The position numbers were made by a program, and so were the translations under genes. From positions 1-64,000 of the forward strand of contig CAJBBX010000005.1 of the NCBI GenBank assembly GCA_903951425.1: a stretch of DNA of 64,000 bases, in the 5' to 3' direction. This stretch comes from an uncultured Chthonomonas sp. (GTDB lineage Bacteria > Armatimonadota > Chthonomonadetes > Chthonomonadales > CAJBBX01). How positions within the stretch are numbered: the first letter of the stretch is position 1; the number at the start of each line of letters is the position of its first letter. The notes beneath the pieces were generated by a model. That model saw only the letters and a program-made list of their open reading frames with translations. It was not told the origin of the DNA and did no database searches. This document shows, piece after piece, positions 1 through 64,000 of the stretch.

Positions 1-353
1 ACGCAGACGCGTTTGAGATGACGCCGCGGCTCAACGACCTCATCGGCAGCTGCTCCCACGGTATGAAGCAGAAGATCGCCCTGATCTCCGCGCTGATTCA
101 CAACCCCAAACTGCTGCTGCTGGACGAGCCGTCCCTGGGCCTCGCCCCGTTCCTTGTGCAGCAGATATTCCAGATCATTCGCGAGATCAACAAGGAGGGG
201 GTCACGATCCTGCTCGTAGAGCAGAACGCCTACCAGGCCCTACGCGTGGCCCACCGCGCCTATGTCCTGGGTACGGGGCGGATCGTGGTCTCCGACACGG
301 CCGAGCGGCTCCTCGCGAATGAGCAGGTGCAAGCCGCGTACCTGGGCGAGTAG
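1..353 (+). CDS. ABC transporter ATP-binding protein, C-terminal part (LivF-like C-terminus, ABC-2-like signature region)
   Basis: Partial gene, open in frame to the window start. The readable 117 residues hold an ABC signature written SHGMKQK, the Walker B stretch LLLLDEPSLGLAP, and the switch-histidine region, here LLVEQN. Everything after Walker B reads like LivF, the branched-chain amino-acid uptake ATPase: the LVEQNAYQAL segment and the closing LANEQVQAAYLGE. The part before Walker B (DLIGSCSHGMKQKIALISAL) reads like ABC-2 drug/lipid exporter ATPases; LivF proteins normally carry LSGGEQQ there. The protein is therefore either an unusual ABC ATPase or a hybrid joined at the conserved Walker B site, by recombination or by assembly error. 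No partner permease is visible. Confidence 0.75.
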   Translation, partial: ADAFEMTPRLNDLIGSCSHGMKQKIALISALIHNPKLLLLDEPSLGLAPFLVQQIFQIIREINKEGVTILLVEQNAYQALRVAHRAYVLGTGRIVVSDTAERLLANEQVQAAYLGE

Positions 354-364
354 GGGATCGAGCC

Positions 365-1171
365 ATGGATCTGCGCGAAGCGGGCTGGCTGCTCTTCGGT
401 CTCCTCTTCGCGTCCGGGTTGGCTCGCGGCAGGATGGAGGAGGCGACCGCCGCTGCGTTCAGGCGTTCGTCGGAGCGCGGCACGGTTCGCGTGGTCTCAG
501 CGCGTAGCGGACCCGTCGGCGAGCTCCTCGGCCGTAGCTCTGTAGTCTCTATGGACGGCGCGGCGATGTCGATCAAGGCCCTCCCGCTGGAGATGGGCTC
601 GCCGCACGGCCCCGGTGCGCTGGTCCGCCTCTTCTGCATCTCGCTGGCGAGCTCCGACCTGGCGGGCATTCCGCTGAGGCAGGTTGAGGCCCGGATCCCT
701 GATGTGCGCGTGGACCCCGGCGCGCTGATGCGGGATGCGAGGCTGAAGATTCGGTCCGCCGGGCGCGGCGTCATCCGGGCCTCGGTCTCCGAGGCGGCCC
801 TGGCGAGCATGGTGACCGCGCGGATGCCGGCGCTGAGGGATGTGGTGGTCACCGTCACGCCGACTGCGGTGGAGGTCTCGGGCCGCATGGCCCTCTTCGG
901 GGCAGCCGGCAGGACCACAGCTGTGCTGCGTCCGCGCGTGACGGTCTCAGGCGACCTCTCCCTCGAGGTGATTGCCGCAACGATGAACGGCAACCCGGCA
1001 GCCGCAGCTCTGGTCAGGGGTGTGGAGGCGGCGATGAACCCGGCGCTGAGCCCGTCGCGCGACCTGAAGCTTGGGCTGACGCTCGCCTTGCGCGGGGTCC
1101 AGTTGCGTCCCGGTGAGCTGGTCCTTGAGGCCGAGACGGCGCCGATCGGCGGTAGTCGTAAATCGAGGTGA
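365..1171 (+). CDS. LmeA/DUF2993-family lipid-binding-like protein
   Basis: 268 residues. An N-terminal hydrophobic segment (about residues 8-20) could be a signal or anchor. The rest is a DUF2993-like beta-rich domain: a recurring pattern of short strands, with a central segment (about 130-170) of the type ASVSEAALASMVTARMP followed by VTVTPTAVEVSGRM. Members such as mycobacterial LmeA bind phospholipids in the envelope. The ATG is preceded by GGGGA at suitable distance. It ends 4 bp before gcvT and is probably cotranscribed with it, though nothing links it to glycine metabolism. The family call rests on pattern resemblance; substrate is unknown. Confidence 0.6.
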   Translation: MDLREAGWLLFGLLFASGLARGRMEEATAAAFRRSSERGTVRVVSARSGPVGELLGRSSVVSMDGAAMSIKALPLEMGSPHGPGALVRLFCISLASSDLAGIPLRQVEARIPDVRVDPGALMRDARLKIRSAGRGVIRASVSEAALASMVTARMPALRDVVVTVTPTAVEVSGRMALFGAAGRTTAVLRPRVTVSGDLSLEVIAATMNGNPAAAALVRGVEAAMNPALSPSRDLKLGLTLALRGVQLRPGELVLEAETAPIGGSRKSR

Positions 1172-1175
1172 TACG

Positions 1176-2276
1176 ATGAGCGAAGAGATGAGAAGTACCT
1201 GTCTGGCCGACGAGCACCGTGCACTCGGCGCCCGCATGGTTCCGTTTGCGGGCTGGGAGATGCCGGTGCAGTACAAGGGCATCATCGAGGAGGTCCTAGC
1301 GGTCCGCGGCCAGGCCGGCGCATTTGATATCTCGCACATGGGCCGCGTCATCTTGGGCGGCGCCGGAGCTACGGCGCTCCTGGACCGTCTGACGACCAAC
1401 CACGTGGCCTCGCTTGAGATCGGCGCCGGCCACTACTCGATGCTGACCAACGAGGGCGGCGGCATCATTGACGACATCATCGTCTACCGGACGGGGCAGA
1501 GCGAGTTCCTCGTCGTGGTCAATGCCTCCAACACAGAGAAGGACCTCGCTTGGATGCGGCGGCACGCCGGCGCCGACGTGGCGATCACAGACACGAGCGA
1601 CGCCACGGGCATGGTGGCCGTCCAGGGGCCTGAGGCCCTCGCCGCCGCAGGAAGAGTACTCGGGCAGTCGCTTGAGGGCCTTCCCCGGTTCGGCGTTGCA
1701 TCGTTCGAATGGCGACAGGTCACGGTGACCGCCTGCCGGACCGGTTACACCGGCGAGGACGGCGTCGAGGTGATCGTGGACGCGCAAGAATCCGCAGTGC
1801 TCTGGCGGGCTCTCCTGGCGGCAGGTGTCGCGCCGTGTGGGCTCGGCGCTCGCGACGCGCTACGCGTGGAGGCAGGCTACCCGCTCTACGGGCATGAGAT
1901 CGACGACGAGCACGGACCCGTGGGAGCGATGCTGATGTGGGCCGTCTGCATGGACAAGGGCGACTTCGTGGGGCGCGATGCCATTGCCGAGGCTCGGCTG
2001 GAGGCGCCTGCAGAGCGGCTTGTGGGGCTGGTTGCAGCCGGGAGGGTCGTACCGCGGCAAGGGTATACTATCTGGTCGGCGGATGAGTGCGTCGGCACGG
2101 TTACCAGTGGCGCCTTTTCGCCTATGCGGGGATGCGGCATCGCGATGGGCTACCTGCGGCCTCCTCATCACGTAAGGGGTGGTAGCGTCCAGATGGATGT
2201 GCGTGGCCGGCGGCACGAACTGCAGGTCATCCCCAAGAAAGAACTGCTACTACCCAAGGGTGCGCCGGTTGCGTAA
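1176..2276 (+). CDS. gcvT: Glycine cleavage system T protein (aminomethyltransferase)
   Basis: 366 residues, the usual GcvT length. It transfers the methylene group from the aminomethyl-lipoyl arm of GcvH to tetrahydrofolate and releases ammonia. Family motifs are clear: the N-terminal VPFAGWEMPVQYKGIIEE, FDISHMGR, the folate-site stretch TGYTGEDGVEV, and the GARDALRVEAGYPLYGHE block that precedes the C-terminal barrel. I chose the ATG at 1176 because an AGGTG lies 5 bp upstream and homology begins right after it; an earlier in-frame start would read into the preceding gene. First gene of a compact T-H-PA-PB-lplA operon. Confidence 0.97.
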   Translation: MSEEMRSTCLADEHRALGARMVPFAGWEMPVQYKGIIEEVLAVRGQAGAFDISHMGRVILGGAGATALLDRLTTNHVASLEIGAGHYSMLTNEGGGIIDDIIVYRTGQSEFLVVVNASNTEKDLAWMRRHAGADVAITDTSDATGMVAVQGPEALAAAGRVLGQSLEGLPRFGVASFEWRQVTVTACRTGYTGEDGVEVIVDAQESAVLWRALLAAGVAPCGLGARDALRVEAGYPLYGHEIDDEHGPVGAMLMWAVCMDKGDFVGRDAIAEARLEAPAERLVGLVAAGRVVPRQGYTIWSADECVGTVTSGAFSPMRGCGIAMGYLRPPHHVRGGSVQMDVRGRRHELQVIPKKELLLPKGAPVA

Positions 2277-2316
2277 CCTCGTCGGCACCCCATCGATTAC
2301 GCTAAGGAACACCACA

Positions 2317-2706
2317 ATGGCGACGCCGGAGGGTTTGCTGTACAGCAAGACGCACGAGTGGGTGCGGGTTCTTGATGATGTGGCCGAGATCGGCATCACC
2401 GATCACGCGCAGGCCGAGTTGGGCGACGTGGTCTATCTGGACCTGCCAGAAGTGGGCCGTACGCTGGCGTATGACGACATCTTTGGCGCCGTCGAGTCCG
2501 TCAAGGCAGTCTCAGACCTCTACAGCCCGTTGAGCGGCGACGTGGTTGAGATCAATGCCGAAGCCGCATCCGCCACCGACTTGGTCAACAGCGATCCTTA
2601 CGGCCAGGGCTGGATGGTCCGCCTGAGGATGACCCGGCCCGAGGAACTCCAACAGCTCCTCACCGAGGAGCAGTACGCTGCATTCGCTGCGGAGAGCGCG
2701 CATTGA
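2317..2706 (+). CDS. gcvH: Glycine cleavage system H protein
   Basis: 129 residues, normal for the family. GcvH is the lipoylated shuttle that carries the aminomethyl intermediate between the P, T and L proteins. The lipoyl attachment lysine is Lys63 in GAVESVKAVSDLYSPLSGDV, the canonical context, followed by the NSDPYGQGWMVR block. The ATG at 2317 has AAGGA 8 bp upstream; the 40-bp gap after gcvT is the largest in this operon. Its TGA stop overlaps the TTG start of gcvPA by four bases. The lipoate ligase four genes on is the likely modifying enzyme. Confidence 0.97.
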   Translation: MATPEGLLYSKTHEWVRVLDDVAEIGITDHAQAELGDVVYLDLPEVGRTLAYDDIFGAVESVKAVSDLYSPLSGDVVEINAEAASATDLVNSDPYGQGWMVRLRMTRPEELQQLLTEEQYAAFAAESAH

Positions 2707-4052
2707 GTTACACTCCCCACACGGCCGCCGACATCCAGGCGATGCTCGCCGTGATCGGGGCCGGGAGCGTCGAACAGCTGATCGCCGATATCCCGTCGCA
2801 GGTGCGGCTTGCCGGTCCGCTCGCGGTCCCGCCGGCGATGTCGGAGCCCGAACTCGTGCGGAAGCTACGCGAACTGGCATCAACCAACCTTGATGTCGAT
2901 TCGACGCTCTGTTTCCTCGGCGCGGGTCTGTACGACCACTTCACTCCGGCGGTGGTCGATGCCCTGACCTCGCGCGGGGAGTTCGCCACCGCCTACACTC
3001 CCTACCAGCCCGAGATGAGCCAGGGCGTGCTGCAGGCCATCTACGAGTACCAGAGCCTCGTTGGCCTGTTGACCGACATGCCGCTGGCCAATGCCTCCAT
3101 GTATGACGCTGCCACGGGGCTGGCCGAGGCCTGCCTGATGTCCTGCGAGATCGCCGGGCGCTCGGTGGTTGCGGTCTCCGATGCGGTGCATCCCCGGTAC
3201 AGGCTCGTGCTGGAGACCTACCTGCGAACATCGGACTGCACGTTGGTGACCGTCCCATCGCAGGACGGCCTCACAGAGGTTGAAGCCGTTCGCGTGGCGG
3301 CAGAGGCCGGTGCCGCATGCCTGGCCTTCCAGAGCCCCAACTTCTTCGGGGTTGTGGAGGACTCCGAGGCGCTGATCGAGGCGACCAAGGCAGCCGGACT
3401 CGTCTCCGTGGTGGCCGTCGATCCTGTCTCCCTGGGTCTGCTGGAACCGCCGGGCTCCTTCGGCGCCGACATCGTCGTGGGCGAGGGGCAGGGACTGGGC
3501 GTGCCCATGGGCTTTGGCGGGCCGTTGCTGGGGTTCTTTGCTTGTCGCTTGGAGCATCAGCGGCGCTTCCCAGGGCGCATTGTTGGCGCCACTGTGGACA
3601 GGGAGGGGCGCCGCGGCTACACGATGACCTTGCGCACCCGCGAGCAGGACATTCGCCGCGAGAAGGCGACGTCGAACATATGCACCAACCAGGCGCTCAT
3701 GGCCCTTGCCGCGACCGTACACCTCTGCGCGCTGGGCCGTGAAGGGCTTCGGCAGGTTTCGGACCTGTGCCTCCAGAAGTCGCACTACGCAGCAGACCAG
3801 CTCTGCCTCAGTGCGCACTGCACGCCGGCGTTCGATGCTCCCTTCTTCAAGGAGTTCGCGATCCGTTGTCCGGCGCCGCCCGAGCGCATCAACGAGGCAC
3901 TAGCCGCGGAGGGCATCATCGGCGGCTACGCGCTCGGCCGCGACTATCCTGCCCTGGTCGACTGCATGCTCGTCTGCGTTACTGAGACGAAGACCCGGGC
4001 CGACATCGATCGGTTGGTCGATGCTATCCGGCAGATCGTGGAGAGCTTCTAG
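2703..4052 (+). CDS. gcvPA: Glycine dehydrogenase (decarboxylating) subunit 1
   Basis: 449 residues: the N-terminal half of the split P protein. With GcvPB it binds PLP and decarboxylates glycine, loading GcvH. Recognisable stretches are FLGAGLYDHFTPAVV near residue 75, AYTPYQPEMSQGVLQAIYEYQ, and later REQDIRREKATSNICTNQAL. The start is a TTG inside the gcvH stop (shared TTGA, 2703-2706) with GGAG a short way upstream, so translation is probably coupled. The split two-subunit form is typical of Firmicutes, thermophiles and several deep-branching phyla, in contrast with the single-chain GcvP of Proteobacteria. Confidence 0.96.
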   Translation: MSYTPHTAADIQAMLAVIGAGSVEQLIADIPSQVRLAGPLAVPPAMSEPELVRKLRELASTNLDVDSTLCFLGAGLYDHFTPAVVDALTSRGEFATAYTPYQPEMSQGVLQAIYEYQSLVGLLTDMPLANASMYDAATGLAEACLMSCEIAGRSVVAVSDAVHPRYRLVLETYLRTSDCTLVTVPSQDGLTEVEAVRVAAEAGAACLAFQSPNFFGVVEDSEALIEATKAAGLVSVVAVDPVSLGLLEPPGSFGADIVVGEGQGLGVPMGFGGPLLGFFACRLEHQRRFPGRIVGATVDREGRRGYTMTLRTREQDIRREKATSNICTNQALMALAATVHLCALGREGLRQVSDLCLQKSHYAADQLCLSAHCTPAFDAPFFKEFAIRCPAPPERINEALAAEGIIGGYALGRDYPALVDCMLVCVTETKTRADIDRLVDAIRQIVESF

Positions 4053-5516
4053 ATGGCTCCTGAACCGCTGATTTTCGAGCAGGGCTCCGCCGGTCGCCGT
4101 TCGGCGCGCCTGCCGGAGTGTGACGTGCCGGGCCGCGACGCCTCGGAACTGCTGGCCGGCCGACGCCTGCGCCGGAGGCTCGACCTTCCCGAGGTCTCCG
4201 AACTCGATGTGGTGCGGCACTTCACGCGCCTCTCGCATTTGAACTACTCCATCGACACAGGCATCTATCCGCTGGGCTCCTGCACGATGAAGTACAACCC
4301 CAAGGTGAACGAGCTCTGCGCCAGACTGCCGGGCTTCTCGAGGCTCCATCCCCTGCAGCCCGAAGCCACCGTGCAGGGCGCCCTGCAAGTGCTGTTCGAG
4401 ACCCAGGCTATGCTGGCCCAGATCGCGGGTATGGCGGCGGCCACGGTGCAGCCCTCGGCCGGCGCACACGGCGAGTTGCTGAGCCTCATGATCGTCCGGG
4501 AGTACCACCTGTCGCGCGGGGAGCGGCTCCGTCAGGTTGTGCTGATCCCGGACTCGGCCCATGGGACCAATCCGGCCAGCGCGGCTCGGTGCGGCTTCAA
4601 GGTCAAGGCCATACCGGCTGATGCTCGTGGGTTGACCGATGTGGCGGCCCTGGCTCGCGCGGCGGGACCCGATACCGCGGCTGTGATGCTGACCAACCCG
4701 AACACGCTGGGCCTCTTCGAGTCTGATATCTCGCAGGTCTGCCGGATAGTGCATGACGCAGGCGGCCTGGTCTACTGCGACGGCGCCAACATGAACGCCC
4801 TGTTAGGCCTGACGCGGCCCGGCGACATGGGCTTCGACGTGATGCACTTCAACCTGCACAAGACCTTCTCCACGCCCCATGGCGGCGGCGGGCCGGGCTG
4901 TGGCGCCATCGCGGTCGGGGAGGCGCTGGAGCCCTTCCTGCCTGTGCCGGTGGTGACCCGCGGCTCCGAGGGCGCCTATTCGCTCTGCTATGATCGTCCT
5001 CAGAGCGTGGGAGCCGTTCATTCGTTCTACGGGGCCTTCTTGGTGGCCCTCCGTGCCTATGCCTACATACTGACGCTAGGCCCCGAGGGCCTTCGCAACG
5101 TGGCCGAGATGGCGGTGCTGAACGCCAACTACGTTCGCGCCAAGCTCCGCGGCCTGTTCGATATCCCGCAGGACAGGGCGTGCATGCACGAGGTCGTTAT
5201 CTCCGCCACACGCCAGAAGAACGAGCACGGCGTGCGTGCGCTGGACATCAGCAAGCGGCTGATGGACTATGGTATCCATCCTCCGACGAACTACTTCCCA
5301 CTTATCGTACCCGAGGCGCTGATGATCGAGCCCACGGAGACGGAGAGCAGAGAGGCGTTGGACGTGCTGTGCGCCGCCCTGGCGTCGATTGCCCGGGAAT
5401 GCTCGGAGACGCCCGACGTCGTGAAGGGCGCCCCGCACACGACGGCTGTGTCACGCATGGACGAGACCGCGGCTGTTCGCAACCTTGACATCCGGTGGCG
5501 GCCTGCCGGGGCTTGA
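4053..5516 (+). CDS. gcvPB: Glycine dehydrogenase (decarboxylating) subunit 2
   Basis: 487 residues, the PLP-bearing half of the split glycine decarboxylase. The Schiff-base lysine is Lys270 in FDVMHFNLHKTFSTPHGGGG, followed by the glycine-rich GPGCGAI loop. Other conserved blocks are YPLGSCTMKYNPK near residue 75 and PPTNYFPLIVPEALMIEPTE near the C-terminus. The ATG follows the gcvPA stop with no gap. The last bases overlap the start of the downstream lipoate ligase gene. No L protein (dihydrolipoamide dehydrogenase) is in the window, so that subunit must come from elsewhere. Confidence 0.97.
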   Translation: MAPEPLIFEQGSAGRRSARLPECDVPGRDASELLAGRRLRRRLDLPEVSELDVVRHFTRLSHLNYSIDTGIYPLGSCTMKYNPKVNELCARLPGFSRLHPLQPEATVQGALQVLFETQAMLAQIAGMAAATVQPSAGAHGELLSLMIVREYHLSRGERLRQVVLIPDSAHGTNPASAARCGFKVKAIPADARGLTDVAALARAAGPDTAAVMLTNPNTLGLFESDISQVCRIVHDAGGLVYCDGANMNALLGLTRPGDMGFDVMHFNLHKTFSTPHGGGGPGCGAIAVGEALEPFLPVPVVTRGSEGAYSLCYDRPQSVGAVHSFYGAFLVALRAYAYILTLGPEGLRNVAEMAVLNANYVRAKLRGLFDIPQDRACMHEVVISATRQKNEHGVRALDISKRLMDYGIHPPTNYFPLIVPEALMIEPTETESREALDVLCAALASIARECSETPDVVKGAPHTTAVSRMDETAAVRNLDIRWRPAGA

Positions 5517-6310
5517 CGGCTCGTCGCGGTGGTGAGATCTGGCGGCTGATCGTGGATGGGCCGGCATCGGGGGAGCGGAATATGGCCACCGATGCGGCGC
5601 TCCTCTGGGCGGTGGAATCCGGTGCGGCGCCGCCGACCGTGCGCGTGTACGAGTGGGATGGGCTCTGGCTCTCCCTGGGCCGTTTCCAGACCGCAGAGCG
5701 CGGTGTGCGGGTGGATAAGTGCCGGCAACTCGGTGTGCGGCTCGTGCGAAGGCCTACGGGCGGCCGCGGTGTCCTGCATGGATCGGATGTGACGGTGACG
5801 CTCTGCGCGCCCTATGCCGCCCTGGGCGACGGCGGCGGTAGCGTGGCGTCGCTGTACCGGTGGTGCAATGAGGCCTTGGTTAACGGGCTGTGTCAGCTCC
5901 TGCCGACTGTCGAGGTGGGTGGCGTGCGCTATGCCGGCAGGGGAGGGGACTGCTTCGCTACGGCCACTTCAGCTGACCTCTGCGTCGGTGGAGCCAAGTT
6001 GCTTGGAAGCGCCCAGCGCCGCGGCCAGGTAGCCGCACTGGTCCAGATGTCTCTGGTGTGGCGGCGGCCGCTGGTCGACCCCGCAGCGCTCTTCTGCGAT
6101 GCGGCCGGTGGTCGCTATCCGCTGTCTGACGTTCCCCGCGAGGTGATCATCGGATCACTTGTGCAAGGTATTGGGGCATCGGTCGGAGCCTCGCTGGTTG
6201 AGGGCGGAGTGACGGCACGCGAACGGTCGTGGGCCGACGCTGAAGAGGCGGCTGGGGCCTTTCTGCCCGACGGACCGCCGGCTCGGTTTGACAGCGGCGC
6301 AGGACTGTGA
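5513..6310 (+). CDS. Lipoate-protein ligase A / octanoyltransferase family (BPL/LPL fold)
   Basis: About 265 residues of the biotin/lipoate ligase fold. Markers are RRPTGGRGVLHGSDVTVT (the lipoyl-binding loop, RRxTGGRAVxH in the family) near residue 80 and GGAKLLGSAQRRGQ, in which the lysine contacts the lipoyl-AMP in ligases. Position directly after gcvPB makes lipoylation or octanoylation of GcvH the likely role; whether it is an LplA ligase or a LipM-type octanoyltransferase cannot be settled by eye. I favour the TTG at 5513, which shares TTGA with the gcvPB stop exactly as at the gcvH/gcvPA junction. A GTG at 5495 in the same frame is the alternative. Confidence 0.85.
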   Translation: MTARRGGEIWRLIVDGPASGERNMATDAALLWAVESGAAPPTVRVYEWDGLWLSLGRFQTAERGVRVDKCRQLGVRLVRRPTGGRGVLHGSDVTVTLCAPYAALGDGGGSVASLYRWCNEALVNGLCQLLPTVEVGGVRYAGRGGDCFATATSADLCVGGAKLLGSAQRRGQVAALVQMSLVWRRPLVDPAALFCDAAGGRYPLSDVPREVIIGSLVQGIGASVGASLVEGGVTARERSWADAEEAAGAFLPDGPPARFDSGAGL

Positions 6311-6326
6311 TATCATCTGAGGGTGT

Positions 6327-6351
6327 GCCGTGAGCCGCAGTGGCTCATGGC
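6327..6351 (+). other. Hairpin between the lipoate ligase and response-regulator genes
   Basis: A 10-bp stem (6327-6336 with 6342-6351, one G-T pair, 5-nt loop) sits 16 bp after the ligase stop. No T-run follows, so it is not a textbook intrinsic terminator; it may be a weak transcription or mRNA-processing barrier separating the gcv operon from the regulator gene. Confidence 0.35.
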
Positions 6352-6402
6352 CGGATATATACGCGCCTGTCCCGCGGGCGTTCGAAGGGAGATGCGACCA
6401 GC

Positions 6403-6807
6403 ATGGCAAAGAAAATTCTGGCCGTTGATGACGAGCGAGCCATCGTGCGCCTCGTCCAGGTCAACCTGGAGCGGGCAGGCTATGAGGTCGTCACAGCGTA
6501 CGATGGCCGTGAGGCCCTTGAGAAGGTGGCGTCTGAGAGCCCAGACCTTATCGTCCTGGACGTGATGATGCCGTATATGGACGGGTTCGAGGTGCTCGAG
6601 ACCCTGAAGAAGAACCCCGAGACCCGCGACACGCCCGTGATCATGCTGACCGCGAAGGCGCAGGACGCCGACGTGTTCCGCGGATGGCAGTCCGGCGTCG
6701 ACTGCTACCTGACCAAGCCCTTCAACCCCATGGAACTGCTGGCCTTTGTGAAGCGCGTCTTCAAGTCGCTTGAGGATGACACTTCCGAGAAGCGGTTCCA
6801 GCTGTAG
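6403..6807 (+). CDS. Single-domain response regulator (CheY-like receiver)
   Basis: 134 residues, receiver domain only. The acidic pair is in LAVDDERAIV, the phospho-acceptor is Asp53 in LIVLDVMMPYMDG, the switch Thr is in VIMLTAKAQ, and the conserved lysine is Lys105 in CYLTKPFNPMEL. There is no DNA-binding output domain, so it must act by protein contact or as a phosphorelay intermediate. The sequence resembles the receiver of PhoB/PilH-like regulators. The ATG has GGGAGA about 10 bp upstream. No histidine kinase is adjacent; a small membrane protein follows 16 bp later. Confidence 0.9.
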   Translation: MAKKILAVDDERAIVRLVQVNLERAGYEVVTAYDGREALEKVASESPDLIVLDVMMPYMDGFEVLETLKKNPETRDTPVIMLTAKAQDADVFRGWQSGVDCYLTKPFNPMELLAFVKRVFKSLEDDTSEKRFQL

Positions 6808-6823
6808 GCCTCTGGAGGATCCC

Positions 6824-7021
6824 GTGAACGACAGCGTCCGGCGCCCGGTTGTGGTGGTGGGAGCGATCATGCTGGCGGCCGCCCTGGCGGTTGGCGCATA
6901 TGCCTACATCACGGCCGAATGGGAGGCCGCGGAGGATCCCGGTCTGCGCAGGGTCGAGGATCTCCTCAGCGACTGCCATGCCAAGATGGAAGACCTCCAG
7001 CGAAGCTTGGATCACGCCTGA
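6824..7021 (+). CDS. Small single-pass membrane protein, unknown function
   Basis: 65 residues starting at GTG, with a strong GGAGG 5 bp upstream. One transmembrane helix (about residues 8-27, VVVVGAIMLAAALAVGAYAY) is followed by a short charged tail that could form an amphipathic or coiled helix (RRVEDLLSDCHAKMEDLQRSL). It lies 16 bp after the response regulator and just before a hairpin, so it is the last gene of that unit. I recognise no family. The good ribosome-binding site and tidy membrane topology are the reasons for calling it real. Confidence 0.6.
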   Translation: MNDSVRRPVVVVGAIMLAAALAVGAYAYITAEWEAAEDPGLRRVEDLLSDCHAKMEDLQRSLDHA

Positions 7022-7045
7022 CGGTTCGACACTATCTGCGGCGAC

Positions 7046-7088
7046 CTAACAGATTGGGCCCCTCAACGCGAGGGGCCCAATCTGTTAG
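7046..7088. terminator. Bidirectional hairpin terminator
   Basis: Perfect inverted repeat: 19-bp arms (7046-7064 and 7070-7088) around a 5-nt AACGC loop. It lies between converging genes, the small membrane protein (+) and the nuclease-domain gene (-), so it can end both transcripts. Neither side has a clear T-run, which makes pausing or Rho assistance likely. Confidence 0.65.
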
Positions 7089-7161
7089 CGGCGTAGCCTT
7101 CTCATCAACGTCCGATAATGCCCGTTATGTGGAACGGGGAGGGGGTAGTGGGTGCGCTCGG

Positions 7162-7680
7162 TCAGGTAGACCTGGAGGCAGCTTCCAGAACGTTCTCCGC
7201 CACGTAGATCGGCGCTCCCGTGCGGACCGCCAGGGCGATGGCATCGCTTGGGCGGCAGTCAATGTCGGTCTCCGCGCCGCCATGGAGTACGGTGATCTTG
7301 GCGTAGAACGTCTCTTGCCAGAGGTCATCGACATAGATGCGGATCACCTGGCCACCCATATGCTCGATCACACGGCGCAGCAGGTCGTGTGTGGCGGGAC
7401 GGTCGCTGGGCTTGGTGTCGCCCGACGCGATGGCGTAGGCCTCGAACTCGCCGACCCAGATGGGCACGCGCCTGCCGTGCTTGTCCTCCAGCAGGACGAA
7501 TGCCTTGCCGGCGCCGGCGCCGGTCCGCCTCTGCTCGAAGACCCCAACCATGCGCGCTTCGCGAAGCACGACCTGCCGGCGCCTTGTCTCGTCAGCCTCC
7601 TCCGGGAAGGCTGATTCGCCTCTGCGGCCGGCGGCATCGCCGTCCCACTCGCCGAACAGGTCTCGCAGGTCGTGCCCCAT
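7162..7680 (-). CDS. Bifunctional nuclease (BFN/DUF151) domain protein
   Basis: 172 residues. The BFN domain spans about residues 45-165: VFVLLED-like strand, RRVPIWVGEFEAYAI, RPATHDLLRRVIEHMGG, and the closing DCRPSDAIALAVRTGAPIYVAENVLE, all diagnostic of the family. Plant members have both RNase and DNase activity; bacterial roles are poorly defined. About 40 N-terminal residues precede the domain and look disordered and acidic. It is the last gene of guaA-hpt-rho-BFN, 27 bp after rho. Confidence 0.88.
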   Translation of the reverse strand: MGHDLRDLFGEWDGDAAGRRGESAFPEEADETRRRQVVLREARMVGVFEQRRTGAGAGKAFVLLEDKHGRRVPIWVGEFEAYAIASGDTKPSDRPATHDLLRRVIEHMGGQVIRIYVDDLWQETFYAKITVLHGGAETDIDCRPSDAIALAVRTGAPIYVAENVLEAASRST

Positions 7681-7707
7681 AGTACTTGCGCTTCAGGCCC
7701 GGCGGGC

Positions 7708-9210
7708 CTAGGCCGAGTCCCCGCTCTTCATAGTCCGATCAACAACTTTGAAGAACTCTTTGTTCGATTTAGTATGCCTGAGCCGGTCGATCAGCAACTC
7801 AGTGGCCTCAGGACCCGACAGCCCGGAGAGCAGACGGCGCAATTGCGTCAGCCGCTTCAGGGTCTCTTCGTCGTAGAGCAACTCGTCGTGGCGCGTGCCT
7901 GACTTCACGATGTCCACCGCCGGGAAGATGCGCCGGTCGGCAAGGTTGCGGTCGAGGTCGAGCTCCATGTTGCCGGTGCCCTTGAACTCCTCGAAGATGT
8001 GGTCGTCCATGCGGCTGCCGGTCTCGATCAGGGCAGTGGCAAGGATCGTCAGACTGCCGCCCTCCTCGATGTTGCGGGCCGCGCCAAAGAAGCGCTTGGG
8101 GCGGTAGAGCGCCGCAGGATCCAGTCCGCCGGAGAGCGTGCGGCCGCTGGGGTTGACCGTCAGGTTTGAGGCGCGCGTGTAGCGGGTCAGGCTGTCCATC
8201 AGGACGACGACGTCCTTCCCTGCCTCGACGAGCCGCTTGGCCTGCTCCAGCACCATCTCGGCCACGCGCATATGGTTCTCAGGCGTCTCGTCGAACGTTG
8301 AACTAATGACTTCGCCGCGAACCGACCGCCGGATGTCGGTGACCTCCTCGGGCCGCTCGTCGATGAGGAGCACCAGGAGGACCATGTCAGGATGGTTGAC
8401 GGCCACTGAATTGGCAATGGTCTTGAGCAGGGTCGTCTTGCCGGCCTTGGGGGGTGCGACAATCGTACCGCGCTGGCCTTTGCCGATCGGCGCGATGATG
8501 TCAATAAAGCGCCCGGCGATCTCGTCGGCCGTCGTCTCAAGGATGATACGCTCGTCCGGGTAGATGGGGGTCAGGTCGTCGAACGACTTGCGGGAGCGCG
8601 CTACATCGGGGTCGAGGGCGTTGATCTGCTCGACGCGCAGCAACCCGAAGTACTTCTCGGACTCCTTGGGCGGTCGAACCTGTCCGCTGACCAGGTCGCC
8701 TGTCTTCAGCCCGAAGCGCTTAATCTGCGTCTGCGAGACGTAGATGTCCTCGGCGTTCGGCGCGAAGTTGCTGCGGCGTAGGAAACCCCAGCCATCGGAG
8801 AGGATTTCGAGGACGCCCTGGGCGAAGAGCGCGCCGTTGCGCGCCACCTGTGTTTCGATAATCCGGCGGATCACCTCATCACGACGACCTGTGAGCTCGC
8901 CCTGATAGCCGATATCCCGCGCCACTGTCTGCAGGTCCTCGACTGCCTTGCCGTCGAGTTCGGCCAGATAGATCGGATGGTCGTCAGGATCGGGCGGGCG
9001 GACGATCGGCTCGGGACGCGCCGGCGGGGCGGGCCTGGCGCCGCGCCGCATCTTCGCGGCAGGTGCGCGAGCCACGCGAGGCGCCGGTGCGCGCCTTTCG
9101 CCGCGCATGGATCCGGCGGGTAGTTCGGCGGGCGGGCCCGGAAGCTCGGGCGGGGGCGGCGGACTCATGGGGGTGTCGAAGACACCGTTCTCGTTAGTTT
9201 CTGGGTACAT
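7708..9210 (-). CDS. rho: Transcription termination factor Rho
   Basis: About 500 residues. Rho is the hexameric RNA helicase that ends transcription of untranslated RNA. In order: a Pro/Ala/Arg-rich N-terminal extension (first 70 or so residues), a Rho_N SAP-like region ([14 protein letters not shown]), the cold-shock-like RNA-binding domain ([14 protein letters not shown]), and the RecA-like ATPase with P-loop [12 protein letters not shown] (Lys near 258), the [12 protein letters not shown] block and the Q-loop/R-loop region. The ATG at 9210 overlaps the hpt end by 17 bp; a second ATG at 9168 just after the hpt stop is equally possible. Confidence 0.96.
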
Positions 9211-9718
9211 AGGCGATGTGCGGCAGGCCTCTATACCTGCCATTCAGATCCAATCCATATCCGTAGACGTAGTGATCATCGATAGTGAACCCGCAGAAGT
9301 GAACGCTCACGGGCTCGCAGCGCCGAGACGGCTTGTCCAGCAACGTGCAGATGGCGAGTGATGCTGCGCCGGCATCCTGAAGGTGTTCCAGCAGGCGGCA
9401 CATGGTGCGACCGGTGTCGACGATGTCCTCAACTATCAGAATATGCCTACCGGTGAGGTCGGTCTGGACGCTGGCAGGGATCGTCACCTCGCCCGTCGAT
9501 CGGCAATCGCGGTAGGACGAGGCTCGCACGAAGTCGATCTCATGCTCGACAGTCAGAGCCCGAACCAGATCCGCCACAAACAGCGCGGCGCCGGTGAGCA
9601 CGCCTACGACCAGCAGCACCTGGCCCTGGTAGCGTTCGCTGATCTCGGCGCCCAGCTCCCAAACACGTCCCTGGATCTGATCGGAGGTCAGCAGTACCGG
9701 ATTGGCGTCGCCGGCGAT
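9194..9718 (-). CDS. hpt: Hypoxanthine phosphoribosyltransferase, apparent ATC start
   Basis: 174 residues when read from an ATC at 9718. The enzyme salvages hypoxanthine/guanine with PRPP. The PRPP loop is ILIVEDIVDTGRTM; the substrate-hood region is DYVYGYGLDLNGRYR-like near the C-terminus. Homology (VLLTSDQIQGRVWELGAEISERYQGQ) extends upstream of the first GTG at 9619, and no ATG, GTG or TTG is available there. The ATC lies 4 bp after the guaA stop with GGGAG 7 bp upstream, so it is the best-placed start. Starting at 9619 would remove 33 conserved residues. Second gene of the guaA operon; both encode purine-nucleotide enzymes. Confidence 0.88.
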   Translation of the reverse strand: MAGDANPVLLTSDQIQGRVWELGAEISERYQGQVLLVVGVLTGAALFVADLVRALTVEHEIDFVRASSYRDCRSTGEVTIPASVQTDLTGRHILIVEDIVDTGRTMCRLLEHLQDAGAASLAICTLLDKPSRRCEPVSVHFCGFTIDDHYVYGYGLDLNGRYRGLPHIAYVPRN

Positions 9719-9722
9719 GGTC

Positions 9723-11264
9723 CTACTCCCACTCGATGGTTGCCGGTGGCTTGCTGCTGATATCGTAGACCACGCGGTTCACGCCCGGCACCTCGTTGAC
9801 AATTCTGCTACTCACGCGCTCCAGCACATCGTATGGGATACGCGACCAGTGCGCCGTCATGGCATCGTCACTACTGACGGCCCGCAGGATGACCGGATGC
9901 GAGTAGGTGCGCGCATCGCCCATGACGCCCACGCTGCGTATGTCCGACGCCAGCGCGGCATAGGCCTGCCATATCTCGCGATAGAGGCCGGCAGACCGAA
10001 TCTCCTCAATGAAGATCGCGTCGGCCTGCTGCAGCGTCGCAATCCTTTCGGCCGTCACTTCGCCCAAAATGCGGATGGCCAGGCCGGGGCCCGGGAACGG
10101 GTGCCTCCAGACGATATTGGAGGGAAGGCCCAGTTGGGTAGCCACCGCGCGGACCTCATCCTTGAACAGGTACCGCAGGGGCTCAACCACCTTCAGCCAC
10201 ATGTCCTCGGGCAAGCCGCCGACGTTGTGGTGCGTCTTTATGGTCGCTGCGGTCTTTGTGCCGCTCTCGATGACATCGGGGTACATCGTGCCCTGCGCCA
10301 GGAACTGGGCGCCCTTGACCGCGCCGGCATGCTCCTCGAAGACGCGAACGAACACCTCCCCGATCGCCTTCCGCTTCGTCTCCGGATCGGTCACGCCTGC
10401 CAGTTTGCTCAGGAAGCGGTCGCGTGCGTCAACCGAGATCAGGCGAATGCCGAGCCCCGCAGCGAAGTCCTCACGCACCTCGTCGGCCTCGTGGGCTCGC
10501 AGGAGCCCGTGGTCGACGAAGATGCAGGTCAACTGGTCGCCGATCGCGCGGTGTGCCAACGCTGCCACGGTGCAGGAGTCGACCCCGCCGGAGACGCCGC
10601 AGACAACGCCGGCGTCGCCCACCTGACGGCGAATCGCGGTCACGCTCTCGTCGACGATGGAACTCGCCGTCCAAAGGCCCGAAGCCCCGCATACATCGCG
10701 GACGAAACGGTGCAGCATCTCGGCGCCGAAGGGCGTATGCGCCACCTCCGGATGGAACTGGACACCGTAGAAGCCCCGAGCCGAGTCGGCCATGGCCGCG
10801 ACCGGTGTCGTGGGCGTCGTAGCGAGGACGACAAAGCCTGCAGGAGCCTCGAGCACCGTATCGCCGTGGCTCATCCAGCACGGCTGCTGCGCGCCCAAGC
10901 CCGGGAAGAGAGCCCCCGGCTCGCAGATATCGAGCACCGTCGGACCATACTCGCGGTTCTCCGCCGGGCGCACACGTCCGCCCAACTGGAGGGCCATGAG
11001 CTGATGGCCGTAGCAAATCCCAAGGACGGGGCAACCCAGCCCGTAGACCCCTTGGTCCACGCGCGGCGCGCCGTCCATGTAGACGCTGTTCGGGCCTCCG
11101 GAGAAGATGATGCCGACCGGCCGCCGCGCCGCAATCTCTGCGGACGGAGTATCGTGCGGCAGAATCTCGCAGTACACGCTAGCCTCCCGCACGCGCCGGG
11201 CGATTAGCTGGGTGTACTGAGCTCCGAAGTCCAGGACTATGACGAGTTCGTCGGAAGGGTTCAC
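9723..11264 (-). CDS. guaA: GMP synthase (glutamine-hydrolysing)
   Basis: 513 residues, full length. It converts XMP to GMP using glutamine and ATP. The N-terminal class I glutaminase has the nucleophile in [10 protein letters not shown] and the His/Glu pair in GVQFHPEV; then comes the ATP pyrophosphatase P-loop [14 protein letters not shown], and the C-terminal dimerisation part ends in [12 protein letters not shown], the standard GuaA terminus. I start it at GTG 11264 because a consensus promoter at 11340-11368 lies inside the longer open frame and the next downstream in-frame start is this GTG. First gene of guaA-hpt-rho-BFN. Confidence 0.96.
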
Positions 11265-11339
11265 GGGAGTGAAGGGATCGCTGAAGACGGGAACCGGAGG
11301 CGGCGCATACGAACGGCCGCTGAAGAGAGGAACACACAG

Positions 11340-11368
11340 ATTATAGCTGTGGGTCGCACGATTGTCAA
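11340..11368 (-). promoter_or_regulatory. Consensus sigma-70-type promoter for the guaA operon
   Basis: On the minus strand TTGACA (11368-11363) and TATAAT (11345-11340) are separated by exactly 17 bp, a full consensus match in GC-rich DNA. Predicted transcription start is near 11333, giving a leader of about 70 nt before the guaA GTG. Confidence 0.85.
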
Positions 11369-11446
11369 GGACCGGCATTGCTTTTCGGCGCAATCGCCCG
11401 GTCCTCCCCTACCCGAGGGTCCGAGTGGGTAGAATGGGCGACTGCC

Positions 11447-12514
11447 ATGGCCGATCATCTTCTCGACTCTCGCGTACGTCCCATAAAGACCGCCGTCACC
11501 GGCGCGGTCGCCGCCTACCGCGATGTGGGGGCGAGCCTGCCTGCCGTGAAGGACCTCCAGTTGGTGGGGCTCGTGGACCCGGCCATGAGTACGGCCAAGT
11601 CCTGGGCTCGCCAGGTGGGCCGTCCGGTGGTTCGCGCGAGCCTCGTCGACCTGCTGGCCGATGTGGACGCAGGCGCGGTGATGATCTGGTCGGACCAGGG
11701 CGCTCGGACCGACGAACTGCTCCTCGCGCTGGATCAGGGCCTGCATGCCCTCGTCAAGGGGCCGCTCCCTTTGGACCTTCCCCACCTCCGCGAGGTCGTG
11801 TCGTTGGCCAGGCACCGAAACGTCGTGCTCATGCCTGCCTGTCTCCGCGCAGCCGACCCGGCCCTGCTCGCGGCGGCCCACGCCTGCCGTTCGGGCATTA
11901 CTGGGCGCGCCACGCACGTGCGGGCGGAGTGGACGGTTCCCCTGGACGATGAGGAGCCCGGTGGGTCCGACTGGCGGGATCTGCTGGCCGAGTTCGCGCT
12001 ATGCTCCATTCGGCTCTGCAGCGCGGCGCTTGGCCCGGCAGTCAGTCTCAACGCCGACATGGACGATATCCAGCCGACCGGCTCAGCACCGCGCATCGCC
12101 AACATCGTGGTCCAGCATGACCGCGGCTATGCCGTCCTGCACCTCTCGCACCAGCGGCGCGGCGCCCCCGTGGAGCAGTACCTGGTTCACGGCGATGCGG
12201 GCGTCCTGCAGTGCGTGGCCGCCGAAGGGCGTGGGGCAGGACTGCCCCACGGGCGCATCGCCCTGGCGAGGGCAGGATCATCGGCGCCTGCCGTGTCCGT
12301 GGGAGGCGACCTAGGCCGCCAGAGCGCAGCTGCGGCGCTCCTCAACGCCTATGCCGGCGCCATGCGCGGGGAACCCTCGCCCCTCCCCGACATGGAGGCA
12401 CTGCTGGCGGCCTACGAGTTCGTGGAGGCGGCAGCGGTCTCGTCCAGCGAGCGCGTCAGGATGCCTGCGCCCCACTCGGCGCCGCTGACCGCCACTCCGG
12501 ATGCGCTACCGTGA
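11447..12514 (+). CDS. Gfo/Idh/MocA-family oxidoreductase, divergent
   Basis: About 355 residues. The N-terminal half looks like the NAD(P)-binding Rossmann domain of the Gfo/Idh/MocA family: a VTGAVAAYRD strand-turn, LQLVGLVDP at the end of strand 2, and a HALVKGPLPLDLP segment where the family normally has the catalytic EKP; here Lys is kept but Glu is replaced by Val. The C-terminal half is poorly conserved. The usual GxGxxG loop is not intact, so cofactor use is uncertain. The ATG at 11447 was preferred over one at 11378 for lack of homology upstream. Its last 59 bp overlap the converging IMPase gene. Confidence 0.6.
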   Translation: MADHLLDSRVRPIKTAVTGAVAAYRDVGASLPAVKDLQLVGLVDPAMSTAKSWARQVGRPVVRASLVDLLADVDAGAVMIWSDQGARTDELLLALDQGLHALVKGPLPLDLPHLREVVSLARHRNVVLMPACLRAADPALLAAAHACRSGITGRATHVRAEWTVPLDDEEPGGSDWRDLLAEFALCSIRLCSAALGPAVSLNADMDDIQPTGSAPRIANIVVQHDRGYAVLHLSHQRRGAPVEQYLVHGDAGVLQCVAAEGRGAGLPHGRIALARAGSSAPAVSVGGDLGRQSAAAALLNAYAGAMRGEPSPLPDMEALLAAYEFVEAAAVSSSERVRMPAPHSAPLTATPDALP

Positions 12515-13274
12515 TGGTCTGCCGGATGTAGTCGAGCACATGCGGCGGCCCGACGGCGAAGTGGCGGAACGCCTGCTTGGCCTCAGGCAGGTCGGTGATC
12601 AAGAGCGGCTCACCCGACAGGTACTCAAGGCGGCAGCCCGCCTCGGTGCACAGGCACAGCATTGCCGCCGTGTCTACGATGTTCTCAGTAACGCCCAGTG
12701 TGCCCATCAGCGCCCCGGAAGCCGTGTATGCCAACTCGGCGGCTATGCTGCCGAGGCAACGGATGCGCGGGAGCACACGGCTGGCCTCCAGCGTCTTCAC
12801 GCTGTTGCTGCTGAAGCAGAGCGTGTCTTCAGGTCCGATGGACCTGTCGGGGAAGCCGTAAAGGCGGCGCCCGTTGAGCCAAGCGCCACCGCCCAGCTCG
12901 CCCCAGAAGAGCTCACGGGTCACGGGGAGGTAGAAGACGCCCATCACCGGAACGCCCTCGGCCAGCAGGCCCGCCGAGACGCCCCAATGCGGCAACCCGG
13001 CCACGAAGTTGGCGGTGCCGTCAATAGGATCGCAGGCCCAGGTGCGGCCGTCGCCGGCCGACTGGACCCCGTACTCCTCCCCCATGAAGCCGATGCCCGC
13101 ATCGAGCTCCGACAGCGTCTCCGAGAGGAAACGCTCGGTCTCCATGTCCACCTCGGTGACAACCGATGTGTCGGCCTTGAACGTGGCGGTGGCTTGGCCG
13201 GCCCTGACCAGGGCGCGATCGCCCGCTTCCACGACAATGGCCTTCACAGCCTCAAGGTCAGGCCTGTTCCCCAT
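12456..13274 (-). CDS. Inositol monophosphatase family protein
   Basis: 272 residues, typical IMPase length. Metal-binding motifs are present in order: FMGEEYG (Glu pair), WACDPIDGTANFVAGLPHW (DPIDGT signature) and a C-terminal VTENIVDTAAMLCLCTEAG, where family members usually have WDxAAG; here Trp is missing and Val-Asp-Thr-Ala-Ala stands instead. Possible substrates are inositol phosphate, histidinol phosphate or a nucleotide phosphate. Because it ends a run that starts with hisD-hisB-hisH-hisA, a histidinol-phosphatase role deserves thought, but the sequence does not prove it. ATG has GGAGA about 9 bp upstream. Confidence 0.85.
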   Translation of the reverse strand: MGNRPDLEAVKAIVVEAGDRALVRAGQATATFKADTSVVTEVDMETERFLSETLSELDAGIGFMGEEYGVQSAGDGRTWACDPIDGTANFVAGLPHWGVSAGLLAEGVPVMGVFYLPVTRELFWGELGGGAWLNGRRLYGFPDRSIGPEDTLCFSSNSVKTLEASRVLPRIRCLGSIAAELAYTASGALMGTLGVTENIVDTAAMLCLCTEAGCRLEYLSGEPLLITDLPEAKQAFRHFAVGPPHVLDYIRQTITVAHPEWRSAAPSGAQAS

Positions 13275-13299
13275 CCGATTGTCTCCTGGTCTGGCCTGC

Positions 13300-14310
13300 C
13301 TATATATAGCGATTGTAGCTCGACCACTCGGCCACGGGCGGAATCAGTCCGGCGACGATCACTTCGTCACGAAGGGCACAGATATGCCGGTAGCTCTCGT
13401 CCAATTCGGCCCGGTCCTCGTCATCCATGGCAGGCACAGAGCCGTGCAGGCCCGTGGGCGTGAACTCGGCGTCGCCGGCCATCATGACCCCGGCAAAGGG
13501 GCCGTCGCCGAAGAAGACGCCGCACGGCCACGAATAGCCGCCTTCCTGAATGCGGGCGCGGAGCATCTCCACGGACTGGTGCGCCGGCGACTGGAATGAG
13601 GAGCGGCCGCGGAGCTTGATGATGGCTGCCCCGCCCTGCCGCACGGCATCCTTGACGGCCTTCCACTGGCCGGCATCCATGGACCGGCCATTGGCGCTGC
13701 GCCCTGCCAGGACCTCTACCAGCGGCACGCCGTCGATCCGAATCCCCCGCTTCACCACCGCCATCTTCTCGCCGTGGCCACCATAGGTGGAGCAGCCTGT
13801 GACGGCGTCCTGCGGCAGGTCGAAGTGGGCCGCCAGGGCCGACTGCAGGCGCGTGCTGTCCAAGGCCGCCAGAGTGGTCACATGGCCAGGGCGCAGGCCG
13901 GAGTGGACCAGCACGGCAAGGCCAGTGATATCGGCCGGGTTGAAGATGACGACCACAAGCTCAGCCTCGGGCGCGTGGGCGCGGATCGCCACGCCCAGGT
14001 CCCGCGCGATCTCGCAGTTGCCCTTCAGCAGATCCTCGCGGGTCATCCCATCCTTGCGCGGCGCACCGCCGGAGGTGATGATGTAGGTTGCGCCGGTAAG
14101 GGCTTCGGCCAGGTCGGTCGTCCAGGTCACGCGGGCGCCCGGATAGCCGCAGTGGTAAATCTCCTGCGCGGCGCCCTGAAGCGCGGTGGCGAAGGGATCG
14201 TACATGGCGATGCGGCTTGCGGTGCCGGTGGAAAGCAGGTCCTGCACGATGTTGGAGCCGATGGCCCCGGCCGCGCCCAGTACCGCCACTTTTCGGTCTG
14301 TCAGGTACAT
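13300..14310 (-). CDS. mdh: Malate/lactate dehydrogenase family protein
   Basis: 336 residues. The N-terminal Rossmann loop is [19 protein letters not shown]; the substrate loop Arg pair is in [26 protein letters not shown] replaces the usual VSNPVD; the catalytic His is in [14 protein letters not shown]. The MDH type with GxAGxxG is most like bacterial malate dehydrogenases, and the adjacent sucD (29 bp upstream) supports a TCA-cycle role. Divergence in the NAD-binding and His regions leaves lactate or another 2-hydroxyacid as an alternative. ATG preceded by GGAGA. Confidence 0.83.
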
Positions 14311-14339
14311 AACGTCTCCTCGTGGATGATGGGGCGCAG

Positions 14340-15215
14340 CTACGCCCGACGGAGGGCCTCCGCCACTAGGCCCGGGATTTCCTGCGGTGTCGCGGCTACT
14401 GGGACGCCTGCCGCCTCGAACGCCGCCACTTTGGCCTGCGCCGTGCCCGTCTTACCGGAGATGATGGCTCCGGCATGGCCCATTCGCTTGCCCGGGGGCG
14501 CCGTGCGGCCGCCGATGAAGGCGACCACAGGCTTGCTCACCTGCCCGACCATGGCCGCGGCCGTCTCCTCGTCGGAGCCGCCGATTTCACCGACCAGTAC
14601 GATCACCTCGGTCTGCGGATCGGCCTCAAAGAGGGGCAGTAGGTCGGCGAAGGTCGTGCCGATCATCGGATCGCCGCCGATGCCGACGCAGGTGCTCTGG
14701 CCGATGCCGGCTCGCGTGAGGTGGTCGACGATCTCATAGGTCAACGTCCCCGAGCGGGAGACCATCCCGACGGGTCCCTCGGCGAAGATGTCGCCGGGCA
14801 TGATGCCGATCTTGCAGGCGCCTGGGCTGATGAGGCCGGGGCAGTTGGGGCCGATCAGGTAGGTTCCGGAGGCGCGGCACTGGCGAATCACCGCGGGCAT
14901 GTCGCGTGCCGGAATGCCCTCGGTGATCGCAACTACCACCTCGATGCCCGAGGCCTGAGCCTCCAACGCCGCGTCGGCCGCCAGCGGGGCGGGCACGAAG
15001 ATAGTAGATGCGTTGGCGCCGGTGGCGGCCACGGCCTGGCTCACGGTGTCGAAGATGGGCACGCCATCGGCGGTGGCCTGGCCGCCGCGTCCGGGGACGA
15101 CGCCAGCGACGACATGCGTACCGTATGCCACCATCTGGCCTGTGTGGAACGAGCCCTCCCTGCCGGTGATGCCCTGTACGACAAGGCGTGTGCTGCGGTT
15201 GACTAGAATGCTCAT
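14340..15215 (-). CDS. sucD: Succinyl-CoA ligase (ADP/GDP-forming) subunit alpha
   Basis: 291 residues, normal SucD size. The CoA-binding start is [21 protein letters not shown]; the phosphohistidine loop is [21 protein letters not shown]. Also clear are GVVPGRGG and the [11 protein letters not shown] segment. It forms the CoA-binding half of succinyl-CoA synthetase. The beta subunit gene sucC normally lies directly upstream but is absent here, where two small unknown genes occupy the place. ATG with GGAGG spaced 4 bp. Confidence 0.95.
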
Positions 15216-15281
15216 GGCCCCTCCAGATGGCGTCTACACTACCCCGTGAATACGGCCGAGCTACCCTTGGTAATTCCCGCT

Positions 15282-15599
15282 CTAGTCCCGCCGATGCAGG
15301 CTCTGGACTTCCGGCGATGCCTGCGCGGCCCTGCCCACCCGTTGTTCCAGAGCCGCCATGCGGTCGTCCATGCGCTGCAGTGCCGTATCGAAGCTCACGT
15401 CGAACCGGGTGCTTGTGTCGCGGAGCTCAGCCATCTCACGTCGAAGCGCCTCGATGGCGTCGGAGGCGGTGCCGCCCTGTGTCCTATGTTGCAGTTTGAG
15501 CTCAAGGACCGCACGCCAGTGGCTGGTGAGGATGGCCACGATGGGCACGGCCATGATGATTGCCATGACGGCGAGCGTGAAGACCATCCCGTAGGGCAT
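15282..15599 (-). CDS. Small membrane-anchored coiled-coil protein, copy 2
   Basis: 105 residues: one N-terminal transmembrane helix (about 4-25) then a helical, heptad-rich region. The block AIEALRREMAELRDTSTRFDVSFDTALQRMDDRM matches, nearly residue for residue, a block in the gene 3 bp upstream, so the two are tandem paralogues. General shape is like PspB or small septal/envelope helices, but I recognise no named family. It lies between hisA and sucD in one transcription unit. Confidence 0.7.
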   Translation of the reverse strand: MPYGMVFTLAVMAIIMAVPIVAILTSHWRAVLELKLQHRTQGGTASDAIEALRREMAELRDTSTRFDVSFDTALQRMDDRMAALEQRVGRAAQASPEVQSLHRRD

Positions 15600-15602
15600 G
15601 GC

Positions 15603-15902
15603 TCAGGACCTCAGGGCGAGTGTCTGGTCGTCGGATGCGATGGCCTTCTGCTCCAGATGCGTCAGCCGCTGCTCGATGCGCTGCAGGGCTGTGTCGAAGC
15701 TGAGATCGAAGCTCGTCGTGGTGTCTCGGAGTTCGGCGATCTGACGTCGCAGGGCCTCGATCTCCGACGTGCTTGCCGAGGTCTGGTGCATCGGTGTCTT
15801 GGCCCGAATCTCGGCAAGCTTCCGCTGGTGGTTGGTGATGATGGCCACCATGGGTATCCCGAACGTCATCAGAACGGCTGCCAGGCCGACGATATCAGGC
15901 AT
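15603..15902 (-). CDS. Small membrane-anchored coiled-coil protein, copy 1
   Basis: 99 residues: N-terminal transmembrane helix (about 5-24), a short basic stretch (NHQRKLAEIRAK), then the heptad block EIEALRRQIAELRDTTTSFDLSFDTALQRIEQRL shared with the next gene. Its ATG lies within the hisA end (8-bp overlap), implying translational coupling. The conserved FDxSFDTALQR core is the common motif of the pair. Function unknown; PspB-like membrane sensing or scaffold roles are conceivable only by analogy of shape. Confidence 0.7.
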   Translation of the reverse strand: MPDIVGLAAVLMTFGIPMVAIITNHQRKLAEIRAKTPMHQTSASTSEIEALRRQIAELRDTTTSFDLSFDTALQRIEQRLTHLEQKAIASDDQTLALRS

Positions 15903-16662
15903 TCGAGACCTCCTGAAGTGACCCTAGCGGTGTGCCTGCCGCGGCGACGAGGCCGGCGTAGTCGGTCGCGCCGTCGTAGAGCGCCTTGCCGACTATTGCG
16001 CCCTCCAGGTTCGGAATGCCGAGCCCTGCCAGAGCGGCGATATGGACTGCCGAGGCGACGCCACCCGACGCGATTACGGGAACCTCGACCGCCGCACTGA
16101 ATGCCCGTAGCGCGACCGTGTTGGGCCCTGTCAGCATGCCGTCCTGGGCAATATCGGTATAGATGAAGCGCCGGGCGCCCAGGGACACCATCCGGCGCGC
16201 GAGGTCTTCTGCCGTCAGATCGAGCAGTTGGGTCCATCCCTTCACTGCCACTCGCCCGTCGCGGGCGTCGATGCCGATGACAGCGCGTTCGGCCAGTTCG
16301 GCCAACATGCTCGCCGTCGAATCGTCGTCACACGCGGCGGCGGTGCCCAGAACCACGCGGGCGGCACCGGCCTCAAGCGCACGGCGCGCCGATGCGGCGT
16401 TGCGGATGCCCCCGCCCCACTCGATGGCGGCGTCGGTGGCGCCTACAATGGCCTCCAGCGCCCTCAGGCTCGATCCCTGCGGCACTCCAAGGCGGGCGCC
16501 GTCCAAGTCGACGACGTGGATGATTCTTGCGCCAAGATCGCTCCAGAGCCGTGCTGCGTCGGCGGGCGACCAGGAGTATGAGACCTGCCGTGCGTAGTCG
16601 CCCTGGATCAGGCGGACCACGGCGCCGTCGCGGAGGTCGATGGCCGGGATGATCTGAATCAT
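15895..16662 (-). CDS. hisA: Phosphoribosylformimino-5-aminoimidazole carboxamide ribotide isomerase
   Basis: 255 residues, a (beta-alpha)8 barrel. The first catalytic Asp is in IIPAIDLRDGAVVRLIQGDY; the second, with its partner Thr, is in YTDIAQDGMLTGPN; phosphate-binding turns are IEWGGGIRN and VIASGGVAS. It does the fourth step of histidine synthesis. The AIDLRDG start and absence of the HisF-type DRD/KDG pattern exclude HisF. Start 11 bp after hisH. Confidence 0.96.
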   Translation of the reverse strand: MIQIIPAIDLRDGAVVRLIQGDYARQVSYSWSPADAARLWSDLGARIIHVVDLDGARLGVPQGSSLRALEAIVGATDAAIEWGGGIRNAASARRALEAGAARVVLGTAAACDDDSTASMLAELAERAVIGIDARDGRVAVKGWTQLLDLTAEDLARRMVSLGARRFIYTDIAQDGMLTGPNTVALRAFSAAVEVPVIASGGVASAVHIAALAGLGIPNLEGAIVGKALYDGATDYAGLVAAAGTPLGSLQEVSNA

Positions 16663-16673
16663 GACGTTCGTTC

Positions 16674-17291
16674 CTACGGGCAGAGCGCGGCGAAGTTTCG
16701 CAGGACGGCCAGTCCAGCTGTGCCGCTCTTTTCGGGGTGGAACTGCGTGGCGTGGACGTTGCCGACCTCCACCGCGCAGCAGAACTCGCCGCCGTAGTCG
16801 GCAGTGGCGCTCACCACTGAGGCCGACTTCGGCGCCGGGTAGAACGAATGTACGAAGTAGAACCGCGTCTCCTGCGGTATGCCCTCAAAGAGCGCCGCAC
16901 CGGGCCTGCTGCGCACCGAGTTCCAGCCGATCTGGGGGATCTTCAGGCCGGCGCCCACGCTATCGCCGAAGCGAATGACCCGGCCGTCGATCACACCCAG
17001 TCCCTGCTGGTTGCCCATCTCCACGCTATCGGTGAAGAGCATCTGTAGGCCCACGCAGATGCCCAGGAACGGACGGCCAGAACCGATGAAGTCCAACACC
17101 GCTCCGCGCATGTTGGCGCTCTCCAAGCCGGACATGCAGTGCCCGAACGCGCCGACGCCCGGCAGCACCAGTCCGTCGGCACCCGCGGCCTCGGTAGGAT
17201 CGTGCGTGAGGACGGCCTCCGCGCCTATGTACCGGAGCGCCTTTTCGATGCTGCCCAGGTTGCCTGCACCGTAGTCCACGATGGCGATCAT
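16674..17291 (-). CDS. hisH: Imidazole glycerol phosphate synthase, glutaminase subunit
   Basis: 205 residues. Class I amidotransferase: opening IVDYGAGNLGSIEKAL, oxyanion segment LPGVGAFG, nucleophile in FLGICVGLQML, and the His-Glu of the triad in ATQFHPEKSG. It supplies ammonia to HisF, whose gene is not in view. Starts 1 bp after the hisB stop. Confidence 0.96.
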   Translation of the reverse strand: MIAIVDYGAGNLGSIEKALRYIGAEAVLTHDPTEAAGADGLVLPGVGAFGHCMSGLESANMRGAVLDFIGSGRPFLGICVGLQMLFTDSVEMGNQQGLGVIDGRVIRFGDSVGAGLKIPQIGWNSVRSRPGAALFEGIPQETRFYFVHSFYPAPKSASVVSATADYGGEFCCAVEVGNVHATQFHPEKSGTAGLAVLRNFAALCP

Positions 17292-17292
17292 G

Positions 17293-17904
17293 CTAGAGCA
17301 CGCCCTTGGTGGATGGTACGCGGCCGGTGGCGTCTACCCGCTCGATGGCGGCGTGCATGGCCCGTCCCCATGCCTTGAACGCGCCCTCGAGGACGTGGTG
17401 CATATTGGAGCCGCAGATCTGCCGGATGTGTAGCGTGAGGCCCGCGTTGGCGGCCACGGCGCGGAAGAACTCGGGCGCCATCTCGGTAGCGAACTGCCCC
17501 ACCTTGGGCCGGCTGAGATCGAGCCGCGTCACAGCCATGCCGCGGCCGCTGATATCGACGGCGCAGAGCACCAGCGACTCGTCCATGGGCACGGTGGCGT
17601 CGGCGAAGCGGCGTATACCCGCGCAGTCGCCCAGTGCCTGGCGCAGCGCCTGGCCCATCGCAATGCCTACATCCTCCACGGTGTGGTGGTCGTCGATGTG
17701 GAGGTCGCCCTCGGCCGTGACGGCCAGGTCGATGCCGCTGTGCCTCGAGAATAGCGTGAGCATGTGGTCCATGAAACCCACGCCCGTGTGGACATCGCCC
17801 CTGCCTTCGCCGTCGATCGCAAGAGCGACGCTGACGCGGGTCTCCAGCGTGTTCCTCTCGCATACGGCGGCGCGCGGAGCGGTACCGGGTTGATTGCTGC
17901 GCAT
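17293..17904 (-). CDS. hisB: Imidazoleglycerol-phosphate dehydratase
   Basis: 203 residues, monofunctional form with no N-terminal histidinol phosphatase. Metal-binding His clusters are visible: GVGFMDHMLTLFSRH, HIDDHHTVEDVGIAMGQAL, and the C-terminal ICGSNMHHVLEGAFKAWGRAM. The Shine-Dalgarno AGGAGG overlaps the hisD stop codon. A separate histidinol-phosphate phosphatase must exist; the IMPase-family gene at the end of this operon is one candidate. Confidence 0.96.
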   Translation of the reverse strand: MRSNQPGTAPRAAVCERNTLETRVSVALAIDGEGRGDVHTGVGFMDHMLTLFSRHSGIDLAVTAEGDLHIDDHHTVEDVGIAMGQALRQALGDCAGIRRFADATVPMDESLVLCAVDISGRGMAVTRLDLSRPKVGQFATEMAPEFFRAVAANAGLTLHIRQICGSNMHHVLEGAFKAWGRAMHAAIERVDATGRVPSTKGVL

Positions 17905-17916
17905 CGGGGTTTCCTC

Positions 17917-19212
17917 CTAGTCGGCGTTCGGGGCGCGGAGGCGCACGCGCACGGCCTCGGCGTGGGCATCGAAGCCCTCGGCCTCCGCCAGCGTCGTCAG
18001 GGCAGGCGCAATGGCCGCCAGGGCCTCCGGCGAGTACTGGATTACGCTGGTCTTCTTGACGAACGTGTCGACATTCAGCGGCGAGGCGAAGCGCGCGGTG
18101 CCGCTCGTCGGCAGCGTGTGGCTCGGGCCTGCGCCGTAATCCCCCACCGTCTGGGGCGTGTGGGGTCCCATCAGGATGGCGCCGGCGTTGCGCACACGCG
18201 GCAACCAGGCCAGCGGGTCCTCCACCATCAGCGCCAGATGCTCCGGTGCGCAGGCGTTCGCCATGTCGACGGCTTCCGCCAGGTCCCTGGTCACGAGGAT
18301 TGCCCCGTGGGCCGCCAGGGCCTCTTCGAGGATCGCGCGTCGGGGCAGGTTGGCGAGTTGGCGCTCCACGGCCTCCTGCACGCGCCGCGCCAGTCGCGGA
18401 CTGGGGGTGATCAGGTACGCCGCCGCATCGGTGTCATGTTCTGCCTGCACCAGCAGGTCGGCTGCCACGAACTCGGGGTTGGCGCTCTCGTCGGCCAGGA
18501 CGCAGACTTCGCTGGGCCCAGCCAGCATGTCCATGTCCGCCTGACCCCAGAGCTGTCGCTTGGCCAGATTGACGTAGACGTTGCCGGGCCCCACGATTTT
18601 GTCTACGCGGGGCGCCGTCTCGGTGCCGTAGGCCAGCGCGGCCACGGCCTGCGCGCCGCCAGCCAGGAGGATCTCGTCGGCGCCGGCGATCCGGGCCGCC
18701 AGCAGCACCAGCGGATGGACCTTGCCCGACCGGCCGCAGGGCGTGGCCACCGTAACGCGGCGCACGCCGGCCACCTTGGCGGGGATCACGCACATCAGGA
18801 CCGTACTCGGGTACGCGGCCGTGCCGCCGGGCACGTAGACGCCTACAGCGTCGAGCGGCCGAAGCATCTGGCCCACGAGGCGCCCGTCGTCGGCATGAAG
18901 CCACGACTCGCGGCGGTGGCGCTCGTGGAAGTCGCGTATGTTGGCCGCGCAAAGGTTCAGAGCTTGGCGGTGGGTGGCGGGCACGGATGCCGCGCCTGCG
19001 TCCCACTCCTCGTGCGTCACCTTCAACGCACTCAGCTCGGGGCAGTCGAAGCGTCGCCCTAGCTCAAGCAACGCGGCATCGCCTTCAGATCGGACGCGGG
19101 CGATGATGCCGCTGACCACGGCCTCCGCTTCCGGATTGTCGTGCAGCGCATCGCGCCGCATGGCGCTCTCGGCAGCTTCCCGCCCAACCACCGACACATC
19201 GAGTATCTTCAC
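17917..19212 (-). CDS. hisD: Histidinol dehydrogenase
   Basis: 431 residues, normal HisD length. It oxidises histidinol to histidine in two NAD steps. Diagnostic blocks: VPGGTAAYPSTVLM, the zinc/catalytic signature around PSEVCVLADESANPEFVAADLLVQAEHD (catalytic His near the end), and the C-terminal HTLPTSGTARFASPL. GTG start at 19212 with GGAGG about 10 bp upstream. First gene of the minus-strand run that carries hisB, hisH, hisA, sucD, mdh and an IMPase gene. Confidence 0.97.
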   Translation of the reverse strand: MKILDVSVVGREAAESAMRRDALHDNPEAEAVVSGIIARVRSEGDAALLELGRRFDCPELSALKVTHEEWDAGAASVPATHRQALNLCAANIRDFHERHRRESWLHADDGRLVGQMLRPLDAVGVYVPGGTAAYPSTVLMCVIPAKVAGVRRVTVATPCGRSGKVHPLVLLAARIAGADEILLAGGAQAVAALAYGTETAPRVDKIVGPGNVYVNLAKRQLWGQADMDMLAGPSEVCVLADESANPEFVAADLLVQAEHDTDAAAYLITPSPRLARRVQEAVERQLANLPRRAILEEALAAHGAILVTRDLAEAVDMANACAPEHLALMVEDPLAWLPRVRNAGAILMGPHTPQTVGDYGAGPSHTLPTSGTARFASPLNVDTFVKKTSVIQYSPEALAAIAPALTTLAEAEGFDAHAEAVRVRLRAPNAD

Positions 19213-19256
19213 CGGCCGGCATCCTCCGTGCGGGCCGCCTGCCCGCGCTTGGCCCC

Positions 19257-19262
19257 ATTATA
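19257..19262 (-). promoter_or_regulatory. Possible -10 element upstream of hisD
   Basis: TATAAT on the minus strand, 45 bp before the hisD GTG, is well placed for transcription start near 19250. No good -35 hexamer is seen 16-18 bp further up, so this is tentative. Confidence 0.35.
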
Positions 19263-19305
19263 CTCGGCTGCGGCCGGCGTGGCGGAGTAACCGGAGAGGC
19301 GCTCC

Positions 19306-19335
19306 TTGACTCGGTACGGCATCCGGGGGCATAAT
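19306..19335 (+). promoter_or_regulatory. Promoter of the tRNA-Gly/Arg/His cluster
   Basis: TTGACT (19306-19311) and CATAAT (19330-19335) with an 18-bp spacer. The predicted start lies a few bases before tRNA-Gly at 19348. It lies back to back with the hisD upstream region. Confidence 0.72.
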
Positions 19336-19347
19336 GGACGCTGCCAC

Positions 19348-19422
19348 GCGGGAGTAGCTCAGTGGTAGAGCTCCTGCCTTCCAAGCAGGTTGTCGCGAGT
19401 TCGAGCCTCGTCTCCCGCTCCA
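19348..19422 (+). tRNA. tRNA-Gly (TCC), CCA encoded
   Basis: Cloverleaf: acceptor GCGGGAG/CTCCCGC, D-arm with AGCTCAGTGGTAGAGCT, anticodon stem CCTGC/GCAGG with loop CTTCCAA (anticodon TCC), T-arm loop TTCGAGC, discriminator T followed by an encoded CCA. Confidence 0.96.
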
Positions 19423-19423
19423 T

Positions 19424-19496
19424 GCCCCCGTAGCTCAGTGGATAGAGCAGCTGCCTTCTAAGCAGCTTGCCGCAGGTCCGATTCCTGCCGGGGGCG
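19424..19496 (+). tRNA. tRNA-Arg (TCT)
   Basis: Acceptor GCCCCCG/CGGGGGC, anticodon stem GCTGC/GCAGC around loop CTTCTAA (anticodon TCT), T-loop TCCGATT, discriminator G. CCA is not encoded. It starts one base after tRNA-Gly, so the two are processed from one transcript. Confidence 0.95.
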
Positions 19497-19509
19497 CGTT
19501 ATGCGCTGT

Positions 19510-19584
19510 GGCGGTTGTAGCTCAGGCGGTTAGAGTGCCAGGTTGTGGCCCTGGAGGTCGTGGGTTCGAGTCCCATCAGCCGCC
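19510..19584 (+). tRNA. tRNA-His (GTG)
   Basis: Anticodon stem CCAGG/CCTGG with loop TTGTGGC (anticodon GTG). The acceptor has the extra G-1 that pairs with C73 (eight base pairs), the identity element of tRNA-His. After C73 the sequence reads CCCA, so an exact CCA is not encoded. Confidence 0.95.
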
Positions 19585-19595
19585 CCCACAGACAA

Positions 19596-19630
19596 GCCGA
19601 AGGCCCCCCGGATCCCGGGGGGCCTTCGGC
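19596..19630 (+). terminator. Intrinsic terminator after the tRNA cluster
   Basis: 15-bp GC-rich perfect stem (19596-19610 with 19616-19630), 5-nt loop, followed by GTTTGTTG. It lies between tRNA-His (+) and the converging secG (-). Confidence 0.8.
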
Positions 19631-19657
19631 GTTTGTTGAGCAACGTCGCCGAAGCGG

Positions 19658-19897
19658 CTAGCGATTCATCGTGACTGCCACGGCGATGCTGAGCACAAAG
19701 AACCCCACGCCCAGGAATCGGGTGATGTCGTTGAGCCTCTCCTCGAAGCCCGGCTTGCCCTTGAACGTGGAGGTCACTTTTCCGCCGATGACCCCGCCCA
19801 GTCCTTCGTTCTTGGTCTGCTGGATCGAGACGATGAAGATCAACGCTATGGCGAAGAGCACCTGCGCGATGCTCAGCAGCGTGTGGAAAATCTGCAC
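19658..19897 (-). CDS. secG: Preprotein translocase subunit SecG
   Basis: 79 residues with two membrane helices (about 4-24 and 57-76) joined by the cytoplasmic loop VSIQQTKNEGLGGVIGG, where SecG proteins carry QxxKxxGLxGxxGG. It assists SecYE during translocation. GTG start with AGGAG 6 bp upstream. Neighbouring genes are two TatA/B proteins, so both export routes are coded together. Confidence 0.92.
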   Translation of the reverse strand: MQIFHTLLSIAQVLFAIALIFIVSIQQTKNEGLGGVIGGKVTSTFKGKPGFEERLNDITRFLGVGFFVLSIAVAVTMNR

Positions 19898-19949
19898 TGG
19901 TCACTCCTGAGGGCCGGGGCCGCAGCCTCCGGCTGGCAATCACAAACGG

Positions 19950-20147
19950 CTAGCTATCGGACTTCTTCTCGTCCGTCGTCTTCGTGGCCTCGGGCTCTTC
20001 GTTCATGCTCTTCTTGAACTCGCGCATGCCGCTACCAAGGCCCTTCATCATCTCAGGGATCTTGCTGCCGCCGAAGAGTAGCAGTACGATCACCAAAACC
20101 ACCATCCACTGGGTGGGACTCTCGAACATGGCTAGAGGGACAGTCAT
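19950..20147 (-). CDS. tatA: Sec-independent translocase protein TatA/TatE
   Basis: 65 residues: a membrane helix ending in [27 protein letters not shown], i.e. the FG hinge and amphipathic helix of TatA, then a short acidic tail. I start at ATG 20147, which has AAGGAG about 8 bp upstream. TatC is not in the window. Confidence 0.92.
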
Positions 20148-20244
20148 GGTGCGTCTCCTTGCTGTCTCGGTACGCATCGGGTGCATCGGAAACCGAGCTC
20201 ATCCCGACTGAGTGTACCACAGCCCGCACGGCGCCGGCTGCGGA

Positions 20245-20628
20245 CTAGGCGGTTGGTTCATCCTCCCCCGGGGCCGTCGCGGCAGGCTTTGAGGCCTTCC
20301 GAGCCAGGTTGCCGGTGAGCGTGTAGTCTGTTAGGTCCGGCTGGTCGTCCGACGAGTGCGAGACGCCGTAGTAGGGCTCGGTGCGAGCGTAGTCCTGCGT
20401 TGGCGTGTAGGGCGGGTTTGTGCCGTCGGGCTCATGGTCGATGTTGAAGTTGCCGGCCATGTCTCGGGCAGCCTTGCGGAGGTCGCGGATCGCTGTGCCG
20501 ATCTGCTTGCCGATCTCGGGCAGCCGTTTGGGGCCGAACAGGATCAGCGCGATCATGAGCACGAGCCCGATCTGCATGGGGCTCTCGATGAACCCGAGCG
20601 CGTCCAGCACGCCATGGGTCAGCAGCAT
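20245..20628 (-). CDS. Sec-independent translocase protein TatA/TatB family
   Basis: 127 residues: membrane helix plus hinge LILFGPKRLPEIGKQIGTAIRDLRKAARDM, then a 70-residue hydrophilic acidic tail. The FGPKRLPE hinge and long tail fit TatB or a second TatA; sequence alone does not separate them. Having two TatA-type genes side by side suggests the second does the TatB job. ATG preceded by AAGGAGAT. Confidence 0.85.
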   Translation of the reverse strand: MLLTHGVLDALGFIESPMQIGLVLMIALILFGPKRLPEIGKQIGTAIRDLRKAARDMAGNFNIDHEPDGTNPPYTPTQDYARTEPYYGVSHSSDDQPDLTDYTLTGNLARKASKPAATAPGEDEPTA

Positions 20629-20640
20629 GGATATCTCCTT

Positions 20641-21579
20641 CTAGCGTAGCCGCCGCACTACGGCAAGCGCCGCGCATCTCTCTATCGCATCCAGGCGGCA
20701 CATGGCCGCGCCCATCACCTCAGCGTTGGCCGAGCCGGCGCCTACGCCATTTGCCAGACATGCCTCAACGGGCGCCCCCCGGGCATCGGCCTCACAGAAG
20801 GCGCCCAGAAAGGCGTCGCCCGAGCCCAGCGCGCTGACAAATGAGATCGGCGGCGGCTGCGCATACCAGACGCCACACCCATCCGTGTAGACTGCGCCCC
20901 GGGCTCCAAGAGTCGCCGCAACGCGCACGCCGGATCGCAACGCCAGCTCCAGCGCGGCATCTGCCGCAGATTCTACCGTGGATATCGGTAGACCCATCAG
21001 GGCCCCAAGCTCCGCTTCGTTCGGCTTCACCAGGTCCACATGCCGGTCCACGGCTTCCGCCAGCGCCGGGCCGCTCGTATCAACCGCGCACCATACGCCG
21101 GCCTTCCGGCACTCGTCCGCTATCCGCCCAACGAAGTTGTCACCAATACCCACAGGCATCCTGCCGCAGAGCGCGAGCCAGGTCGGGCGCATGTCTCTCA
21201 TACTCTGTCGTACGGCCCGAAGCAGCCTGAGCAGTTCCTGCGGCGAGACCTGGGGTCCCGGCTCGTTGACTTCCGTCTGAGTGTGCGCTTCTGGGTCGAT
21301 GATCGTGATGCATGATCGCGATTCGCCTGCCAGGCGCACTACTTTCGCAGGGATGGACTCGGCTAGGAGTGCGGCCCCGATGGCGCGGCCCGTCCGTCCG
21401 CCCAGCAGGCAGAGCGCACACGTGCGTCCTCCCAGCGTGTGGACGATACGGGAGACATTGATGCCCTTACCGCCGGCAAGCACCTGCCACTCCAGCGGCC
21501 GGTGTACGCGGTTGATCCCAAAGGGCTCGACGCGGTAGGATCGGTCCAACGCAGGGTTCGCGGTAACGGTGAGGATCAA
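20641..21579 (-). CDS. 1-phosphofructokinase family hexose kinase (PfkB superfamily)
   Basis: 312 residues of the ribokinase/PfkB fold. N-terminal ILTVTANPALDRSYRV is the LacC/FruK/PfkB start; VLAGGKGINVSRIVHTLGG is signature 1; the C-terminal catalytic segment is FVSALGSGDAFLGAF with Asp as general base (family: VGAGDS; here SALGSGDA). It likely phosphorylates fructose-1-phosphate, fructose-6-phosphate or tagatose-6-phosphate. It follows 12 bp upstream of the TatB-like gene in the same direction. No PTS genes are nearby. Confidence 0.88.
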   Translation of the reverse strand: MILTVTANPALDRSYRVEPFGINRVHRPLEWQVLAGGKGINVSRIVHTLGGRTCALCLLGGRTGRAIGAALLAESIPAKVVRLAGESRSCITIIDPEAHTQTEVNEPGPQVSPQELLRLLRAVRQSMRDMRPTWLALCGRMPVGIGDNFVGRIADECRKAGVWCAVDTSGPALAEAVDRHVDLVKPNEAELGALMGLPISTVESAADAALELALRSGVRVAATLGARGAVYTDGCGVWYAQPPPISFVSALGSGDAFLGAFCEADARGAPVEACLANGVGAGSANAEVMGAAMCRLDAIERCAALAVVRRLR

Positions 21580-21605
21580 TCTTTGTCCTGACCTCGACTG
21601 GCCTG

Positions 21606-21635
21606 TTGACAGCAGTATACCAGCAGGCGTATAAT
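21606..21635 (+). promoter_or_regulatory. Promoter of tRNA-Leu
   Basis: TTGACA (21606-21611), 18-bp spacer, TATAAT (21630-21635): both hexamers match consensus. The tRNA starts at 21656, 21 bp below. Confidence 0.85.
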
Positions 21636-21655
21636 GAGGGCGTCCGTGCCACTGT

Positions 21656-21741
21656 GCCCAGGTGGTGAAATGGCAAACACGCTAGTTTCAGGAACTAGTG
21701 CCCGTACGGGCTTGGAGGTTCGACTCCTCTCTTGGGCACCA
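21656..21741 (+). tRNA. tRNA-Leu (CAG), CCA encoded
   Basis: 86 nt with a long variable arm (GTGCCCGTACGGGCTT region), class II. Acceptor GCCCAGG/CTTGGGC, anticodon stem CTAGT/ACTAG with loop TTCAGGA (anticodon CAG), T-loop TTCGACT, discriminator A and encoded CCA. Confidence 0.96.
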
Positions 21742-21744
21742 AGG

Positions 21745-21780
21745 AAACAGGCTCCGCGCAGACGCGCGGAGCCTGTTTTT
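21745..21780 (+). terminator. Intrinsic terminator after tRNA-Leu
   Basis: 15-bp stem (21745-21759 with 21764-21778) around loop AGAC, ending in a run of T. It sits 4 bp after the tRNA CCA and before the converging propeller-protein gene. Confidence 0.9.
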
Positions 21781-21808
21781 GCATGTGGGGCCACGGCTCC
21801 CCGGTGGG

Positions 21809-23101
21809 CTACTTTGCAGGCGACCATTGGGCGTCGAAGCTGTCCCCTGCCCCCTTGGTGATGTTGACCGCGCCGGACCCGTCCGCGGCGCAGACCCACA
21901 GGTCTCGGCCCTTGGGGCCGTTCCGCCAGAACAAGATGCGCGTTCCGTCGGGAGACCAGCGCGGCATGTGGGCGTCAGCGGCCAGCACCTTCAGCTTGCC
22001 GATCTGCGCCTTGGTTTCGATGTATAACGGTTGCGACGGTTCAGCAGGCAGGACCACCAGACCAAGTAGCGTCCGGTCGTCCTCGCTGTCAAGCCGCCAT
22101 AACTCGGCCGCGATGAGCTTGTTGTCAGGCGAGACGGCGGGGTTCTCCGGCGCCACGGTGAGGCCGCGCGACACGAGGACGGGCGCCGCGGGCAGGTTCT
22201 TCTCATCGGTCCGGAAGACAAAGATGCCTGAGGCGTGGCGGCTCGTCGTCAGCGCGACGGCTAGGCGCTTGGAGTCGTTGAACCACGAAAATCCGACGCG
22301 GCCGGCCTGGGCCAGAAGGACCGGCGTCTCGGCGTCGGGATGCGGCAGGACGATCACCCCCTCAGGCTCCGACACAGCCATGCCGGCATCGCCGCTGTCG
22401 GGCGTTGATGCCCCGGGCTGCCACCAACTAGCCTTACCCACGGCGTAGGCGTTCTCGCCCTCGGTAACCTGGACGGCAGCCAGTGCGACGCCATTGGGCG
22501 ACCAAGCATACGAGATCACCGGCGGCTTCTTCAGGCCCGGATCGTCCGGTTGCGTCGGCTGGCCTTGCGTCTGGTCGTGCTCGTCGGCTCCGCCCTTGTG
22601 CGGCGGCGGGTAGACCTGTCGGATGTTCGAGCCATTGGGCGCCATGATCTTGACGGCGCCGCCTGCCAGGTAACCAACCACCTTGCCGTCGGGCCGCCAG
22701 AAGGGCAGGTCCTTGCTGGCCGAGCCGTACGACGCCTGCATGGGCTTGCCCCCGCCAAGCAGGAAGACCTGGTACGCCGGCGCTCCCTCGCTGGAGGACT
22801 CCTCTACGTAGGTGATCGACTTGCCGTCAGGCGACCATGCGGGGGCGCGCTTCCCGGCCTTGGAGTCGGTCAACCGCTTCAGTTCGCTTCCGTCGGCGTT
22901 CACCATGAAGAGGTTGACGGCCCCCGATGCGTCCTGGCTCATGAAGGCGATGCGACCGGATGTGTTGACATCGAGGGTGTCCACGCGCCCGATCACGCCA
23001 TAATTCTGTTTCCATACAAAGAATCCTACGAAAAGACCCACAAAGATTAGCAGCAGCAGCACCTTCGGTGCAGCGCCGCCGGGTGAACGTCGCACGAACA
23101 A
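21809..23101 (-). CDS. TolB-like beta-propeller (PD40) protein, membrane-anchored
   Basis: 430 residues. A membrane anchor (about 14-30, LLLLIFVGLFVGFFV) is followed by PD40/WD40-like blades: RIAFMSQDASGAVNLFMVNADGSELKRLT, APAWSPDGKSITYV, FWRPDGKVVGYL, SWFNDSKRLAVAL, MPRWSPDGTRILFWR. The SPDG turns are diagnostic of TolB-type propellers. A Gln/Pro/Gly-rich insert interrupts the middle. TTG start with GGAGG 7 bp upstream. It follows the sugar permease gene by 74 bp and may share its transcript. Binding partner unknown. Confidence 0.8.
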   Translation of the reverse strand: MFVRRSPGGAAPKVLLLLIFVGLFVGFFVWKQNYGVIGRVDTLDVNTSGRIAFMSQDASGAVNLFMVNADGSELKRLTDSKAGKRAPAWSPDGKSITYVEESSSEGAPAYQVFLLGGGKPMQASYGSASKDLPFWRPDGKVVGYLAGGAVKIMAPNGSNIRQVYPPPHKGGADEHDQTQGQPTQPDDPGLKKPPVISYAWSPNGVALAAVQVTEGENAYAVGKASWWQPGASTPDSGDAGMAVSEPEGVIVLPHPDAETPVLLAQAGRVGFSWFNDSKRLAVALTTSRHASGIFVFRTDEKNLPAAPVLVSRGLTVAPENPAVSPDNKLIAAELWRLDSEDDRTLLGLVVLPAEPSQPLYIETKAQIGKLKVLAADAHMPRWSPDGTRILFWRNGPKGRDLWVCAADGSGAVNITKGAGDSFDAQWSPAK

Positions 23102-23175
23102 CGGTGATCCTCCAGGTCCCGGACATTGGGCCGGGTGTCTTCAGATGGGTACGCGGCGCACGGTTCCGCCGGTTC

Positions 23176-24210
23176 CTAGGCCTGCACTCCCCTTCGGCGC
23201 TGCTGTAGGGCGGTCACCAGCACTGCCAGGAGCAGGATGCCGCCGACGACCGATCCGCGCCATAGATCGGGCTTGGACAACGTCAAGTTGATGGCGCTGA
23301 AGATGAGCATCAGCAGCGCCGCGCCAAGCAACGTTCCTTGGACGGTGCCCTGGCCGCCGTTGAGGTTGGCTCCACCTACAACCGAGGCCGCCACGGCGTC
23401 CAACTCATACGACTGCCCTGCCAGCGGGTCGCCCTGGCCGCCGTATGACGCCCACAGGATGCCGGCCATCCCGCCCACCAGCGCGCTGGCCCCGTAGGCG
23501 AAGAGCTTCACGCCGAAGACGTTGACGCCAGAGAGCCGCGTGGCTGTCTCGTTGGATCCTACGCTATAAATGTACCGGCCCATGCGCGTGCGCCCGAGGC
23601 AGAGCCCCGCCGTAACGGCGACGACAGCCATGATGACCACGGGCACCGGAATCGCGACAGACGAGCCCTCGAAGAGGTTTCCGTTGGCCAGGAAGAGGAG
23701 CGCCGGCCACTTCTCCAGCGTGATCGGCAACTGGTCGTTCATCACAAGCGCCTGGCTTCGCAGGATGAGCAGCGATGCCAGCGTCACCACGAATGGAGGC
23801 AGGCGCAGCAGGTGTACCATGGCCGCATGAACGGCGCCGATGCCCAGAGACATGGCCATTGTTAGCGCCGCCGCCAGCGAGACAGCCGCCCAGGGCTCCA
23901 GGACCGCGCCAAGACGTGTTACCAGCAGCGCCACCGTCATGCCGGTGAAGGCGATCAGCGAGCCCACCGACAGGTCGATGCCCGATGTGATGATCACCAG
24001 GGTCTCGCCAATGGCGATGATGGCCAGCAGCGAGACCTGGCGAGAGACGTTGAGCAGGTTGCGCTGCGAGTAGAACGCCTCGCGCGCGTCGGTGAAGAGC
24101 ATCGCCGCGCAGAGCAGCACGATGACGAAGACCACGCTGGCCTCGCGGCCAATGAGCATCCGTCGCCACCGTGCCGCGCTATCGGCCCCCGCACTGAGGG
24201 TCTGGCGCAT
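23176..24210 (-). CDS. Sugar ABC transporter permease (RbsC/XylH-like)
   Basis: 344 residues, 8-10 membrane helices, BPD_transp_2 family. Markers: SLLAIIAIGETLVIITSGIDLSVGS and VAASVVGGANLNGGQGTVQGTLLGA, the standard RbsC-type motifs that contact the ATPase. It imports a monosaccharide with the binding protein encoded immediately upstream. The stop/start junction with that gene has no gap. An RbsA-type ATPase gene is not found on either side, where it would normally be. Confidence 0.92.
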   Translation of the reverse strand: MRQTLSAGADSAARWRRMLIGREASVVFVIVLLCAAMLFTDAREAFYSQRNLLNVSRQVSLLAIIAIGETLVIITSGIDLSVGSLIAFTGMTVALLVTRLGAVLEPWAAVSLAAALTMAMSLGIGAVHAAMVHLLRLPPFVVTLASLLILRSQALVMNDQLPITLEKWPALLFLANGNLFEGSSVAIPVPVVIMAVVAVTAGLCLGRTRMGRYIYSVGSNETATRLSGVNVFGVKLFAYGASALVGGMAGILWASYGGQGDPLAGQSYELDAVAASVVGGANLNGGQGTVQGTLLGAALLMLIFSAINLTLSKPDLWRGSVVGGILLLAVLVTALQQRRRGVQA

Positions 24211-25311
24211 CTAGGTCGACTTGAGCCCTTTGGCCTTGAGGGCCTTCAGGAAGTCGGCGGCAGACTGCTTGGTGACGACCTCGACGCCGGTATCGATGTT
24301 GTTCGCATCGCGGGTCATGCCCAGCGACTTGAGTTCGCCGTCCATCTCCTCCAGGGCGGCCTTGAGCCCCTTCCGGTTGATGAGGGTTAGGAGCTTGGTC
24401 GAAAGCCTGCCGAACTCGTATGGCTTCTGGACCACGGTGGCGTCGACGAGGCCCGCGCCGAGGTTGGTCAGCGTCTTGGGCTCTCCGTCGAAGCAGAGGA
24501 TGCGGACCTTGCCCATGAGGCCGGCCTTCTGGACCTCGTCCACGATGGCCGGGCCGTTGTAGGAGTAGAGGCCGAGGAGGCCGTTCAGCTTGGCCCCGTA
24601 CTTTGTGATGGCGTCGCCTACGTTGCGGTGCGCACGGCCCACGGCGTCTTTGTCGTCCTCGTAAGGGTCCTGCAGCATGGTGAGCTTGGAGCCCTTGATG
24701 GCATCTGTGAAGCCCCGGTAGCGATCGCGGGCGTTCTGGGCGCTCATATTGCCCACGAATGCCACCAGGTTGCCGCCGTCGGGCATGAGCTTCATGGCGG
24801 CCTCGCCGGCTCGCCGACCCGCCTCGTAGTTGTTGGTGCCGATGTAAACTAGGCGCCGGCTCTTCTCCGAGTCGGAGTCGAACGTGATGACCGGAATGCC
24901 CTTCTCGATGGCCCCGTCGATGACCGGCGCGAAGGCGTCCGCCTGGATGGCCGATACCGCGATGCCGTCGACGCCCGCGGCGATGGCGTCCTCAAAGGCG
25001 CGCTTCTGCGCGTTGTTGTCGGGCTGCTGCGGCGCGAGCCAGGTGGCGTCCACCTTCAGCTCACCCTTCACATCGTCGACGCCTCGTCCCATGGCATCCC
25101 AGAAGGGCGAGATGCCGTTGGTGATGAGCCTGACGCGAAGGCTACCCTCGGGCTTGCGAGGCTGCTCGAACACGCTCGCGGTGGCGGCAGGACCGCTGGG
25201 CGTCTCAGGCTCGGCGCCCTGCTTCGTCTGTTTGCACCCGACCAACGCCAGCGCGCCGGTGAGTGCGGCGATACAGGCAAGTGCCAATGTGATGCTGAAC
25301 CTACTGGTCAT
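24211..25311 (-). CDS. Sugar ABC transporter substrate-binding lipoprotein (RbsB-like)
   Basis: 366 residues. A lipoprotein signal peptide ends at the lipobox ALVGC (about residue 26), followed by an Ala/Pro/Gly linker, then a type I periplasmic binding domain (Peripla_BP_4): VRLITNGISPFWDAMGRGVDD, GIAVSAIQADAFAPVID, IPVITFDSDSEKSRRLVYIGTNNYEAG. ATG 25311 has GGAGGG 5 bp upstream; a further ATG at 25323 is less well placed. The ligand is probably a pentose or hexose. Confidence 0.92.
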   Translation of the reverse strand: MTSRFSITLALACIAALTGALALVGCKQTKQGAEPETPSGPAATASVFEQPRKPEGSLRVRLITNGISPFWDAMGRGVDDVKGELKVDATWLAPQQPDNNAQKRAFEDAIAAGVDGIAVSAIQADAFAPVIDGAIEKGIPVITFDSDSEKSRRLVYIGTNNYEAGRRAGEAAMKLMPDGGNLVAFVGNMSAQNARDRYRGFTDAIKGSKLTMLQDPYEDDKDAVGRAHRNVGDAITKYGAKLNGLLGLYSYNGPAIVDEVQKAGLMGKVRILCFDGEPKTLTNLGAGLVDATVVQKPYEFGRLSTKLLTLINRKGLKAALEEMDGELKSLGMTRDANNIDTGVEVVTKQSAADFLKALKAKGLKST

Positions 25312-25355
25312 GTATCCCTCCATGCGGCCTCAGTGCCATCGGCCGTCCGATCCTA

Positions 25356-25384
25356 TTGACGGAACCTCGAGCGCCCAGTATGCT
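25356..25384 (+). promoter_or_regulatory. Probable promoter upstream of the membrane protein/A2M/VanW unit
   Basis: TTGACG (25356-25361), 17-bp spacer, TATGCT (25379-25384) in the 174-bp divergent gap. It would give a leader of about 95 nt before the ATG at 25486. Confidence 0.55.
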
Positions 25385-25485
25385 CTTCGTGGAGTTCTAC
25401 GCCCGTGTCTCCACCAGCGGTAGGCGACGGTATATGAACCTTACCACACTCCGGGTGAACCTTCAGGGGGCCTCAGGGGGGCCGA

Positions 25486-26874
25486 ATGTACATTACATGG
25501 TTCGTGGTCGTCCTCTTAGCGGTGATCGGCTCGGCCGCATGGGCAGGTCGCCGGGCCGCCGGCTCCTGGAAGAACGGGGCGGAGCCGCTACTGCTGGTTG
25601 CCGGGGCGGCCCTGTTGGCAACCTCACCTGCGACGGGCCCGTTCGCGCCGGGGGGCGGGCTGGGGCTGGGCTTCGCCCTCGGAGCCGTGGGTTGGTACCT
25701 GTCGACCTGGACGCTGCGCGCCGGAGCCAGGCAGGAGGGGTCGGCCTACTGTGTCGCTCCCGCGCTGGTGGTTCTGGTCGCCGCCATGCACCGCCCCGAT
25801 CCCCTGTTCGTCTTCGCCGGAGCTACCCTGGGCTGGCTCTCAGGCGTCGGCCCGGCAATCGCCGCGGCCCAGTCCGAGCCACGAGGGCCCGGGTTGGGAC
25901 GCTCGCCGATGCCGCTGTTGCAGGGCGCGGCCGTCCTGCTTGTGGCCTGCATGGCTCGCGAGAACCCGTCGACTCTGATCGCGGTGGCCACCCTCGGCGT
26001 GATGCCCTACGCCATGCACGCCGCGCAGGAGGCGGGGTGGTGGGCATCCGTCGTGCTGGCGGGCGTGGCCGCCGCCGTGGCAGGGATAGCCCTGAACATG
26101 CCGCTCCACTGGTTCGTTGCGGCGGGCGTCGGGCTGGTCGCCGGCGCCGTTTGCATCCGAGCGGTCGGCTGTACCGGTTCGAGCGAGAGCCCCTTCCCGG
26201 GTGCGGCGCTGGCGCCGGGAGTGATCGCTGTGTTCGCCGCCATGGCGCTGGCCCGCCGCGAAGGAGGCGCCGTGGCGCAGTTGGCCTGCCTGATGCCGCT
26301 CCTGGGCCTGCTGTCGGTCTCTGTACGGCGTCCGTTGGCGCTCATCGGCGGGAGCACGGCGGGGCTCGCCGGTTTCGGAGTGACCCTGGTGTTGCTCACG
26401 GTCGTTCGTCGGCGGCTCTTCATCGGCTCGCAACTCGATGTGCAGCATACTGCAAGCGATCTGGCGCTGTTCACGGGCGTCCTGCTTCCAATGGCTACGT
26501 GGGCGCTACCTGCCCTGCGCGACTCGGCGCTCGGAGCCGTGTGGCGTGTCGTGCTGCTCTGGGGCAGTGTGCTGCTAGCGGGCGCCGCCCTGATCCTGCT
26601 CTTCCACGCCGATGGCATGGCGCTCCTGATGATGGGTGCCTCTGTGGCCTGCGTCGTGGGTCTGCTCTCTGGACGCGACGCCGCGGCGCCGCTGCCCACC
26701 GCGTTCTGGGTCGTCGCGCTCGGCACGGTGATAGCCCTCTGGGCCGGTCGAGCCGACGACGCGCTGGACACCTGGGAGGTGAGCCGTAGATCGGCCACCT
26801 ACGTCCTCGCCGCTTTGGGGACCCTGGCCTGGTTCGTCGCCACCCGCTTCCGAGGCCAGAGCCATGCGGGGTGA
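25486..26874 (+). CDS. Polytopic membrane protein, unknown
   Basis: 462 residues, about 12 predicted membrane helices from residue 3 to the end, mostly Ala/Gly/Leu/Val-rich and separated by short loops. No catalytic or transport motif was recognised. The gene ends inside the start of the alpha-2-macroglobulin gene (11-bp overlap), so the two are likely translated from one message. It may be an envelope transporter or an export partner, but that is only context. ATG has a GGGGGG tract 4-5 bp upstream. Confidence 0.7.
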   Translation: MYITWFVVVLLAVIGSAAWAGRRAAGSWKNGAEPLLLVAGAALLATSPATGPFAPGGGLGLGFALGAVGWYLSTWTLRAGARQEGSAYCVAPALVVLVAAMHRPDPLFVFAGATLGWLSGVGPAIAAAQSEPRGPGLGRSPMPLLQGAAVLLVACMARENPSTLIAVATLGVMPYAMHAAQEAGWWASVVLAGVAAAVAGIALNMPLHWFVAAGVGLVAGAVCIRAVGCTGSSESPFPGAALAPGVIAVFAAMALARREGGAVAQLACLMPLLGLLSVSVRRPLALIGGSTAGLAGFGVTLVLLTVVRRRLFIGSQLDVQHTASDLALFTGVLLPMATWALPALRDSALGAVWRVVLLWGSVLLAGAALILLFHADGMALLMMGASVACVVGLLSGRDAAAPLPTAFWVVALGTVIALWAGRADDALDTWEVSRRSATYVLAALGTLAWFVATRFRGQSHAG

Positions 26875-29800
26875 GCGCGGGTCCGGGCGTTATCTGCACG
26901 TCATTCTAGCGGCCGCGATTGCCGTGGCAGCCGTGGCCGCGATGGTGAATGACCGCGTCGAGATGGGCGCGATCTCGGGGCGGCTGATCATCACGGAGAC
27001 CGGCCTGCCGTCGCCAGGATCGGAGGTCTACCTCAGCGGCCCCATCGATGCTGAGGGCATGAGCAGCAGCCGCTACCGGACCGCCGATGATCACGGTGGG
27101 TTCCTCTTCCCCAAGGTGCCACCCGGCATCTACTCGCTGAGCGTCTACTCGGCGGCCCACGGCGCCTCAGGCGAGACGGTCCACGTAACGGCCAACACGA
27201 CGACCCGCCTACAACTGGGCCTCACGCGGAATATGCCTGACCTGGAGGCCGTGGACCGCATGCAGGTCTGCACCACACGGAGGCCAGTCGAGGTGACGTT
27301 GGCCGGCTATGCTTCGCCCGCGGCGCCGCGCAACCGCGACAGACTCGAGATGCGACTCCTCCGCTTCGACCTGCGCGATATCCTTGCCGACCCCAGGGCG
27401 TGGCGGCACGCGCAGACGCTTCTCCGCTACGAAGCCGACGACGAGGATCGTCTCGAGGCCCTGGACGCCATGGCCGGGGGCAGTGCGCAGGTTGTGCGGA
27501 GCTGGAGGGAGAACGCCAGGGAGGAGGACGTCGAGCGCCACTTCAGCCGTCCCATAGGGCTGGGGCGGCTGACGCCGGGCCTCTACGCGCTGGATGTGCG
27601 CCGCGGCCGCGATCGGGTGACTTTCGTTCGCCAGGTGACGGACCTGGCCATGGTGCTGAAGCATACGGCCACCAGCGCCCTGGCATATTTGGTCCGGATG
27701 CCCGAGGCCATCCCCGTCGAGGGGGCAGAGGTGCGGCTCTACCGTGGCCGACGGCCCGCTGCGTCGGGAGCCACCAATGCCCAGGGCGTCTTCCAGACCC
27801 GCCTGGCCGAGGGCGAGGGCACGCTCGTAGCGGCGGCATGGCACGGCCCTGATGCGGCCCTCACCGGAGTGGAGGGCTTCGGCGACGAACGCGACGGCAA
27901 GCTGCTTACAGCCTTCTACACAGACCGGCCCATCTACCGCCCCGGCGACACGGCCAACTACAAGGTCGTCGTCCGCGACACATCGGTCAATGGCCGGCCC
28001 GCACCGAAGTCGGGCACGTCGGTCAGGTTCCGGGTGATCGATCCCCGCGGCAACACGGTCTCCGAAGCCACCTCCCAGACCAACGAGTACGGGTCGGCGT
28101 GGAGCGAGGCGCGTCTGGACCCGGAGAGCGCGACGGGTTACTACTCGGTCGAGATGCTCATCGGCGGCGAGCGCCACGCCGGAGAGTTCGAGGTCGCCTC
28201 GTACCGAAGGCCCGAAATGCTGGTTCAGATAGAATCTGTTAAGCGCGTCTTCGTTTCCACGGAGCCGGCCGAGTTTCGCATCCACGCCAGGTATATGGAA
28301 GGTGCGCCGGTCTCGGGTGGGCGCGTCGAGTTCACAGCCGCCTCCACCGATTGGCTTCCCGACGACGAGGCGGAGGTGGATCTGGGCTACGGTGATGTGC
28401 GGGTCCAGAGCGCGATCCAACTGGACACTGCGGGCAACGGCCGCGTGCGCGTTCCCAAGGAGTATGACGGCACGCCCTCGACATCAACGACGTCTTACAT
28501 CCTCTGCTCGGCCACGGTAGTTGACGGCGCGGGTCGCCGCGCCACAGGAACCGCACGCGCGGAGGTGGACACCGGCGACTGGGCGCTCGACCTGAGGAGC
28601 GTGCGGCCGAAGGTCGGCATCGATCGGAAGGGCTGGGTCCAGGCCTCGGCTAGGGATCGCGCAGGCAAACCCTCGCCGAGCGTGCGTCTGCGTGTGACCG
28701 CCTACCGGTACCGAGACTACGCCGACACGCCCTACAACCAGGAGCCCACGGCCAAGCCGGTCTGGTCGGCCACGGTGACGACCGGCGCCGAGGGGTTCGC
28801 CTGGGCGAAGCCTCCCGCTCCACCGGCCGACGGCTGGTACCTGGTGGTCGACTGCACCGACACGCATGGCCGGAAGCTGCAGGCAACCAGGATACTGGGG
28901 CCGGAGACGGCCGACGAGGAGTCACGCGGATCGTACAACTATGGCCTGTACTTCAGCAAGCCCCGATACCACGCCGGCGACCTGGTGCAGGTACAGAGCG
29001 GCTCCGGCCGAAACGACTCGCCCGGCCTCTGGACGGTGGAGGGTGACGATGTGCACCTCTACGCTCCTGCCGCGGCGTCGGGCGGCCGTCTGACAGGGTC
29101 GTTCCTGCTACCCAAGGAGGCCGCACAGGGAGGCGCACGGGTCTCGCTCTCCGCGTTTGACGGCGACCGCTTTGCACCCACCTCACTGGAGATCCCCAGC
29201 GCTCGGGCTGAGCGTCGGCTTACGCTGGAGATCACCGTCGTGGGACAGCCGAGCCCCGGGCAGCCTGCGGAGGTTCGTATCCGGGCACGTGACGAGCTGG
29301 GCAGGCCCTGCGCCGCGGAGCTCTCCCTGAGCGTCGTCGACGAGGGCATCCACCAGTTGCGCAAGGACAAGCCGTCGATCCTCGAGAAGACGTTCGCCGA
29401 CAATCGGGACACCCGGGTACGCACCGACTACTCCGGCGAGTCGCTTCTGCTGGGCGGAGACGGGAAGTCAGGCGGCGGTGATCCCCTCCGCAAGCGCCTG
29501 CTCGATACGGCGTTCTGGCTTCCCGCGCTCCGCACCGACGCAGTCGGGCAAGCGACGGCCCGCTTCGTCCTGCCCGACAACATCACCAAGTGGCGCTGCA
29601 CTGTCATTGGCCATACGCTGACCGGTCGTTACGGGCACGCTCTCCGCTGGTTCGTCGCCACGAAGCCGGTCCACGTGAGCCTCGTGGGGCCGCGGTACCT
29701 CTCCACGGGAGACGCGGGGCGCATCGTCGCGACGATCCGCAACGGCCAGTCCTTCGACGTGGACTGCGGCATTGACGCCCGTCTGGACGGCCTCGCCCTG

Positions 29801-31558
29801 GCCGGTGCCGCCAAGCGGGCCATGCGCATTCCGGCGCGGGCTTCGCGGGACGTGCTGTTCGATGTGACCGCCCTGCCGGGCGGCATCGCGACGCTTGATG
29901 TAGGCGTCAACGCCGTTGGAGGCGGCCAAACGCGCAGGGATCGAGTTCGCCTGCAGTTGCCAGTTCGAGCTACCGGCTCCGTCGCCACCCGCGAGGTCTC
30001 CGTGACCGCCAGGCCGGGGAACGCCGGCTCCGCGTCGTTCGATGTGCCCGACCCGGCGTCGGCGCAGGTGACCATCTCAGTAAGCCCCTCCGCGGCGTCG
30101 GTCGCGCTGGCGTCGGTGCCGTGGCTGGCCGGGTACCCCTACGGCTGTACCGAGCAGACCAGCAGCAAGCTGATCGGAGCCTGCGCCGCGATCAGGGCCC
30201 GGCAGGATGCGCGCCCGGGCCGAAGGATCATCCCGAATCCCGTCCACCTGCGGATGGCCACGACCGGCCTCGCGCGGCTGGCGCGGATGCAGCACGCCTC
30301 CGGGGCTTGGGGCTGGTGGGAGGCCGACGGCGATGACGGCTGGATGACCGCCTACGCACTCTACGCCATCGCCCAGGCACGCAACGCCGGCCTGACGCCG
30401 GGCGGCGGCATGCTGGACGACGCCCTCCGAGGCGCCCGGAAGATAGCGTCCAGGTGCGATGGCGCCACGCTGAGCTTCCTGCGCATGGCCCTTGCCGCAA
30501 ACGGGAAGCCCGACCTGGGAGTGAAGTGGCTGGCCAGCCGCAACGATCTGACCGCAACGCCTGTAGGGCTTGCCTCGCGAACCCTACAGGTCAATGCTAC
30601 ACGATCGATCATTGCCGACCATCCCATGGAGGCCAAACTGGCCGCCATGGCCCGGCGCGGAGATGGGGTGATCTGGTTCTCGGAGCCGCCGCGCAAGTTC
30701 CGGCGGACCGCATCTATGTGGTCCGATGTCTCGGCCACCGCCCTCTGCCTGTCGGCGCTGGCCCGGTCGCGTGGCGGCGCAGAGGTAGCGGACGGGGCCG
30801 CCGAGTGGCTTCTGGCCCAGTGCCGCGAGTCGCGCTGGCCGGACACGCATGAGACCGCGCTGGCCGCATCGGCGCTTTTGGAGTGGGCTTTCGCACGGCC
30901 GGCCGCACGCGGCGGCCCGTGCGTTGTCGCCGTCACGGTGAACGGGGTGCGCCTACCTGACGTGCCAATGCCGACGGGCTCCGACCTGTCGGCGCCGCGG
31001 CGGATTACCGTGCCTCGTACCCTCCTGCAGTCGGGAACCAACGCGCTCTCGGTATCGCTGGCGCGGGGTTCTCGGCCGGTGCGGTGCGTCGTTTCGGCTC
31101 GGACGCGGGCCGACGAGCCGCAAGGCCCTGTGGCGCCCGGCCTGCGTGTCTCCAAGCGCACGATGCTGGTCACGCAGGCGCGCGACCTCGATGGCCGGTG
31201 GGTGGAGCGGAACACTCCCCTGCCCCGGCAGGTTCCGCGAGGGGCCCGCGTTCGCGTGCTGTTGACCATCAGCGCAGACAAGGCCTACGACCGCGTCATC
31301 CTGGAGGATGCTGTTCCGTCAGTCCTGGAGCCCATGGCGCCTCAGTCTGGCGGCTCGTGGGCGAGCGACGCAACAGACGTTCGCGACGACCGCTTCGCCG
31401 TCTTCATCGATCGGATCGAGCCGGGCGTTCGCACGTTCACCTACGAGGCCGTGGCGCAGTGGCCGGGCCGGTCGGCGCCTGCGCGAGCCGTGGTCGGGCC
31501 CATGTACGGCGGTCTGGCTCCGGCCCGATCCGAGGCTACCGCCATGGAGGTCCGCTAA
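26864..31558 (+). CDS. Alpha-2-macroglobulin family protein with thioester motif
   Basis: 1564 residues. An N-terminal anchor (about 13-28) is followed by a carboxypeptidase-regulatory-like beta domain (35-110), then MG domains (ATNAQGVFQTR, YRPGDTANYKVVVRD), a bait-region-bearing part, the ANATO-free A2M block with LDTAFWLPALRTDAVGQATARFVLPDNITKWR, and the thioester PYGCTEQ (Cys1095, Gln1098) leading into the alpha-alpha barrel (ATTGLARLARMQHASGAWGWWE). In bacteria such proteins trap proteases in the periplasm. The usual partner PBP1C (pbpC) is absent; instead a polytopic membrane protein and VanW flank it. No lipobox seen, so attachment may be by the helix. Confidence 0.92.
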   Translation: MRGERGSGRYLHVILAAAIAVAAVAAMVNDRVEMGAISGRLIITETGLPSPGSEVYLSGPIDAEGMSSSRYRTADDHGGFLFPKVPPGIYSLSVYSAAHGASGETVHVTANTTTRLQLGLTRNMPDLEAVDRMQVCTTRRPVEVTLAGYASPAAPRNRDRLEMRLLRFDLRDILADPRAWRHAQTLLRYEADDEDRLEALDAMAGGSAQVVRSWRENAREEDVERHFSRPIGLGRLTPGLYALDVRRGRDRVTFVRQVTDLAMVLKHTATSALAYLVRMPEAIPVEGAEVRLYRGRRPAASGATNAQGVFQTRLAEGEGTLVAAAWHGPDAALTGVEGFGDERDGKLLTAFYTDRPIYRPGDTANYKVVVRDTSVNGRPAPKSGTSVRFRVIDPRGNTVSEATSQTNEYGSAWSEARLDPESATGYYSVEMLIGGERHAGEFEVASYRRPEMLVQIESVKRVFVSTEPAEFRIHARYMEGAPVSGGRVEFTAASTDWLPDDEAEVDLGYGDVRVQSAIQLDTAGNGRVRVPKEYDGTPSTSTTSYILCSATVVDGAGRRATGTARAEVDTGDWALDLRSVRPKVGIDRKGWVQASARDRAGKPSPSVRLRVTAYRYRDYADTPYNQEPTAKPVWSATVTTGAEGFAWAKPPAPPADGWYLVVDCTDTHGRKLQATRILGPETADEESRGSYNYGLYFSKPRYHAGDLVQVQSGSGRNDSPGLWTVEGDDVHLYAPAAASGGRLTGSFLLPKEAAQGGARVSLSAFDGDRFAPTSLEIPSARAERRLTLEITVVGQPSPGQPAEVRIRARDELGRPCAAELSLSVVDEGIHQLRKDKPSILEKTFADNRDTRVRTDYSGESLLLGGDGKSGGGDPLRKRLLDTAFWLPALRTDAVGQATARFVLPDNITKWRCTVIGHTLTGRYGHALRWFVATKPVHVSLVGPRYLSTGDAGRIVATIRNGQSFDVDCGIDARLDGLALAGAAKRAMRIPARASRDVLFDVTALPGGIATLDVGVNAVGGGQTRRDRVRLQLPVRATGSVATREVSVTARPGNAGSASFDVPDPASAQVTISVSPSAASVALASVPWLAGYPYGCTEQTSSKLIGACAAIRARQDARPGRRIIPNPVHLRMATTGLARLARMQHASGAWGWWEADGDDGWMTAYALYAIAQARNAGLTPGGGMLDDALRGARKIASRCDGATLSFLRMALAANGKPDLGVKWLASRNDLTATPVGLASRTLQVNATRSIIADHPMEAKLAAMARRGDGVIWFSEPPRKFRRTASMWSDVSATALCLSALARSRGGAEVADGAAEWLLAQCRESRWPDTHETALAASALLEWAFARPAARGGPCVVAVTVNGVRLPDVPMPTGSDLSAPRRITVPRTLLQSGTNALSVSLARGSRPVRCVVSARTRADEPQGPVAPGLRVSKRTMLVTQARDLDGRWVERNTPLPRQVPRGARVRVLLTISADKAYDRVILEDAVPSVLEPMAPQSGGSWASDATDVRDDRFAVFIDRIEPGVRTFTYEAVAQWPGRSAPARAVVGPMYGGLAPARSEATAMEVR

Positions 31559-32388
31559 TGCCGCGACGCCATGACCGCATACGCGCCGGGCTCAGGAGCC
31601 TGCTCGCCGTGGCCGCCGTGCTGGGCGGCGCATGGGCTGCCACCCGTCCAGCGCCGAATGGAGGCGGCATGCGGGTCATCGCATCAACCTGCACATCGCT
31701 GGCCGGCCGCACGAACGCCCAACGCGCCAATGCACTGATGGCCGCATCGCTCCTCAACGACCGGCGTCTCGCTCCCGGCGGCGAGCTCTCATTCAACCGG
31801 TGCGTGGGCGAATGGACGCCGCGGCGCGGCTTCGTGCGCGCGCCGGTCAGCTCCGGCGGCATCCTGGTCCAGGCCCATGGCGGAGGTGTCTGCCAGACAT
31901 CCACAACGCTCTACGGAGCGGCGCTTCGGGCGGGCTTGGCGATCCTTGAGCGGCATCGGCACGAGGTTCGTCCGCGCTATGCGCCGCCGGGACTGGACGC
32001 CGCCGTGGCCTTTGGGGCCGCCGACCTTCGGCTTCGTAACGACTACCCCTTCCCTGTACAGGTCCGCGCCGGAGCCGTAGGCGACCTGCTCACGGTCTCG
32101 TTGCTTGGCGCGGGGCAAGCCGCCACATGCCGCCTGGAAGTCACCGGGGAGCCGGGAGGCGCCGCACGGCCGTTGCTGGTCGGCGGACTGGGACGTAGCG
32201 GAGGCAGGCGCATCGTGCGGCAGGCCGGCTCGCCCGGCTGGGCCGTGACCACTACGCGCCTCTGGACCGGCGCGGGCCGCCCGGATCGCCGCGAGGCGAT
32301 GTCGGTTGATCGGTACCGCGCCGCATCTGCTGTGATCAACGTTGGGGCGCCACCGTCCGACCTCACGTCGGGCACTGTGCCGCTATAA
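31558..32388 (+). CDS. VanW family protein
   Basis: 276 residues. N-terminal signal or anchor helix (about 12-27), then the VanW domain: LNDRRLAPGGELSFNRCVGEWTPRRGFVRAP, GGGVCQTSTTLYGAALRAGL, ERHRHEVRPRYAPPGLDAAV, and LRLRNDYPFPVQV. VanW proteins occur in some vancomycin-resistance clusters and widely in envelopes, but the reaction is not established. The ATG overlaps the alpha-2-macroglobulin stop by one base (TAATG). No van resistance genes are nearby. Confidence 0.9.
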   Translation: MPRRHDRIRAGLRSLLAVAAVLGGAWAATRPAPNGGGMRVIASTCTSLAGRTNAQRANALMAASLLNDRRLAPGGELSFNRCVGEWTPRRGFVRAPVSSGGILVQAHGGGVCQTSTTLYGAALRAGLAILERHRHEVRPRYAPPGLDAAVAFGAADLRLRNDYPFPVQVRAGAVGDLLTVSLLGAGQAATCRLEVTGEPGGAARPLLVGGLGRSGGRRIVRQAGSPGWAVTTTRLWTGAGRPDRREAMSVDRYRAASAVINVGAPPSDLTSGTVPL

Positions 32389-32419
32389 TAGGCGGCACAC
32401 CGCACAGAAAGGCCTTCCC

Positions 32420-33715
32420 ATGCCCAAGATTGCCATGATCGGCGCCGGCAGCACCGTCTTCGCCAAGAACCTCCTCGGCGACATCCTCGGTTTCCCTGAG
32501 TTGGCCGAAAGCTCCATCGCGCTGATGGATATCGACGCCGAGCGCCTGCGGACCTCCGAGATCGTCGCCCGCAAGGTCGGCGCGGCCGTCGGCGCGAACC
32601 CGACCATCACGGCCCACACGGATCGCCGGGCCGCTCTGGAGAACGCCGACTATGTGCTCAACATGGTGCAGGTAGGCGGCTACGAACCCTCCACGGTCAT
32701 CGACTTCGAGATCCCCAAGAAGTACGGACTGAGGCAGACCATCGCAGACACGCTGGGCATCGGCGGCATCATGCGCGCGATGCGTACCATCCCCGTCCTG
32801 CTGGGCACCTGCAAGGACATGGAGGAGGTCTGTCCCAGCGCGCAGATGATCAACTACTCGAACCCCATGGCCATGCTCTGCTGGGCCATGAACTCCGGAA
32901 GCTCCATCCGCAACGTGGGCCTCTGCCACAGTGTCCAGGGAACGGCCTGGGAGCTCTCGCGCGATATTGGGGTGCCGTTCGAGGAGATCAGCTACCTCTG
33001 CGCCGGCATCAACCACATGGCCTTCTACCTCAAGTTCGAGCGCAACGGCGAGGACCTCTACCCGCTGATCCGCAAGGTCGTGGAAGAAGGGCGCGTCCCT
33101 GGCCACAACCGCGTGCGCTACGAGATGATGCTCCGCCTCGGCTTCTTCGTCACCGAGTCCAGCGAACACTTCAGCGAGTATTGCCCCTACTTCATTCGGC
33201 GCGATCGTCCGGACCTCATCGAACGCTTCAACGTTCCGTTGGACGAGTACATCCGGCGCTGCATCGACCAGATCAGCGGCTGGAAGGCCATGCGCTCTAC
33301 TTTCGAGGGCGATGCGCCCATCGAGGTCCACCGAAGCGCCGAGTACGGCTCGCTGATCATCCACTCCATGGAGACGGGGCAACCGCGGGTCATCTACGGC
33401 AACGTCCGCAATGGCGCCCTGATCGACGGATTGCCGTCGGACTGCGCCGTCGAGGTTCCCTGCCTCGTGGACCGCAACGGGATCCAGCCCACCCCCATCG
33501 GGACGCTGCCGCCGCAGCTTGCGGCGATCATGCGTACCAACATTAATGTGCAGTCGCTCACCGTCGCCGCGGCCCTCACCGGCAAGAAGGAGCATGTCTA
33601 CCATGCGGCCATGCTAGACCCGCACACGTCAGCCGAACTGACCCTGGACGAGATCGTGGCGATGGTCGACGAGCTGATCGAGGCCCATGGGTCGTACATC
33701 CCGCCGCTCACATAG
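32420..33715 (+). CDS. Family 4 glycosyl hydrolase, alpha-galactosidase-like
   Basis: 431 residues. GH4 enzymes use NAD and a divalent metal in a redox-type mechanism. Rossmann start IAMIGAGSTVFAKNLLGDI; metal ligands in NPMAMLCWAM and VGLCHSVQGT; INHMAFYLKF; YCPYFIRR near the middle. The alpha-galactosidase (MelA) branch fits best, mainly from GAGSTVFAKNLL and the CHSVQGT block, but alpha-glucosidase or glucuronidase in this family cannot be excluded. ATG at 32420; no sugar transporter is adjacent, though an RbsBC pair lies 8 kb away on the other strand. Confidence 0.9.
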   Translation: MPKIAMIGAGSTVFAKNLLGDILGFPELAESSIALMDIDAERLRTSEIVARKVGAAVGANPTITAHTDRRAALENADYVLNMVQVGGYEPSTVIDFEIPKKYGLRQTIADTLGIGGIMRAMRTIPVLLGTCKDMEEVCPSAQMINYSNPMAMLCWAMNSGSSIRNVGLCHSVQGTAWELSRDIGVPFEEISYLCAGINHMAFYLKFERNGEDLYPLIRKVVEEGRVPGHNRVRYEMMLRLGFFVTESSEHFSEYCPYFIRRDRPDLIERFNVPLDEYIRRCIDQISGWKAMRSTFEGDAPIEVHRSAEYGSLIIHSMETGQPRVIYGNVRNGALIDGLPSDCAVEVPCLVDRNGIQPTPIGTLPPQLAAIMRTNINVQSLTVAAALTGKKEHVYHAAMLDPHTSAELTLDEIVAMVDELIEAHGSYIPPLT

Positions 33716-34517
33716 GCGGGCCAAGGCGCGGCTGCTCCTGGCCGTGGATATCGGCAACTCATCGGCCTCGTTCGCGCTCTGCGACGGGGATCGAATTCGG
33801 CGGCAGTGGCGGAGGCCCTCACAGAGACCCGCTACTGCCGCTGAGATTCGGGCTGACCTAGCTCAAGGCGACGTCGGCGCGGGCTCGGGGCCGTTGCCTG
33901 CCGTGGTCTCCTCGGTGGCCGCGGTGTCTGTCACCGAGGGATGGCTCGCTACCCTAGCCGAGGCCGCTGGCTCTCCTCCCGTGGAGGTGGGCGGCGGCGC
34001 CTCGGGCGGACTTCTCATCGCGGTCCGCGAGCCCGGCAAGCTCGGGCCCGATCGCATAGCAAACGCCGTGGCCGCGGAGTGGTACTACGGCGCACCTGTG
34101 ATCGTGGTTGACCTGGGCACTTGCACCACCATCACGGTGGTGGACGCCGCGCGGCGGATCGTGGGCGGCTCCATCGCTCCGGGCGTGGGGCTCTCGCTGC
34201 GGACACTGACCGAGCGGACAGGCAAGTTGCCCCGCGTCCGGCCGGAGCTACCCGAGGACGCCGTAGGACCCGATACCGAGCAGGCGATCCTGTCTGGTGT
34301 GGTCTTCGGTACGGTCGGCATGGTGCGCGAGTTGCTTGGTCGCATCCGCGCCGAACTCGGTGTTGAGGCGCCAGCCGTGGCGGCAGGCGGCTATGCTAGG
34401 CTGATCGCGCCGCTTGTTACCGAGATGCGGGAGACCCGTGCCGACCTGACGCTCCAGGGGCTCCGCCTCATCTGGGAACGGTCCCAGCGGCCAGCCGGGC
34501 CTCCACGTAGCCCCTAG
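33687..34517 (+). CDS. coaX: Type III pantothenate kinase
   Basis: 276 residues. CoaX phosphorylates pantothenate, the first step of CoA synthesis. Motifs in order: LLLAVDIGNSSASFAL (first acidic phosphate loop), LGPDRIANAVAAEW, VVDLGTCTTITVVD, and GGSIAPGVGLSLRTLTERTGKLP. The ATG at 33687 lies 29 bp inside the GH4 end; homology begins about 17 residues in, so a later start is possible although no ATG/GTG/TTG is better placed. Last 50 bp overlap the converging gene. Confidence 0.93.
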   Translation: MGRTSRRSHRRAKARLLLAVDIGNSSASFALCDGDRIRRQWRRPSQRPATAAEIRADLAQGDVGAGSGPLPAVVSSVAAVSVTEGWLATLAEAAGSPPVEVGGGASGGLLIAVREPGKLGPDRIANAVAAEWYYGAPVIVVDLGTCTTITVVDAARRIVGGSIAPGVGLSLRTLTERTGKLPRVRPELPEDAVGPDTEQAILSGVVFGTVGMVRELLGRIRAELGVEAPAVAAGGYARLIAPLVTEMRETRADLTLQGLRLIWERSQRPAGPPRSP

Positions 34518-35739
34518 CTACGGAGCCGGTGGGTAGCGCTTCCAGGCAGGCCTGCACCGCCTCCGGTGCCCCGTCCAGGCCACAGAGCGCGCCGAACAGG
34601 ATGACGCTGCGATCGATGGGCCGGCTCGGTCCGTCCTGTGCAGCGGCCAGCCCTGCCGAGGCCAGGGCGTGGCTCGCCGTGGGACCGCGCCGGGCCATGG
34701 CGACGCTTGCAGCGACGACCTGCTGCCACAAGGGGCTGTAGAGCATCTGGCGCAAGGCGGCCTCAACTGCTGGGTGTTCATCGTCCATCAGCCGCAGGGC
34801 AGCCAGAACGCGCAACGTCGGCGCGCCGGCCCGGCAGAGGTAGACGAGTTCGGATCGGCCCATGGGTGACAGGGGGGCGGCCCAGTCACCCTCCAGCGCC
34901 TGCCCTGACGCACCCGGTAGCTCCAGTAGCCGCACTACCCCCGCCGTGAGGCACTCTACAAAGCCGTTGTGCATGGCGGCCGCTCGGTCCATCATCTCGG
35001 CCGCAGCCTGGGCGGCGCCGACGCATCTTCGTTGCGAGAGTAGCTCGGCAATGGGAACAAGGCACTCATCCAGTTCGCCCGACAGCCATTCGGCGGCGTA
35101 ACGCAGGCGGACGCGCCACGCCTCGCGGCGACCTCCGGCCACGTCCGCGAGGAACGCCGCCCCCGCCCGTGCGGCATGAACCCACGTCGCCAAGCGTGTC
35201 CGCGCCACCGCCAGGCGCGCTCCGGTCAGCCCGTCACGTCGGAGGGCTGCCGCCCCCGCAGTTCGGGCGGCCAACCCGACTGCAACCTCGCCGCAGCCCT
35301 GGGAGGAGCAGGCCGAGGGCCACGGAGGTAGCCGCTCGACGGCCAGCCAGATCAGGAGCGCCAGTGCGGCAACCGGTTCGGCGGGGCTTTGCGGGGTCAG
35401 AGCGGTGACCCCGGTTCGCGAGATGCGGCAGGAACGCCTCGGAAGTTCCGAACAGGCGGCGATCTCGTGCGTCAATGGAGATGAGGCGTTGCCGGTAGGG
35501 CGCAGGAGCGTTACGCGACGCGGCTCGACGGACAGCAACAGGGCCTCGGGAGCATCTCCGCCGGCCAAGCCCTGGGCGAGAGTCCATGTCAGGTGGTCCG
35601 CATCGGCGCAGAGGCAGTCCGACGCGCAGAATGCCGGCAGCCAGGGCAGGCCCATGAGCCCCGCCGTTCGAGCCGGGCGACGGGCATGGCCGAGGTGGGC
35701 AGCCGCTTCGGCCGCGACGGCGTAGAGTGGCGCGCTCAT
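34468..35739 (-). CDS. Unrecognised Ala/Leu-rich protein, possibly helical repeat
   Basis: 423 residues, no signal peptide. The C-terminal part has repeated helix pairs (RVLAALRLMDDEHPAVEAALRQML, VVAASVAMARRGPTASHALAS, LFGALCGLDGAPEAVQACLEAL) that look like HEAT-type repeats; the middle has cysteine-bearing LIWLAVERLPPWPSACSSQGCGEVAVG. No family was identified. ATG 35739 was chosen over 35757 by context. It overlaps coaX by 50 bp at the 3' ends. Confidence 0.55.
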   Translation of the reverse strand: MSAPLYAVAAEAAAHLGHARRPARTAGLMGLPWLPAFCASDCLCADADHLTWTLAQGLAGGDAPEALLLSVEPRRVTLLRPTGNASSPLTHEIAACSELPRRSCRISRTGVTALTPQSPAEPVAALALLIWLAVERLPPWPSACSSQGCGEVAVGLAARTAGAAALRRDGLTGARLAVARTRLATWVHAARAGAAFLADVAGGRREAWRVRLRYAAEWLSGELDECLVPIAELLSQRRCVGAAQAAAEMMDRAAAMHNGFVECLTAGVVRLLELPGASGQALEGDWAAPLSPMGRSELVYLCRAGAPTLRVLAALRLMDDEHPAVEAALRQMLYSPLWQQVVAASVAMARRGPTASHALASAGLAAAQDGPSRPIDRSVILFGALCGLDGAPEAVQACLEALPTGSVARGYVEARLAAGTVPR

Positions 35740-35805
35740 CGGACCCCGGTCGCGCATACGCGGAGACCAACCAACTGATTTGATGAATCAAGGAGGATGT
35801 TACGC

Positions 35806-36465
35806 ATGTTTAAGCAGGTTTCGCTTTGGCTCGTGGCCGTCACCGCGCTGTGCGTGGCCGCCGGCTCTATGGCTCAAGACGCAACGGCGCCCGACGCCGG
35901 CAGGCGACAGCGCACTCGGGCCGCACGCATCTCCACCGCCGAGGTACCGATGCCGTTGCTCGACTCTGTGGTGACGCTGACCGCCGAGCAGAAGGACAAG
36001 CTGAAGCCGATCTACGAGAAGTATGCAGCAGACGTCAAGGCCCTGACCCCAGCCGGAGCGCGCAAGGCCGGCGATCCGGTCGATCCCACCGTACGCCAGA
36101 AGCGCACTGAGCTGCAGCGCACTACCAGCACCCAGGTCGAGGCAATCCTAACGCCCGACCAACTGAAGAAGCTGAAGCAGGCGACACCGCAGATCACCGC
36201 CGCACGCACCGCCGGTCTGCCCCTGGCAGTACTGGCAGATCTGAAGCTCACTGAAGAGCAGCGCAAGCAGATCGCCGAAATCGTCAAGGGCATCACCGAC
36301 CAACTCAAGGGCATGGCGGCCGATGAGCGCAAGGCCAAGTCCAAGGAACTCCAGCGCGAGGGGCGGACGAAGGTCGAGGCCCTGCTGTCCGCTGAGCAGA
36401 AAGAAGTGATCACCAAGTTCCAGAAGAGCCGCCGACGCGGCGGGGCGGGGGCTCCCAAGCCGTAG
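35806..36465 (+). CDS. Secreted LTxxQ-repeat protein (Spy/CpxP-like)
   Basis: 219 residues. Signal peptide (first about 24 residues, ending AAGSMAQDA), then a basic disordered stretch and a charged helical domain with four LTxxQ-type motifs: LTAEQKDKLKPIY, LTPDQLKKLKQ, LTEEQRKQIAEI and LSAEQKEVITKFQ. That repeat defines the Spy/CpxP family of periplasmic chaperone-like proteins. ATG 35806 has AGGAGG 9 bp upstream; the ATG at 35797 directly abuts the same site and is unlikely. C-terminus is basic (RRRGGAGAPKP). Confidence 0.78.
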   Translation: MFKQVSLWLVAVTALCVAAGSMAQDATAPDAGRRQRTRAARISTAEVPMPLLDSVVTLTAEQKDKLKPIYEKYAADVKALTPAGARKAGDPVDPTVRQKRTELQRTTSTQVEAILTPDQLKKLKQATPQITAARTAGLPLAVLADLKLTEEQRKQIAEIVKGITDQLKGMAADERKAKSKELQREGRTKVEALLSAEQKEVITKFQKSRRRGGAGAPKP

Positions 36466-36470
36466 CCAGT

Positions 36471-37508
36471 TTAGGCCGGCAAGCCGGCGGCGATCCGTGC
36501 GATCGCGGCACAGGCTTGCCGGCACTGCTCTTCGGAGACGCATCGGTGCGTCACCAACCGGACGCGCCGGCTCCCGAGTGCGAGGCAGAGCACCCCTTCC
36601 CTGCGGAGCGCATCCACCAGGCGTTGCGCTGGCGCGGCGCAGGTCAGGTAGACCATGTTGGTTTGTACCGTCTCCAGATCGAGCGTGATGCCCGGGACGC
36701 CGCAGAGGCCCTCGGCCATGAGGCGCGCGTTGGCGTGGTCCTCCGCCAGGCGGTGCACCATGCCCTCCAGCGCCGGAATGCCGCAGGCCGCAAGGACCCC
36801 TACCTGTCGCAGTCCGCCACCCATCTGCTTTCGAATGCGCCGCGCACGGTCGATGAAGTCGCTCGGACCGCAGAGCAAGCTGCCCACCGGGCATGAGAGC
36901 CCCTTGGATAGGCAGAAGGTCACCGAGTCGACGTCCCTGGAAAGGTCGGCCGCACCGACGCCAAGCGCGACAGCGGCGTTGAAGAGCCGGGCGCCGTCCA
37001 TGTGCAGGTGCGCGCCGTGCTCGTGCACGGCCGCTGCCATTGAGCCGATCACTACGACCGGAACCACCGTTCCGCCGGCCATGTTGTGCGTGTTCTCGAG
37101 CAGGGCGAGCGTGGTGCCGGGCGCATGCAGGTTCTCGTGCTGCAGGCAGGAAGCCACCTCTGCGGGGTCCGGCACGCCGGCGCGGCTTCGGTAATGGCGC
37201 ACCATGACACCCGCGAGCGCTGCCGGGGCGCCGACCTCGAAGCGCGTGGAGTGGGCGTCCCAGTCCATCAGCACCTCGTCGCCCGGTTGGGTCCACGCGC
37301 GTATGGCCACCGTGTTGCTCATGGTGCCGGACGGCATGAAGAGGCCGGCCTCTTTGCCGACCATGCCGGCGGCCAGAGCCTCCAGTCGGGCCACTGTCGG
37401 GTCGTCGCCGAGGACGTCGTCCCCCACTTCGGCTGCCGCCATGGCCGCCCGCATGGCATCGGTCGGCGTCGTCACGGTATCGCTTCGCAGGTCGATCATT
37501 TTCCTCAC
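36471..37508 (-). CDS. ltaE: L-threonine aldolase (low-specificity / L-allo type)
   Basis: 345 residues, fold type I PLP enzyme. N-terminal MIDLRSDTVTTPTDAMRAAM is characteristic; PSGTMSNTVAIRAW, LHMDGARLFNAAVALG, and the PLP lysine in SVTFCLSKGLSCPVGSLL follow. It cleaves threonine to glycine and acetaldehyde, which would feed the glycine cleavage operon at the window start. GTG start at 37508 has GGAGG 5 bp upstream; an ATG three codons later is the alternative. Confidence 0.94.
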   Translation of the reverse strand: MRKMIDLRSDTVTTPTDAMRAAMAAAEVGDDVLGDDPTVARLEALAAGMVGKEAGLFMPSGTMSNTVAIRAWTQPGDEVLMDWDAHSTRFEVGAPAALAGVMVRHYRSRAGVPDPAEVASCLQHENLHAPGTTLALLENTHNMAGGTVVPVVVIGSMAAAVHEHGAHLHMDGARLFNAAVALGVGAADLSRDVDSVTFCLSKGLSCPVGSLLCGPSDFIDRARRIRKQMGGGLRQVGVLAACGIPALEGMVHRLAEDHANARLMAEGLCGVPGITLDLETVQTNMVYLTCAAPAQRLVDALRREGVLCLALGSRRVRLVTHRCVSEEQCRQACAAIARIAAGLPA

Positions 37509-37554
37509 TGGGTCCTCCCGCGCCGTCCTTCAGGTGCAGGACGCACTCGAAGGG

Positions 37555-37597
37555 TTAACACACGCTTAACATCCCCTTAACAGAGCCGCGCCAGAAT
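37555..37597 (+). promoter_or_regulatory. PHO-box-like triple repeat and -10 element
   Basis: TTAACA occurs three times at 37555-37560, 37566-37571 and 37577-37582: exactly 11-bp period, one helical turn apart, all on the same strand. This matches the Bacillus/cyanobacterial PhoP box layout (TT-AACA-type repeats, 11-bp period). A CAGAAT -10 candidate (37592-37597) begins 9 bp after the last repeat and there is no -35, as expected for PhoP-activated promoters. The next gene opens the porin-pst-pho operon. Confidence 0.72.
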
Positions 37598-37646
37598 GAG
37601 TCCGTGCGGCGGCAGTAGAGCGCCGACACATAGTATGGAGGGCGAC

Positions 37647-39395
37647 GTGCGTATTCCCGCATCACTGTTCATGGCTTGCCTCCTCATGGCCTGCACCGCA
37701 GGCATGGGGACGGCACAGGTTGCGGCCGATGTGCCGAGAGATCACTACGCGTACGGCGCCATCGCGGAGTTGGCGTCGAAGGGCCTCGTTAAGGGCTTTC
37801 CGCCGCAAGGAAACTTCTGGGGCTCGCGCACCGCAACGCGCTATGAGATGGCGACGATCATTCAGCGTGTCCTGGCAAGGGTTGAGGAGATCACGGCGAG
37901 GCGGACGGGACTGCCCGCAGCTCCCCAGCCTGTGGCGCCCGGCCTGAGCCCGGCCGACCTCGATGCCGTTCGGAAGCTGGTGAGCGAGTATAAGACCGAA
38001 CTGGTGGTCATCGGCGCCGACCTGCAGAAGGCCCGTGAGGCTATAGGTGAGCTCAAGGCGGTCGCCGAGGCTGCGACGGAGACGGCGAACAAGGCGCTCG
38101 CGGCCGCGGGAGCCGCCCAGTCGAAGACCGACGAGTTGGGCAAGGACTTTGCCGACCTGAAGGAGTCCTACTCCATCGGCCGCACCGAGTTCGAGACGCT
38201 GACCAAGGACTTCAAAGCACACAAACTCAGCGGATATCTGCAGGCGCGCTTTGAGGCGTCGGACCACTTCGGCTCGGCCCTGTTCCCCGAGAATGGCGGC
38301 GCGGGCACCACCGGCGTAAACTCGACGGGCGGTGGCATAACGCCTGGTACCGCCGGGTATGGCTTCCTGGTTCGCCGTGCGCGCCTGAAGTTCGGCGGCC
38401 CGGTCAGCGTTAGGACCGACTACGCCATTCAGGCAGACCTGACGTCGGTCGGCGGCATGGCCGTCAAGGATGCCTACATCAACGTCAATGACCTGCCTCT
38501 ACCGCAACGGTTCAGCCTGACCGCAGGGCTATTCGCTCCCTCGTTCGGCGTCGAACTGCCCCATTCGTCCAGCACCCGGGAGTCGCCGGAGCGCGCCGCG
38601 GGCTTCTCCGACAGCAACGCGGCGCTGGCCGTGTTCAAGACACCGTCGTCATCGGCATCGGCCGCGGGGACCGCCACCGCCGGCGCCGTGCTGCCGCTAT
38701 TCGCGGGCCAGGACCGCGACACCGGCGTTACGGTGACCTGGAGCGGACCCAACTACAACAACCCGATCAGCAAGGTCTCCCTCGGCGTCTTCAACGGCGA
38801 GGGGCGTGGTTCGAGCGGCGTCAGGAACAACAACCAGGCCGTCGACACCGTCCTTCGCGCACAGACCACCCTCATGGGGGGCAACCTGGACCTCGGGGTC
38901 TCGGGCTACTACGGCACGCTGACGGTCCGTAGCGCTGCTCCAACGGCCGGCGTCTCGGCCGCCTACATGCAGGGGTACCGCATGCTGCTCGGATCAGATA
39001 TGCGCTACATCGCTCCGTTCGGCACCACGTTCCGAGCCGAGTATGCCGGCGGCGTCTTCGAGGCGAGCCCCGACCGGTCTCAGTACCTCAAGGGCAACCA
39101 TGCTCAGGCGTGGCTCGTCAGCGCCAAGCACCCGATCAACCGACGCCTGGACCTGGCGGTCAAGTACGACGAGTACATGCCGATCTCCCAGTCGGGCGTC
39201 CGCTTTGGCAATCTGGACCGGTCCGACTACATCCGGAAGACGCTGCAAGGCGGCTTGCTCTACTACATGGACGAGGCTACTCGCTTCCGCCTCTGGTACA
39301 CGCGCGGCCTGACACCGTATGATCCCTCGGCGGCCGGCGGGCCGGCGCGCGCTCGCCTGGGCCTCATCACCGGCGAGATCCAGGTCAGCTACTAG
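37647..39395 (+). CDS. SLH-domain outer-membrane porin, OprO/OprP (phosphate-selective) type
   Basis: 582 residues. Signal peptide (about 1-23); one SLH domain (about 27-80: DVPRDHYAYGAIAELASKGLVKGF, TRYEMATIIQRVL); a coiled-coil segment (105-195, rich in Ala/Glu/Lys) spanning the periplasm; then a beta-barrel (about 200-582) with RRARLKFGG, ADLTSVGGMAVKDAYINV and SLTAGLFAPSFGVELPHSSSTRE, the Porin_O_P pattern, ending VSY. It anchors to the wall and lets anions through. GTG start with GGAGGG upstream. A PHO-box repeat lies 65 bp above; together with downstream pst genes this points to phosphate entry. Confidence 0.85.
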   Translation: MRIPASLFMACLLMACTAGMGTAQVAADVPRDHYAYGAIAELASKGLVKGFPPQGNFWGSRTATRYEMATIIQRVLARVEEITARRTGLPAAPQPVAPGLSPADLDAVRKLVSEYKTELVVIGADLQKAREAIGELKAVAEAATETANKALAAAGAAQSKTDELGKDFADLKESYSIGRTEFETLTKDFKAHKLSGYLQARFEASDHFGSALFPENGGAGTTGVNSTGGGITPGTAGYGFLVRRARLKFGGPVSVRTDYAIQADLTSVGGMAVKDAYINVNDLPLPQRFSLTAGLFAPSFGVELPHSSSTRESPERAAGFSDSNAALAVFKTPSSSASAAGTATAGAVLPLFAGQDRDTGVTVTWSGPNYNNPISKVSLGVFNGEGRGSSGVRNNNQAVDTVLRAQTTLMGGNLDLGVSGYYGTLTVRSAAPTAGVSAAYMQGYRMLLGSDMRYIAPFGTTFRAEYAGGVFEASPDRSQYLKGNHAQAWLVSAKHPINRRLDLAVKYDEYMPISQSGVRFGNLDRSDYIRKTLQGGLLYYMDEATRFRLWYTRGLTPYDPSAAGGPARARLGLITGEIQVSY

Positions 39396-39423
39396 GCGCC
39401 GCACGGCGCTAGGAGACTACGAT

Positions 39424-40266
39424 ATGAGATTGAGAACGCTCATAACAGCGGCGGCCCTGTCAGGGCTGGGCTCGAGCCTGGTAAGCCCGGCTTCGGCCCA
39501 GGTCCTCTCACTGAAGGGCTCGGACACCATGCTTGCTCTCGCCCAGGGATGGGCCGCAGCGTACATGAAGGCCCGCCCGGGCCGATCGGTATCCGTGACA
39601 GGCGGCGGCAGCACCACCGGCATTGCATCGCTCATCAACGGTGGTTGCGACATCGCCAACGCCTCCAGAGTGATGAAGGGCAGCGAACTGGATAAGGCCA
39701 AGGCCCGGGGTTTTGTGCCGCGCGAGTATGCTGTCGCCCGCGACGGCCTCGCCATCGTGGTGAACCCCGCCAATCCGGTGGCCAAGATCACCATGGACCA
39801 GCTGAAGAAGATCTACAACGGCACGTACACGAACTGGAAGCAGTTGGGTGGTCGCGAGCAGGCGATCGTTACCGTCGGCCGCGACTCCTCATCGGGAACC
39901 TACGGCTTCTTCCAGGATACGGTGCTTGGCATTGGCCGGCCCTACCGCCCCGATATGCAGACCACGCCGTCGACGAACTCCATCGCCCAGACCATCAGCC
40001 AGGATGCCGGCGCGATCGGCTATGTGGGAGTGGCGTACGCCAAGGAGTTTGGCGCGAAGGTCAGGATCATCCCGGTAGCCGGGGGCTCCGCCGATGCCGT
40101 CATGCCCAGCCTCGAGACCGTGCGCACGGGCAAGTACCCGCTCTCCAGATACCTGTTCATGTACACGCGCGGCAACCCGTCGGGAACAGCGAAGGACTTC
40201 ATTGATTGGGTCCGAAGCCCGCAGGGACAAGCCGTCGTGAGTCAGGTAGGCTATTTCCCGCTGTAG
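39424..40266 (+). CDS. pstS: Phosphate-binding protein PstS, periplasmic form
   Basis: 280 residues. Signal peptide (about 1-26, ending SPASAQV) without lipobox, so soluble or cleaved. The phosphate-binding pattern is present: LKGSDTMLALAQGWAAAY, SVTGGGSTTGIASLINGGCDIANASR, RDSSSGTYGFFQD, and SQDAGAIGYVGVAY. ATG has AGGAGA 7 bp upstream. It lies 28 bp after the porin and 68 bp before a second PstS. Confidence 0.93.
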   Translation: MRLRTLITAAALSGLGSSLVSPASAQVLSLKGSDTMLALAQGWAAAYMKARPGRSVSVTGGGSTTGIASLINGGCDIANASRVMKGSELDKAKARGFVPREYAVARDGLAIVVNPANPVAKITMDQLKKIYNGTYTNWKQLGGREQAIVTVGRDSSSGTYGFFQDTVLGIGRPYRPDMQTTPSTNSIAQTISQDAGAIGYVGVAYAKEFGAKVRIIPVAGGSADAVMPSLETVRTGKYPLSRYLFMYTRGNPSGTAKDFIDWVRSPQGQAVVSQVGYFPL

Positions 40267-40334
40267 TCCCTCGGGACCAAACGAGTGGGGTCCGGCATCT
40301 AGTCCGGCCCCCCCCAAGAGGAGATGATCACCTG

Positions 40335-41204
40335 ATGTACCACAAGTCTCGCTTCGCCGCTGCCCTTGCCGCTGTGGGCTGCATCGGCCTGGCCGGATGC
40401 GCCGCCCAGCCCAAGGAGGGATCGGCGGGAGCCAATGCCGCGACGCTGTCGGTCAAGGGTTCAGATACTATGGTCCAACTGGCCCAGGCATGGGCAGAGG
40501 CGTTCATGAAGGCCCACCCGGATGTGCGCGTGAGCGTCACCGGCGGCGGCTCAAACACCGGCTTTACCGCCCTGATCTCCAAAGGCGCCGACATCGCCAA
40601 CGCGTCGCGCGCCATCAAGCCTGAGGAGGCTGAGAGCGCCGCGAAGAAGGGCGTTACGCCCAAGGAGTTCGTGGTGGCGCAGGATGCCCTCTCGATCATT
40701 GTGAACAAGGCGAACCCGGTAACGGAACTCACAATGGACCAGCTGAAGGACATCTACACGGCCAAGGTGACGAACTGGAAGGATGTCGGGGGCTCAGACG
40801 CCCCGATCGTTCTGAATGCCCGCGAGTCCTCGTCAGGCACGTCGACCTTCTTCCAGGAGCATGTGCTCGGCAAGGGGACGCCGTATGCCGCCACTGCCAT
40901 GCTTCAGCCCGCGACATCGCAGATCGTGTCCGGCGTTGGGCAGGATGCGGGCGCCATTGGCTATGTGGGGCTCGGGTACCTCAACGACACCGTGAAGGCC
41001 ATCCTGCTAAAGAAAGACGCGGGATCCGACGCCGTCGCGCCGACTGTCGCGAACGTCGTGAACGGTACGTACCTTCTGGCGCGGCCGCTCTTCGAGTACA
41101 CGAATGGGGAGCCGTCCGGTACGGCCAAGGTGTGGCTTGACTGGGTCCGCGGGCCCGAGGGGCAGGCCATTGTGAAGAAGCTGGACTTCGTTCCGGCCGA
41201 GTAG
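40335..41204 (+). CDS. pstS: Phosphate-binding lipoprotein PstS, second copy
   Basis: 289 residues, paralogous to the preceding gene. Here the signal peptide ends in a lipobox GLAGC (about residue 22), so it is lipid-anchored. Same ligand blocks: VKGSDTMVQLAQAWAEAF, SVTGGGSNTGFTALISKGADIANASR, ARESSSGTSTFFQE, GQDAGAIGYVGLGY. It directly precedes pstC by 20 bp, so it is probably the main partner of the permease. The linker after the lipobox is short and Gly/Ala-rich. Confidence 0.94.
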   Translation: MYHKSRFAAALAAVGCIGLAGCAAQPKEGSAGANAATLSVKGSDTMVQLAQAWAEAFMKAHPDVRVSVTGGGSNTGFTALISKGADIANASRAIKPEEAESAAKKGVTPKEFVVAQDALSIIVNKANPVTELTMDQLKDIYTAKVTNWKDVGGSDAPIVLNARESSSGTSTFFQEHVLGKGTPYAATAMLQPATSQIVSGVGQDAGAIGYVGLGYLNDTVKAILLKKDAGSDAVAPTVANVVNGTYLLARPLFEYTNGEPSGTAKVWLDWVRGPEGQAIVKKLDFVPAE

Positions 41205-41224
41205 CCTCGGAAGCGAGACGCAGA

Positions 41225-42139
41225 GTGGCATCACCCAAGAGGGGCTTCAAGGAGCGCGCGGTAGAGGGCGTCGTTTTCAGTGGCGGCATGGCTTCCATAG
41301 TCCTGGTCGTGCTTATTTTCCTGTTTGTGCTTAAGGAGGCTATGCCGCTCCTGCGTGAGTACCCGCTTATCCGGTTCCTCACGGACCGCGGCTGGCAGCC
41401 AACGCTTGCGGCGCCCGAGGGGCCGTGGTTCGGGCTGATGCCGAACCTGTGGGGATCGTTCCTCGTCACGGCCGGAGCGGTGGCCCTGTCGGTTCCCCTT
41501 GCGCTCAGCACGGCCATATTCACTTCCGAGGTGGCGCCGGGCTGGCTGCGTGACATGCTCAAGCCGCTTGTGGAGCTCCTTGCGTCGGTGCCGTCTGTAG
41601 CTATCGGCTTCGTTGGAGCTGTGGCCATCAACCCGCTCGTGAAGGATCTCTTCGGCCTCGATACAGGCAAGAGCGCCATGGCGGGATCGATCATGCTTGC
41701 GTTCATGGCGGCTCCGACCATCGCAACCATCGCCGAGGATGCCATCAACGCGGTTCCGCGCTCGTTCCGCGACGGTTCCCTGGCCCTCGGGGCCACGCGG
41801 TGGCAGGGCATCGCCAGTATCGTCCTGCCGGCCGCGAAGCCGGGGATCCTGGCAGCCGTTATGCTGGGTGTCGGCCGCGCCGTAGGCGAGACGATGGTTG
41901 TGATCATGGTCACCGGCAATGCCGGCGTTCTCCCGGACAAGGGGCTCTGGTACGCCTTCACGCACTCCGTCCGCACGATTACGGGGACCATCGGCGCGGA
42001 GGCGCTTGAGGTGGCCAACGGCGAGCCGCACTACCGCGCCCTGTTCATGCTCGGTGTCGTCCTATTCACCATCACGTTCATCCTGAATGCCATCGCCCAT
42101 TACTCGTTGGGCAAGGGCGATCGGAGGGCACAGGCATGA
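41225..42139 (+). CDS. pstC: Phosphate ABC transporter permease PstC
   Basis: 304 residues, six membrane helices. The EAA loop is in RSFRDGSLALGATRWQGIASIVLPAAKPGILAA; AVGETMVVIMVTGNAG is the characteristic PstC segment after it. GTG start. The last four bases form an ATGA overlap with pstA. Confidence 0.95.
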   Translation: MASPKRGFKERAVEGVVFSGGMASIVLVVLIFLFVLKEAMPLLREYPLIRFLTDRGWQPTLAAPEGPWFGLMPNLWGSFLVTAGAVALSVPLALSTAIFTSEVAPGWLRDMLKPLVELLASVPSVAIGFVGAVAINPLVKDLFGLDTGKSAMAGSIMLAFMAAPTIATIAEDAINAVPRSFRDGSLALGATRWQGIASIVLPAAKPGILAAVMLGVGRAVGETMVVIMVTGNAGVLPDKGLWYAFTHSVRTITGTIGAEALEVANGEPHYRALFMLGVVLFTITFILNAIAHYSLGKGDRRAQA

Positions 42140-43086
42140 CACCGGCAGTCGACCCAGGCGTGGCTCCCGGACCGTCGCTGGGGGTCGGATCGCGATCTCG
42201 GGCCCACCGCGGACAGACCTTCGCCTTCGGCGCACTGGGGTTCGGCACCATGCTGATCGTGGCCCCTGTGCTCTGGTTCTTCGGCTACGTGGTGTATCAC
42301 GGCGCCTCGCAGATTAGCTGGACATTCCTGACGCAGCCGCCGAACGCCATTGACGCATCGGGCGGCATCTTCCCGGCCATAGTGGGCACTCTCTACCTGA
42401 TGGTGGGTACCGTCCTGATTGCCATGCCACTCGGGATCGCCGGGGCGATCTACCTGACGGAGTACGCAGGCCACTCACCTATCGTCAGGCTGATCCGGTT
42501 GGCGATCGTGAACCTCGCCGGTGTGCCGTCCATCGTGCATGGCCTCTTCGGCCTGGGCTTCTTCGTGCTGTTTGTGGGCGGGTCTATTGATGCGTTTGTC
42601 CTGCATGCAAGCCGACCCGTGTGGGGGCAGCCCTGTATCCTCTGGGGCTGCTGCACCCTTGCTGTGGTGATCCTGCCCATCATCATCACCTCGACCGAGG
42701 AGGCGCTCCTGGCGGTTCCGTCATCGTTCCGAGAGGCATCGCTTGGGCTCGGGGCCACCAAGTGGCACACAATTCGCCGCGTGGTCCTGCCCGCGGCGTT
42801 GCCTGGCGTACTGACCGGCGCCATCCTTGGCGTGGGCCGGGCGGCAGGCGAAACGGCGCCGGTGATGATCACCTGTGCCGCGTCCTTCATGCCCACGCTG
42901 CCGCGTGGGCTGAATGATCAGGCCATGCTGCTGCCGTACCACCTTTACTTTGTCGTAACGCAGGTTCCGAACCCGTCCCTGGGACTCCAGTCAGGCATAG
43001 CCCTTGTGTTGATCGCCCTCGTGATCTCGATCAACGCCTCGGGCATCTTCCTGCGGATGCGGGCGCGGCGGGCGCGAAAATGGTAA
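42136..43086 (+). CDS. pstA: Phosphate ABC transporter permease PstA
   Basis: 316 residues, six helices after a 30-residue hydrophilic N-terminus. The EAA loop is SSFREASLGLGATKWHTIRRVVLPAALPGVLTG followed by GVGRAAGETAPVMITCAA. NLAGVPSIVHGLFGLGFFV is typical of PstA. Coupled to pstC by ATGA. Confidence 0.95.
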   Translation: MTPAVDPGVAPGPSLGVGSRSRAHRGQTFAFGALGFGTMLIVAPVLWFFGYVVYHGASQISWTFLTQPPNAIDASGGIFPAIVGTLYLMVGTVLIAMPLGIAGAIYLTEYAGHSPIVRLIRLAIVNLAGVPSIVHGLFGLGFFVLFVGGSIDAFVLHASRPVWGQPCILWGCCTLAVVILPIIITSTEEALLAVPSSFREASLGLGATKWHTIRRVVLPAALPGVLTGAILGVGRAAGETAPVMITCAASFMPTLPRGLNDQAMLLPYHLYFVVTQVPNPSLGLQSGIALVLIALVISINASGIFLRMRARRARKW

Positions 43087-43106
43087 CTGTGATCAAGGAG
43101 AGTGAC

Positions 43107-43469
43107 ATGCGACGTCTGCGTTGGGTCGTTCGGCGCCTTGGGGGCGTTGGGCTCTCAGCCCTATGCGCTACCGTTCTTGCGGGATGCACCAAACCGACCG
43201 AGCCCGCTTCGACTGGGCCTGAGGCTGCGGCATCACGTCCCGATGTGGTTGCGGGCAATGACGGCAAGCTCAAGTCCGATCTTGAGGCCAAGTTCAAGGC
43301 TGATCGCGCGCTGGCCAAGGAGGACATTGAGGTTGCGGTGAAGGACGGCCGCGTCACCCTCTCCGGCGAGGTCTCCAGCACCGAAGTCAAGGTGAAGGCA
43401 GAGGACACCGCCAGGGCCATGCCCGATGCCTTTGGCGTAACGGTTGAAGGCCTCGTGGCCAAGCAATGA
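43107..43469 (+). CDS. BON-domain lipoprotein inside the pst operon
   Basis: 120 residues. Signal peptide with lipobox TVLAGC (about residue 25), a Pro/Ser/Ala linker, then one BON domain (about 50-120): [65 protein letters not shown] domains (OsmY, Kbp) bind membranes or ligands. It stands between pstA and pstB, which normally lie together. ATG has AAGGAG 6-7 bp upstream; its TGA overlaps the pstB start. Whether it senses phosphate, links the SLH-porin, or is unrelated is not known. Confidence 0.85.
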
Positions 43470-44356
43470 GCGGACCCGCTACCGGAGCCATACGCCTCAC
43501 CGGCAACGGGCGCGCCATGGAGGCAGGCACACACGCGTTCCACTCCATCGAGGCATCGGCACAGGCATCCGACCGAACCGATGCTGCTAACGGTGACGCC
43601 CTGCTGCCGAAGCTGTCGGTCAAGGGACTGAATTTCTACTACGGAGGCTTCCAAGCGCTCCGTGACAACACCATGGAACTGCCGTCGCGGTCGATTACGG
43701 CGCTGATCGGGCCATCGGGCTGCGGCAAGTCGACGTTCCTCCGCACCTTGAACCGGATGAACGATGAGATCCGCGGCACCCGCGTGGAGGGGTCGGTCCT
43801 CCTGGATGGGCACGACATCTACGCCCCGGATGTCGACGTCGTCGCCCTTCGCAAGGCCATCGGGATGGTCTTTCAGCGCCCCAACCCGTTCCCGAAGTCG
43901 GTGTACGAGAACGTGGCATACGGTCCGCGCATCCATGGCGAACGCAGGAAGTCACGGCTCGACGAGGTCGTGGAGCGGAGCCTGAAGCGAGCCGCGCTCT
44001 GGGAGGAGGTTAAGGCCAAGCTCCATAGGTCGGCCTTCGATCTGTCCGGCGGGCAGCAGCAGCGCCTCTGCATCGCCCGAGCGCTCGCGGTGGAGCCCGA
44101 TGTGATCCTGATGGACGAGCCCTGCTCTGCCCTTGATCCGAACTCAACCTACCACATCGAGGAACTGATGCGGGAACTACGCGACACGGTGACCATTGTG
44201 ATCGTGACGCACAATATGCAACAGGCGGCCAGGGTCTCCGACATCACCGGGTTCTTCCACACGGGAGACCTGGTCGAGTTTGGGCCGACCAACGTGGTGT
44301 TCACGTCTCCGCGGGACAAGCGTACGGACGACTACATCCGGGGCCGGTTTGGTTGA
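43466..44356 (+). CDS. pstB: Phosphate ABC transporter ATP-binding protein PstB
   Basis: 296 residues, including about 45 extra at the N-terminus compared with the usual 250. Walker [21 protein letters not shown]-loop [21 protein letters not shown], signature [16 protein letters not shown], Walker [15 protein letters not shown]-loop [13 protein letters not shown]: all the PstB-type forms. Coupled to the BON gene by ATGA. Confidence 0.97.
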
Positions 44357-44357
44357 T

Positions 44358-45050
44358 ATGAGCGGCCCACGCATTCTGGTGGTGGACGACGAGGCTCCCA
44401 TCGCCGAGGCTGTGGCCTACAGCCTTCGACAGGAGGGCTACGGCGTATCTATCGCATCTGATGCCCTGGAGTGCCTTGAGGCCGCACGTCGCGATCGGCC
44501 AGATCTCATCGTTCTGGACGTCATGCTGCCGTCCGGGTCGGGCCTCGACATCTGTCGAACGTTGCGGAAGCGGAACGACCGTGTGCCGATCATCCTGCTG
44601 ACGGCCCGGGCCGAGGAGGCCGACCGGGTGATCGGTCTCGAGCTAGGCGCCGACGACTACGTGACCAAGCCCTTCAGCATGCGTGAACTGGTGGCCCGCG
44701 TGCGCACGGTCCTTCGCAGAATCTCGTCGGCTACAGGTGATGCTGCACCGGCCATCCGTGTGGGCGACCTCAGCATTGATCCGGCGTCGCGCGAAGTGCG
44801 CGTCGGCGTCGCGGTGGCCGAGTTGACCGCAAAGGAGTTTGACCTTCTCTACTTCTTGGCCGCCAACCCCGGGCGCGTCTTCACACGCCAGTTGCTGCTT
44901 GATCGCGTCTGGGGCGCGGACGCCTATGTGGATGAGCGCACCATCGATGTCTACGTTCGTTGGCTCCGGAGCAAGATCGAGACCGATCCCGCACGGCCCG
45001 CGCGCATCACAACCGTGCGCGGCGTCGGATATAAGCTGGCGGCGTCCTAG
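44358..45050 (+). CDS. Response regulator PhoP/PhoB (OmpR family)
   Basis: 230 residues. Receiver domain with Asp54 as phospho-acceptor and Lys at VTKPFSMREL; C-terminal winged helix (about 135-230) with LTAKEFDLLYFLAANPGRVFTRQLLLDRVWG, RTIDVYVRWLRSKIE and TVRGVGYKL. Its position after pstB and before the sensor gene, plus the PHO-type repeat upstream of the operon, make it the likely phosphate-starvation regulator and a candidate for autoregulation. Starts 1 bp after pstB. Confidence 0.93.
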   Translation: MSGPRILVVDDEAPIAEAVAYSLRQEGYGVSIASDALECLEAARRDRPDLIVLDVMLPSGSGLDICRTLRKRNDRVPIILLTARAEEADRVIGLELGADDYVTKPFSMRELVARVRTVLRRISSATGDAAPAIRVGDLSIDPASREVRVGVAVAELTAKEFDLLYFLAANPGRVFTRQLLLDRVWGADAYVDERTIDVYVRWLRSKIETDPARPARITTVRGVGYKLAAS

Positions 45051-45053
45051 CCG

Positions 45054-46274
45054 ATGACACCAGTGTGCCTGTCGCTGGTCGCACTGGGCGCCGCAGTGGC
45101 CACGCTTGCGGTGTTCATGCTTCGACGGGTGCGGCAGCAGTTGCTGGCCGCAGAACGCTCGGCAGCCGGGCTGAAGGCAGCCACGGAGTGCGCCGACGAC
45201 GAGACGGCTACCGTTCGCGCCATGCACACCGCCCTGATAGACCTCATGGACTGCGCGGTGCTGGTCGTCGATGCTGACGACAATGTCACCGAGGCCAACA
45301 GCCTGGGGTGGAAGCTGCTCGGCTCTGCGCCGGGCGCCAGGTCCGTGTCGGTACGGGCCGCCTTGCTGGATGGTCTTGTTGATGCCGTGCGCCAGGCTCG
45401 CATCGGCGTCCCGGTGCGCCAGGTGGACCTCTGCGGCCAGGTTCGCTCAGACACTTCGGCGGTCGCTTCCGCCGTCCGTCTGGGCGGGACCGAGTCCCCG
45501 GTACTGCTGGTTGTGCGCGACATCACCGAGGTGAAACGGCTCGAGACGGTCCGGCAGGATTTCGTCGCGAACGTGTCACACGAGCTACGGACCCCTCTGG
45601 CTTCGATACGTGCGCTGGCCGAAACGCTTGAGGATGGCGCCATGAGAGATGCCTCGGTAGCCACGCGCTTTCTAGGCAACATCATCTCGGAAACACAACG
45701 CCTCACGCGCATCGCCGATGACCTGCTCGCGCTGACCGAGGCCGAGACGCGGCCGGCCACTACGGTGGAAGTGGCTCTGGATGACTTGATCCACAGGGTG
45801 ACGCAGAAGCTGGCCCCGCAAGCGAAGGCCGCGAGGCAAAGCCTAGATGTGGCCGTCGAGCCCGGGCTACGCGTTGCGGGCAACGCTGACCGGCTGGAGC
45901 AGGTACTGATCAACCTCGTTGATAACGCAATGAAGTACACCCAGCCAGGCGGTCGATTGGCCGTCCGCGCCGAACGCACGGGTCAGGCAGTCCGCATTGA
46001 TGTCTCGGATACGGGCATTGGCCTGATGGAGCACGAGACGGAGCGGATATTCGAGCGGTTCTACCGGGTCGACAAGGCGCGCTCACGCCAGTCCGGCGGC
46101 ACAGGTCTTGGCCTCTCGATCGTCAGGCGCATCGTGGAGGCGCATGGCGGCACCGTCACTGTGACCAGCGAGTTGCACAAGGGAAGCACCTTTATTGTCA
46201 GTCTGCCTGCCCTGCCCGATGCGGTCGACCATGGCGTGGCCGTAACGCCACCGGCCCAAGCTCAGGTACTATGA
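45054..46274 (+). CDS. phoR: Phosphate regulon sensor histidine kinase PhoR-like
   Basis: 406 residues: one N-terminal membrane helix (about 4-23), a PAS-like domain (60-160), HisKA with His176 in VANVSHELRTPLAS, and HATPase_c (N box VLINLVDNAMKYT, G boxes DTGIGL and GGTGLGLSIV). There is no periplasmic sensor domain, as is normal for PhoR, which reads the Pst transporter instead. Starts 3 bp after the regulator gene. Confidence 0.92.
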   Translation: MTPVCLSLVALGAAVATLAVFMLRRVRQQLLAAERSAAGLKAATECADDETATVRAMHTALIDLMDCAVLVVDADDNVTEANSLGWKLLGSAPGARSVSVRAALLDGLVDAVRQARIGVPVRQVDLCGQVRSDTSAVASAVRLGGTESPVLLVVRDITEVKRLETVRQDFVANVSHELRTPLASIRALAETLEDGAMRDASVATRFLGNIISETQRLTRIADDLLALTEAETRPATTVEVALDDLIHRVTQKLAPQAKAARQSLDVAVEPGLRVAGNADRLEQVLINLVDNAMKYTQPGGRLAVRAERTGQAVRIDVSDTGIGLMEHETERIFERFYRVDKARSRQSGGTGLGLSIVRRIVEAHGGTVTVTSELHKGSTFIVSLPALPDAVDHGVAVTPPAQAQVL

Positions 46275-46326
46275 TCCCATCCAAGGTCAATTGGGGTCTC
46301 TCTCCGCCGGAGGCGGATACAGCCAC

Positions 46327-46827
46327 GTGCCGACGAGTGTGATCTCTGACGTATCGGAGCCGGTGCCGAAGTTGCGCATCTGCCGCATCATTGGCGGCAT
46401 ACTGCGCCGTCACGGCATTCGGGGGGCCGAGGTCTGCGTGCGAATCACTGACGACGATGCCGTCCGCGAGCTCAACGGCGCCTACCGGCGCATCGACCGC
46501 GTCACCGATGTCCTTTCCTTCGGCTACGCCGGCGGGATAACCCCGGAGACCGCGGCTGCCGCAGTGCAGGCGTTGCAGGGCACGCTGGGCGACATCGTGA
46601 TCGCCTATCCTACCGCCCACAGGCAGGCTGCGGCCCGCGGGGTCGCCACTGACGATGAACTGGTGCATCTGGCCGCCCATGGTTGCCTCCACCTTCTGGG
46701 CTACGATGACGACACGACGGAGGCGCTTGGCGCCATGGAGGCCATGGTCTACGATGCGATGGGTGCGCGTGGCACGGTGATGCGCCGAACAGCGACCGGC
46801 AACCAGGGCGGCGTACCGGCCCAATGA
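46327..46827 (+). CDS. ybeY: Endoribonuclease YbeY (rRNA maturation factor)
   Basis: About 166 residues. The core is VTDVLSFGYAG and GDIVIAYPTA, then the metal site DELVHLAAHGCLHLLGYDDDTTEA. The family site is HGxLHLxGYDH; here the first two histidines are kept and the third is Asp, so metal coordination would be 2 His + Asp. GTG 46327 is the best start; TTG at 46291 is an alternative. The stop overlaps the UdpK-PAP2 start (ATGA). YbeY commonly lies next to a dgkA-like gene and CBS-domain protein, as here. Confidence 0.92.
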   Translation: MPTSVISDVSEPVPKLRICRIIGGILRRHGIRGAEVCVRITDDDAVRELNGAYRRIDRVTDVLSFGYAGGITPETAAAAVQALQGTLGDIVIAYPTAHRQAAARGVATDDELVHLAAHGCLHLLGYDDDTTEALGAMEAMVYDAMGARGTVMRRTATGNQGGVPAQ

Positions 46828-47612
46828 TCCGCTCAAAACTACCAACCGACAGCTTCGTCTACGCCCTTGAAGGCGTCCTGCACTGCTTCCGTTCGCAGCG
46901 GCACATGCAGGTCCACTTCATGATGCTTGTGCTCGTACTCGTCGCCGCGCTGATGCTCGGCGTCGAGATGATGGGCGTCCTGATCCTGATGCTCTGCATC
47001 GCCATGGTCATGGCCACGGAGTTGATTAACACCGCCATCGAGACCGTGGTCGACATGGTCTCGAAGAAGTACGAGCCCTTGGCCAAGCTGGCCAAGGACG
47101 TGGCCGCCGGCGCGGTACTCGTGGCGTCCGTCAACGCAGCGGTGTGCGGCTCCCTGATCTTCCTGCGCACCAAGCCCGTGCGCTACATTGCCAAGGCGGC
47201 GCGAATGCAACCTGTGCGCCCCGATCCCCTGGTCGTCGCCATCGTAGGGATCCTGGTCATCGCCACGATAGTGATGATCAGCAAGCTTCGCGCAGGCCGC
47301 TCCAATGCGGCGCTCTGGCAGGGCGGCCCCGTCAGCGGTCACTCCGCGGTGGGCTTCTTCCTGGCCGTTACCGTGATCTTCTCCGCCAACAGCGCGCTCG
47401 TCACGGTTCTTGCGCTTCTGCTGGCCGCCATCATCGCCCAGAGCCGCGTCGAGGCTCGCATCCACTCCATCCATGAGGTCGTGATGGGCGCCCTGGTCGG
47501 CCTCGTCCTGACCACTACCATCTACTGGCTCATGCCGTTCATCAGGCAGGCATGGGCCGACGGACATCGGAGCGCCCTACCGTTGCTGCCTGTGTTGAGG
47601 CTTCCAGGATGA
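46824..47612 (+). CDS. Undecaprenol/diacylglycerol kinase fused to PAP2 phosphatase
   Basis: 262 residues. N-terminal DgkA/UdpK domain (1-115): three helices and signature ELINTAIETVVDMVSKKYEPLAKLAKDVAAGAVL. C-terminal PAP2-like domain (120-245): GGPVSGHSAVGFF and SRVEARIHSIHEVVMG, resembling PSGHS and SRxxxxxHxxxD with Pro-to-Val and Asp-to-Glu changes; the first PAP2 motif (KxxxxxxRP) is not clear. Such fusions would let one polypeptide phosphorylate and dephosphorylate undecaprenol/lipid. Coupled to ybeY and to the next gene by ATGA. Confidence 0.88.
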   Translation: MIRSKLPTDSFVYALEGVLHCFRSQRHMQVHFMMLVLVLVAALMLGVEMMGVLILMLCIAMVMATELINTAIETVVDMVSKKYEPLAKLAKDVAAGAVLVASVNAAVCGSLIFLRTKPVRYIAKAARMQPVRPDPLVVAIVGILVIATIVMISKLRAGRSNAALWQGGPVSGHSAVGFFLAVTVIFSANSALVTVLALLLAAIIAQSRVEARIHSIHEVVMGALVGLVLTTTIYWLMPFIRQAWADGHRSALPLLPVLRLPG

Positions 47613-49051
47613 GCGAACGAGACTTGCCTCACGAACGAGGACGCGTTGTGTCGGTCGTCTGCGTCCTCTTCCTCTTGCTGCTGCCGACGGCTGCCCTGGC
47701 TGCTGATGCCGCCAAGGTTTCCGATCCCCTGACCTGGTCGGATGTGCTGACTGTCCTCGCCCTGGTGCTTGTTAACGGGGTTTTCGCCATGGTGGAGGCC
47801 GCGCTTCTTACGGTGCGCCGGTCGCGCATAGAGCAACTCGTGGAAGAAGGCAACCGCGCCGCCATCCAGGTAGCCAGCCTGCTGGATCATCCCACGAGGA
47901 TGCTGGCGACGCTTCAAGTCGGGATCACGGTAGTGACGCTCTTCTCCGCGGGCACGGCGGCGGAGAAGGCTGTGGAGCCGACCGCCGAGTACCTCGCGCG
48001 GACCGCGCCCCTGCTGAGCGGCGCGGCCGATGCCGTTGCCCTGGTGATCGTGGTCCTCAGCGTCAGCCTGCTGACGCTCATTGTGGGCGAGATCACGCCG
48101 AAGAGCATCGCTGTGCAGAAGGCCGAGCCGCTCGCCCTAGCCTCCGCGTTGCCTGTGACAGTCCTGCAGACGGTCCTCTCTCCGGTCGTCGCCGGTGTTA
48201 CCGCTGCCAGCAACCTGCTGGTGCGGCCATTCGGAGGCACGGCCAGTTTCCATGTGTCCGCCATGAGCGAGGAAGAACTTAAAATCATGGTGGAGCAGAG
48301 CGAGGAGCATGGGGTCATCGAGTCGTCGGAGAAGGAGATGATCCACTCCATCTTCGAACTGGCCGATACAACGGTGCATCGCATCATGACGCCGCGGCTG
48401 GATATCACGGCAATCGCCGCGGGGTCGGGCATTCCCGAGCTTGTCGCACTGGTGCGCAGGAGCGGTCACTCGCGGTTGCCGGTCTTTGACGGGGACCTCG
48501 ACAACATCGTCGGCGTCGTACACGTGAAGGACGCGCTGGAGGCCACGCAGAGCGGCGAGGCATCGATCATCCGCGACCTCATGCGACCGCCTTTCTTTAT
48601 CCCCGACAACAAGCGGATCGACGACCTTCTCGCCAACTTCCGCGTCAACAAGAACCACATCGCCGTGGTCCGCGACGAGTACGGCACCGTGACAGGCATC
48701 ATCACACTTGAGGACCTGTTAGAGGAGATCGTCGGGGAGATACAGGACGAGTACGACGCTGAGGAGCCGAGCCTCGTGCAGGTAGACGGCTCCACCATGC
48801 TCGTTGATGCCAAGGTGCCGCTGGTGGACCTCTGCGAACGTCTGGGGTTGGAGGCTCCTGATGAGCACGCCGACACGGTTGGCGGCTTCCTGTTCGGTCT
48901 TCTGGGTCACCAACCCGTTGTGGGGGAGACGACCACGTGGGAACACATGGAGTTACGCGTGGAGCAGACCGACGGCCGCCGCGTCCAGCGTGTGCGTATC
49001 GTGAAGGCGTCACCCGAAACTGCTGAAGGCGAGACGGACGGCCCGAGCTAG
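47609..49051 (+). CDS. CNNM/CorC-type transporter with CBS pair (TlyC/HlyC family)
   Basis: 480 residues. A signal-like first helix, then a DUF21/CNNM membrane domain (about 45-240: VNGVFAMVEAALLTVRRSRIEQLVEEGNRAA, VGEITPKSIAVQKAEP), two CBS domains (about 260-390: MTPRLDITAIAA, HIAVVRDEYGTVTGIITLEDLLEEIVGEI) and a CorC_HlyC C-terminal domain. Members move Mg2+ or cobalt. ATGA overlap with UdpK-PAP2. Ends 4 bp into the converging gene. Confidence 0.93.
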   Translation: MSERDLPHERGRVVSVVCVLFLLLLPTAALAADAAKVSDPLTWSDVLTVLALVLVNGVFAMVEAALLTVRRSRIEQLVEEGNRAAIQVASLLDHPTRMLATLQVGITVVTLFSAGTAAEKAVEPTAEYLARTAPLLSGAADAVALVIVVLSVSLLTLIVGEITPKSIAVQKAEPLALASALPVTVLQTVLSPVVAGVTAASNLLVRPFGGTASFHVSAMSEEELKIMVEQSEEHGVIESSEKEMIHSIFELADTTVHRIMTPRLDITAIAAGSGIPELVALVRRSGHSRLPVFDGDLDNIVGVVHVKDALEATQSGEASIIRDLMRPPFFIPDNKRIDDLLANFRVNKNHIAVVRDEYGTVTGIITLEDLLEEIVGEIQDEYDAEEPSLVQVDGSTMLVDAKVPLVDLCERLGLEAPDEHADTVGGFLFGLLGHQPVVGETTTWEHMELRVEQTDGRRVQRVRIVKASPETAEGETDGPS

Positions 49052-49593
49052 GGCTTCCCGCCGGCCTCCGGCTCTGTGACCTCCAGGCGCGAGGCCGGAA
49101 CTGCGGCGCTGTCCGTGATCTCCTGGACCACACGCCACTTGCCGCCGGCCTGGTGGAGCACCAACTCCATCATCTGGTCGCCCTCGCCCTTCGTTGCCCC
49201 CGCACGGACCACCAGCGCCAGCGTTGCTGTGTTGGCGCCGACGTACTGGAGCGTGGCTGCATCAATGACCGCGACCGCCCGAGCCGCCATCTTGCCGCGC
49301 TCCTCCGGCGAGACGCCGGAAGCGGCCAGGCGCTGGGCCACTCCTCCGAGCAGAGCGCGGAGCTTCTTCTCGTCGCGGAGGGCCATCGAGCCGTCTCGGA
49401 GGACATGCACGGTTGATGCCGACGCGCGCTGCACGCCGTCGGCGTCGCCGGTCGCCATGCCGAAGTAGTAACCGAAGGCGGCCCGGCGGATGTCGGGCTC
49501 AGGGTCGTCGCCGGGCATCGTTGCCTGCTGCGCGTAGAGCGCGCCGCAGAGGGCAAGGGCCAGTGCGACATGGATCGGTGCAGCGCGTCTCAC
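49048..49593 (-). CDS. Secreted NTF2-like protein, unknown
   Basis: 181 residues with a cleavable signal peptide (1-21, ALALALCGALYAQQ). The rest has an NTF2/SnoaL-like pattern: an N-terminal helix pair (AAFGYYFGMATGDADGVQRAS), then strands with VGANTATLALVV and LVLHQAGGKWRVVQE. No catalytic residues stand out. It sits 12 bp downstream of the TrkA-type gene and closes that operon; its end overlaps the CNNM gene by 4 bp. Confidence 0.6.
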   Translation of the reverse strand: MRRAAPIHVALALALCGALYAQQATMPGDDPEPDIRRAAFGYYFGMATGDADGVQRASASTVHVLRDGSMALRDEKKLRALLGGVAQRLAASGVSPEERGKMAARAVAVIDAATLQYVGANTATLALVVRAGATKGEGDQMMELVLHQAGGKWRVVQEITDSAAVPASRLEVTEPEAGGKP

Positions 49594-49605
49594 GGTGCGC
49601 CGCCC

Positions 49606-50271
49606 CTACACCGACGCCTCGGAGAACGACTCGCGGAACTCGCGCTCCTTGTCCGCAAGGCAGACCGCAATCAACGTATCGCCGTCGAGCATCCGCGTAT
49701 CTCCGGAGGCCACCCGAGCCACGTCGTCGCGCATGACCGCCACGATGAGCGCGCCCTCGGGCAACTTGATCTGCCGGATCTCCATATTCAGTGCCGGGGA
49801 GCGCGGCCCAATCTCGACTTCAACAATCTCCAGGTTACCGCGCCGCATGGCCGCCAATGGGATGACCTCGGCCACCTCGATCTCCTGCTCGATGAGGTTG
49901 TAGATGATCTTGGTGGAGCTCACGGTGGAGTCAATGCCGAGTTTGTGGAAGAGGCCCTCATTGCGCGGGTTATTGACGCGGGCGATAGTGCGGCCCACGT
50001 TGAAGTTCATCTTGGCCATCTGGCAGATCACGAGGTTGTCCTCATCATCGCCCGTACAGGCCACAACTACGTCGGCGCGTGCGGCGCCGGCCTCCTCCAG
50101 GAGCCGCACCTCGCAGCCGTCGCCCTGCATGGCGATCTCGCCCAGTTCCTCGGAGACGAAGCGGTGCCGCACGCGGTCCTTCTCCATCAGCAGGACTTCA
50201 TGCTGTGTGCCGCTCAGCGCCTTCGCGAGGAAGTAGCCCACGTTGCCGCCGCCTACAATGATCACATACAT
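49606..50271 (-). CDS. TrkA-type K+ transport regulatory protein, two-domain
   Basis: 221 residues. Rossmann NAD-binding RCK_N: YVIIVGGGNVGYFLAKALSG, EVLLMEKD, VVVACTGDDEDNLVICQMAKM. RCK_C (about 135-215): LEIVEVEIGPRSPALNMEIRQIKLPEGALIVAVMRDD. Length and domains match KtrA/TrkA proteins that gate TrkH/KtrB channels. Its channel partner is not in the window. It lies 35 bp after another TrkA-N gene. Confidence 0.9.
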   Translation of the reverse strand: MYVIIVGGGNVGYFLAKALSGTQHEVLLMEKDRVRHRFVSEELGEIAMQGDGCEVRLLEEAGAARADVVVACTGDDEDNLVICQMAKMNFNVGRTIARVNNPRNEGLFHKLGIDSTVSSTKIIYNLIEQEIEVAEVIPLAAMRRGNLEIVEVEIGPRSPALNMEIRQIKLPEGALIVAVMRDDVARVASGDTRMLDGDTLIAVCLADKEREFRESFSEASV

Positions 50272-50306
50272 GCCCTGAACTCCTCAACTGCCGCACCGTC
50301 CGCGGA

Positions 50307-50759
50307 CTAGATGCTCGACTCCATGTAGCGCTCGTTGTAATCTTGCTCGATCGGCCACCGGCCCGTCGAGAGGAAGTCGTTCATGAGGCCCGACAGGATG
50401 GTTGTGCCGCAGATCGTCACGATGCCCATAGACCGATAGACGTGGGCACGGATGGGATCATTGATCCTCGTCAGCACGGAGGGGACGTTGTAGACGGTCT
50501 TGGCGATCTGCGCAGCCATGATGTTGCGGTTGTCGCCCTGCGTGACGCTCACGAAGACATCGCACTTCTCGATGCCTGCCCGCCTCAGTATGTCGTCGTC
50601 CAACCCATTCCCTACCACGCGATCGCCCTTGTAGCGCGGCCCCAGCCGTCGGAAGGCCTCGCTCGCCATGTCAATCACGGTGACGTGGTGGTTGTCGCCA
50701 TACATTACGCGCGCCAAGGTGGAGCCGACGCGGCCACATCCGAGGATGATGACGTTCAT
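50307..50759 (-). CDS. TrkA-N (RCK_N) only protein
   Basis: 150 residues: VIILGCGRVGSTLARVMYGDNHHVTVIDMA, VVGNGLDDDILRRAG and VFVSVTQGDNRNIMAAQIAKTVYN, i.e. the nucleotide-binding domain without an RCK_C. The tail ILSGLMNDFLSTGRW resembles the linker that normally leads into RCK_C. With the next gene it makes an RCK_N plus RCK_N/RCK_C pair, which may assemble together. Starts 19 bp after the STAS-USP gene. Confidence 0.88.
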   Translation of the reverse strand: MNVIILGCGRVGSTLARVMYGDNHHVTVIDMASEAFRRLGPRYKGDRVVGNGLDDDILRRAGIEKCDVFVSVTQGDNRNIMAAQIAKTVYNVPSVLTRINDPIRAHVYRSMGIVTICGTTILSGLMNDFLSTGRWPIEQDYNERYMESSI

Positions 50760-50778
50760 CTACGCCTCCTACTAGGGC

Positions 50779-51567
50779 TCACGGCTGGATATGTGTCGGA
50801 GGGGCGATCGCGCCGCGTGCGATTGTGATCGCGCACTCCGCCCGCTTCATGAGATCGTTGGCCAACCGAGTGACCGTGTCGTCCAGTAGCGCCGAGTTGA
50901 TCGCGATGACCGCGGCCGCCGCGGCATGCTCGCGGAGCGAGGCGAGGAGGCCCTCATCCGCGTTCCGCACGCGTTCGACGTGGCCAAGCGCTGTCACGTT
51001 GAGCCGCCTGGCGTCCTCCACCGCTCGGTCCACTCGCGCGGTGGCGTCGGCCTCCTCGTCAGGTAGCGGCGTGGCCAGGGCCAGTTGCCGCGCCACGACC
51101 AGGTAGGCGACGAACACGAGCGACAGTCGCTTCTCCTTGGCGATGCGGCAAGCGGTCTCGACGGCAAGTCCCAGATCGGTCCATTGCGCCAGCGGCACGA
51201 CGATGCAGCCGCGCAGCGCCTCATCGTGGCCGTCCGACGACTGCTTCAACGAGCTCCGCGCGGCCTCAATGGATGTTGCAATCGGTAGCTGTGACTTAAC
51301 GCCCGGGATGCTGCGAAGGGCGGCCAGGACGTTGTCCGGAAGGTTGCAGACCACGATGCGGGAGCCGGCGGACCGGATGTCGCGCATAGCGTCAGAGAAG
51401 GTCCGGGCTCCGTCACCTGCCACGTCACCCAGGTCCGCGCAATCGATGATGATGCCTTCTGGATGCTCCTTCAGGAGCAGATTGCAGGCAGCCTTGATGG
51501 TGAGCCACTCGCTGCGGACCAGCGAGCCAGAGAGCTTGACGACATCATCACGTGTATAGACGATCAT
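50779..51567 (-). CDS. STAS domain - universal stress protein fusion
   Basis: 262 residues. N-terminal STAS-like half (about 1-105): VVKLSGSLVRSEWLTIKAACNLLLKEHPEGIIIDCADLGDVAGDGARTFSDAM, matching SpoIIAA-type layout; the usual phospho-Ser/Thr in DCSGL is replaced by DCADLGDVAG. C-terminal half (about 118-262) is a UspA fold: IVVPLAQWTDLGLAVETACRIAKEKRLSLVFVAYLV, then VIAINSALLDDTVTRLANDLMKRAECAITI. The classic USP ATP loop GxxGxxGS is not evident. First gene of a unit with two TrkA-type genes, driven by the promoter at 51651-51679. Confidence 0.78.
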   Translation of the reverse strand: MIVYTRDDVVKLSGSLVRSEWLTIKAACNLLLKEHPEGIIIDCADLGDVAGDGARTFSDAMRDIRSAGSRIVVCNLPDNVLAALRSIPGVKSQLPIATSIEAARSSLKQSSDGHDEALRGCIVVPLAQWTDLGLAVETACRIAKEKRLSLVFVAYLVVARQLALATPLPDEEADATARVDRAVEDARRLNVTALGHVERVRNADEGLLASLREHAAAAAVIAINSALLDDTVTRLANDLMKRAECAITIARGAIAPPTHIQP

Positions 51568-51650
51568 GGATCAGCCATTCCGAAGGCGGGAGGATGGGCC
51601 GCTCTATCATCCTGTACGGCGGCGGCCAAAGGGCGGGCCCGAGCGTGCAG

Positions 51651-51679
51651 AGTATACTGCTCCCGCGCCGGCAAGTCAA
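51651..51679 (-). promoter_or_regulatory. Promoter of the STAS-USP / trkA operon
   Basis: On the minus strand TTGACT (51679-51674), 17-bp spacer, TATACT (51656-51651). Predicted start near 51644, about 75 nt above the STAS-USP ATG. The -10 lies in a palindromic AGTATACT. Confidence 0.68.
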
Positions 51680-51725
51680 CGCGCCGGGAGCAAGTACACC
51701 CCCTGCAGCGGGACGGAGTGACCCC

Positions 51726-53228
51726 TTGGCCAGAGCCCTTGTGTTGAATGAGCGGGACAATGTAGCGGTTGCGCTGGAGCATCTGGCCCCAGGCGCCTCC
51801 GTGGTCGGGCCGCACGGTGTCGTCGAGGTCATGGATCCGATCGCGCCGGCGCACAAGGTTGCGCTGACGGTAATCGGCCCCGGCGAGCCGATCACAAAGT
51901 ACGGCCATACCATCGGCGTGGCCTCGTGCCACATCGCGGCGGGCGCCTGGGTACACACCCAAAACCTGGCCTTCGCGCCCAGCGTTCAGCCTAGCGCGGC
52001 GCGGCCGGAGGCGCAGCCGTCGGGCCCAATGCAGTTCCTGCCGACCACGTATCTGGGCTACCGCCGCGTCGGGCGCCGGGCGGGCATACGCAACGCGGTC
52101 GCCGTGGTGGCTGCGTCCAATTGTGCTGCTGATGTCGTGCGCGGCATCGTGGCCCGGCTCCGGATCCGCGGGTTGCCCGGTGTCGAGCAGGTAGTTCCCA
52201 TCGTCCACGGGAGCGGTTGCGGCCTCCAATCCGACGGTGTGGACCATGCCGTGCTGCGCCGGTGCCTGCACGGCATGGTTCTGCATCCGAATGTGACGGC
52301 CGCGCTCGTGGTCGGCCTCGGTTGCGAGGTGAACCAGGTCTGCGGCATCATGGCGGGCCTCATGGCCGATGGTCGCGTCGTCTCGCTGGGCATCCAGGAC
52401 GCCGGCGGCGTGGGCAAGGCCATTGAGCGCGGCGTGGAGGTGCTGGCCCGGGCGGCTGGCCCGGCCGCGGACGAGCGTCGCGAGGCTATCCCGGTCTCGG
52501 ATCTCACGGTGGGCACCAACTGCGGGGGATCGGACGCCAACTCGGGTATCACGGCGAATCCCGCGCTGGGTCTTGCCGGCGACGCGCTGGTGTCCGCCGG
52601 CGCTGGGTGGGCACTGGCGGAGACGACGGAGACCTTCGGAGCCGAGGCGATTCTTGCGGCCAACGCGGCCAGCTCGGAAGCGGGCCGGAGGCTACTCGTC
52701 GCCGTACGGTGGTGGGAGCGGCACACCGCCGCGGCGGGCGTGACGGTGGACGGCAACCCTGCTCCCGGCAACAAGGCAGGCGGCCTGACGACCATCACCG
52801 AGAAGGCGCTGGGGGCCGTGCTGAAGGCCGGATCGTCGCCTTTGCGGGGGTACTGCGACTACGCGGAGCCAATAACGGCGCCGGGGCTGACCTTTATGGA
52901 TACGCCCGGGCATGACGCGCCGTCTGTCACCGGTCTGGCGGCGGGCGGCTGCTCATTGATCGTCTTCACCACCGGGCGCGGCAGCTGCATCGGCTTCCCC
53001 GCCGTGCCCATCTTGAAGGTCGGCAGCAACTCCCAGGTCTCTCGACGCATGGGCGGCGACATAGACCTTGATGCCGGCGTGATCCTCGAGGGTGTACCGA
53101 TGGCGGACGTGGCAGCGGCCATTGCAGCACGCATCATCGGCGTGGCCTCCGGCGACCGGACCAAGGCAGAGCTGCAGGGCCTGGGCGATGACGCCTTCGT
53201 GCCGTGGCTCCGGGGTCCCGTGCTGTGA
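51726..53228 (+). CDS. UxaA-family hydrolyase (altronate/galactarate dehydratase type)
   Basis: 500 residues. N-terminal SAF-like domain (1-85: NVAVALEHLAPGASVVG, KYGHTIGVASCHIAAGAWVHTQNL), then the UxaA core: YRRVGRRAGIRNAVAVVAASNCAADVV, HGSGCGLQSD, GTNCGGSDANSGITANPALG, and GGCSLIVFTTGRGSCIGFPAVPILKVGSN. These enzymes are iron-dependent sugar-acid dehydratases. TTG start at 51726 with GGAG 7 bp upstream; starting at 51552 would put it inside the STAS-USP gene. No uronate pathway genes lie near, so substrate is open. Confidence 0.9.
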   Translation: MARALVLNERDNVAVALEHLAPGASVVGPHGVVEVMDPIAPAHKVALTVIGPGEPITKYGHTIGVASCHIAAGAWVHTQNLAFAPSVQPSAARPEAQPSGPMQFLPTTYLGYRRVGRRAGIRNAVAVVAASNCAADVVRGIVARLRIRGLPGVEQVVPIVHGSGCGLQSDGVDHAVLRRCLHGMVLHPNVTAALVVGLGCEVNQVCGIMAGLMADGRVVSLGIQDAGGVGKAIERGVEVLARAAGPAADERREAIPVSDLTVGTNCGGSDANSGITANPALGLAGDALVSAGAGWALAETTETFGAEAILAANAASSEAGRRLLVAVRWWERHTAAAGVTVDGNPAPGNKAGGLTTITEKALGAVLKAGSSPLRGYCDYAEPITAPGLTFMDTPGHDAPSVTGLAAGGCSLIVFTTGRGSCIGFPAVPILKVGSNSQVSRRMGGDIDLDAGVILEGVPMADVAAAIAARIIGVASGDRTKAELQGLGDDAFVPWLRGPVL

Positions 53229-54004
53229 GCGATCTTGCGCCGGCAAGCCTGCGACGAACGCTGAGGCGCGGCTTCGGCGGCTGGTGGGATCGCCTGGGCC
53301 TCGGCGTCGCGTTGAGCCTGGCCGGTTCGGTGGCGGCTGCCGGCGCCCTGGGCGTGGCGGCAGTGACGCCAGGGCGCTTCCGGCTGCCGGTCTTGGTGGC
53401 GGCGCTGACGCTTGCGTGGGCTGTCTTTGGCTTCGTCTCGGCTCGCATGGCGTTCCACGCGCTGTTGCAGCAGGAGGCGTCCTGGATCGAGTCGCTCAGG
53501 GCCCTTCGAGTATGCGCGATCCGCGCGTTGCGGCTGAGCGCCTGCCAGGTGGGAGGATCGGGGCTACTGGCCCTGGGGGCGCTCTTCTACGCCACGCGGG
53601 GCTGGTCGGTTTCGGTGCCCCTGACGGCCCTCTGTGCGCTGATGCTGGCGCACTGGCTGGCGCAGTGCGGCTACCAGTGGCCCCTGCTGATCGCGGCGGA
53701 AGATGGCCTGATCCAGCGGCCCGAGGGAGGCCGTCCAAGGGTGCGGGCGGCGGTCCGCAATGCATTTGTCCTCGGCGTGACGCAACGACCGGAGCTTGCG
53801 CTGGTGCAGGCGGCGACGGCGCTCGTGTTGGTGGTTTCGGTGGCGTCGGGCGTGGGGATCGTGCTGATCGGGCCCGGCCTGGCGGCCTTTGTCGCATCAG
53901 CCCTCACGCTGGAGCGGCTAGCCTCGGCCGGTCTGGTAACGTTGCCACCGGACCCGTCTGAGCCCGTGCGCGACGCTGGATGGCCCTCGGGCCGCGATCG
54001 GTAG
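53225..54004 (+). CDS. Membrane protein, possibly YesL/DUF624-like
   Basis: 259 residues, about six helices. Opening RRTLRRGFGGWWDRLGLGVALSLAGSV and later RAAVRNAFVLGVTQRPELALVQAATALVLV have the amphipathic-then-hydrophobic rhythm of YesL-type (DUF624) proteins found beside sugar-use genes. The call is tentative. GTG start shares GTGA with the UxaA stop, so the two genes are coupled. Confidence 0.55.
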   Translation: MSDLAPASLRRTLRRGFGGWWDRLGLGVALSLAGSVAAAGALGVAAVTPGRFRLPVLVAALTLAWAVFGFVSARMAFHALLQQEASWIESLRALRVCAIRALRLSACQVGGSGLLALGALFYATRGWSVSVPLTALCALMLAHWLAQCGYQWPLLIAAEDGLIQRPEGGRPRVRAAVRNAFVLGVTQRPELALVQAATALVLVVSVASGVGIVLIGPGLAAFVASALTLERLASAGLVTLPPDPSEPVRDAGWPSGRDR

Positions 54005-54017
54005 CGACGAGTAGCAC

Positions 54018-54053
54018 AACGGCCGGGATGCATCTACGGGCATCCCGGCCGTT
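54018..54053. terminator. Bidirectional terminator
   Basis: 14-bp perfect stem (54018-54031 with 54040-54053), 8-nt loop, between converging genes. The plus side continues GCGTCTGTT; no long T-run. Confidence 0.72.
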
Positions 54054-54075
54054 GCGTCTGTTACAGAAAGAAGCC

Positions 54076-54558
54076 TCAGAACTTCAGGCGCGCGGCAGCC
54101 GTTAGGAGGTTCTTTTCCGTGGTCAAGTGGTAGTTCGCCTCGACCGCCAGCGTTCGCGAGAGCTCAAATCCCACAATGAGCTTCGCATCGAACTTGGCCG
54201 AGCCACCCAGAACCGCTCCAACGCCGCCGCCCCAATAGGGCGTGTAGGTCTCGGTCGCGGGAACATACTTAATCAGGCTTAGGGTCGCGGGAACGAGGGT
54301 GTTGATGCCGCCCAGGTTGGCCTTCAGGATGATGTCCAGGTCCAACCGCGGCTCAAAGCCCTGCAGGCTCTCGAGGGCCGGCAACTGGTAGTCGAACCCG
54401 ACCAGCGCCGCGCCTCGGGGCGAGGCCATGACGCCGCCTCGCAGCGAGATGTTGTTGAGCCCAGGGACCTGCTCGCGCTGCACACCGCCTGCGAGCGCCG
54501 CGCCCGGCAGCAGGGCCAGAGCGGCCAGCATGGTCCAACACGCCTTGAAACGATGCAT
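54076..54558 (-). CDS. Small outer-membrane beta-barrel protein
   Basis: 160 residues. Signal peptide (1-22, LLPGAALAGG). The mature part alternates hydrophobic and polar residues with Gly/aromatic turns (NNISLRGGVMAS, AALVGFDYQL, YTPYWGGGVGAVLGGSAKF, TLAVEANYHL) and ends TAAARLKF; the C-terminal Phe is the outer-membrane assembly signal. About 8 strands. ATG has GGAGGG upstream. No named family recognised. Confidence 0.68.
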   Translation of the reverse strand: MHRFKACWTMLAALALLPGAALAGGVQREQVPGLNNISLRGGVMASPRGAALVGFDYQLPALESLQGFEPRLDLDIILKANLGGINTLVPATLSLIKYVPATETYTPYWGGGVGAVLGGSAKFDAKLIVGFELSRTLAVEANYHLTTEKNLLTAAARLKF

Positions 54559-54709
54559 CTGTGCTCCCTCCGAGTGTTGAATGAGGCCCGGCATGGTCGG
54601 CTTGGTCAGCCTCGGATGATTATGGCACGTCGGACGCCGGCCACCGGACAGGCAGGTATACTCCTCGCGGTTCGCTACTTCCTCCCGCACCACACTTCAG
54701 GCCTCCACC

Positions 54710-55441
54710 ATGCCCTCACCAACCTCCAACCCTCCCAACGACGGGCACGAGCGCCGGGCCGCACAGGTTCAGGCGATGTTCGGTTCGATCGCCCACCGGT
54801 ACGACTTGCTCAACTCGCTGATGAGCGTATGCATGCACCATCGTTGGCGTGCGGCGCTCGTTCGGGGCCTGCGTCTCAGGCCGGGCATGCGGGTTCTGGA
54901 CGTTTGCGCCGGGACGGGTGACGTGGCCTTTGCCGCTGGACGCTCAGAGCCGGGACTGCAGGCCGTTGTCGGTTGCGATTTCTGCATCGACATGCTGGAG
55001 ATCGCCACCGCGAAGCAGGCCGCCCACTCGTGTGCCGTTACGTGGGTTGCTGCCGACGCCCTGGCCTTGCCCTTCCGGTCTGCGACGTTCGATGCCTGCG
55101 CCGTGGCGTTCGGCATTCGCAATGTGATCAGGCCCGCCGACGGCTTCGCGGAGATGGCACGGGTGACACGGCCCGGCGGCGTTGTCGGTTGCCTGGAGTT
55201 CGGGACGCCGCGCGGCCGCTTCGCGGCGGCGCTGGTGAGGATGTACGAGAACATGGCGCTTCCTGCGCTGGGCGGTCTACTGAGTCGGCGCGCCGCCTAC
55301 ACCTACCTGCCGGAGTCCATCGGGCGGTTCAGCTCGAGGGAGGATGTCATGGAGATGATGCGTGCTTCGGGGCTTGCTGAGGTCCGGGTCACCGACCTGG
55401 CGCTTGGAGCGGTGAACCTGTTCACCGGGGTGCGTCGTTGA
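54710..55441 (+). CDS. menG: Demethylmenaquinone methyltransferase (MenG/UbiE)
   Basis: 243 residues. SAM-binding motif I VLDVCAGTGDVAF; family-specific IAHRYDLLNSLMS, SATFDACAVAFGIRNV and the post-motif GGVVGCLEFGTP; late YLPESIGRFSSREDVMEMM. It methylates the demethylmenaquinone ring (or the ubiquinone precursor). Neighbouring prenyl synthase argues for menaquinone. TGA overlaps the next TTG (TTGA). Confidence 0.94.
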   Translation: MPSPTSNPPNDGHERRAAQVQAMFGSIAHRYDLLNSLMSVCMHHRWRAALVRGLRLRPGMRVLDVCAGTGDVAFAAGRSEPGLQAVVGCDFCIDMLEIATAKQAAHSCAVTWVAADALALPFRSATFDACAVAFGIRNVIRPADGFAEMARVTRPGGVVGCLEFGTPRGRFAAALVRMYENMALPALGGLLSRRAAYTYLPESIGRFSSREDVMEMMRASGLAEVRVTDLALGAVNLFTGVRR

Positions 55442-56445
55442 GGGCGCAGCCCGTGGCCGCTGTTCCAGGCGGCGCTTCCTGGCTCGACCCGATTCGGGAT
55501 GACCTTGATGTCATCGAGGGCTTGCTTGGCGACGCGGTAGCCTCGCAAGTGAAGCAGGTCTACTCCATCAGCGAGCACGTCCTCCTGGCGGGCGGCAAGC
55601 GCCTGCGGCCGGCGCTGGTCGCCCTGGCCACGAGGTGCCTGAAGCCCGACGCATCCACGGAATCGATGGCGCGGGTCGCCGCTTCGGTGGAGTTGGTTCA
55701 CATGGCCACGCTGGTACATGACGATGTGGTCGACAGTAGCGCCGTTCGTCGCGGCAAGGCCACGGCGAACGCGGTCTTCGGCAACGGCATGGCGGTTATC
55801 GTCGGAGACTACCTGCTGGCGCGGTCTATGCACCTCCTTTCGGAAGATTTCGACCGCCGGATCCTCCGCGCTGTCTCTGCCGTCACCATCGAGATGAGCG
55901 AGGGCGAGGTGATGGAGATCCTCGCCACCGGCGACACTCAGCTGACGGAGGAGGCCCACCTGGAGATCATCCGCAAGAAGACCGCGGTCTTCCTTGAGGG
56001 CTGCTGCCGGTGCGGGGCCATTCTAGCCGACGCAGGCGAGGCTGAGGAGGATGCGCTGGCCCATTACGGTAACCACATGGGTATCGCCTTCCAATTGGCC
56101 GACGACCTGCTCGACTACCTCGGCGATCCTGCGGTGACCGGCAAGCCCGTCGGGAGCGACCTTCGCGAAGGTCGCGCTACGCTCCCGTTCATCCTCGCCC
56201 TGGAGAACGCGCCGCCCGACATCCGCGAACGACTGCTTGCGGCGTTCGGCAACCCTGCGCTCACCGATGCCGACGTGACTGCACTCGTTCGGCTCATGGA
56301 GCGGCTGCAGGTCTTCGGGCGGGCTCGCACGGCTGCGCGTATGCACGCCGACCGAGCCGTGGACGCTGTGAGCCTGCTGCCGCCGAGCCCTTACCGAGCC
56401 AGCCTGGCGGAGTTGGCCGAGTACTGCGTATCCCGCGAGCGCTAG
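55438..56445 (+). CDS. Polyprenyl diphosphate synthase (heptaprenyl-type, menaquinone side chain)
   Basis: 335 residues. First Asp-rich motif LVHDDVVDSS, GGKRLRPALVALA upstream, second motif FQLADDLLDYLGDP. It condenses isopentenyl units to a long chain for the quinone tail. The DDxxD residues are intact. TTG start shared with the menG stop; the two act in one pathway, so coupling is reasonable. Chain length cannot be read reliably from sequence. Confidence 0.92.
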   Translation: MRAQPVAAVPGGASWLDPIRDDLDVIEGLLGDAVASQVKQVYSISEHVLLAGGKRLRPALVALATRCLKPDASTESMARVAASVELVHMATLVHDDVVDSSAVRRGKATANAVFGNGMAVIVGDYLLARSMHLLSEDFDRRILRAVSAVTIEMSEGEVMEILATGDTQLTEEAHLEIIRKKTAVFLEGCCRCGAILADAGEAEEDALAHYGNHMGIAFQLADDLLDYLGDPAVTGKPVGSDLREGRATLPFILALENAPPDIRERLLAAFGNPALTDADVTALVRLMERLQVFGRARTAARMHADRAVDAVSLLPPSPYRASLAELAEYCVSRER

Positions 56446-56469
56446 GAGCGCCGATTGGAGCCTGGCTAT

Positions 56470-57285
56470 ATGTCGATCACCCTCTCAGACTTGCGAACCT
56501 GCGTCCTCGACATGGACGGCGTCATCTGGACGATGGACGATCCAGTCCCCGGTGCGGCGGAGGCGATCGCGCGCCTTAGGGCCCTGGGCCTGTCGGTGAG
56601 CTACCTCACGAACAACTCGTCCAAGACCCGCATGGACTATGTTCGCAAGCTGGCCCGATTCGGCATTCCCGCCGCAGAAGGCGACGTGATGACTTCCGCC
56701 TATGCCACAGCGCTACTGCTGGCCAAGGAGGGCGCGTGCGGCGCCCGAGCGTACGTGATCGGCGAGCAGGGCCTCCGCGACGAGCTTTCCGCCGCGGGCG
56801 TTGAGGTGGTGAGCGGCGCCGATGAGCCCGAGGTTTCGCTGGTGGTGGTCGGCTGGGATCGGCAGTTCACCTACGACAAACTGGCCGCCGCACACGGCTA
56901 CATCGTGCGGCGCGGGGCCAGGTTCATCGCCACGAACCGTGATGCCACCTATCCCGACGCCGGTGGCCGCACCCTTCCCGGCGGCGGCTCCATCGTCGCT
57001 GCGGTCGCGACCTGCGCAGGCGTGGAACCGAAGACCATCGGCAAGCCCGAGCCGCATGCCCTGCTGTTGCTGCTGGAGCAGGAGGGCCTACGCCTCGACC
57101 AATGCCTCGTGATCGGGGATCGGCTCGACACGGACATCGCCCTTGGTCGCCGGTGGGGCGCACCCGCCGCGATGGTGCTCACGGGTATCTCAACGCTCGA
57201 GGAGGTCGAGGAGACGCCCGCCGACCTGCGGCCCGACCTGGTGGCCGCCGACCTGCCCGCCCTGGTGGCCATGCTGGAGGTGTGA
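56470..57285 (+). CDS. HAD-IIA family phosphatase (NagD/AraL/phosphoglycolate type)
   Basis: 271 residues. HAD motif I VLDMDGVIW (nucleophile Asp), motif II SYLTNNSSKT, the IIA cap region VVGWDRQFTYDKLAAAH, motif III KTIGKPEPHALLLL, motif IV VIGDRLDTDIALG. Substrates of this class are small sugar or 3-carbon phosphates. ATG 56470 with GGAG 9 bp upstream. Adjacent to GNAT and larC with gaps of 4 bp or overlap. Confidence 0.9.
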   Translation: MSITLSDLRTCVLDMDGVIWTMDDPVPGAAEAIARLRALGLSVSYLTNNSSKTRMDYVRKLARFGIPAAEGDVMTSAYATALLLAKEGACGARAYVIGEQGLRDELSAAGVEVVSGADEPEVSLVVVGWDRQFTYDKLAAAHGYIVRRGARFIATNRDATYPDAGGRTLPGGGSIVAAVATCAGVEPKTIGKPEPHALLLLLEQEGLRLDQCLVIGDRLDTDIALGRRWGAPAAMVLTGISTLEEVEETPADLRPDLVAADLPALVAMLEV

Positions 57286-57289
57286 ACCG

Positions 57290-58294
57290 ATGTACGCAGT
57301 TTTGACGCAAGGGCGACTGCCCAGTGGCAAGGCGATCGAGTGCGGTGTCGTCCTCGCCCCTGACGCCCTCTACGAGCAGCAGGTCACTGCGCTCTTGGGC
57401 CACAAGGGGCCGTCGTGGTCGGAGCATATTGCGGCTTCGCTCCGCGGTGAGACCGATGATCTCGAGACGCGCTTCTACATCGCCACCGTCGAGGGCTCTG
57501 TCGTCGCCAACATCATGACGATTGAGCGGGCCGGTGTGGGCATCCTGGGCCATGTTTTCACTGTGCCGGAGGCGCGGCGGCAGGGCATCTGCAAGACGCT
57601 CATGGGCGCCCAGAACGCTGACTTCCGTGCGCGCGGCGGCAAACGGCTGGTGCTGGGTACCGGGTTCGAGAGTCACCCCTATTGGATCTACCACTCGTTC
57701 GGCTTCCGAAGCCTCCGCGGCGGGTTCATGGCCTTCAGCGTCGGCGACGGAGCCGATCCAACCTCGGACTGGTATGACCCCAACGGCGCCGTTGTCGCCC
57801 CTTGTGCGTGGCGCCACTGGCCCGGCCTCGCGATTCTGGCCTCGACCGATTTGAGCGATGCCTTCAGGTCCGCTGCGTGGGATGTGGCCGACATCGGCAA
57901 CCTCGAGTGGCCCTACGTGCGGTTCATGCAGATGCTTCGCGAGGAACACGGCGTCCAGGGCGCCGTGCTTGAGGGACGCAACGGAGCTGCGTTGGGCTGG
58001 GTCACGCTGACCCAGATGCCGGCGGGTTACTGCGGCGGCTGGCCCGGAACATGGTTGCTCGACTCGTACGCCCATCCCGCTGCGGCTGAGCGCCTGACGG
58101 ACTTGCTCGCGGCGCTGCAAGTCCCAGCAGGCAAGACGTTGGCCTGGGTTCCCGTCGGTGACGAGGTGCGGGCCTCGGCGTGCCGCTCGATCGGCATGGA
58201 ATGCGAGGGCGTTGTGAAGGGCCTCATGGGCGGAGTGGATGCGGCGCTCTTCGGCATGGGCTCCACGGCCGATGCGGGACCAGACCGGCCGTGA
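57290..58294 (+). CDS. GNAT-family N-acetyltransferase
   Basis: 334 residues, longer than a single GNAT. The acetyl-CoA loop is in GHVFTVPEARRQGICKTLMGAQN (family RxxGxxxxL), followed by LVLGTGFESHPYWIYHSFGFRSLRGGFM; the second half (about 180-330) resembles a degenerate second acetyltransferase domain. Substrate unknown. GTGA overlap with larC and a 4-bp gap after the HAD gene. Confidence 0.8.
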   Translation: MYAVLTQGRLPSGKAIECGVVLAPDALYEQQVTALLGHKGPSWSEHIAASLRGETDDLETRFYIATVEGSVVANIMTIERAGVGILGHVFTVPEARRQGICKTLMGAQNADFRARGGKRLVLGTGFESHPYWIYHSFGFRSLRGGFMAFSVGDGADPTSDWYDPNGAVVAPCAWRHWPGLAILASTDLSDAFRSAAWDVADIGNLEWPYVRFMQMLREEHGVQGAVLEGRNGAALGWVTLTQMPAGYCGGWPGTWLLDSYAHPAAAERLTDLLAALQVPAGKTLAWVPVGDEVRASACRSIGMECEGVVKGLMGGVDAALFGMGSTADAGPDRP

Positions 58295-59481
58295 GGCTCG
58301 CCTACCTGGACTGCATCGGGGGCATCTCCGGCAACATGATGCTCGCCGCCCTGCTCGATGCCGGGGGCGATGAGGCGGGACTGCGCGACGGCCTCGCTTC
58401 CCTCGGCGTTCCAGGCTGGGAGCTTGTGGCCGAGCGGGTCGCGGTGAACGGCATATCGGCCACGCACGTCGATGTGCGTATGGACGAGGCAGCCCAGCCG
58501 CACCGGCACCTTGGCGATATCATGGGCGTCATCGAGGGAGCGGGCCTCGACGGTGTCGTGGCCCGGCGGGCCGTAGCGGTCTTTACCAGGCTGGCCGAGG
58601 CCGAGGCTTCCGTGCATGGCTCCACCGTGGATCACGTCCACTTCCACGAGGTCGGTGCGGTGGACGCCATTGTCGACATCGTGGGGGCCTGCCTGTTGCT
58701 TCGGAGCCTGGGCGTTGATGAGGTCCGTTGCTCTCCATTGCCGTCGGGGCACGGTGTCACGCGGAGCATGCACGGTGTCATTCCCATACCGCCGCCTGCG
58801 GTGACGGCCTTGCTGACGGGCGTGCCGACCTTCGGCGTCGATATCGCTGCCGAGCTTGTGACGCCTACGGGCGCTGCGCTGGCGGTTACGCTCAGCTCGT
58901 CGTTCGGTCGCCTGCCTGCCATGCGCGTGTCAGCTTGCGGCTACGGCGCGGGCACGAAGCGGTTCGAGCAACGGCCGAATCTGCTCCGGGTCATGCTGGG
59001 CGAGGTCGCCGACGAGGCAGATCGGTCGGCGGACGAGGTTTGCGTCATTGAGGCCAACATCGACGATCTGCTGCCGCAGTTCTATGATGTTGTTATGGAG
59101 CGCCTGCTTCGAGCCGGCGCACTCGACGTCTACCTCACACCCATCCAGATGAAGAAGGGCCGCCCAGCGCACAAGCTCTCCATCATCGCGGAGCCCGGCC
59201 ACGTAGACGCGCTGGCGGCTCTGGCGTTCCGCGAGACCTCCACCTTCGGCCTTCGCATCGCGCCTATGCGACGCCTCTGCGTTGATCGGCAATGGGTGGT
59301 GGTGGAGACCGGCTTTGGCCGTATCCGGGTGAAGGTGGCTTCGTGGCACGGTTCCGAGACCCACTTCGCGCCCGAGTATGAGGACGTGAAGCGTGCGGCG
59401 CATGCCGCCGATGTGCCGTTGAAGACGGTCCACCAGGCCGCCGTCACGGCTTACCAGACTACCGGGCGCCGGGTGTCGTGA
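58291..59481 (+). CDS. larC: LarC: nickel insertion protein for the lactate-racemase pincer cofactor
   Basis: 396 residues. LarC uses CTP to insert nickel into the pyridinium pincer cofactor. LAYLDCIGGISGNMMLAALLDAG at the start; the His-rich stretch DVRMDEAAQPHRHLGDI; VHFHEVGAVDAIVDIVG; and CVIEANIDDLLPQF (the C-terminal domain). The reading frame is continuous, unlike Lactiplantibacillus, where LarC arises by frameshift. larA, larB and larE are not in the window. GTG start in GTGA overlap with the GNAT gene. Confidence 0.92.
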   Translation: MRLAYLDCIGGISGNMMLAALLDAGGDEAGLRDGLASLGVPGWELVAERVAVNGISATHVDVRMDEAAQPHRHLGDIMGVIEGAGLDGVVARRAVAVFTRLAEAEASVHGSTVDHVHFHEVGAVDAIVDIVGACLLLRSLGVDEVRCSPLPSGHGVTRSMHGVIPIPPPAVTALLTGVPTFGVDIAAELVTPTGAALAVTLSSSFGRLPAMRVSACGYGAGTKRFEQRPNLLRVMLGEVADEADRSADEVCVIEANIDDLLPQFYDVVMERLLRAGALDVYLTPIQMKKGRPAHKLSIIAEPGHVDALAALAFRETSTFGLRIAPMRRLCVDRQWVVVETGFGRIRVKVASWHGSETHFAPEYEDVKRAAHAADVPLKTVHQAAVTAYQTTGRRVS

Positions 59482-59930
59482 TGGCTGCGCCGTGCCGTTG
59501 CCGGAATTGCGGGCAGGCGACCTCAGGCCCCGGTGGCTGTCCTCGGTGCGGCGGCTGGTGCGATGTCGGGCCCGCTGTTCCGAGCGGCATGTGGCTGGGC
59601 ATCGCGGTAGGCCTGGCGGCCCTGGTCTTCCTCTCCGCACTCTTCGCTGCGTCGTACGCGCGTTACAGGGCGCAGGGCGAACTCCCGTCGCCACCGCGAC
59701 TACCCTCAACTACAGGTGGTCGCATTAGCCCTGCCCAGCCGACGCGACGCTCCCCAGGCCTCGACGAGACGGAGGCCCAGGCTCGGCGTGAGCTTGAACG
59801 GCTATACCGGCGGACCGGCGTGGGCCAGGCGCCTGGCCTTGGGGGTGACGTGCGTCTGCGCGGCGGAGGGTCGCTGTCCAGAACTGACTACGAGCGTTAC
59901 CGGAGTAGTGTCGGCGGAGGGCTACGCTAG
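59478..59930 (+). CDS. Zinc-ribbon membrane protein, unknown
   Basis: 150 residues. Two CxxC pairs form an N-terminal zinc ribbon (CRCRNCGQATSGPGGCPRCGGWC), then one membrane helix (about 38-58, GIAVGLAALVFLSALFAASYA), then a Pro/Arg-rich tail with a helix DETEAQARRELERLYRR. GTG start shares GTGA with the larC stop; an ATG two bases on is an alternative. No family recognised. Confidence 0.65.
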   Translation: MMAAPCRCRNCGQATSGPGGCPRCGGWCDVGPAVPSGMWLGIAVGLAALVFLSALFAASYARYRAQGELPSPPRLPSTTGGRISPAQPTRRSPGLDETEAQARRELERLYRRTGVGQAPGLGGDVRLRGGGSLSRTDYERYRSSVGGGLR

Positions 59931-60421
59931 GCCGCGTCGTCGCCACCGGAGACTGGCTTGGCGCTGAAGGTCCAGCGCTTGTTCGCGTTGAAGTTCCAGA
60001 GCGAAACGACTACGATGGCCACGGCCTTGGCGGCGTTGAGCAGGCGCGGACTGGGGTTACCGTGGTAGAAGAGCGATGGATGGACCGTGAGCATCACGAG
60101 CTTCATCACGAGCACGTTGAGCAGCAGCCCGCCGATGTTTACCAGGAGAAACTTCACAAACTGCTCGTGCCTTGCGCCGCTGCCCATCCCCTTGAACGTC
60201 CAGAGGCTGTTCCAGACGAAGCTGTTCCCCACCGCGATGGCGAACGAGATGATCTGCGCGGGGATCCAATGGAGCCCGCCGGAGAAGAGCAGCGTTGGAT
60301 GAACCAGGAGGTTCAGGAGACCTACGTCGATGACCGTCGATGACGCGCCGATGATGCAAAACTTCACGAACTGGCGGACGGCGGGCAGACGAACAAGCTG
60401 TCGGATGGCAGGTCTCTCCAC
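59927..60421 (-). CDS. GtrA-like membrane protein
   Basis: 164 residues, four membrane helices. Opening VRQFVKFCIIGASSTVIDVGLLNLLV, then VGNSFVWNSLWTFKG, QFVKFLLVNIGGLLLN, and the C-terminal FNANKRWTFSA, the GtrA pattern. GtrA proteins flip or present lipid-linked sugars. I start at GTG 60421; the frame stays open farther upstream but that stretch is Pro/Arg-rich, non-homologous and overlaps the tRNA-Glu region. Converges with the zinc-ribbon gene (4-bp overlap). Confidence 0.8.
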   Translation of the reverse strand: MERPAIRQLVRLPAVRQFVKFCIIGASSTVIDVGLLNLLVHPTLLFSGGLHWIPAQIISFAIAVGNSFVWNSLWTFKGMGSGARHEQFVKFLLVNIGGLLLNVLVMKLVMLTVHPSLFYHGNPSPRLLNAAKAVAIVVVSLWNFNANKRWTFSAKPVSGGDDAA

Positions 60422-60509
60422 CGCGGCGGACCGCAGCCGGACGGTGGCGCCGAACGGCGCCGGGCGGGCGGCCCACAAGGGCCGTCGGGCGCAGACGCGC
60501 TCTGCGGCA

Positions 60510-60515
60510 AGTATA
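60510..60515 (-). promoter_or_regulatory. Possible -10 element of gtrA
   Basis: TATACT on the minus strand, about 90 bp upstream of the chosen GTG; no convincing -35. Supports a transcript start below the longer open frame. Confidence 0.3.
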
Positions 60516-60575
60516 CCATCCGGCCGTGCGGCGGCCCCTGGCATCCGAAATCGGCCAAAATGAGGCCCCAAGGCG

Positions 60576-60605
60576 TTGACTGAGCCGCGAAGGGTCTGCC
60601 ATACT
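60576..60605 (+). promoter_or_regulatory. Promoter of tRNA-Glu
   Basis: TTGACT (60576-60581), 18-bp spacer, CATACT (60600-60605); same layout as the promoters of tRNA-Gly and tRNA-Leu. tRNA starts 28 bp on. Confidence 0.68.
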
Positions 60606-60632
60606 GTTCGCGCTGTAGCCAACTGAATACGT

Positions 60633-60707
60633 GGCGCCATCGTCTAGCGGTCAGGACAGGGGGTTCTCAGCTCTCAAGCCGGGGTTCGATTCCCCGTGGC
60701 GCTACCA
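60633..60707 (+). tRNA. tRNA-Glu (CTC), CCA encoded
   Basis: Acceptor GGCGCCA/TGGCGCT (with G1-U72), D-arm GTCTAGCGGTCAGGAC, anticodon loop TTCTCAG (anticodon CTC), T-loop TTCGATT in GGGG/CCCC stem, discriminator A and CCA. Confidence 0.95.
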
Positions 60708-60717
60708 ACTCCTCAAG

Positions 60718-60739
60718 GGGCGGGATATCCCGCCCTTTT
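60718..60739 (+). terminator. Intrinsic terminator after tRNA-Glu
   Basis: Perfect palindrome GGGCGGGATATCCCGCCC (60718-60735) followed by TTTT, 11 bp after the tRNA end. Confidence 0.85.
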
Positions 60740-60753
60740 CGTTCATGTGAACC

Positions 60754-62073
60754 TTGCATCCAAGAACCCGGGGCGTATACTTGGCCGTCGGCCTCTTCGC
60801 GTGCTCAGCCCCACGGCTCGCAGGCCAGGCGGTCCCTCAGACCGGTGTTGCGTCCGCGTCGTCCCCGCCGACCCCGCTCACGATAGAAGATGCTGTGCAC
60901 ACTGCCTTGCGTCACAGTCCCATTGCCCAGTCCATCCGGTCGGCGCGAGCGGCCTCGCTTGCGGCGGCAGAGCGCGACAGGCCCGTGGCACGTCCGGTGG
61001 CGACGTTCCGGGCAGGCGGAGGCGTGCAGGGGCCTGAACCCGGTCCGGGACTGGCTCAGTCACTCCTTCCGGCGCGAACCTGGAGCCTTGGCCTCTCCGC
61101 CGAGCAGGTAGTCCTCCATGCCGGCGCCGGCGACGCCGCAGCCAGGTACCGCGCCTTGCGCCGCATTGCCGACGCCGAAGCGGCGGCGGCGCTCAGTGAC
61201 GCGCTCCACGAGCTCCGCTTGGCGTTTATAGCGGCCCATCTCGCCGACCAGATGACGGCCATCGCAGACACAGGCGTTGAGATGGCCCGCGCCCACTTCG
61301 GCCTCGTGAAGGAGATGGCCGAGGCCGGCCAGATACCCCGCCGCGATATCGATGCCACGGACGCCGAAGTGGCGCAAGCCGAGCAGGGACTGATCCGGGC
61401 TCGCAACGGGCGCCGTCTGGCTCGCGGCAATCTGGCTCGGCTGATGGGTCGTATTGAGGCCGTGTCGGAGCCGTTAGCCAATCCCGGCCTGCATGCACTG
61501 GCCCGGTCGGAGTGCCGCCCTTGTCCCGAAGTGGGGCTTCTGGAGGCTCAGCTGGCCTCAGCGCGCACCGGCGGGAGGCTGGCGGCTACGCAGCGTGCGC
61601 CCGAGCTAGCGGCCGTCGCCACGGCCAGCGCCCAACCGGAGACGCCACTCATCGGTCCGACCTATGCCGCGCTGGGCCTGCGCCTGACCTGGAAGCTCCT
61701 CGACGGCGGCGCCTCGCGCATCGACCGGGCGGAGGCGCGGGCGCGAGCAGACCAACTCAGCGCGCTACTGGAGGGGACCCGGCGCTCATTGGCGCTGCAG
61801 TGGGACAAGGCCGTGGCCGACGCAGAGGACGCCGCCGCCGCTCTCCGCACCGCTGAGCGCCAGGTTGCCTCGGCGTGGTCCGCGCTGGAGGTGACGCTGG
61901 CGCGCTACCGCGAGCGGATGGCCCCGGAGATTGAACTGAGCGGCGCCCGGCTGGCGGTGGCCCGCGCCCAGGGCAACGTGGCCCAGGCACGGGCCGCCCT
62001 GCAGGGCGCCTACGCCGACCAGCGCCATGCGGCCGCACTGGATGCCGATCTGCCTCAGGAGCCGAGACCATGA
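60754..62073 (+). CDS. TolC-family outer-membrane efflux channel
   Basis: 439 residues. Signal-like N-terminus, then two TolC/OEP repeats of long helices: TIEDAVHTALRHSPIAQSIRSARAASLAAAERD, GQIPRRDIDATDAEVAQAEQGLIRARNGRRLARGNLARLMG, and in the second half LGLRLTWKLLDGGASRIDRAEARARADQ. Start is uncertain: TTG 60754 gives the full signal region but a TTGCAT-16-TATACT promoter-like pair overlaps it, so TTG 60781 is possible. ATGA overlap with the next gene. Confidence 0.88.
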   Translation: MHPRTRGVYLAVGLFACSAPRLAGQAVPQTGVASASSPPTPLTIEDAVHTALRHSPIAQSIRSARAASLAAAERDRPVARPVATFRAGGGVQGPEPGPGLAQSLLPARTWSLGLSAEQVVLHAGAGDAAARYRALRRIADAEAAAALSDALHELRLAFIAAHLADQMTAIADTGVEMARAHFGLVKEMAEAGQIPRRDIDATDAEVAQAEQGLIRARNGRRLARGNLARLMGRIEAVSEPLANPGLHALARSECRPCPEVGLLEAQLASARTGGRLAATQRAPELAAVATASAQPETPLIGPTYAALGLRLTWKLLDGGASRIDRAEARARADQLSALLEGTRRSLALQWDKAVADAEDAAAALRTAERQVASAWSALEVTLARYRERMAPEIELSGARLAVARAQGNVAQARAALQGAYADQRHAAALDADLPQEPRP

Positions 62074-63599
62074 GGCGCGTGCTTGGCGTTGCGCTTCTGG
62101 TCGCTTGTGTGGTCGGCGCGGCAGCGTTCTATGTCTCGATGCGAAATCAGGCCGCGCGGCCCCCAGCGTCTCACACAGGGGCCACCGCGGGGCAGCCTGC
62201 AATCGTCGAGGTCTGTCCTCCGGAGCCCGCAGAAGTGGGCCGGCGCGTCGAAGTGCTGGGTCGGGTCGTGCCCGCTGCCGAGGCTGCCATCAGCGCCAAG
62301 GTTCCTTCTCGCATCGTTAAGGTGCTCATTGCTGAGGGTGACACGGTGGCGGTCGGGCAGAAGCTGGTAACGCTTGACCTGGGCGACCTTGCCGCCCAGG
62401 TGGGCGGCGCGGAAGCAGGATGGGCGGCCGCACGCGCCGTGGACCGCAAGGCTCGTGCGGGTCGTGACGCCCGGGCCACCGAAATGGACGCGGCTCTGAG
62501 CCAAACGGAGGCCGGGTTGGCTGTTGCCCGTGCCAAGCTGAAGCAGGCCGAGCTGGCCGTCGAGCTCGGAGCCGACGCGGCCGGTTCCGATGCTGATCGG
62601 GCCGAGGCGGGCGTCCTGCAGGCCAAGGCAGGGGTAGACCAGGCGCGCGTGGGGCTGCGCGTCGCGGCTGAGACCGCGGAGCGGCTGGAGCGGCTCCACA
62701 AGGTTGGGGGCATCGCCCTTGCGCACCTTCAGGGCGCCCGGGCACAGGCCGACATCGCGCAGTCGCAGCTTGACCTCGCCGAGGCAGCGCTGAAGGCGGC
62801 CCAGGCAGCTGCGGCTCCGGCACGTCGCGCCGCCCGGTTGCGAGGCAAGGTCAACGAGGCCGATCTGGAGGCCGCCCACGCCGGTGTACGTCTGGCAGAG
62901 CAGGCTGTTGCGTACGCCCGTAAGGCCCGCGGCCAGGCGCTCGATGTTGCCTCCGCCGATATGGCAGCTGCTGCGGCGCAATCCGCTCAGGCTCGTGCCG
63001 GTGTGCGTCAGGCACGGGCAAGCGTGGGAACTGACTCGATCGACTCCCCCATCACCGGCGTGGTGACCGGCCTCACCGCCGTGGCCGGCGAGTACGCCCA
63101 GCCCGGCATGGCCCTCATGCGGATCGCGTCCCCTGCCGCTCGTGCCGTCGAGGCGCCGGTGAGCCTTCGGACGGCGCGGCGCCTACGCGTGGGTTCCACC
63201 TGCAGGATCGTCGGGGCGACCGGCGGCGCCGTATCCGCGATCGTGGAGCGCGTGGGTCCGCTCGTCTCCCGCGACGGCCGGACCATACTGGTGCGCGTAG
63301 CCCTGACGCGACCGGCGCCGGGCCTCGGTCCCGGGCAGTCGGCTCGCGTCGTCCTGTCGGCGTCGCCTGAGCCCGGTGCAGTGCAGGTTCCCGCCACGGC
63401 GGTTCAGACCGATGGCCCAGACGCTGTCGTGTTCGTCCTGGACGCGGCGTCAGGGCGTGTCCGTCGCCGAACGGTGGGCGTCGTCGACGCGTCAGCGGCG
63501 ACCGCGACGGTCACCGGGCTCACTCCGACCGAGAGGATCGTGGCGCAACCGCCGCAGGGCCTAGAGGACGGTGACCGCGTGACGGCCGAGCGGCAGTGA
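62070..63599 (+). CDS. RND efflux periplasmic adaptor (HlyD/MFP family)
   Basis: 509 residues, long for the family (about 380-420). Membrane/signal helix (about 4-22), lipoyl half EVLGRVVPAAEAAISAKVPSRIVKVLIAEGDTVAVGQKLVTLD, an extended Ala-rich coiled-coil hairpin (about 110-310), second lipoyl half SIDSPITGVVTGLTAVAGEYAQPGMALMRI, then beta-barrel and membrane-proximal domains. The long hairpin explains the size. Joins TolC (upstream, ATGA) and the RND pump (downstream, 34-bp gap). Confidence 0.92.
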   Translation: MRRVLGVALLVACVVGAAAFYVSMRNQAARPPASHTGATAGQPAIVEVCPPEPAEVGRRVEVLGRVVPAAEAAISAKVPSRIVKVLIAEGDTVAVGQKLVTLDLGDLAAQVGGAEAGWAAARAVDRKARAGRDARATEMDAALSQTEAGLAVARAKLKQAELAVELGADAAGSDADRAEAGVLQAKAGVDQARVGLRVAAETAERLERLHKVGGIALAHLQGARAQADIAQSQLDLAEAALKAAQAAAAPARRAARLRGKVNEADLEAAHAGVRLAEQAVAYARKARGQALDVASADMAAAAAQSAQARAGVRQARASVGTDSIDSPITGVVTGLTAVAGEYAQPGMALMRIASPAARAVEAPVSLRTARRLRVGSTCRIVGATGGAVSAIVERVGPLVSRDGRTILVRVALTRPAPGLGPGQSARVVLSASPEPGAVQVPATAVQTDGPDAVVFVLDAASGRVRRRTVGVVDASAATATVTGLTPTERIVAQPPQGLEDGDRVTAERQ

Positions 63600-63633
63600 G
63601 CGGGCACGCCTCCATGATCAGGGTGCGCCGTCC

Positions 63634-64000
63634 ATGTGGCTGACACGGCTGGCCATCGGTCGCCCGATCGTCATCTGGATGTGCCTGGCGGCCATCGCTG
63701 TGCTGGGAACACTCTCGTACTTTCGGCTGCCGGCGGAGCTGAATCCGAAGGTGGATATTCCGACTTTGACGGTGGTGACGGTCTACCCCGGTGCAGGTCC
63801 GACGGAGGTGGAATCCTCCGTGACACGGCCCATCGAGGACGCCGTCGGCGCGGCTCCCGGGCTTCGGGATATCTACTCCAGCTCGCAGGAATCGCTCTCC
63901 GTAATCAGCCTCGACCTGGCGGTCGGCACGGACCTGGATCAGGCGCAGACCATGGTTCGTGAACGGATCGAGCTGGCTCGGGCTACGTTGCCGGAGGGTG
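63634..64000 (+). CDS. RND-type efflux pump (AcrB family), N-terminal part
   Basis: 122 codons to the window end, no stop. Membrane helix 1 (IGRPIVIWMCLAAIAVLGTL), FRLPAELNPKVDIPTLTVVTVYPGAGPTEVESSVTRPIEDAVGA, then YSSSQESLSVISLDLAVGTDLDQAQTMVRERIELA: the standard start of RND/HAE1 pumps. ATG at 63634. With TolC and the adaptor it forms a tripartite exporter; substrate unknown. Confidence 0.93.
   Translation, partial: MWLTRLAIGRPIVIWMCLAAIAVLGTLSYFRLPAELNPKVDIPTLTVVTVYPGAGPTEVESSVTRPIEDAVGAAPGLRDIYSSSQESLSVISLDLAVGTDLDQAQTMVRERIELARATLPEG

Follow-up and report, generated by a model that had tools for sequence, protein, structure and literature searches.

The three TTAACA repeats between a porin gene and a divergent beta-eliminating lyase gene (36471-37508, minus strand) most probably form a PHO box, which would be read by the response regulator encoded in the same porin-pst operon and would activate this operon; from sequence comparison we assign to this reading a probability of about 0.92. 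The host is a member of the Armatimonadota near Chthonomonas with a genome of 6.08 Mb, of which the window, that is the whole stretch of DNA analysed here, covers 64 kb. An array of this kind, with a matching spacing to the -10, precedes pst genes across the phylum, and on this basis the PHO box proposed in the original prediction appears to be upheld.

The array and the operon downstream

The half-sites lie on one common strand and are separated by 5-bp spacers, with the exact 11-bp period and the positions originally predicted (Table 1). The sequence GAGCCGCGC (9 bp) separates half-site 3 from CAGAAT, and also the -10 is therefore found where it had been placed, 9 bp below the array. Under a first-order Markov model about 9e-8 exact TTAACA triples are expected per genome, in agreement with the earlier statement that the array is unlikely by chance. 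Searching for TTAACA-N5-TTAACA, no second site was found with up to two mismatches in the 64-kb window (0.09 expected), nor with up to one mismatch in the 6.08-Mb genome; the whole-genome scan that had been suggested as a check gives a single match, upstream of the porin-pst-phoPR-like genes.

Table 1. Features of the porin-pst region and of the candidate small RNA loci (positions refer to the window, or to contig C106 where indicated)
Feature	Position	Strand	Remarks
PHO-box half-site 1, TTAACA	37555..37560	+	identical in two same-genus genomes
PHO-box half-site 2, TTAACA	37566..37571	+	over the -35 position
PHO-box half-site 3, TTAACA	37577..37582	+	
-10 hexamer, CAGAAT	37592..37597	+	[TC]A...T at equal spacing in 20/22 independent phylum pst promoters
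Shine-Dalgarno-like GGAGGG	37637..37642	+	conserved in G001, G002
Porin, SLH-domain, phosphate-selective porin O/P-like	37647..39395	+	Pfam Porin_O_P 1.9e-6, SLH 1e-4
PstS-like phosphate-binding protein 1	39424..40266	+	Pfam PBP_like_2 6e-46
PstS-like phosphate-binding protein 2	40335..41204	+	Pfam PBP_like_2 4.5e-45
PstC permease	41225..42139	+	Pfam BPD_transp_1; related permeases in 57/61 genomes
PstA permease	42136..43086	+	Pfam BPD_transp_1
BON-domain lipoprotein-like protein	43080..43469	+	Pfam BON 2e-11
PstB ATPase	43466..44356	+	Pfam ABC_tran 5e-30
OmpR/PhoB-family response regulator, presumed box reader	44358..45050	+	Pfam
PhoR-like histidine kinase	45054..46274	+	Pfam HisKA, HATPase_c
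Two candidate small-RNA array sites, C106	42033-42086, 42467-42520	+	
Array plus candidate RNA, C106	42033-42210 and 42467-42640		L237 ~13033-13210, 13467-13640

The gene content predicted by Pfam agrees with the earlier description of porin-pst-phoPR-like genes that include their own regulator, and the genes from porin to kinase would be expressed as a single transcript. Close relatives found through PstC carry the labels of Chthonomonas and of other Armatimonadota. The BON-domain gene is inserted between pstA and pstB, and no PhoU gene is present in the operon, this gene being located on contig C144. The best PDB match of the response regulator is RegX3 (3e-62); its effector domain also matches PhoB (1gxp, 2.7e-20), the RegX3 and WalR/VicR matches being somewhat better.

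When the region of the array was scanned for a sigma-70-type -35/-10 pair, none was found, and CAGAAT agrees with TATAAT at only 4/6 positions, as expected of an activator-dependent promoter. The start of the mechanically called reading frame, ATG 37596, falls within the -10 hexamer region and the porin start was therefore reassigned; translation most likely begins at GTG 37647, 50 bp past the -10, a start that is kept in two same-genus genomes. Several traits of a PHO box are thus found together: direct repeats of about 7+4 bp with a period of 11, a position upstream of phosphate-acquisition genes that is conserved among relatives, a box about 10 bp above the -10 with no functional -35, and a PhoB/PhoP-family regulator with its kinase within the same operon.

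The mechanism that we propose is the following. When phosphate is scarce, the PhoR-like kinase would phosphorylate the response regulator, which would bind head-to-tail on a single face of the DNA, each 11-bp unit taking one molecule. With the middle unit substituting for the missing -35, the regulator would recruit RNA polymerase to the -10 (37592). Transcription from about 37604 would produce the porin, the two PstS, PstCAB and the BON protein, as well as the two-component pair, which, being expressed from its own target promoter, would close a positive loop. The identity of the binding regulator, the activation, its dependence on phosphate and the transcription start are all features that we infer.

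Conservation of the promoter across the phylum

In two genomes of the same genus (G001 and G002) an identical triple stands ahead of the same porin and is the sole such site in each. Going farther, we scanned 58 oriented pst loci, of which 57 come from relatives and one from the window, for triples scoring at least 15/18, trying periods from 6 to 17 and ten shuffles. Triples at period 11 occur in 18/58 loci, every other period gives 0-1, and triples appear in 0-1 loci of the shuffled sequence. The array is oriented with the coding strand in 15 of the 18 loci that carry it, and most arrays are found either 1.2-1.5 kb (before pstS) or 3.1-4.2 kb (before the porin) upstream of pstC. About two thirds of the 58 loci, mostly from distant families, are array-free at this strict score, suggesting that in these the motif has degenerated or been replaced; in the Cloacimonadota and Oscillospiraceae pst loci checked the array was not seen. 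Another array, in G003, lies ahead of the gene for a regulator that shares 55% identity with that of the operon, and one in G004 stands ahead of a phytase gene.

To evaluate the -10, arrays of 22 independent pst promoters were picked blind to it, and [TC]A...T was found exactly 9 bp past the last unit in 20 of them, while other spacings gave 0-2. The phylum consensus can be written as C-TTAACA at an 11-bp repeat, followed by N9 and YANACT or YANAAT. This geometry also bears on which of the two flanking genes is controlled. Only about 47 bp separate the array from the start of the divergent lyase gene, and it could be imagined that the box mainly represses or otherwise regulates that gene; its orientation, the position of the -10 and the conservation of the -10 favour instead the porin-pst side, and what lies upstream of the array in G009 and G011 resembles the beginning of a divergent response regulator gene rather than of a lyase gene, so that we consider control of the lyase very improbable.

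The exact array together with the -10 gives about 60 matches in 121 genomes, against 2 for the reversed control. The motif is short, and two-copy TTAACA matches are frequent in AT-richer relatives, where the reversed control is similar; two-copy searches are therefore uninformative in those genomes, and it is the three units with the -10 that discriminate. Two-unit or weak matches near SLH or unrelated genes (G008, G034 and G055) were not counted, since they may be due to chance. That the array itself is a product of chance, or a decayed tandem repeat with no regulatory role, is highly improbable in our opinion, given the roughly 1e-7 triples expected per genome, a period and a -10 spacing fixed across the phylum, and the excess of exact matches over the reversed control.

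Other targets and the link with pilin-like genes

Further sites in this genome were searched for with a relaxed pattern learned from relatives (three TTMAY units and the -10, with up to two mismatches), which gives about 11 separate sites, while the reversed pattern gives 0. On contigs C61 and C50 the arrays stand at DUF1559 pilin-like genes followed by PF04185 phosphoesterases, and at C106:34647 at a pilin-like gene followed by a run of genes that includes a purple acid phosphatase. Additional pilin-like genes preceded by arrays are found on C106 and C82, and on C96 the site is at a CotH-like gene. A site at C106:34507 (minus strand) lies at the start of a gene (L237:3634-5508, minus strand) that encodes a fusion of a HAD hydrolase and a class-V aminotransferase and that, by its sequence, looks like the phnX-phnW of phosphonate degradation; the array at this start is weak. 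The expectation that sites should lie near phosphate genes is therefore borne out by several of them, at phosphoesterase, purple acid phosphatase or phnX-phnW-like genes.

The remaining two sites, both on C106, have no long gene downstream. Each leads into about 114 nt that end in a strong intrinsic terminator and contain no clear reading frame. The two segments are alike and fold better than shuffled sequences (z -4.4 and -3.2); they are conserved in one same-genus genome, the first segment being found there only, and Rfam gave no match for either. We regard them as candidate phosphate-controlled small RNAs, whose transcription would start from the arrays, and the pair was apparently duplicated along with the 3' end of a PHP-domain gene.

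Among the genes downstream of the exact matches in the 121 genomes, 49 were examined (L271-L317 in relatives) and 23 of them are pilin-like (DUF1559). The corresponding enrichment, P = 3e-32, assumes about 5500 genes and independent genomes and is hence only indicative. Among the other targets, PstS occurs five times and a porin four times, three of these porins being recognised by Pfam and the fourth by its SLH/porin-like sequence together with an earlier porin match. Also present are PhoU, a PhoB-like regulator with 51% identity to that of the operon, and three beta-propeller proteins similar to the N-terminal part of the phosphoesterases. A phytase gene lies behind two of the array-linked pilin genes, and a purple acid phosphatase gene behind another. 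Targets of the exact pattern with no phosphate link are also present, namely SpoU methylase, GntR, DinB-like and cytochrome peroxidase-like genes; the SpoU rRNA methylase genes behind exact arrays (L299 and L301) are found in G087 and G078, two genomes of one distant family.

The possibility that the array marks all pilin-like genes was rejected, since only 6/49 carry it in this genome, with a clear score gap. For ten array-free pilin genes examined, the next gene is a sulfatase, a glycosidase or unrelated; at L214 and L215 of this genome sulfatase genes follow array-free DUF1559 pilin-like genes. These neighbourhoods suggest that each pilin-like gene may pair with its own secreted hydrolase, and from gene neighbourhood only we put forward the hypothesis that pilin-like proteins might help to export phosphatases.

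The abundance of pilin-like targets could also be read in another way. WalR/YycF-type regulators recognise a similar direct repeat, whose reverse complement is TGTTAA, and the sequence alone does not therefore name the binding protein. A WalR/YycF-like paralogue of the OmpR family, responding to a cell-envelope signal, might bind the array; its core regulon would then consist of the pilin-like genes, with pst as a side target. In favour of this, TGTTAA-N5-TGTTAA is read on the reverse strand, as in the WalR-type consensus, the effector domain of the operon regulator is somewhat closer to RegX3 and WalR/VicR than to PhoB, and 23 of the 49 array targets are pilin-like. However the recurrent targets include pstS, porin O/P, PhoU, phytase and PhoB-like regulator genes, some pilin targets adjoin phytase, purple acid phosphatase or phosphoesterase genes, and relatives of the operon-encoded regulator are targets themselves. 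We consider such an envelope regulon unlikely and retain the PHO box read by the operon's regulator.

To a wider proposal we give even odds, namely that DUF1559 pseudopilin-like genes dominate the phosphate-starvation regulon of the Armatimonadota, each of them probably serving to export or to display at the surface the secreted phosphatase encoded beside it, so that the dozens of pseudopilin copies that otherwise lack an explanation would fall into nutrient-specific sets, and that the regulon includes at least two small RNAs driven by PHO boxes.

Relation to known PHO boxes and significance

The PhoP box of Bacillus subtilis has TTAACA-like half-sites with spacers of about 5 bp; the array described here differs in its strict 11-bp spacing, in its diderm host and in a regulon with porin genes. 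In mycobacterial SenX3-RegX3, RegX3 is the closest solved relative of our regulator, a likeness at the protein level, while the gene context differs. The original prediction had compared the array with both Bacillus and cyanobacteria, and of these the cyanobacterial box is the closest one described by sequence and copy number, rather than specifically that of Bacillus. The cyanobacterial box consists of three copies of CTTAACCT with an 11-bp period (PMC1906773). The box of SphR, a PhoB-type regulator, shares with ours at least three direct repeats, the 11-bp period and the core CTTAAC/CTTAAT, and it is likewise found upstream of pst operons and phosphatases (PMC1906773). It differs in that the last two bases, CT, of the 8-mer (with 3-bp linkers) are not kept here, where A is usual, and in that the Armatimonadota, a different phylum, have the -10 fixed 9 bp downstream. 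With the PhoB box of Escherichia coli the array shares 11-bp direct repeats about 10 bp above the -10 (PMC1906773, PMC4415409), but the half-site is TTAAC instead of CTGTCA(T), and three to five units are present instead of the two of the classical E. coli pho box. Judging from sequence, the Armatimonadota promoter, whose consensus places the middle unit over the -35 position, is close to the E. coli arrangement with the half-site of cyanobacteria.

The PHO box itself is an already known kind of element. The open-access collection that we searched yielded no account of a Pho box in Armatimonadetes. What appears to be new in the searchable literature is the description across the phylum, the fixed geometry of the promoter and, most of all, the pilin-like targets; the pilin-rich regulon, too, looks new. 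A nearly uncultured phylum gains in this way a concrete phosphate-response motif, approximately CTTAACA at an 11-bp period followed by N9 and YANACT. One Armatimonadetes genome has been reported to encode 79 PulG-type genes, discussed as likely attachment pili (PMC4072686). For the large DUF1559/pseudopilin families the motif provides a handle, linking a definite subset of them to phosphate scavenging.

Follow-up and report, generated by a model that had tools for sequence, protein, structure and literature searches.

Across the sampled loci of the phylum Armatimonadota, a protein made of a STAS domain joined to a universal-stress (USP) domain was found mostly to be encoded directly behind the K+ importer KimA. 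Given this synteny, the co-occurrence of the two genes and the absence of TrkH, Kup and KdpA from the genome under study, STAS-USP is probably a trans-acting accessory subunit of KimA, with a pair of RCK proteins (RCKa and RCKb) as the nucleotide-sensing module of the same system; we put the probability of this reading at roughly two in three. The observations made by computation comprise the domains, the synteny, the co-occurrence, the absence of the other K+ importers searched for and the intact transport residues of KimA. KimA is a proton-coupled, c-di-AMP-controlled K+ importer of the KUP/APC class that the available sections of the literature (PMC6994465, PMC10284832) treat as working alone, describing a homodimer free of partner proteins and mentioning, in those sections, no STAS, USP or RCK partner. 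A partner gene that is kept throughout the phylum and often overlaps kimA points to a regulatory subunit of KimA, undescribed as far as we found. What is new is that KimA and STAS-USP form a conserved pair and that KimA is displaced in the genome studied here; no paper joining STAS, USP and KimA was found in the open-access literature searched.

The window, a stretch of 64,000 nucleotides on contig C5 of a genome with a completeness rating of 100%, carries four co-directional genes on the minus strand according to its list of open reading frames, in the order STAS-USP, RCKa, RCKb and a gene for an NTF2-like protein. STAS-USP (51567-50779, minus strand) encodes 262 aa, with the STAS domain at about residues 1-110 and the USP domain at about 118-252, as delimited by Pfam, an AlphaFold2 model and fold matches. 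After a gap of 19 bp follows RCKa (50759-50307, minus strand; 150 aa), a TM1088A-like protein with RCK_N (TrkA_N) only, and after another 35 bp RCKb (50271-49606, minus strand; 221 aa), a TM1088B-like protein with RCK_N and RCK_C. The succession of an RCK_N-only and an RCK_N/RCK_C protein behind STAS-USP, as described in the initial annotation, is real, co-directional and closely spaced. As to the accompanying claim that three genes stand under one promoter, a fourth gene, 12 bp behind RCKb, belongs to the run too, and the sigma-70-like match upstream of STAS-USP (51679-51651, minus strand; TTGACT-17-TATACT, 10/12 consensus positions) is weak evidence, with 1 promoter-type match found there against 0.5 ± 0.8 expected in shuffles. 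The fourth gene (49593-49048, minus strand) encodes 181 aa with an N-terminal hydrophobic stretch. No Pfam family was detected in this protein, which models as exported and NTF2-like (AlphaFold2 pLDDT 73; top Foldseek rows NTF2-like), and the gene occupies the same place in 8 of the 11 family loci drawn. A convergent CorC-like gene lies after the cluster, and a divergent altronate-dehydratase-like gene (uxaA) before it. Elsewhere in the window, positions 46824-47612 encode a diacylglycerol kinase joined to a PAP2 phosphatase domain.

The gene order of the window's family was found to be uxaA-[KimA]-STAS-USP-RCKa-RCKb-NTF2-corC, with KimA as the variable element. The slot between uxaA and STAS-USP (51568-51727 in the window) holds KimA in the relatives G007, G009 and G006, and lacks it in the window and in G001, G002, G005 and G011. 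Its right edge is approximate because the start of uxaA is not fixed; the reading frame as listed begins at 51552, and the true start is likely later. As KimA also directly precedes STAS-USP in G008, G010 and the outgroup G012, its presence in the slot is probably ancestral. The window genome carries two KimA genes, on contigs C56 and C156. In the tree, the C156 copy grouped with the operon copies with moderate support (83/95), and the C56 copy grouped with second copies that are unlinked (100/100), a pattern that fits a departure of the operon copy from its slot. The annotation's remark that no K+ channel gene is in view was thus correct for the window; the likely transporter appears to have been lost from exactly that locus, with two copies elsewhere in the genome.

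Both copies are predicted, from homology and transport residues, to be K+ importers of the KimA/KUP type. The C56 protein matched 6s3k with an E value of 9.1e-126 over 27-651, and the C156 protein is a full-length homologue scoring 1063 bits to the KimA profile. Residues D36, Y43, T121, T230, E233 and Y377 were conserved in all 11 aligned sequences, both copies included; the roles of D36, Y43, T121, E233 and Y377 as K+ and H+ residues are given in the available part of PMC6994465. At position 337, 9 of the 11 homologues have Arg and 2 have Lys, R337 being the membrane-domain arginine that contacts c-di-AMP. Relatives encode next to STAS-USP a full-length homologue of Bacillus subtilis KimA (KUP family; 6s3k, 8b70, 8b71), which retains the transport residues, a cytosolic domain and, in most cases, R337. 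Excerpts of PMC6994465 and PMC10284832 describe dimeric KimA as locked by its cytosolic domains, which bind c-di-AMP. Because a diadenylate cyclase gene is present, direct c-di-AMP control of KimA is possible; over 7 loci (125 kb), no c-di-AMP riboswitch upstream of KimA reached the gathering threshold.

No TrkH, Kup or KdpA was detected in the window genome in searches run with positive controls, of which the TrkH search recovered 11 of 14, and these systems were ruled out as the partner of STAS-USP by their absence. KimA, rather than the TrkH/KtrB-type channel put forward in the initial annotation, is the best-supported target. The only further RCK protein above the cut-off in this genome is a channel with two RCK domains of its own. 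In this K+ channel (L080:6152-7909), a single ion-channel domain is flanked on either side by RCK.

Sequence relatives of the window STAS-USP were 95, 89 and 44% identical, and matches were present in 43 of 61 genomes (60 relatives plus the window genome). A single-sequence scan of named collections returned 3 loci, under Chthonomonas, Chthonomonadales and Armatimonadetes titles, and a plasmid search gave no match. For the wider phylum, loci were picked by hand and non-randomly, about one per genus; 99 were profiled and eight USP-only loci (L149-L156) left out, giving 91, the window locus not among them. In 66 of the 91 loci, representing 15 families, KimA immediately preceded STAS-USP on the same strand. 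The two genes overlapped in 40 of these 66 pairs, many with a four-base stop/start overlap, and 61 pairs lay within 50 bp. In one further locus (L167) KimA was directly downstream. KimA was absent upstream in 25 loci (among them families f4, f5 and f6, the majority of f24 and four loci of f1), and the KimA profile search located it elsewhere in nearly all of these genomes.

The association was also apparent in gene content. When 291 genomes of the phylum were searched with a profile, 189 matched STAS-USP at 1e-8, of which 137 were classed as full STAS-USP (best E 2.2e-37 or better, including the fragments in G046 and G129) and the 52 weaker were set aside. KimA was scored as present at an E value of 1e-100 or better, with fragments counted as absent (e.g., in G196, whose locus L162 shows a KimA piece beside STAS-USP). 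Overall, KimA was present in 212 genomes, RCKb in 184 and TrkH in 48. Among the 137 genomes with full STAS-USP, 131 had KimA (Fisher odds ratio 19.7), 130 had RCKb (34.4) and 16 had TrkH (0.50), values that overstate independence since the genomes are related. STAS-USP is not obligatory for KimA, as 81 of the 212 KimA genomes were without a full copy. Six STAS-USP genomes were without KimA: G029 (64% complete), G167 (73% complete), G196, where a KimA fragment is visible at a contig end, and G240-G242, which have a lower-scoring STAS-USP (locus L166 in G241) together with TrkH. The last three are a true exception, perhaps with an exchanged partner.

Less often, STAS-USP is followed by the RCK pair. 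The pair was found in this position in 12 of the 91 loci, or 13 when L045, where RCKa is cut by the contig end, is included, and in four families. The survey of architecture and neighbors suggested in the initial annotation thus found STAS-USP conserved and sometimes next to RCK genes, yet this arrangement is the minority one against the 66 loci with KimA directly upstream. By Pfam, RCKa has TrkA_N only (87.9 bits), and RCKb has TrkA_N (97.8 bits) and TrkA_C (49.6 bits). Against solved structures, RCKa matched TM1088A (3l4b_A, E 1.9e-22) and RCKb matched TM1088B (3l4b_C, E 1.3e-31). The glycine-rich nucleotide loop is kept in both proteins, with GxGxxG and the acidic D30 of RCKa, and G7, G9, G12 and E30 of RCKb, invariant in 10/10 aligned sequences each. 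The two proteins, one with RCK_N alone and its neighbor with RCK_N and RCK_C, both bearing GxGxxG, have the makeup of a two-subunit TrkA of the TM1088A/B type and resemble the Thermotoga maritima pair encoded at one locus (PMC4380455, available sections). TM1088 pairs with the TrkH protein TM1089 according to the same sections, whereas the window genome holds 0 TrkH. CeoB/CeoC of Mycobacterium tuberculosis is likewise described, in the passages available, as a K+ uptake system of two TrkA proteins, and no TrkH or permease is named for it in the portions of the papers searched for those terms.

A serious competitor, somewhat short of even odds in our judgment, is that STAS-USP works with KimA while the RCK pair serves another membrane protein, such as an RCK-less channel or antiporter, the operon merely grouping genes of K+ homeostasis. 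Most lineages of the phylum have the pair unlinked to KimA (20 sampled loci), KimA is missing from 28 of the 184 RCKb genomes, and RCK rings are known from the available text of PMC4380455 to gate TrkH/KtrB channels. Against this, 161 of the 184 RCKb genomes are without TrkH and 140 of those 161 have KimA, the pair forms one run with KimA and STAS-USP in four families, and the double-RCK channel of the window genome carries its own RCKs. No common transporter was recognized beside the 20 unlinked pairs in flanks that were read without Pfam. Three unlinked pairs (L175, L177 and L186) are preceded by proteins of about 510-520 aa that look alike, and two (L177 and L186) have a protein of about 790-815 aa behind.

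Permease, USP and RCK genes come back together in different forms, as indicated by the KimA runs of L111 and L113, with the order KimA, STAS-USP, USP, RCKa, RCKb, and by runs with a non-KimA APC permease in three other loci. The latter (L149:3188-7044, L150:3128-6772 and L152:1181-6751) line up the permease, a USP protein and RCKa and RCKb fused into one protein of about 395 aa, in genomes without full STAS-USP; Pfam was applied only to the permease and USP of L149.

For STAS-USP as a subunit of KimA, the following mechanism is proposed. STAS-USP would be a cytosolic protein, encoded just behind kimA and probably translationally coupled to it, that docks from the cytosol on the KimA dimer, which has alpha/beta domains of its own on that side that bind c-di-AMP. 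It would set the transport activity of KimA, as STAS does in SLC26 and MlaFEDB and as proposed for the USP of TeaABC. RCKa/RCKb, built like the Thermotoga two-subunit TrkA ring, would add nucleotide sensing, and in the window's genus kimA would have left the operon for its present place on other contigs. From the computed associations we infer physical binding, the direction of control, a ligand of both domains and an action of the RCK pair on KimA, the last being the least certain step, for which the four families and the co-occurrence would argue. A bolder and only tentative extension is that STAS-USP and the RCKa/RCKb ring assemble in the cytosol, on dimeric KimA, into a regulatory complex in which a nucleotide-gated RCK module controls a LeuT-fold secondary transporter rather than a channel and STAS-USP is the adaptor; if true, it would hint at the membrane protein with which other TrkH-less RCK pairs work. 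With the RCK pair and KimA but no TrkH in 140 of 291 genomes, the question of what orphan RCK pairs gate becomes directly testable.

Precedents exist for both halves of the protein. STAS acts on a transporter in MlaFEDB (PMC7790496, available portion), and the accessible part of PMC5549992 has USPs proposed to act on TeaABC and shown to interact with Rv1747. MlaB of MlaFEDB and SLC26/SulP likewise place STAS modules on transporters, whereas the proposed partner of STAS-USP is a LeuT-fold K+ importer and its STAS is fused to a USP. STAS-USP is itself no SLC26/SulP protein, being a separate 262-aa protein of STAS and USP only, free of the SLC26 membrane domain.

As stated in the initial annotation, STAS is joined to a universal-stress domain. 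The STAS domain of the window protein scored 24.2 bits in Pfam against a cut-off of 22.6; Usp was not called by Pfam in this protein, the USP half being assigned from fold matches of the AlphaFold2 model (mean pLDDT 77, from a 4-sequence alignment). Residues 1-112 of the model resemble STAS, with RsbS (6jhk, Z 15.0) and the SLC26A11 STAS domain (9iar, Z 14.1) among the matches, and residues 115-252 resemble USP, with 3qtb (Z 16.6; rmsd 2.4 over 123 residues) and 3hgm (Z 15.7). The latter is TeaD, the USP of the TRAP transporter TeaABC, a top fold match of STAS-USP and a USP proposed to act on a transporter. In sequence, the best PDB match of the STAS part was 7ch8_K (E 0.006), a chain that we take to be MlaB. 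A PDB search with the single STAS-USP sequence gave no match, and designed helical repeats, the top two rows of the profile search against the PDB, were taken as chance.

The initial annotation had supposed that both domains read nucleotides or phosphorylation; the usual residues fail this expectation. In an alignment of 91 proteins (the window and 90 loci; L158 was dropped for its weak STAS score of 51), position 51, which we take to be equivalent to the phosphorylated serine S58 of SpoIIAA, is Ser/Thr in 4/91 and Gly in the window protein. The ATP-binding motif of USPs is G-2x-G-9x-G-(S/T), and it was found in 0/91 aligned STAS-USP proteins, which ruled out an ATP-sensing USP. STAS-USP therefore has its fold in common with the anti-sigma-factor antagonists (SpoIIAA/RsbV) and with the ATP-binding universal stress proteins but departs from both at these positions. 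It also departs from Rv2623 of the Rv2623-Rv1747 pair, whose growth control goes with ATP binding in the accessible part of PMC5549992. Ten USP-only proteins located close to APC or RCK genes were also without a relaxed form of the motif, the absence of which therefore does not set STAS-USP apart. With the usual switch residues absent, STAS-USP more likely takes its input from contact with a protein or from another ligand.

It is accordingly improbable that the protein serves stress signaling of the partner-switching or stressosome-like kind, with the STAS domain phosphorylated, the USP domain sensing ATP and the output directed to a sigma factor or TrkA. The STAS fold is nearest to RsbS and anti-sigma antagonists in both structure and sequence-profile matches, and position 50 is Ser/Thr in 80/91 proteins; at that position, however, the window protein has Ala, and neither a kinase nor a sigma gene was found among the three genes and their immediate neighbors in the window. 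The stressosome/partner-switching reading was rejected because the phospho-serine is absent and no kinase gene lies nearby. An unrecognized regulator that ties stress to potassium transport, as first annotated, is supported in part, the STAS-USP architecture being conserved and found in the same genomes as KimA and the RCK pair, but "stress" came solely from the name of the USP domain. That STAS-USP is a chance neighbor of KimA, preserved by slow genome rearrangement among related, unevenly sampled genomes, is very improbable, as the two genes stay together in 15 families, their start and stop overlapping in 40/66, while other neighbors change.

Some members of the STAS-USP family are longer. 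In seven loci (L076, L079, L145, L159, L165, L166 and L167), STAS followed by two USP copies was found in one protein, mostly beside KimA. The second copy is weak in L166, and in the relative L076 it is called as Usp by Pfam.
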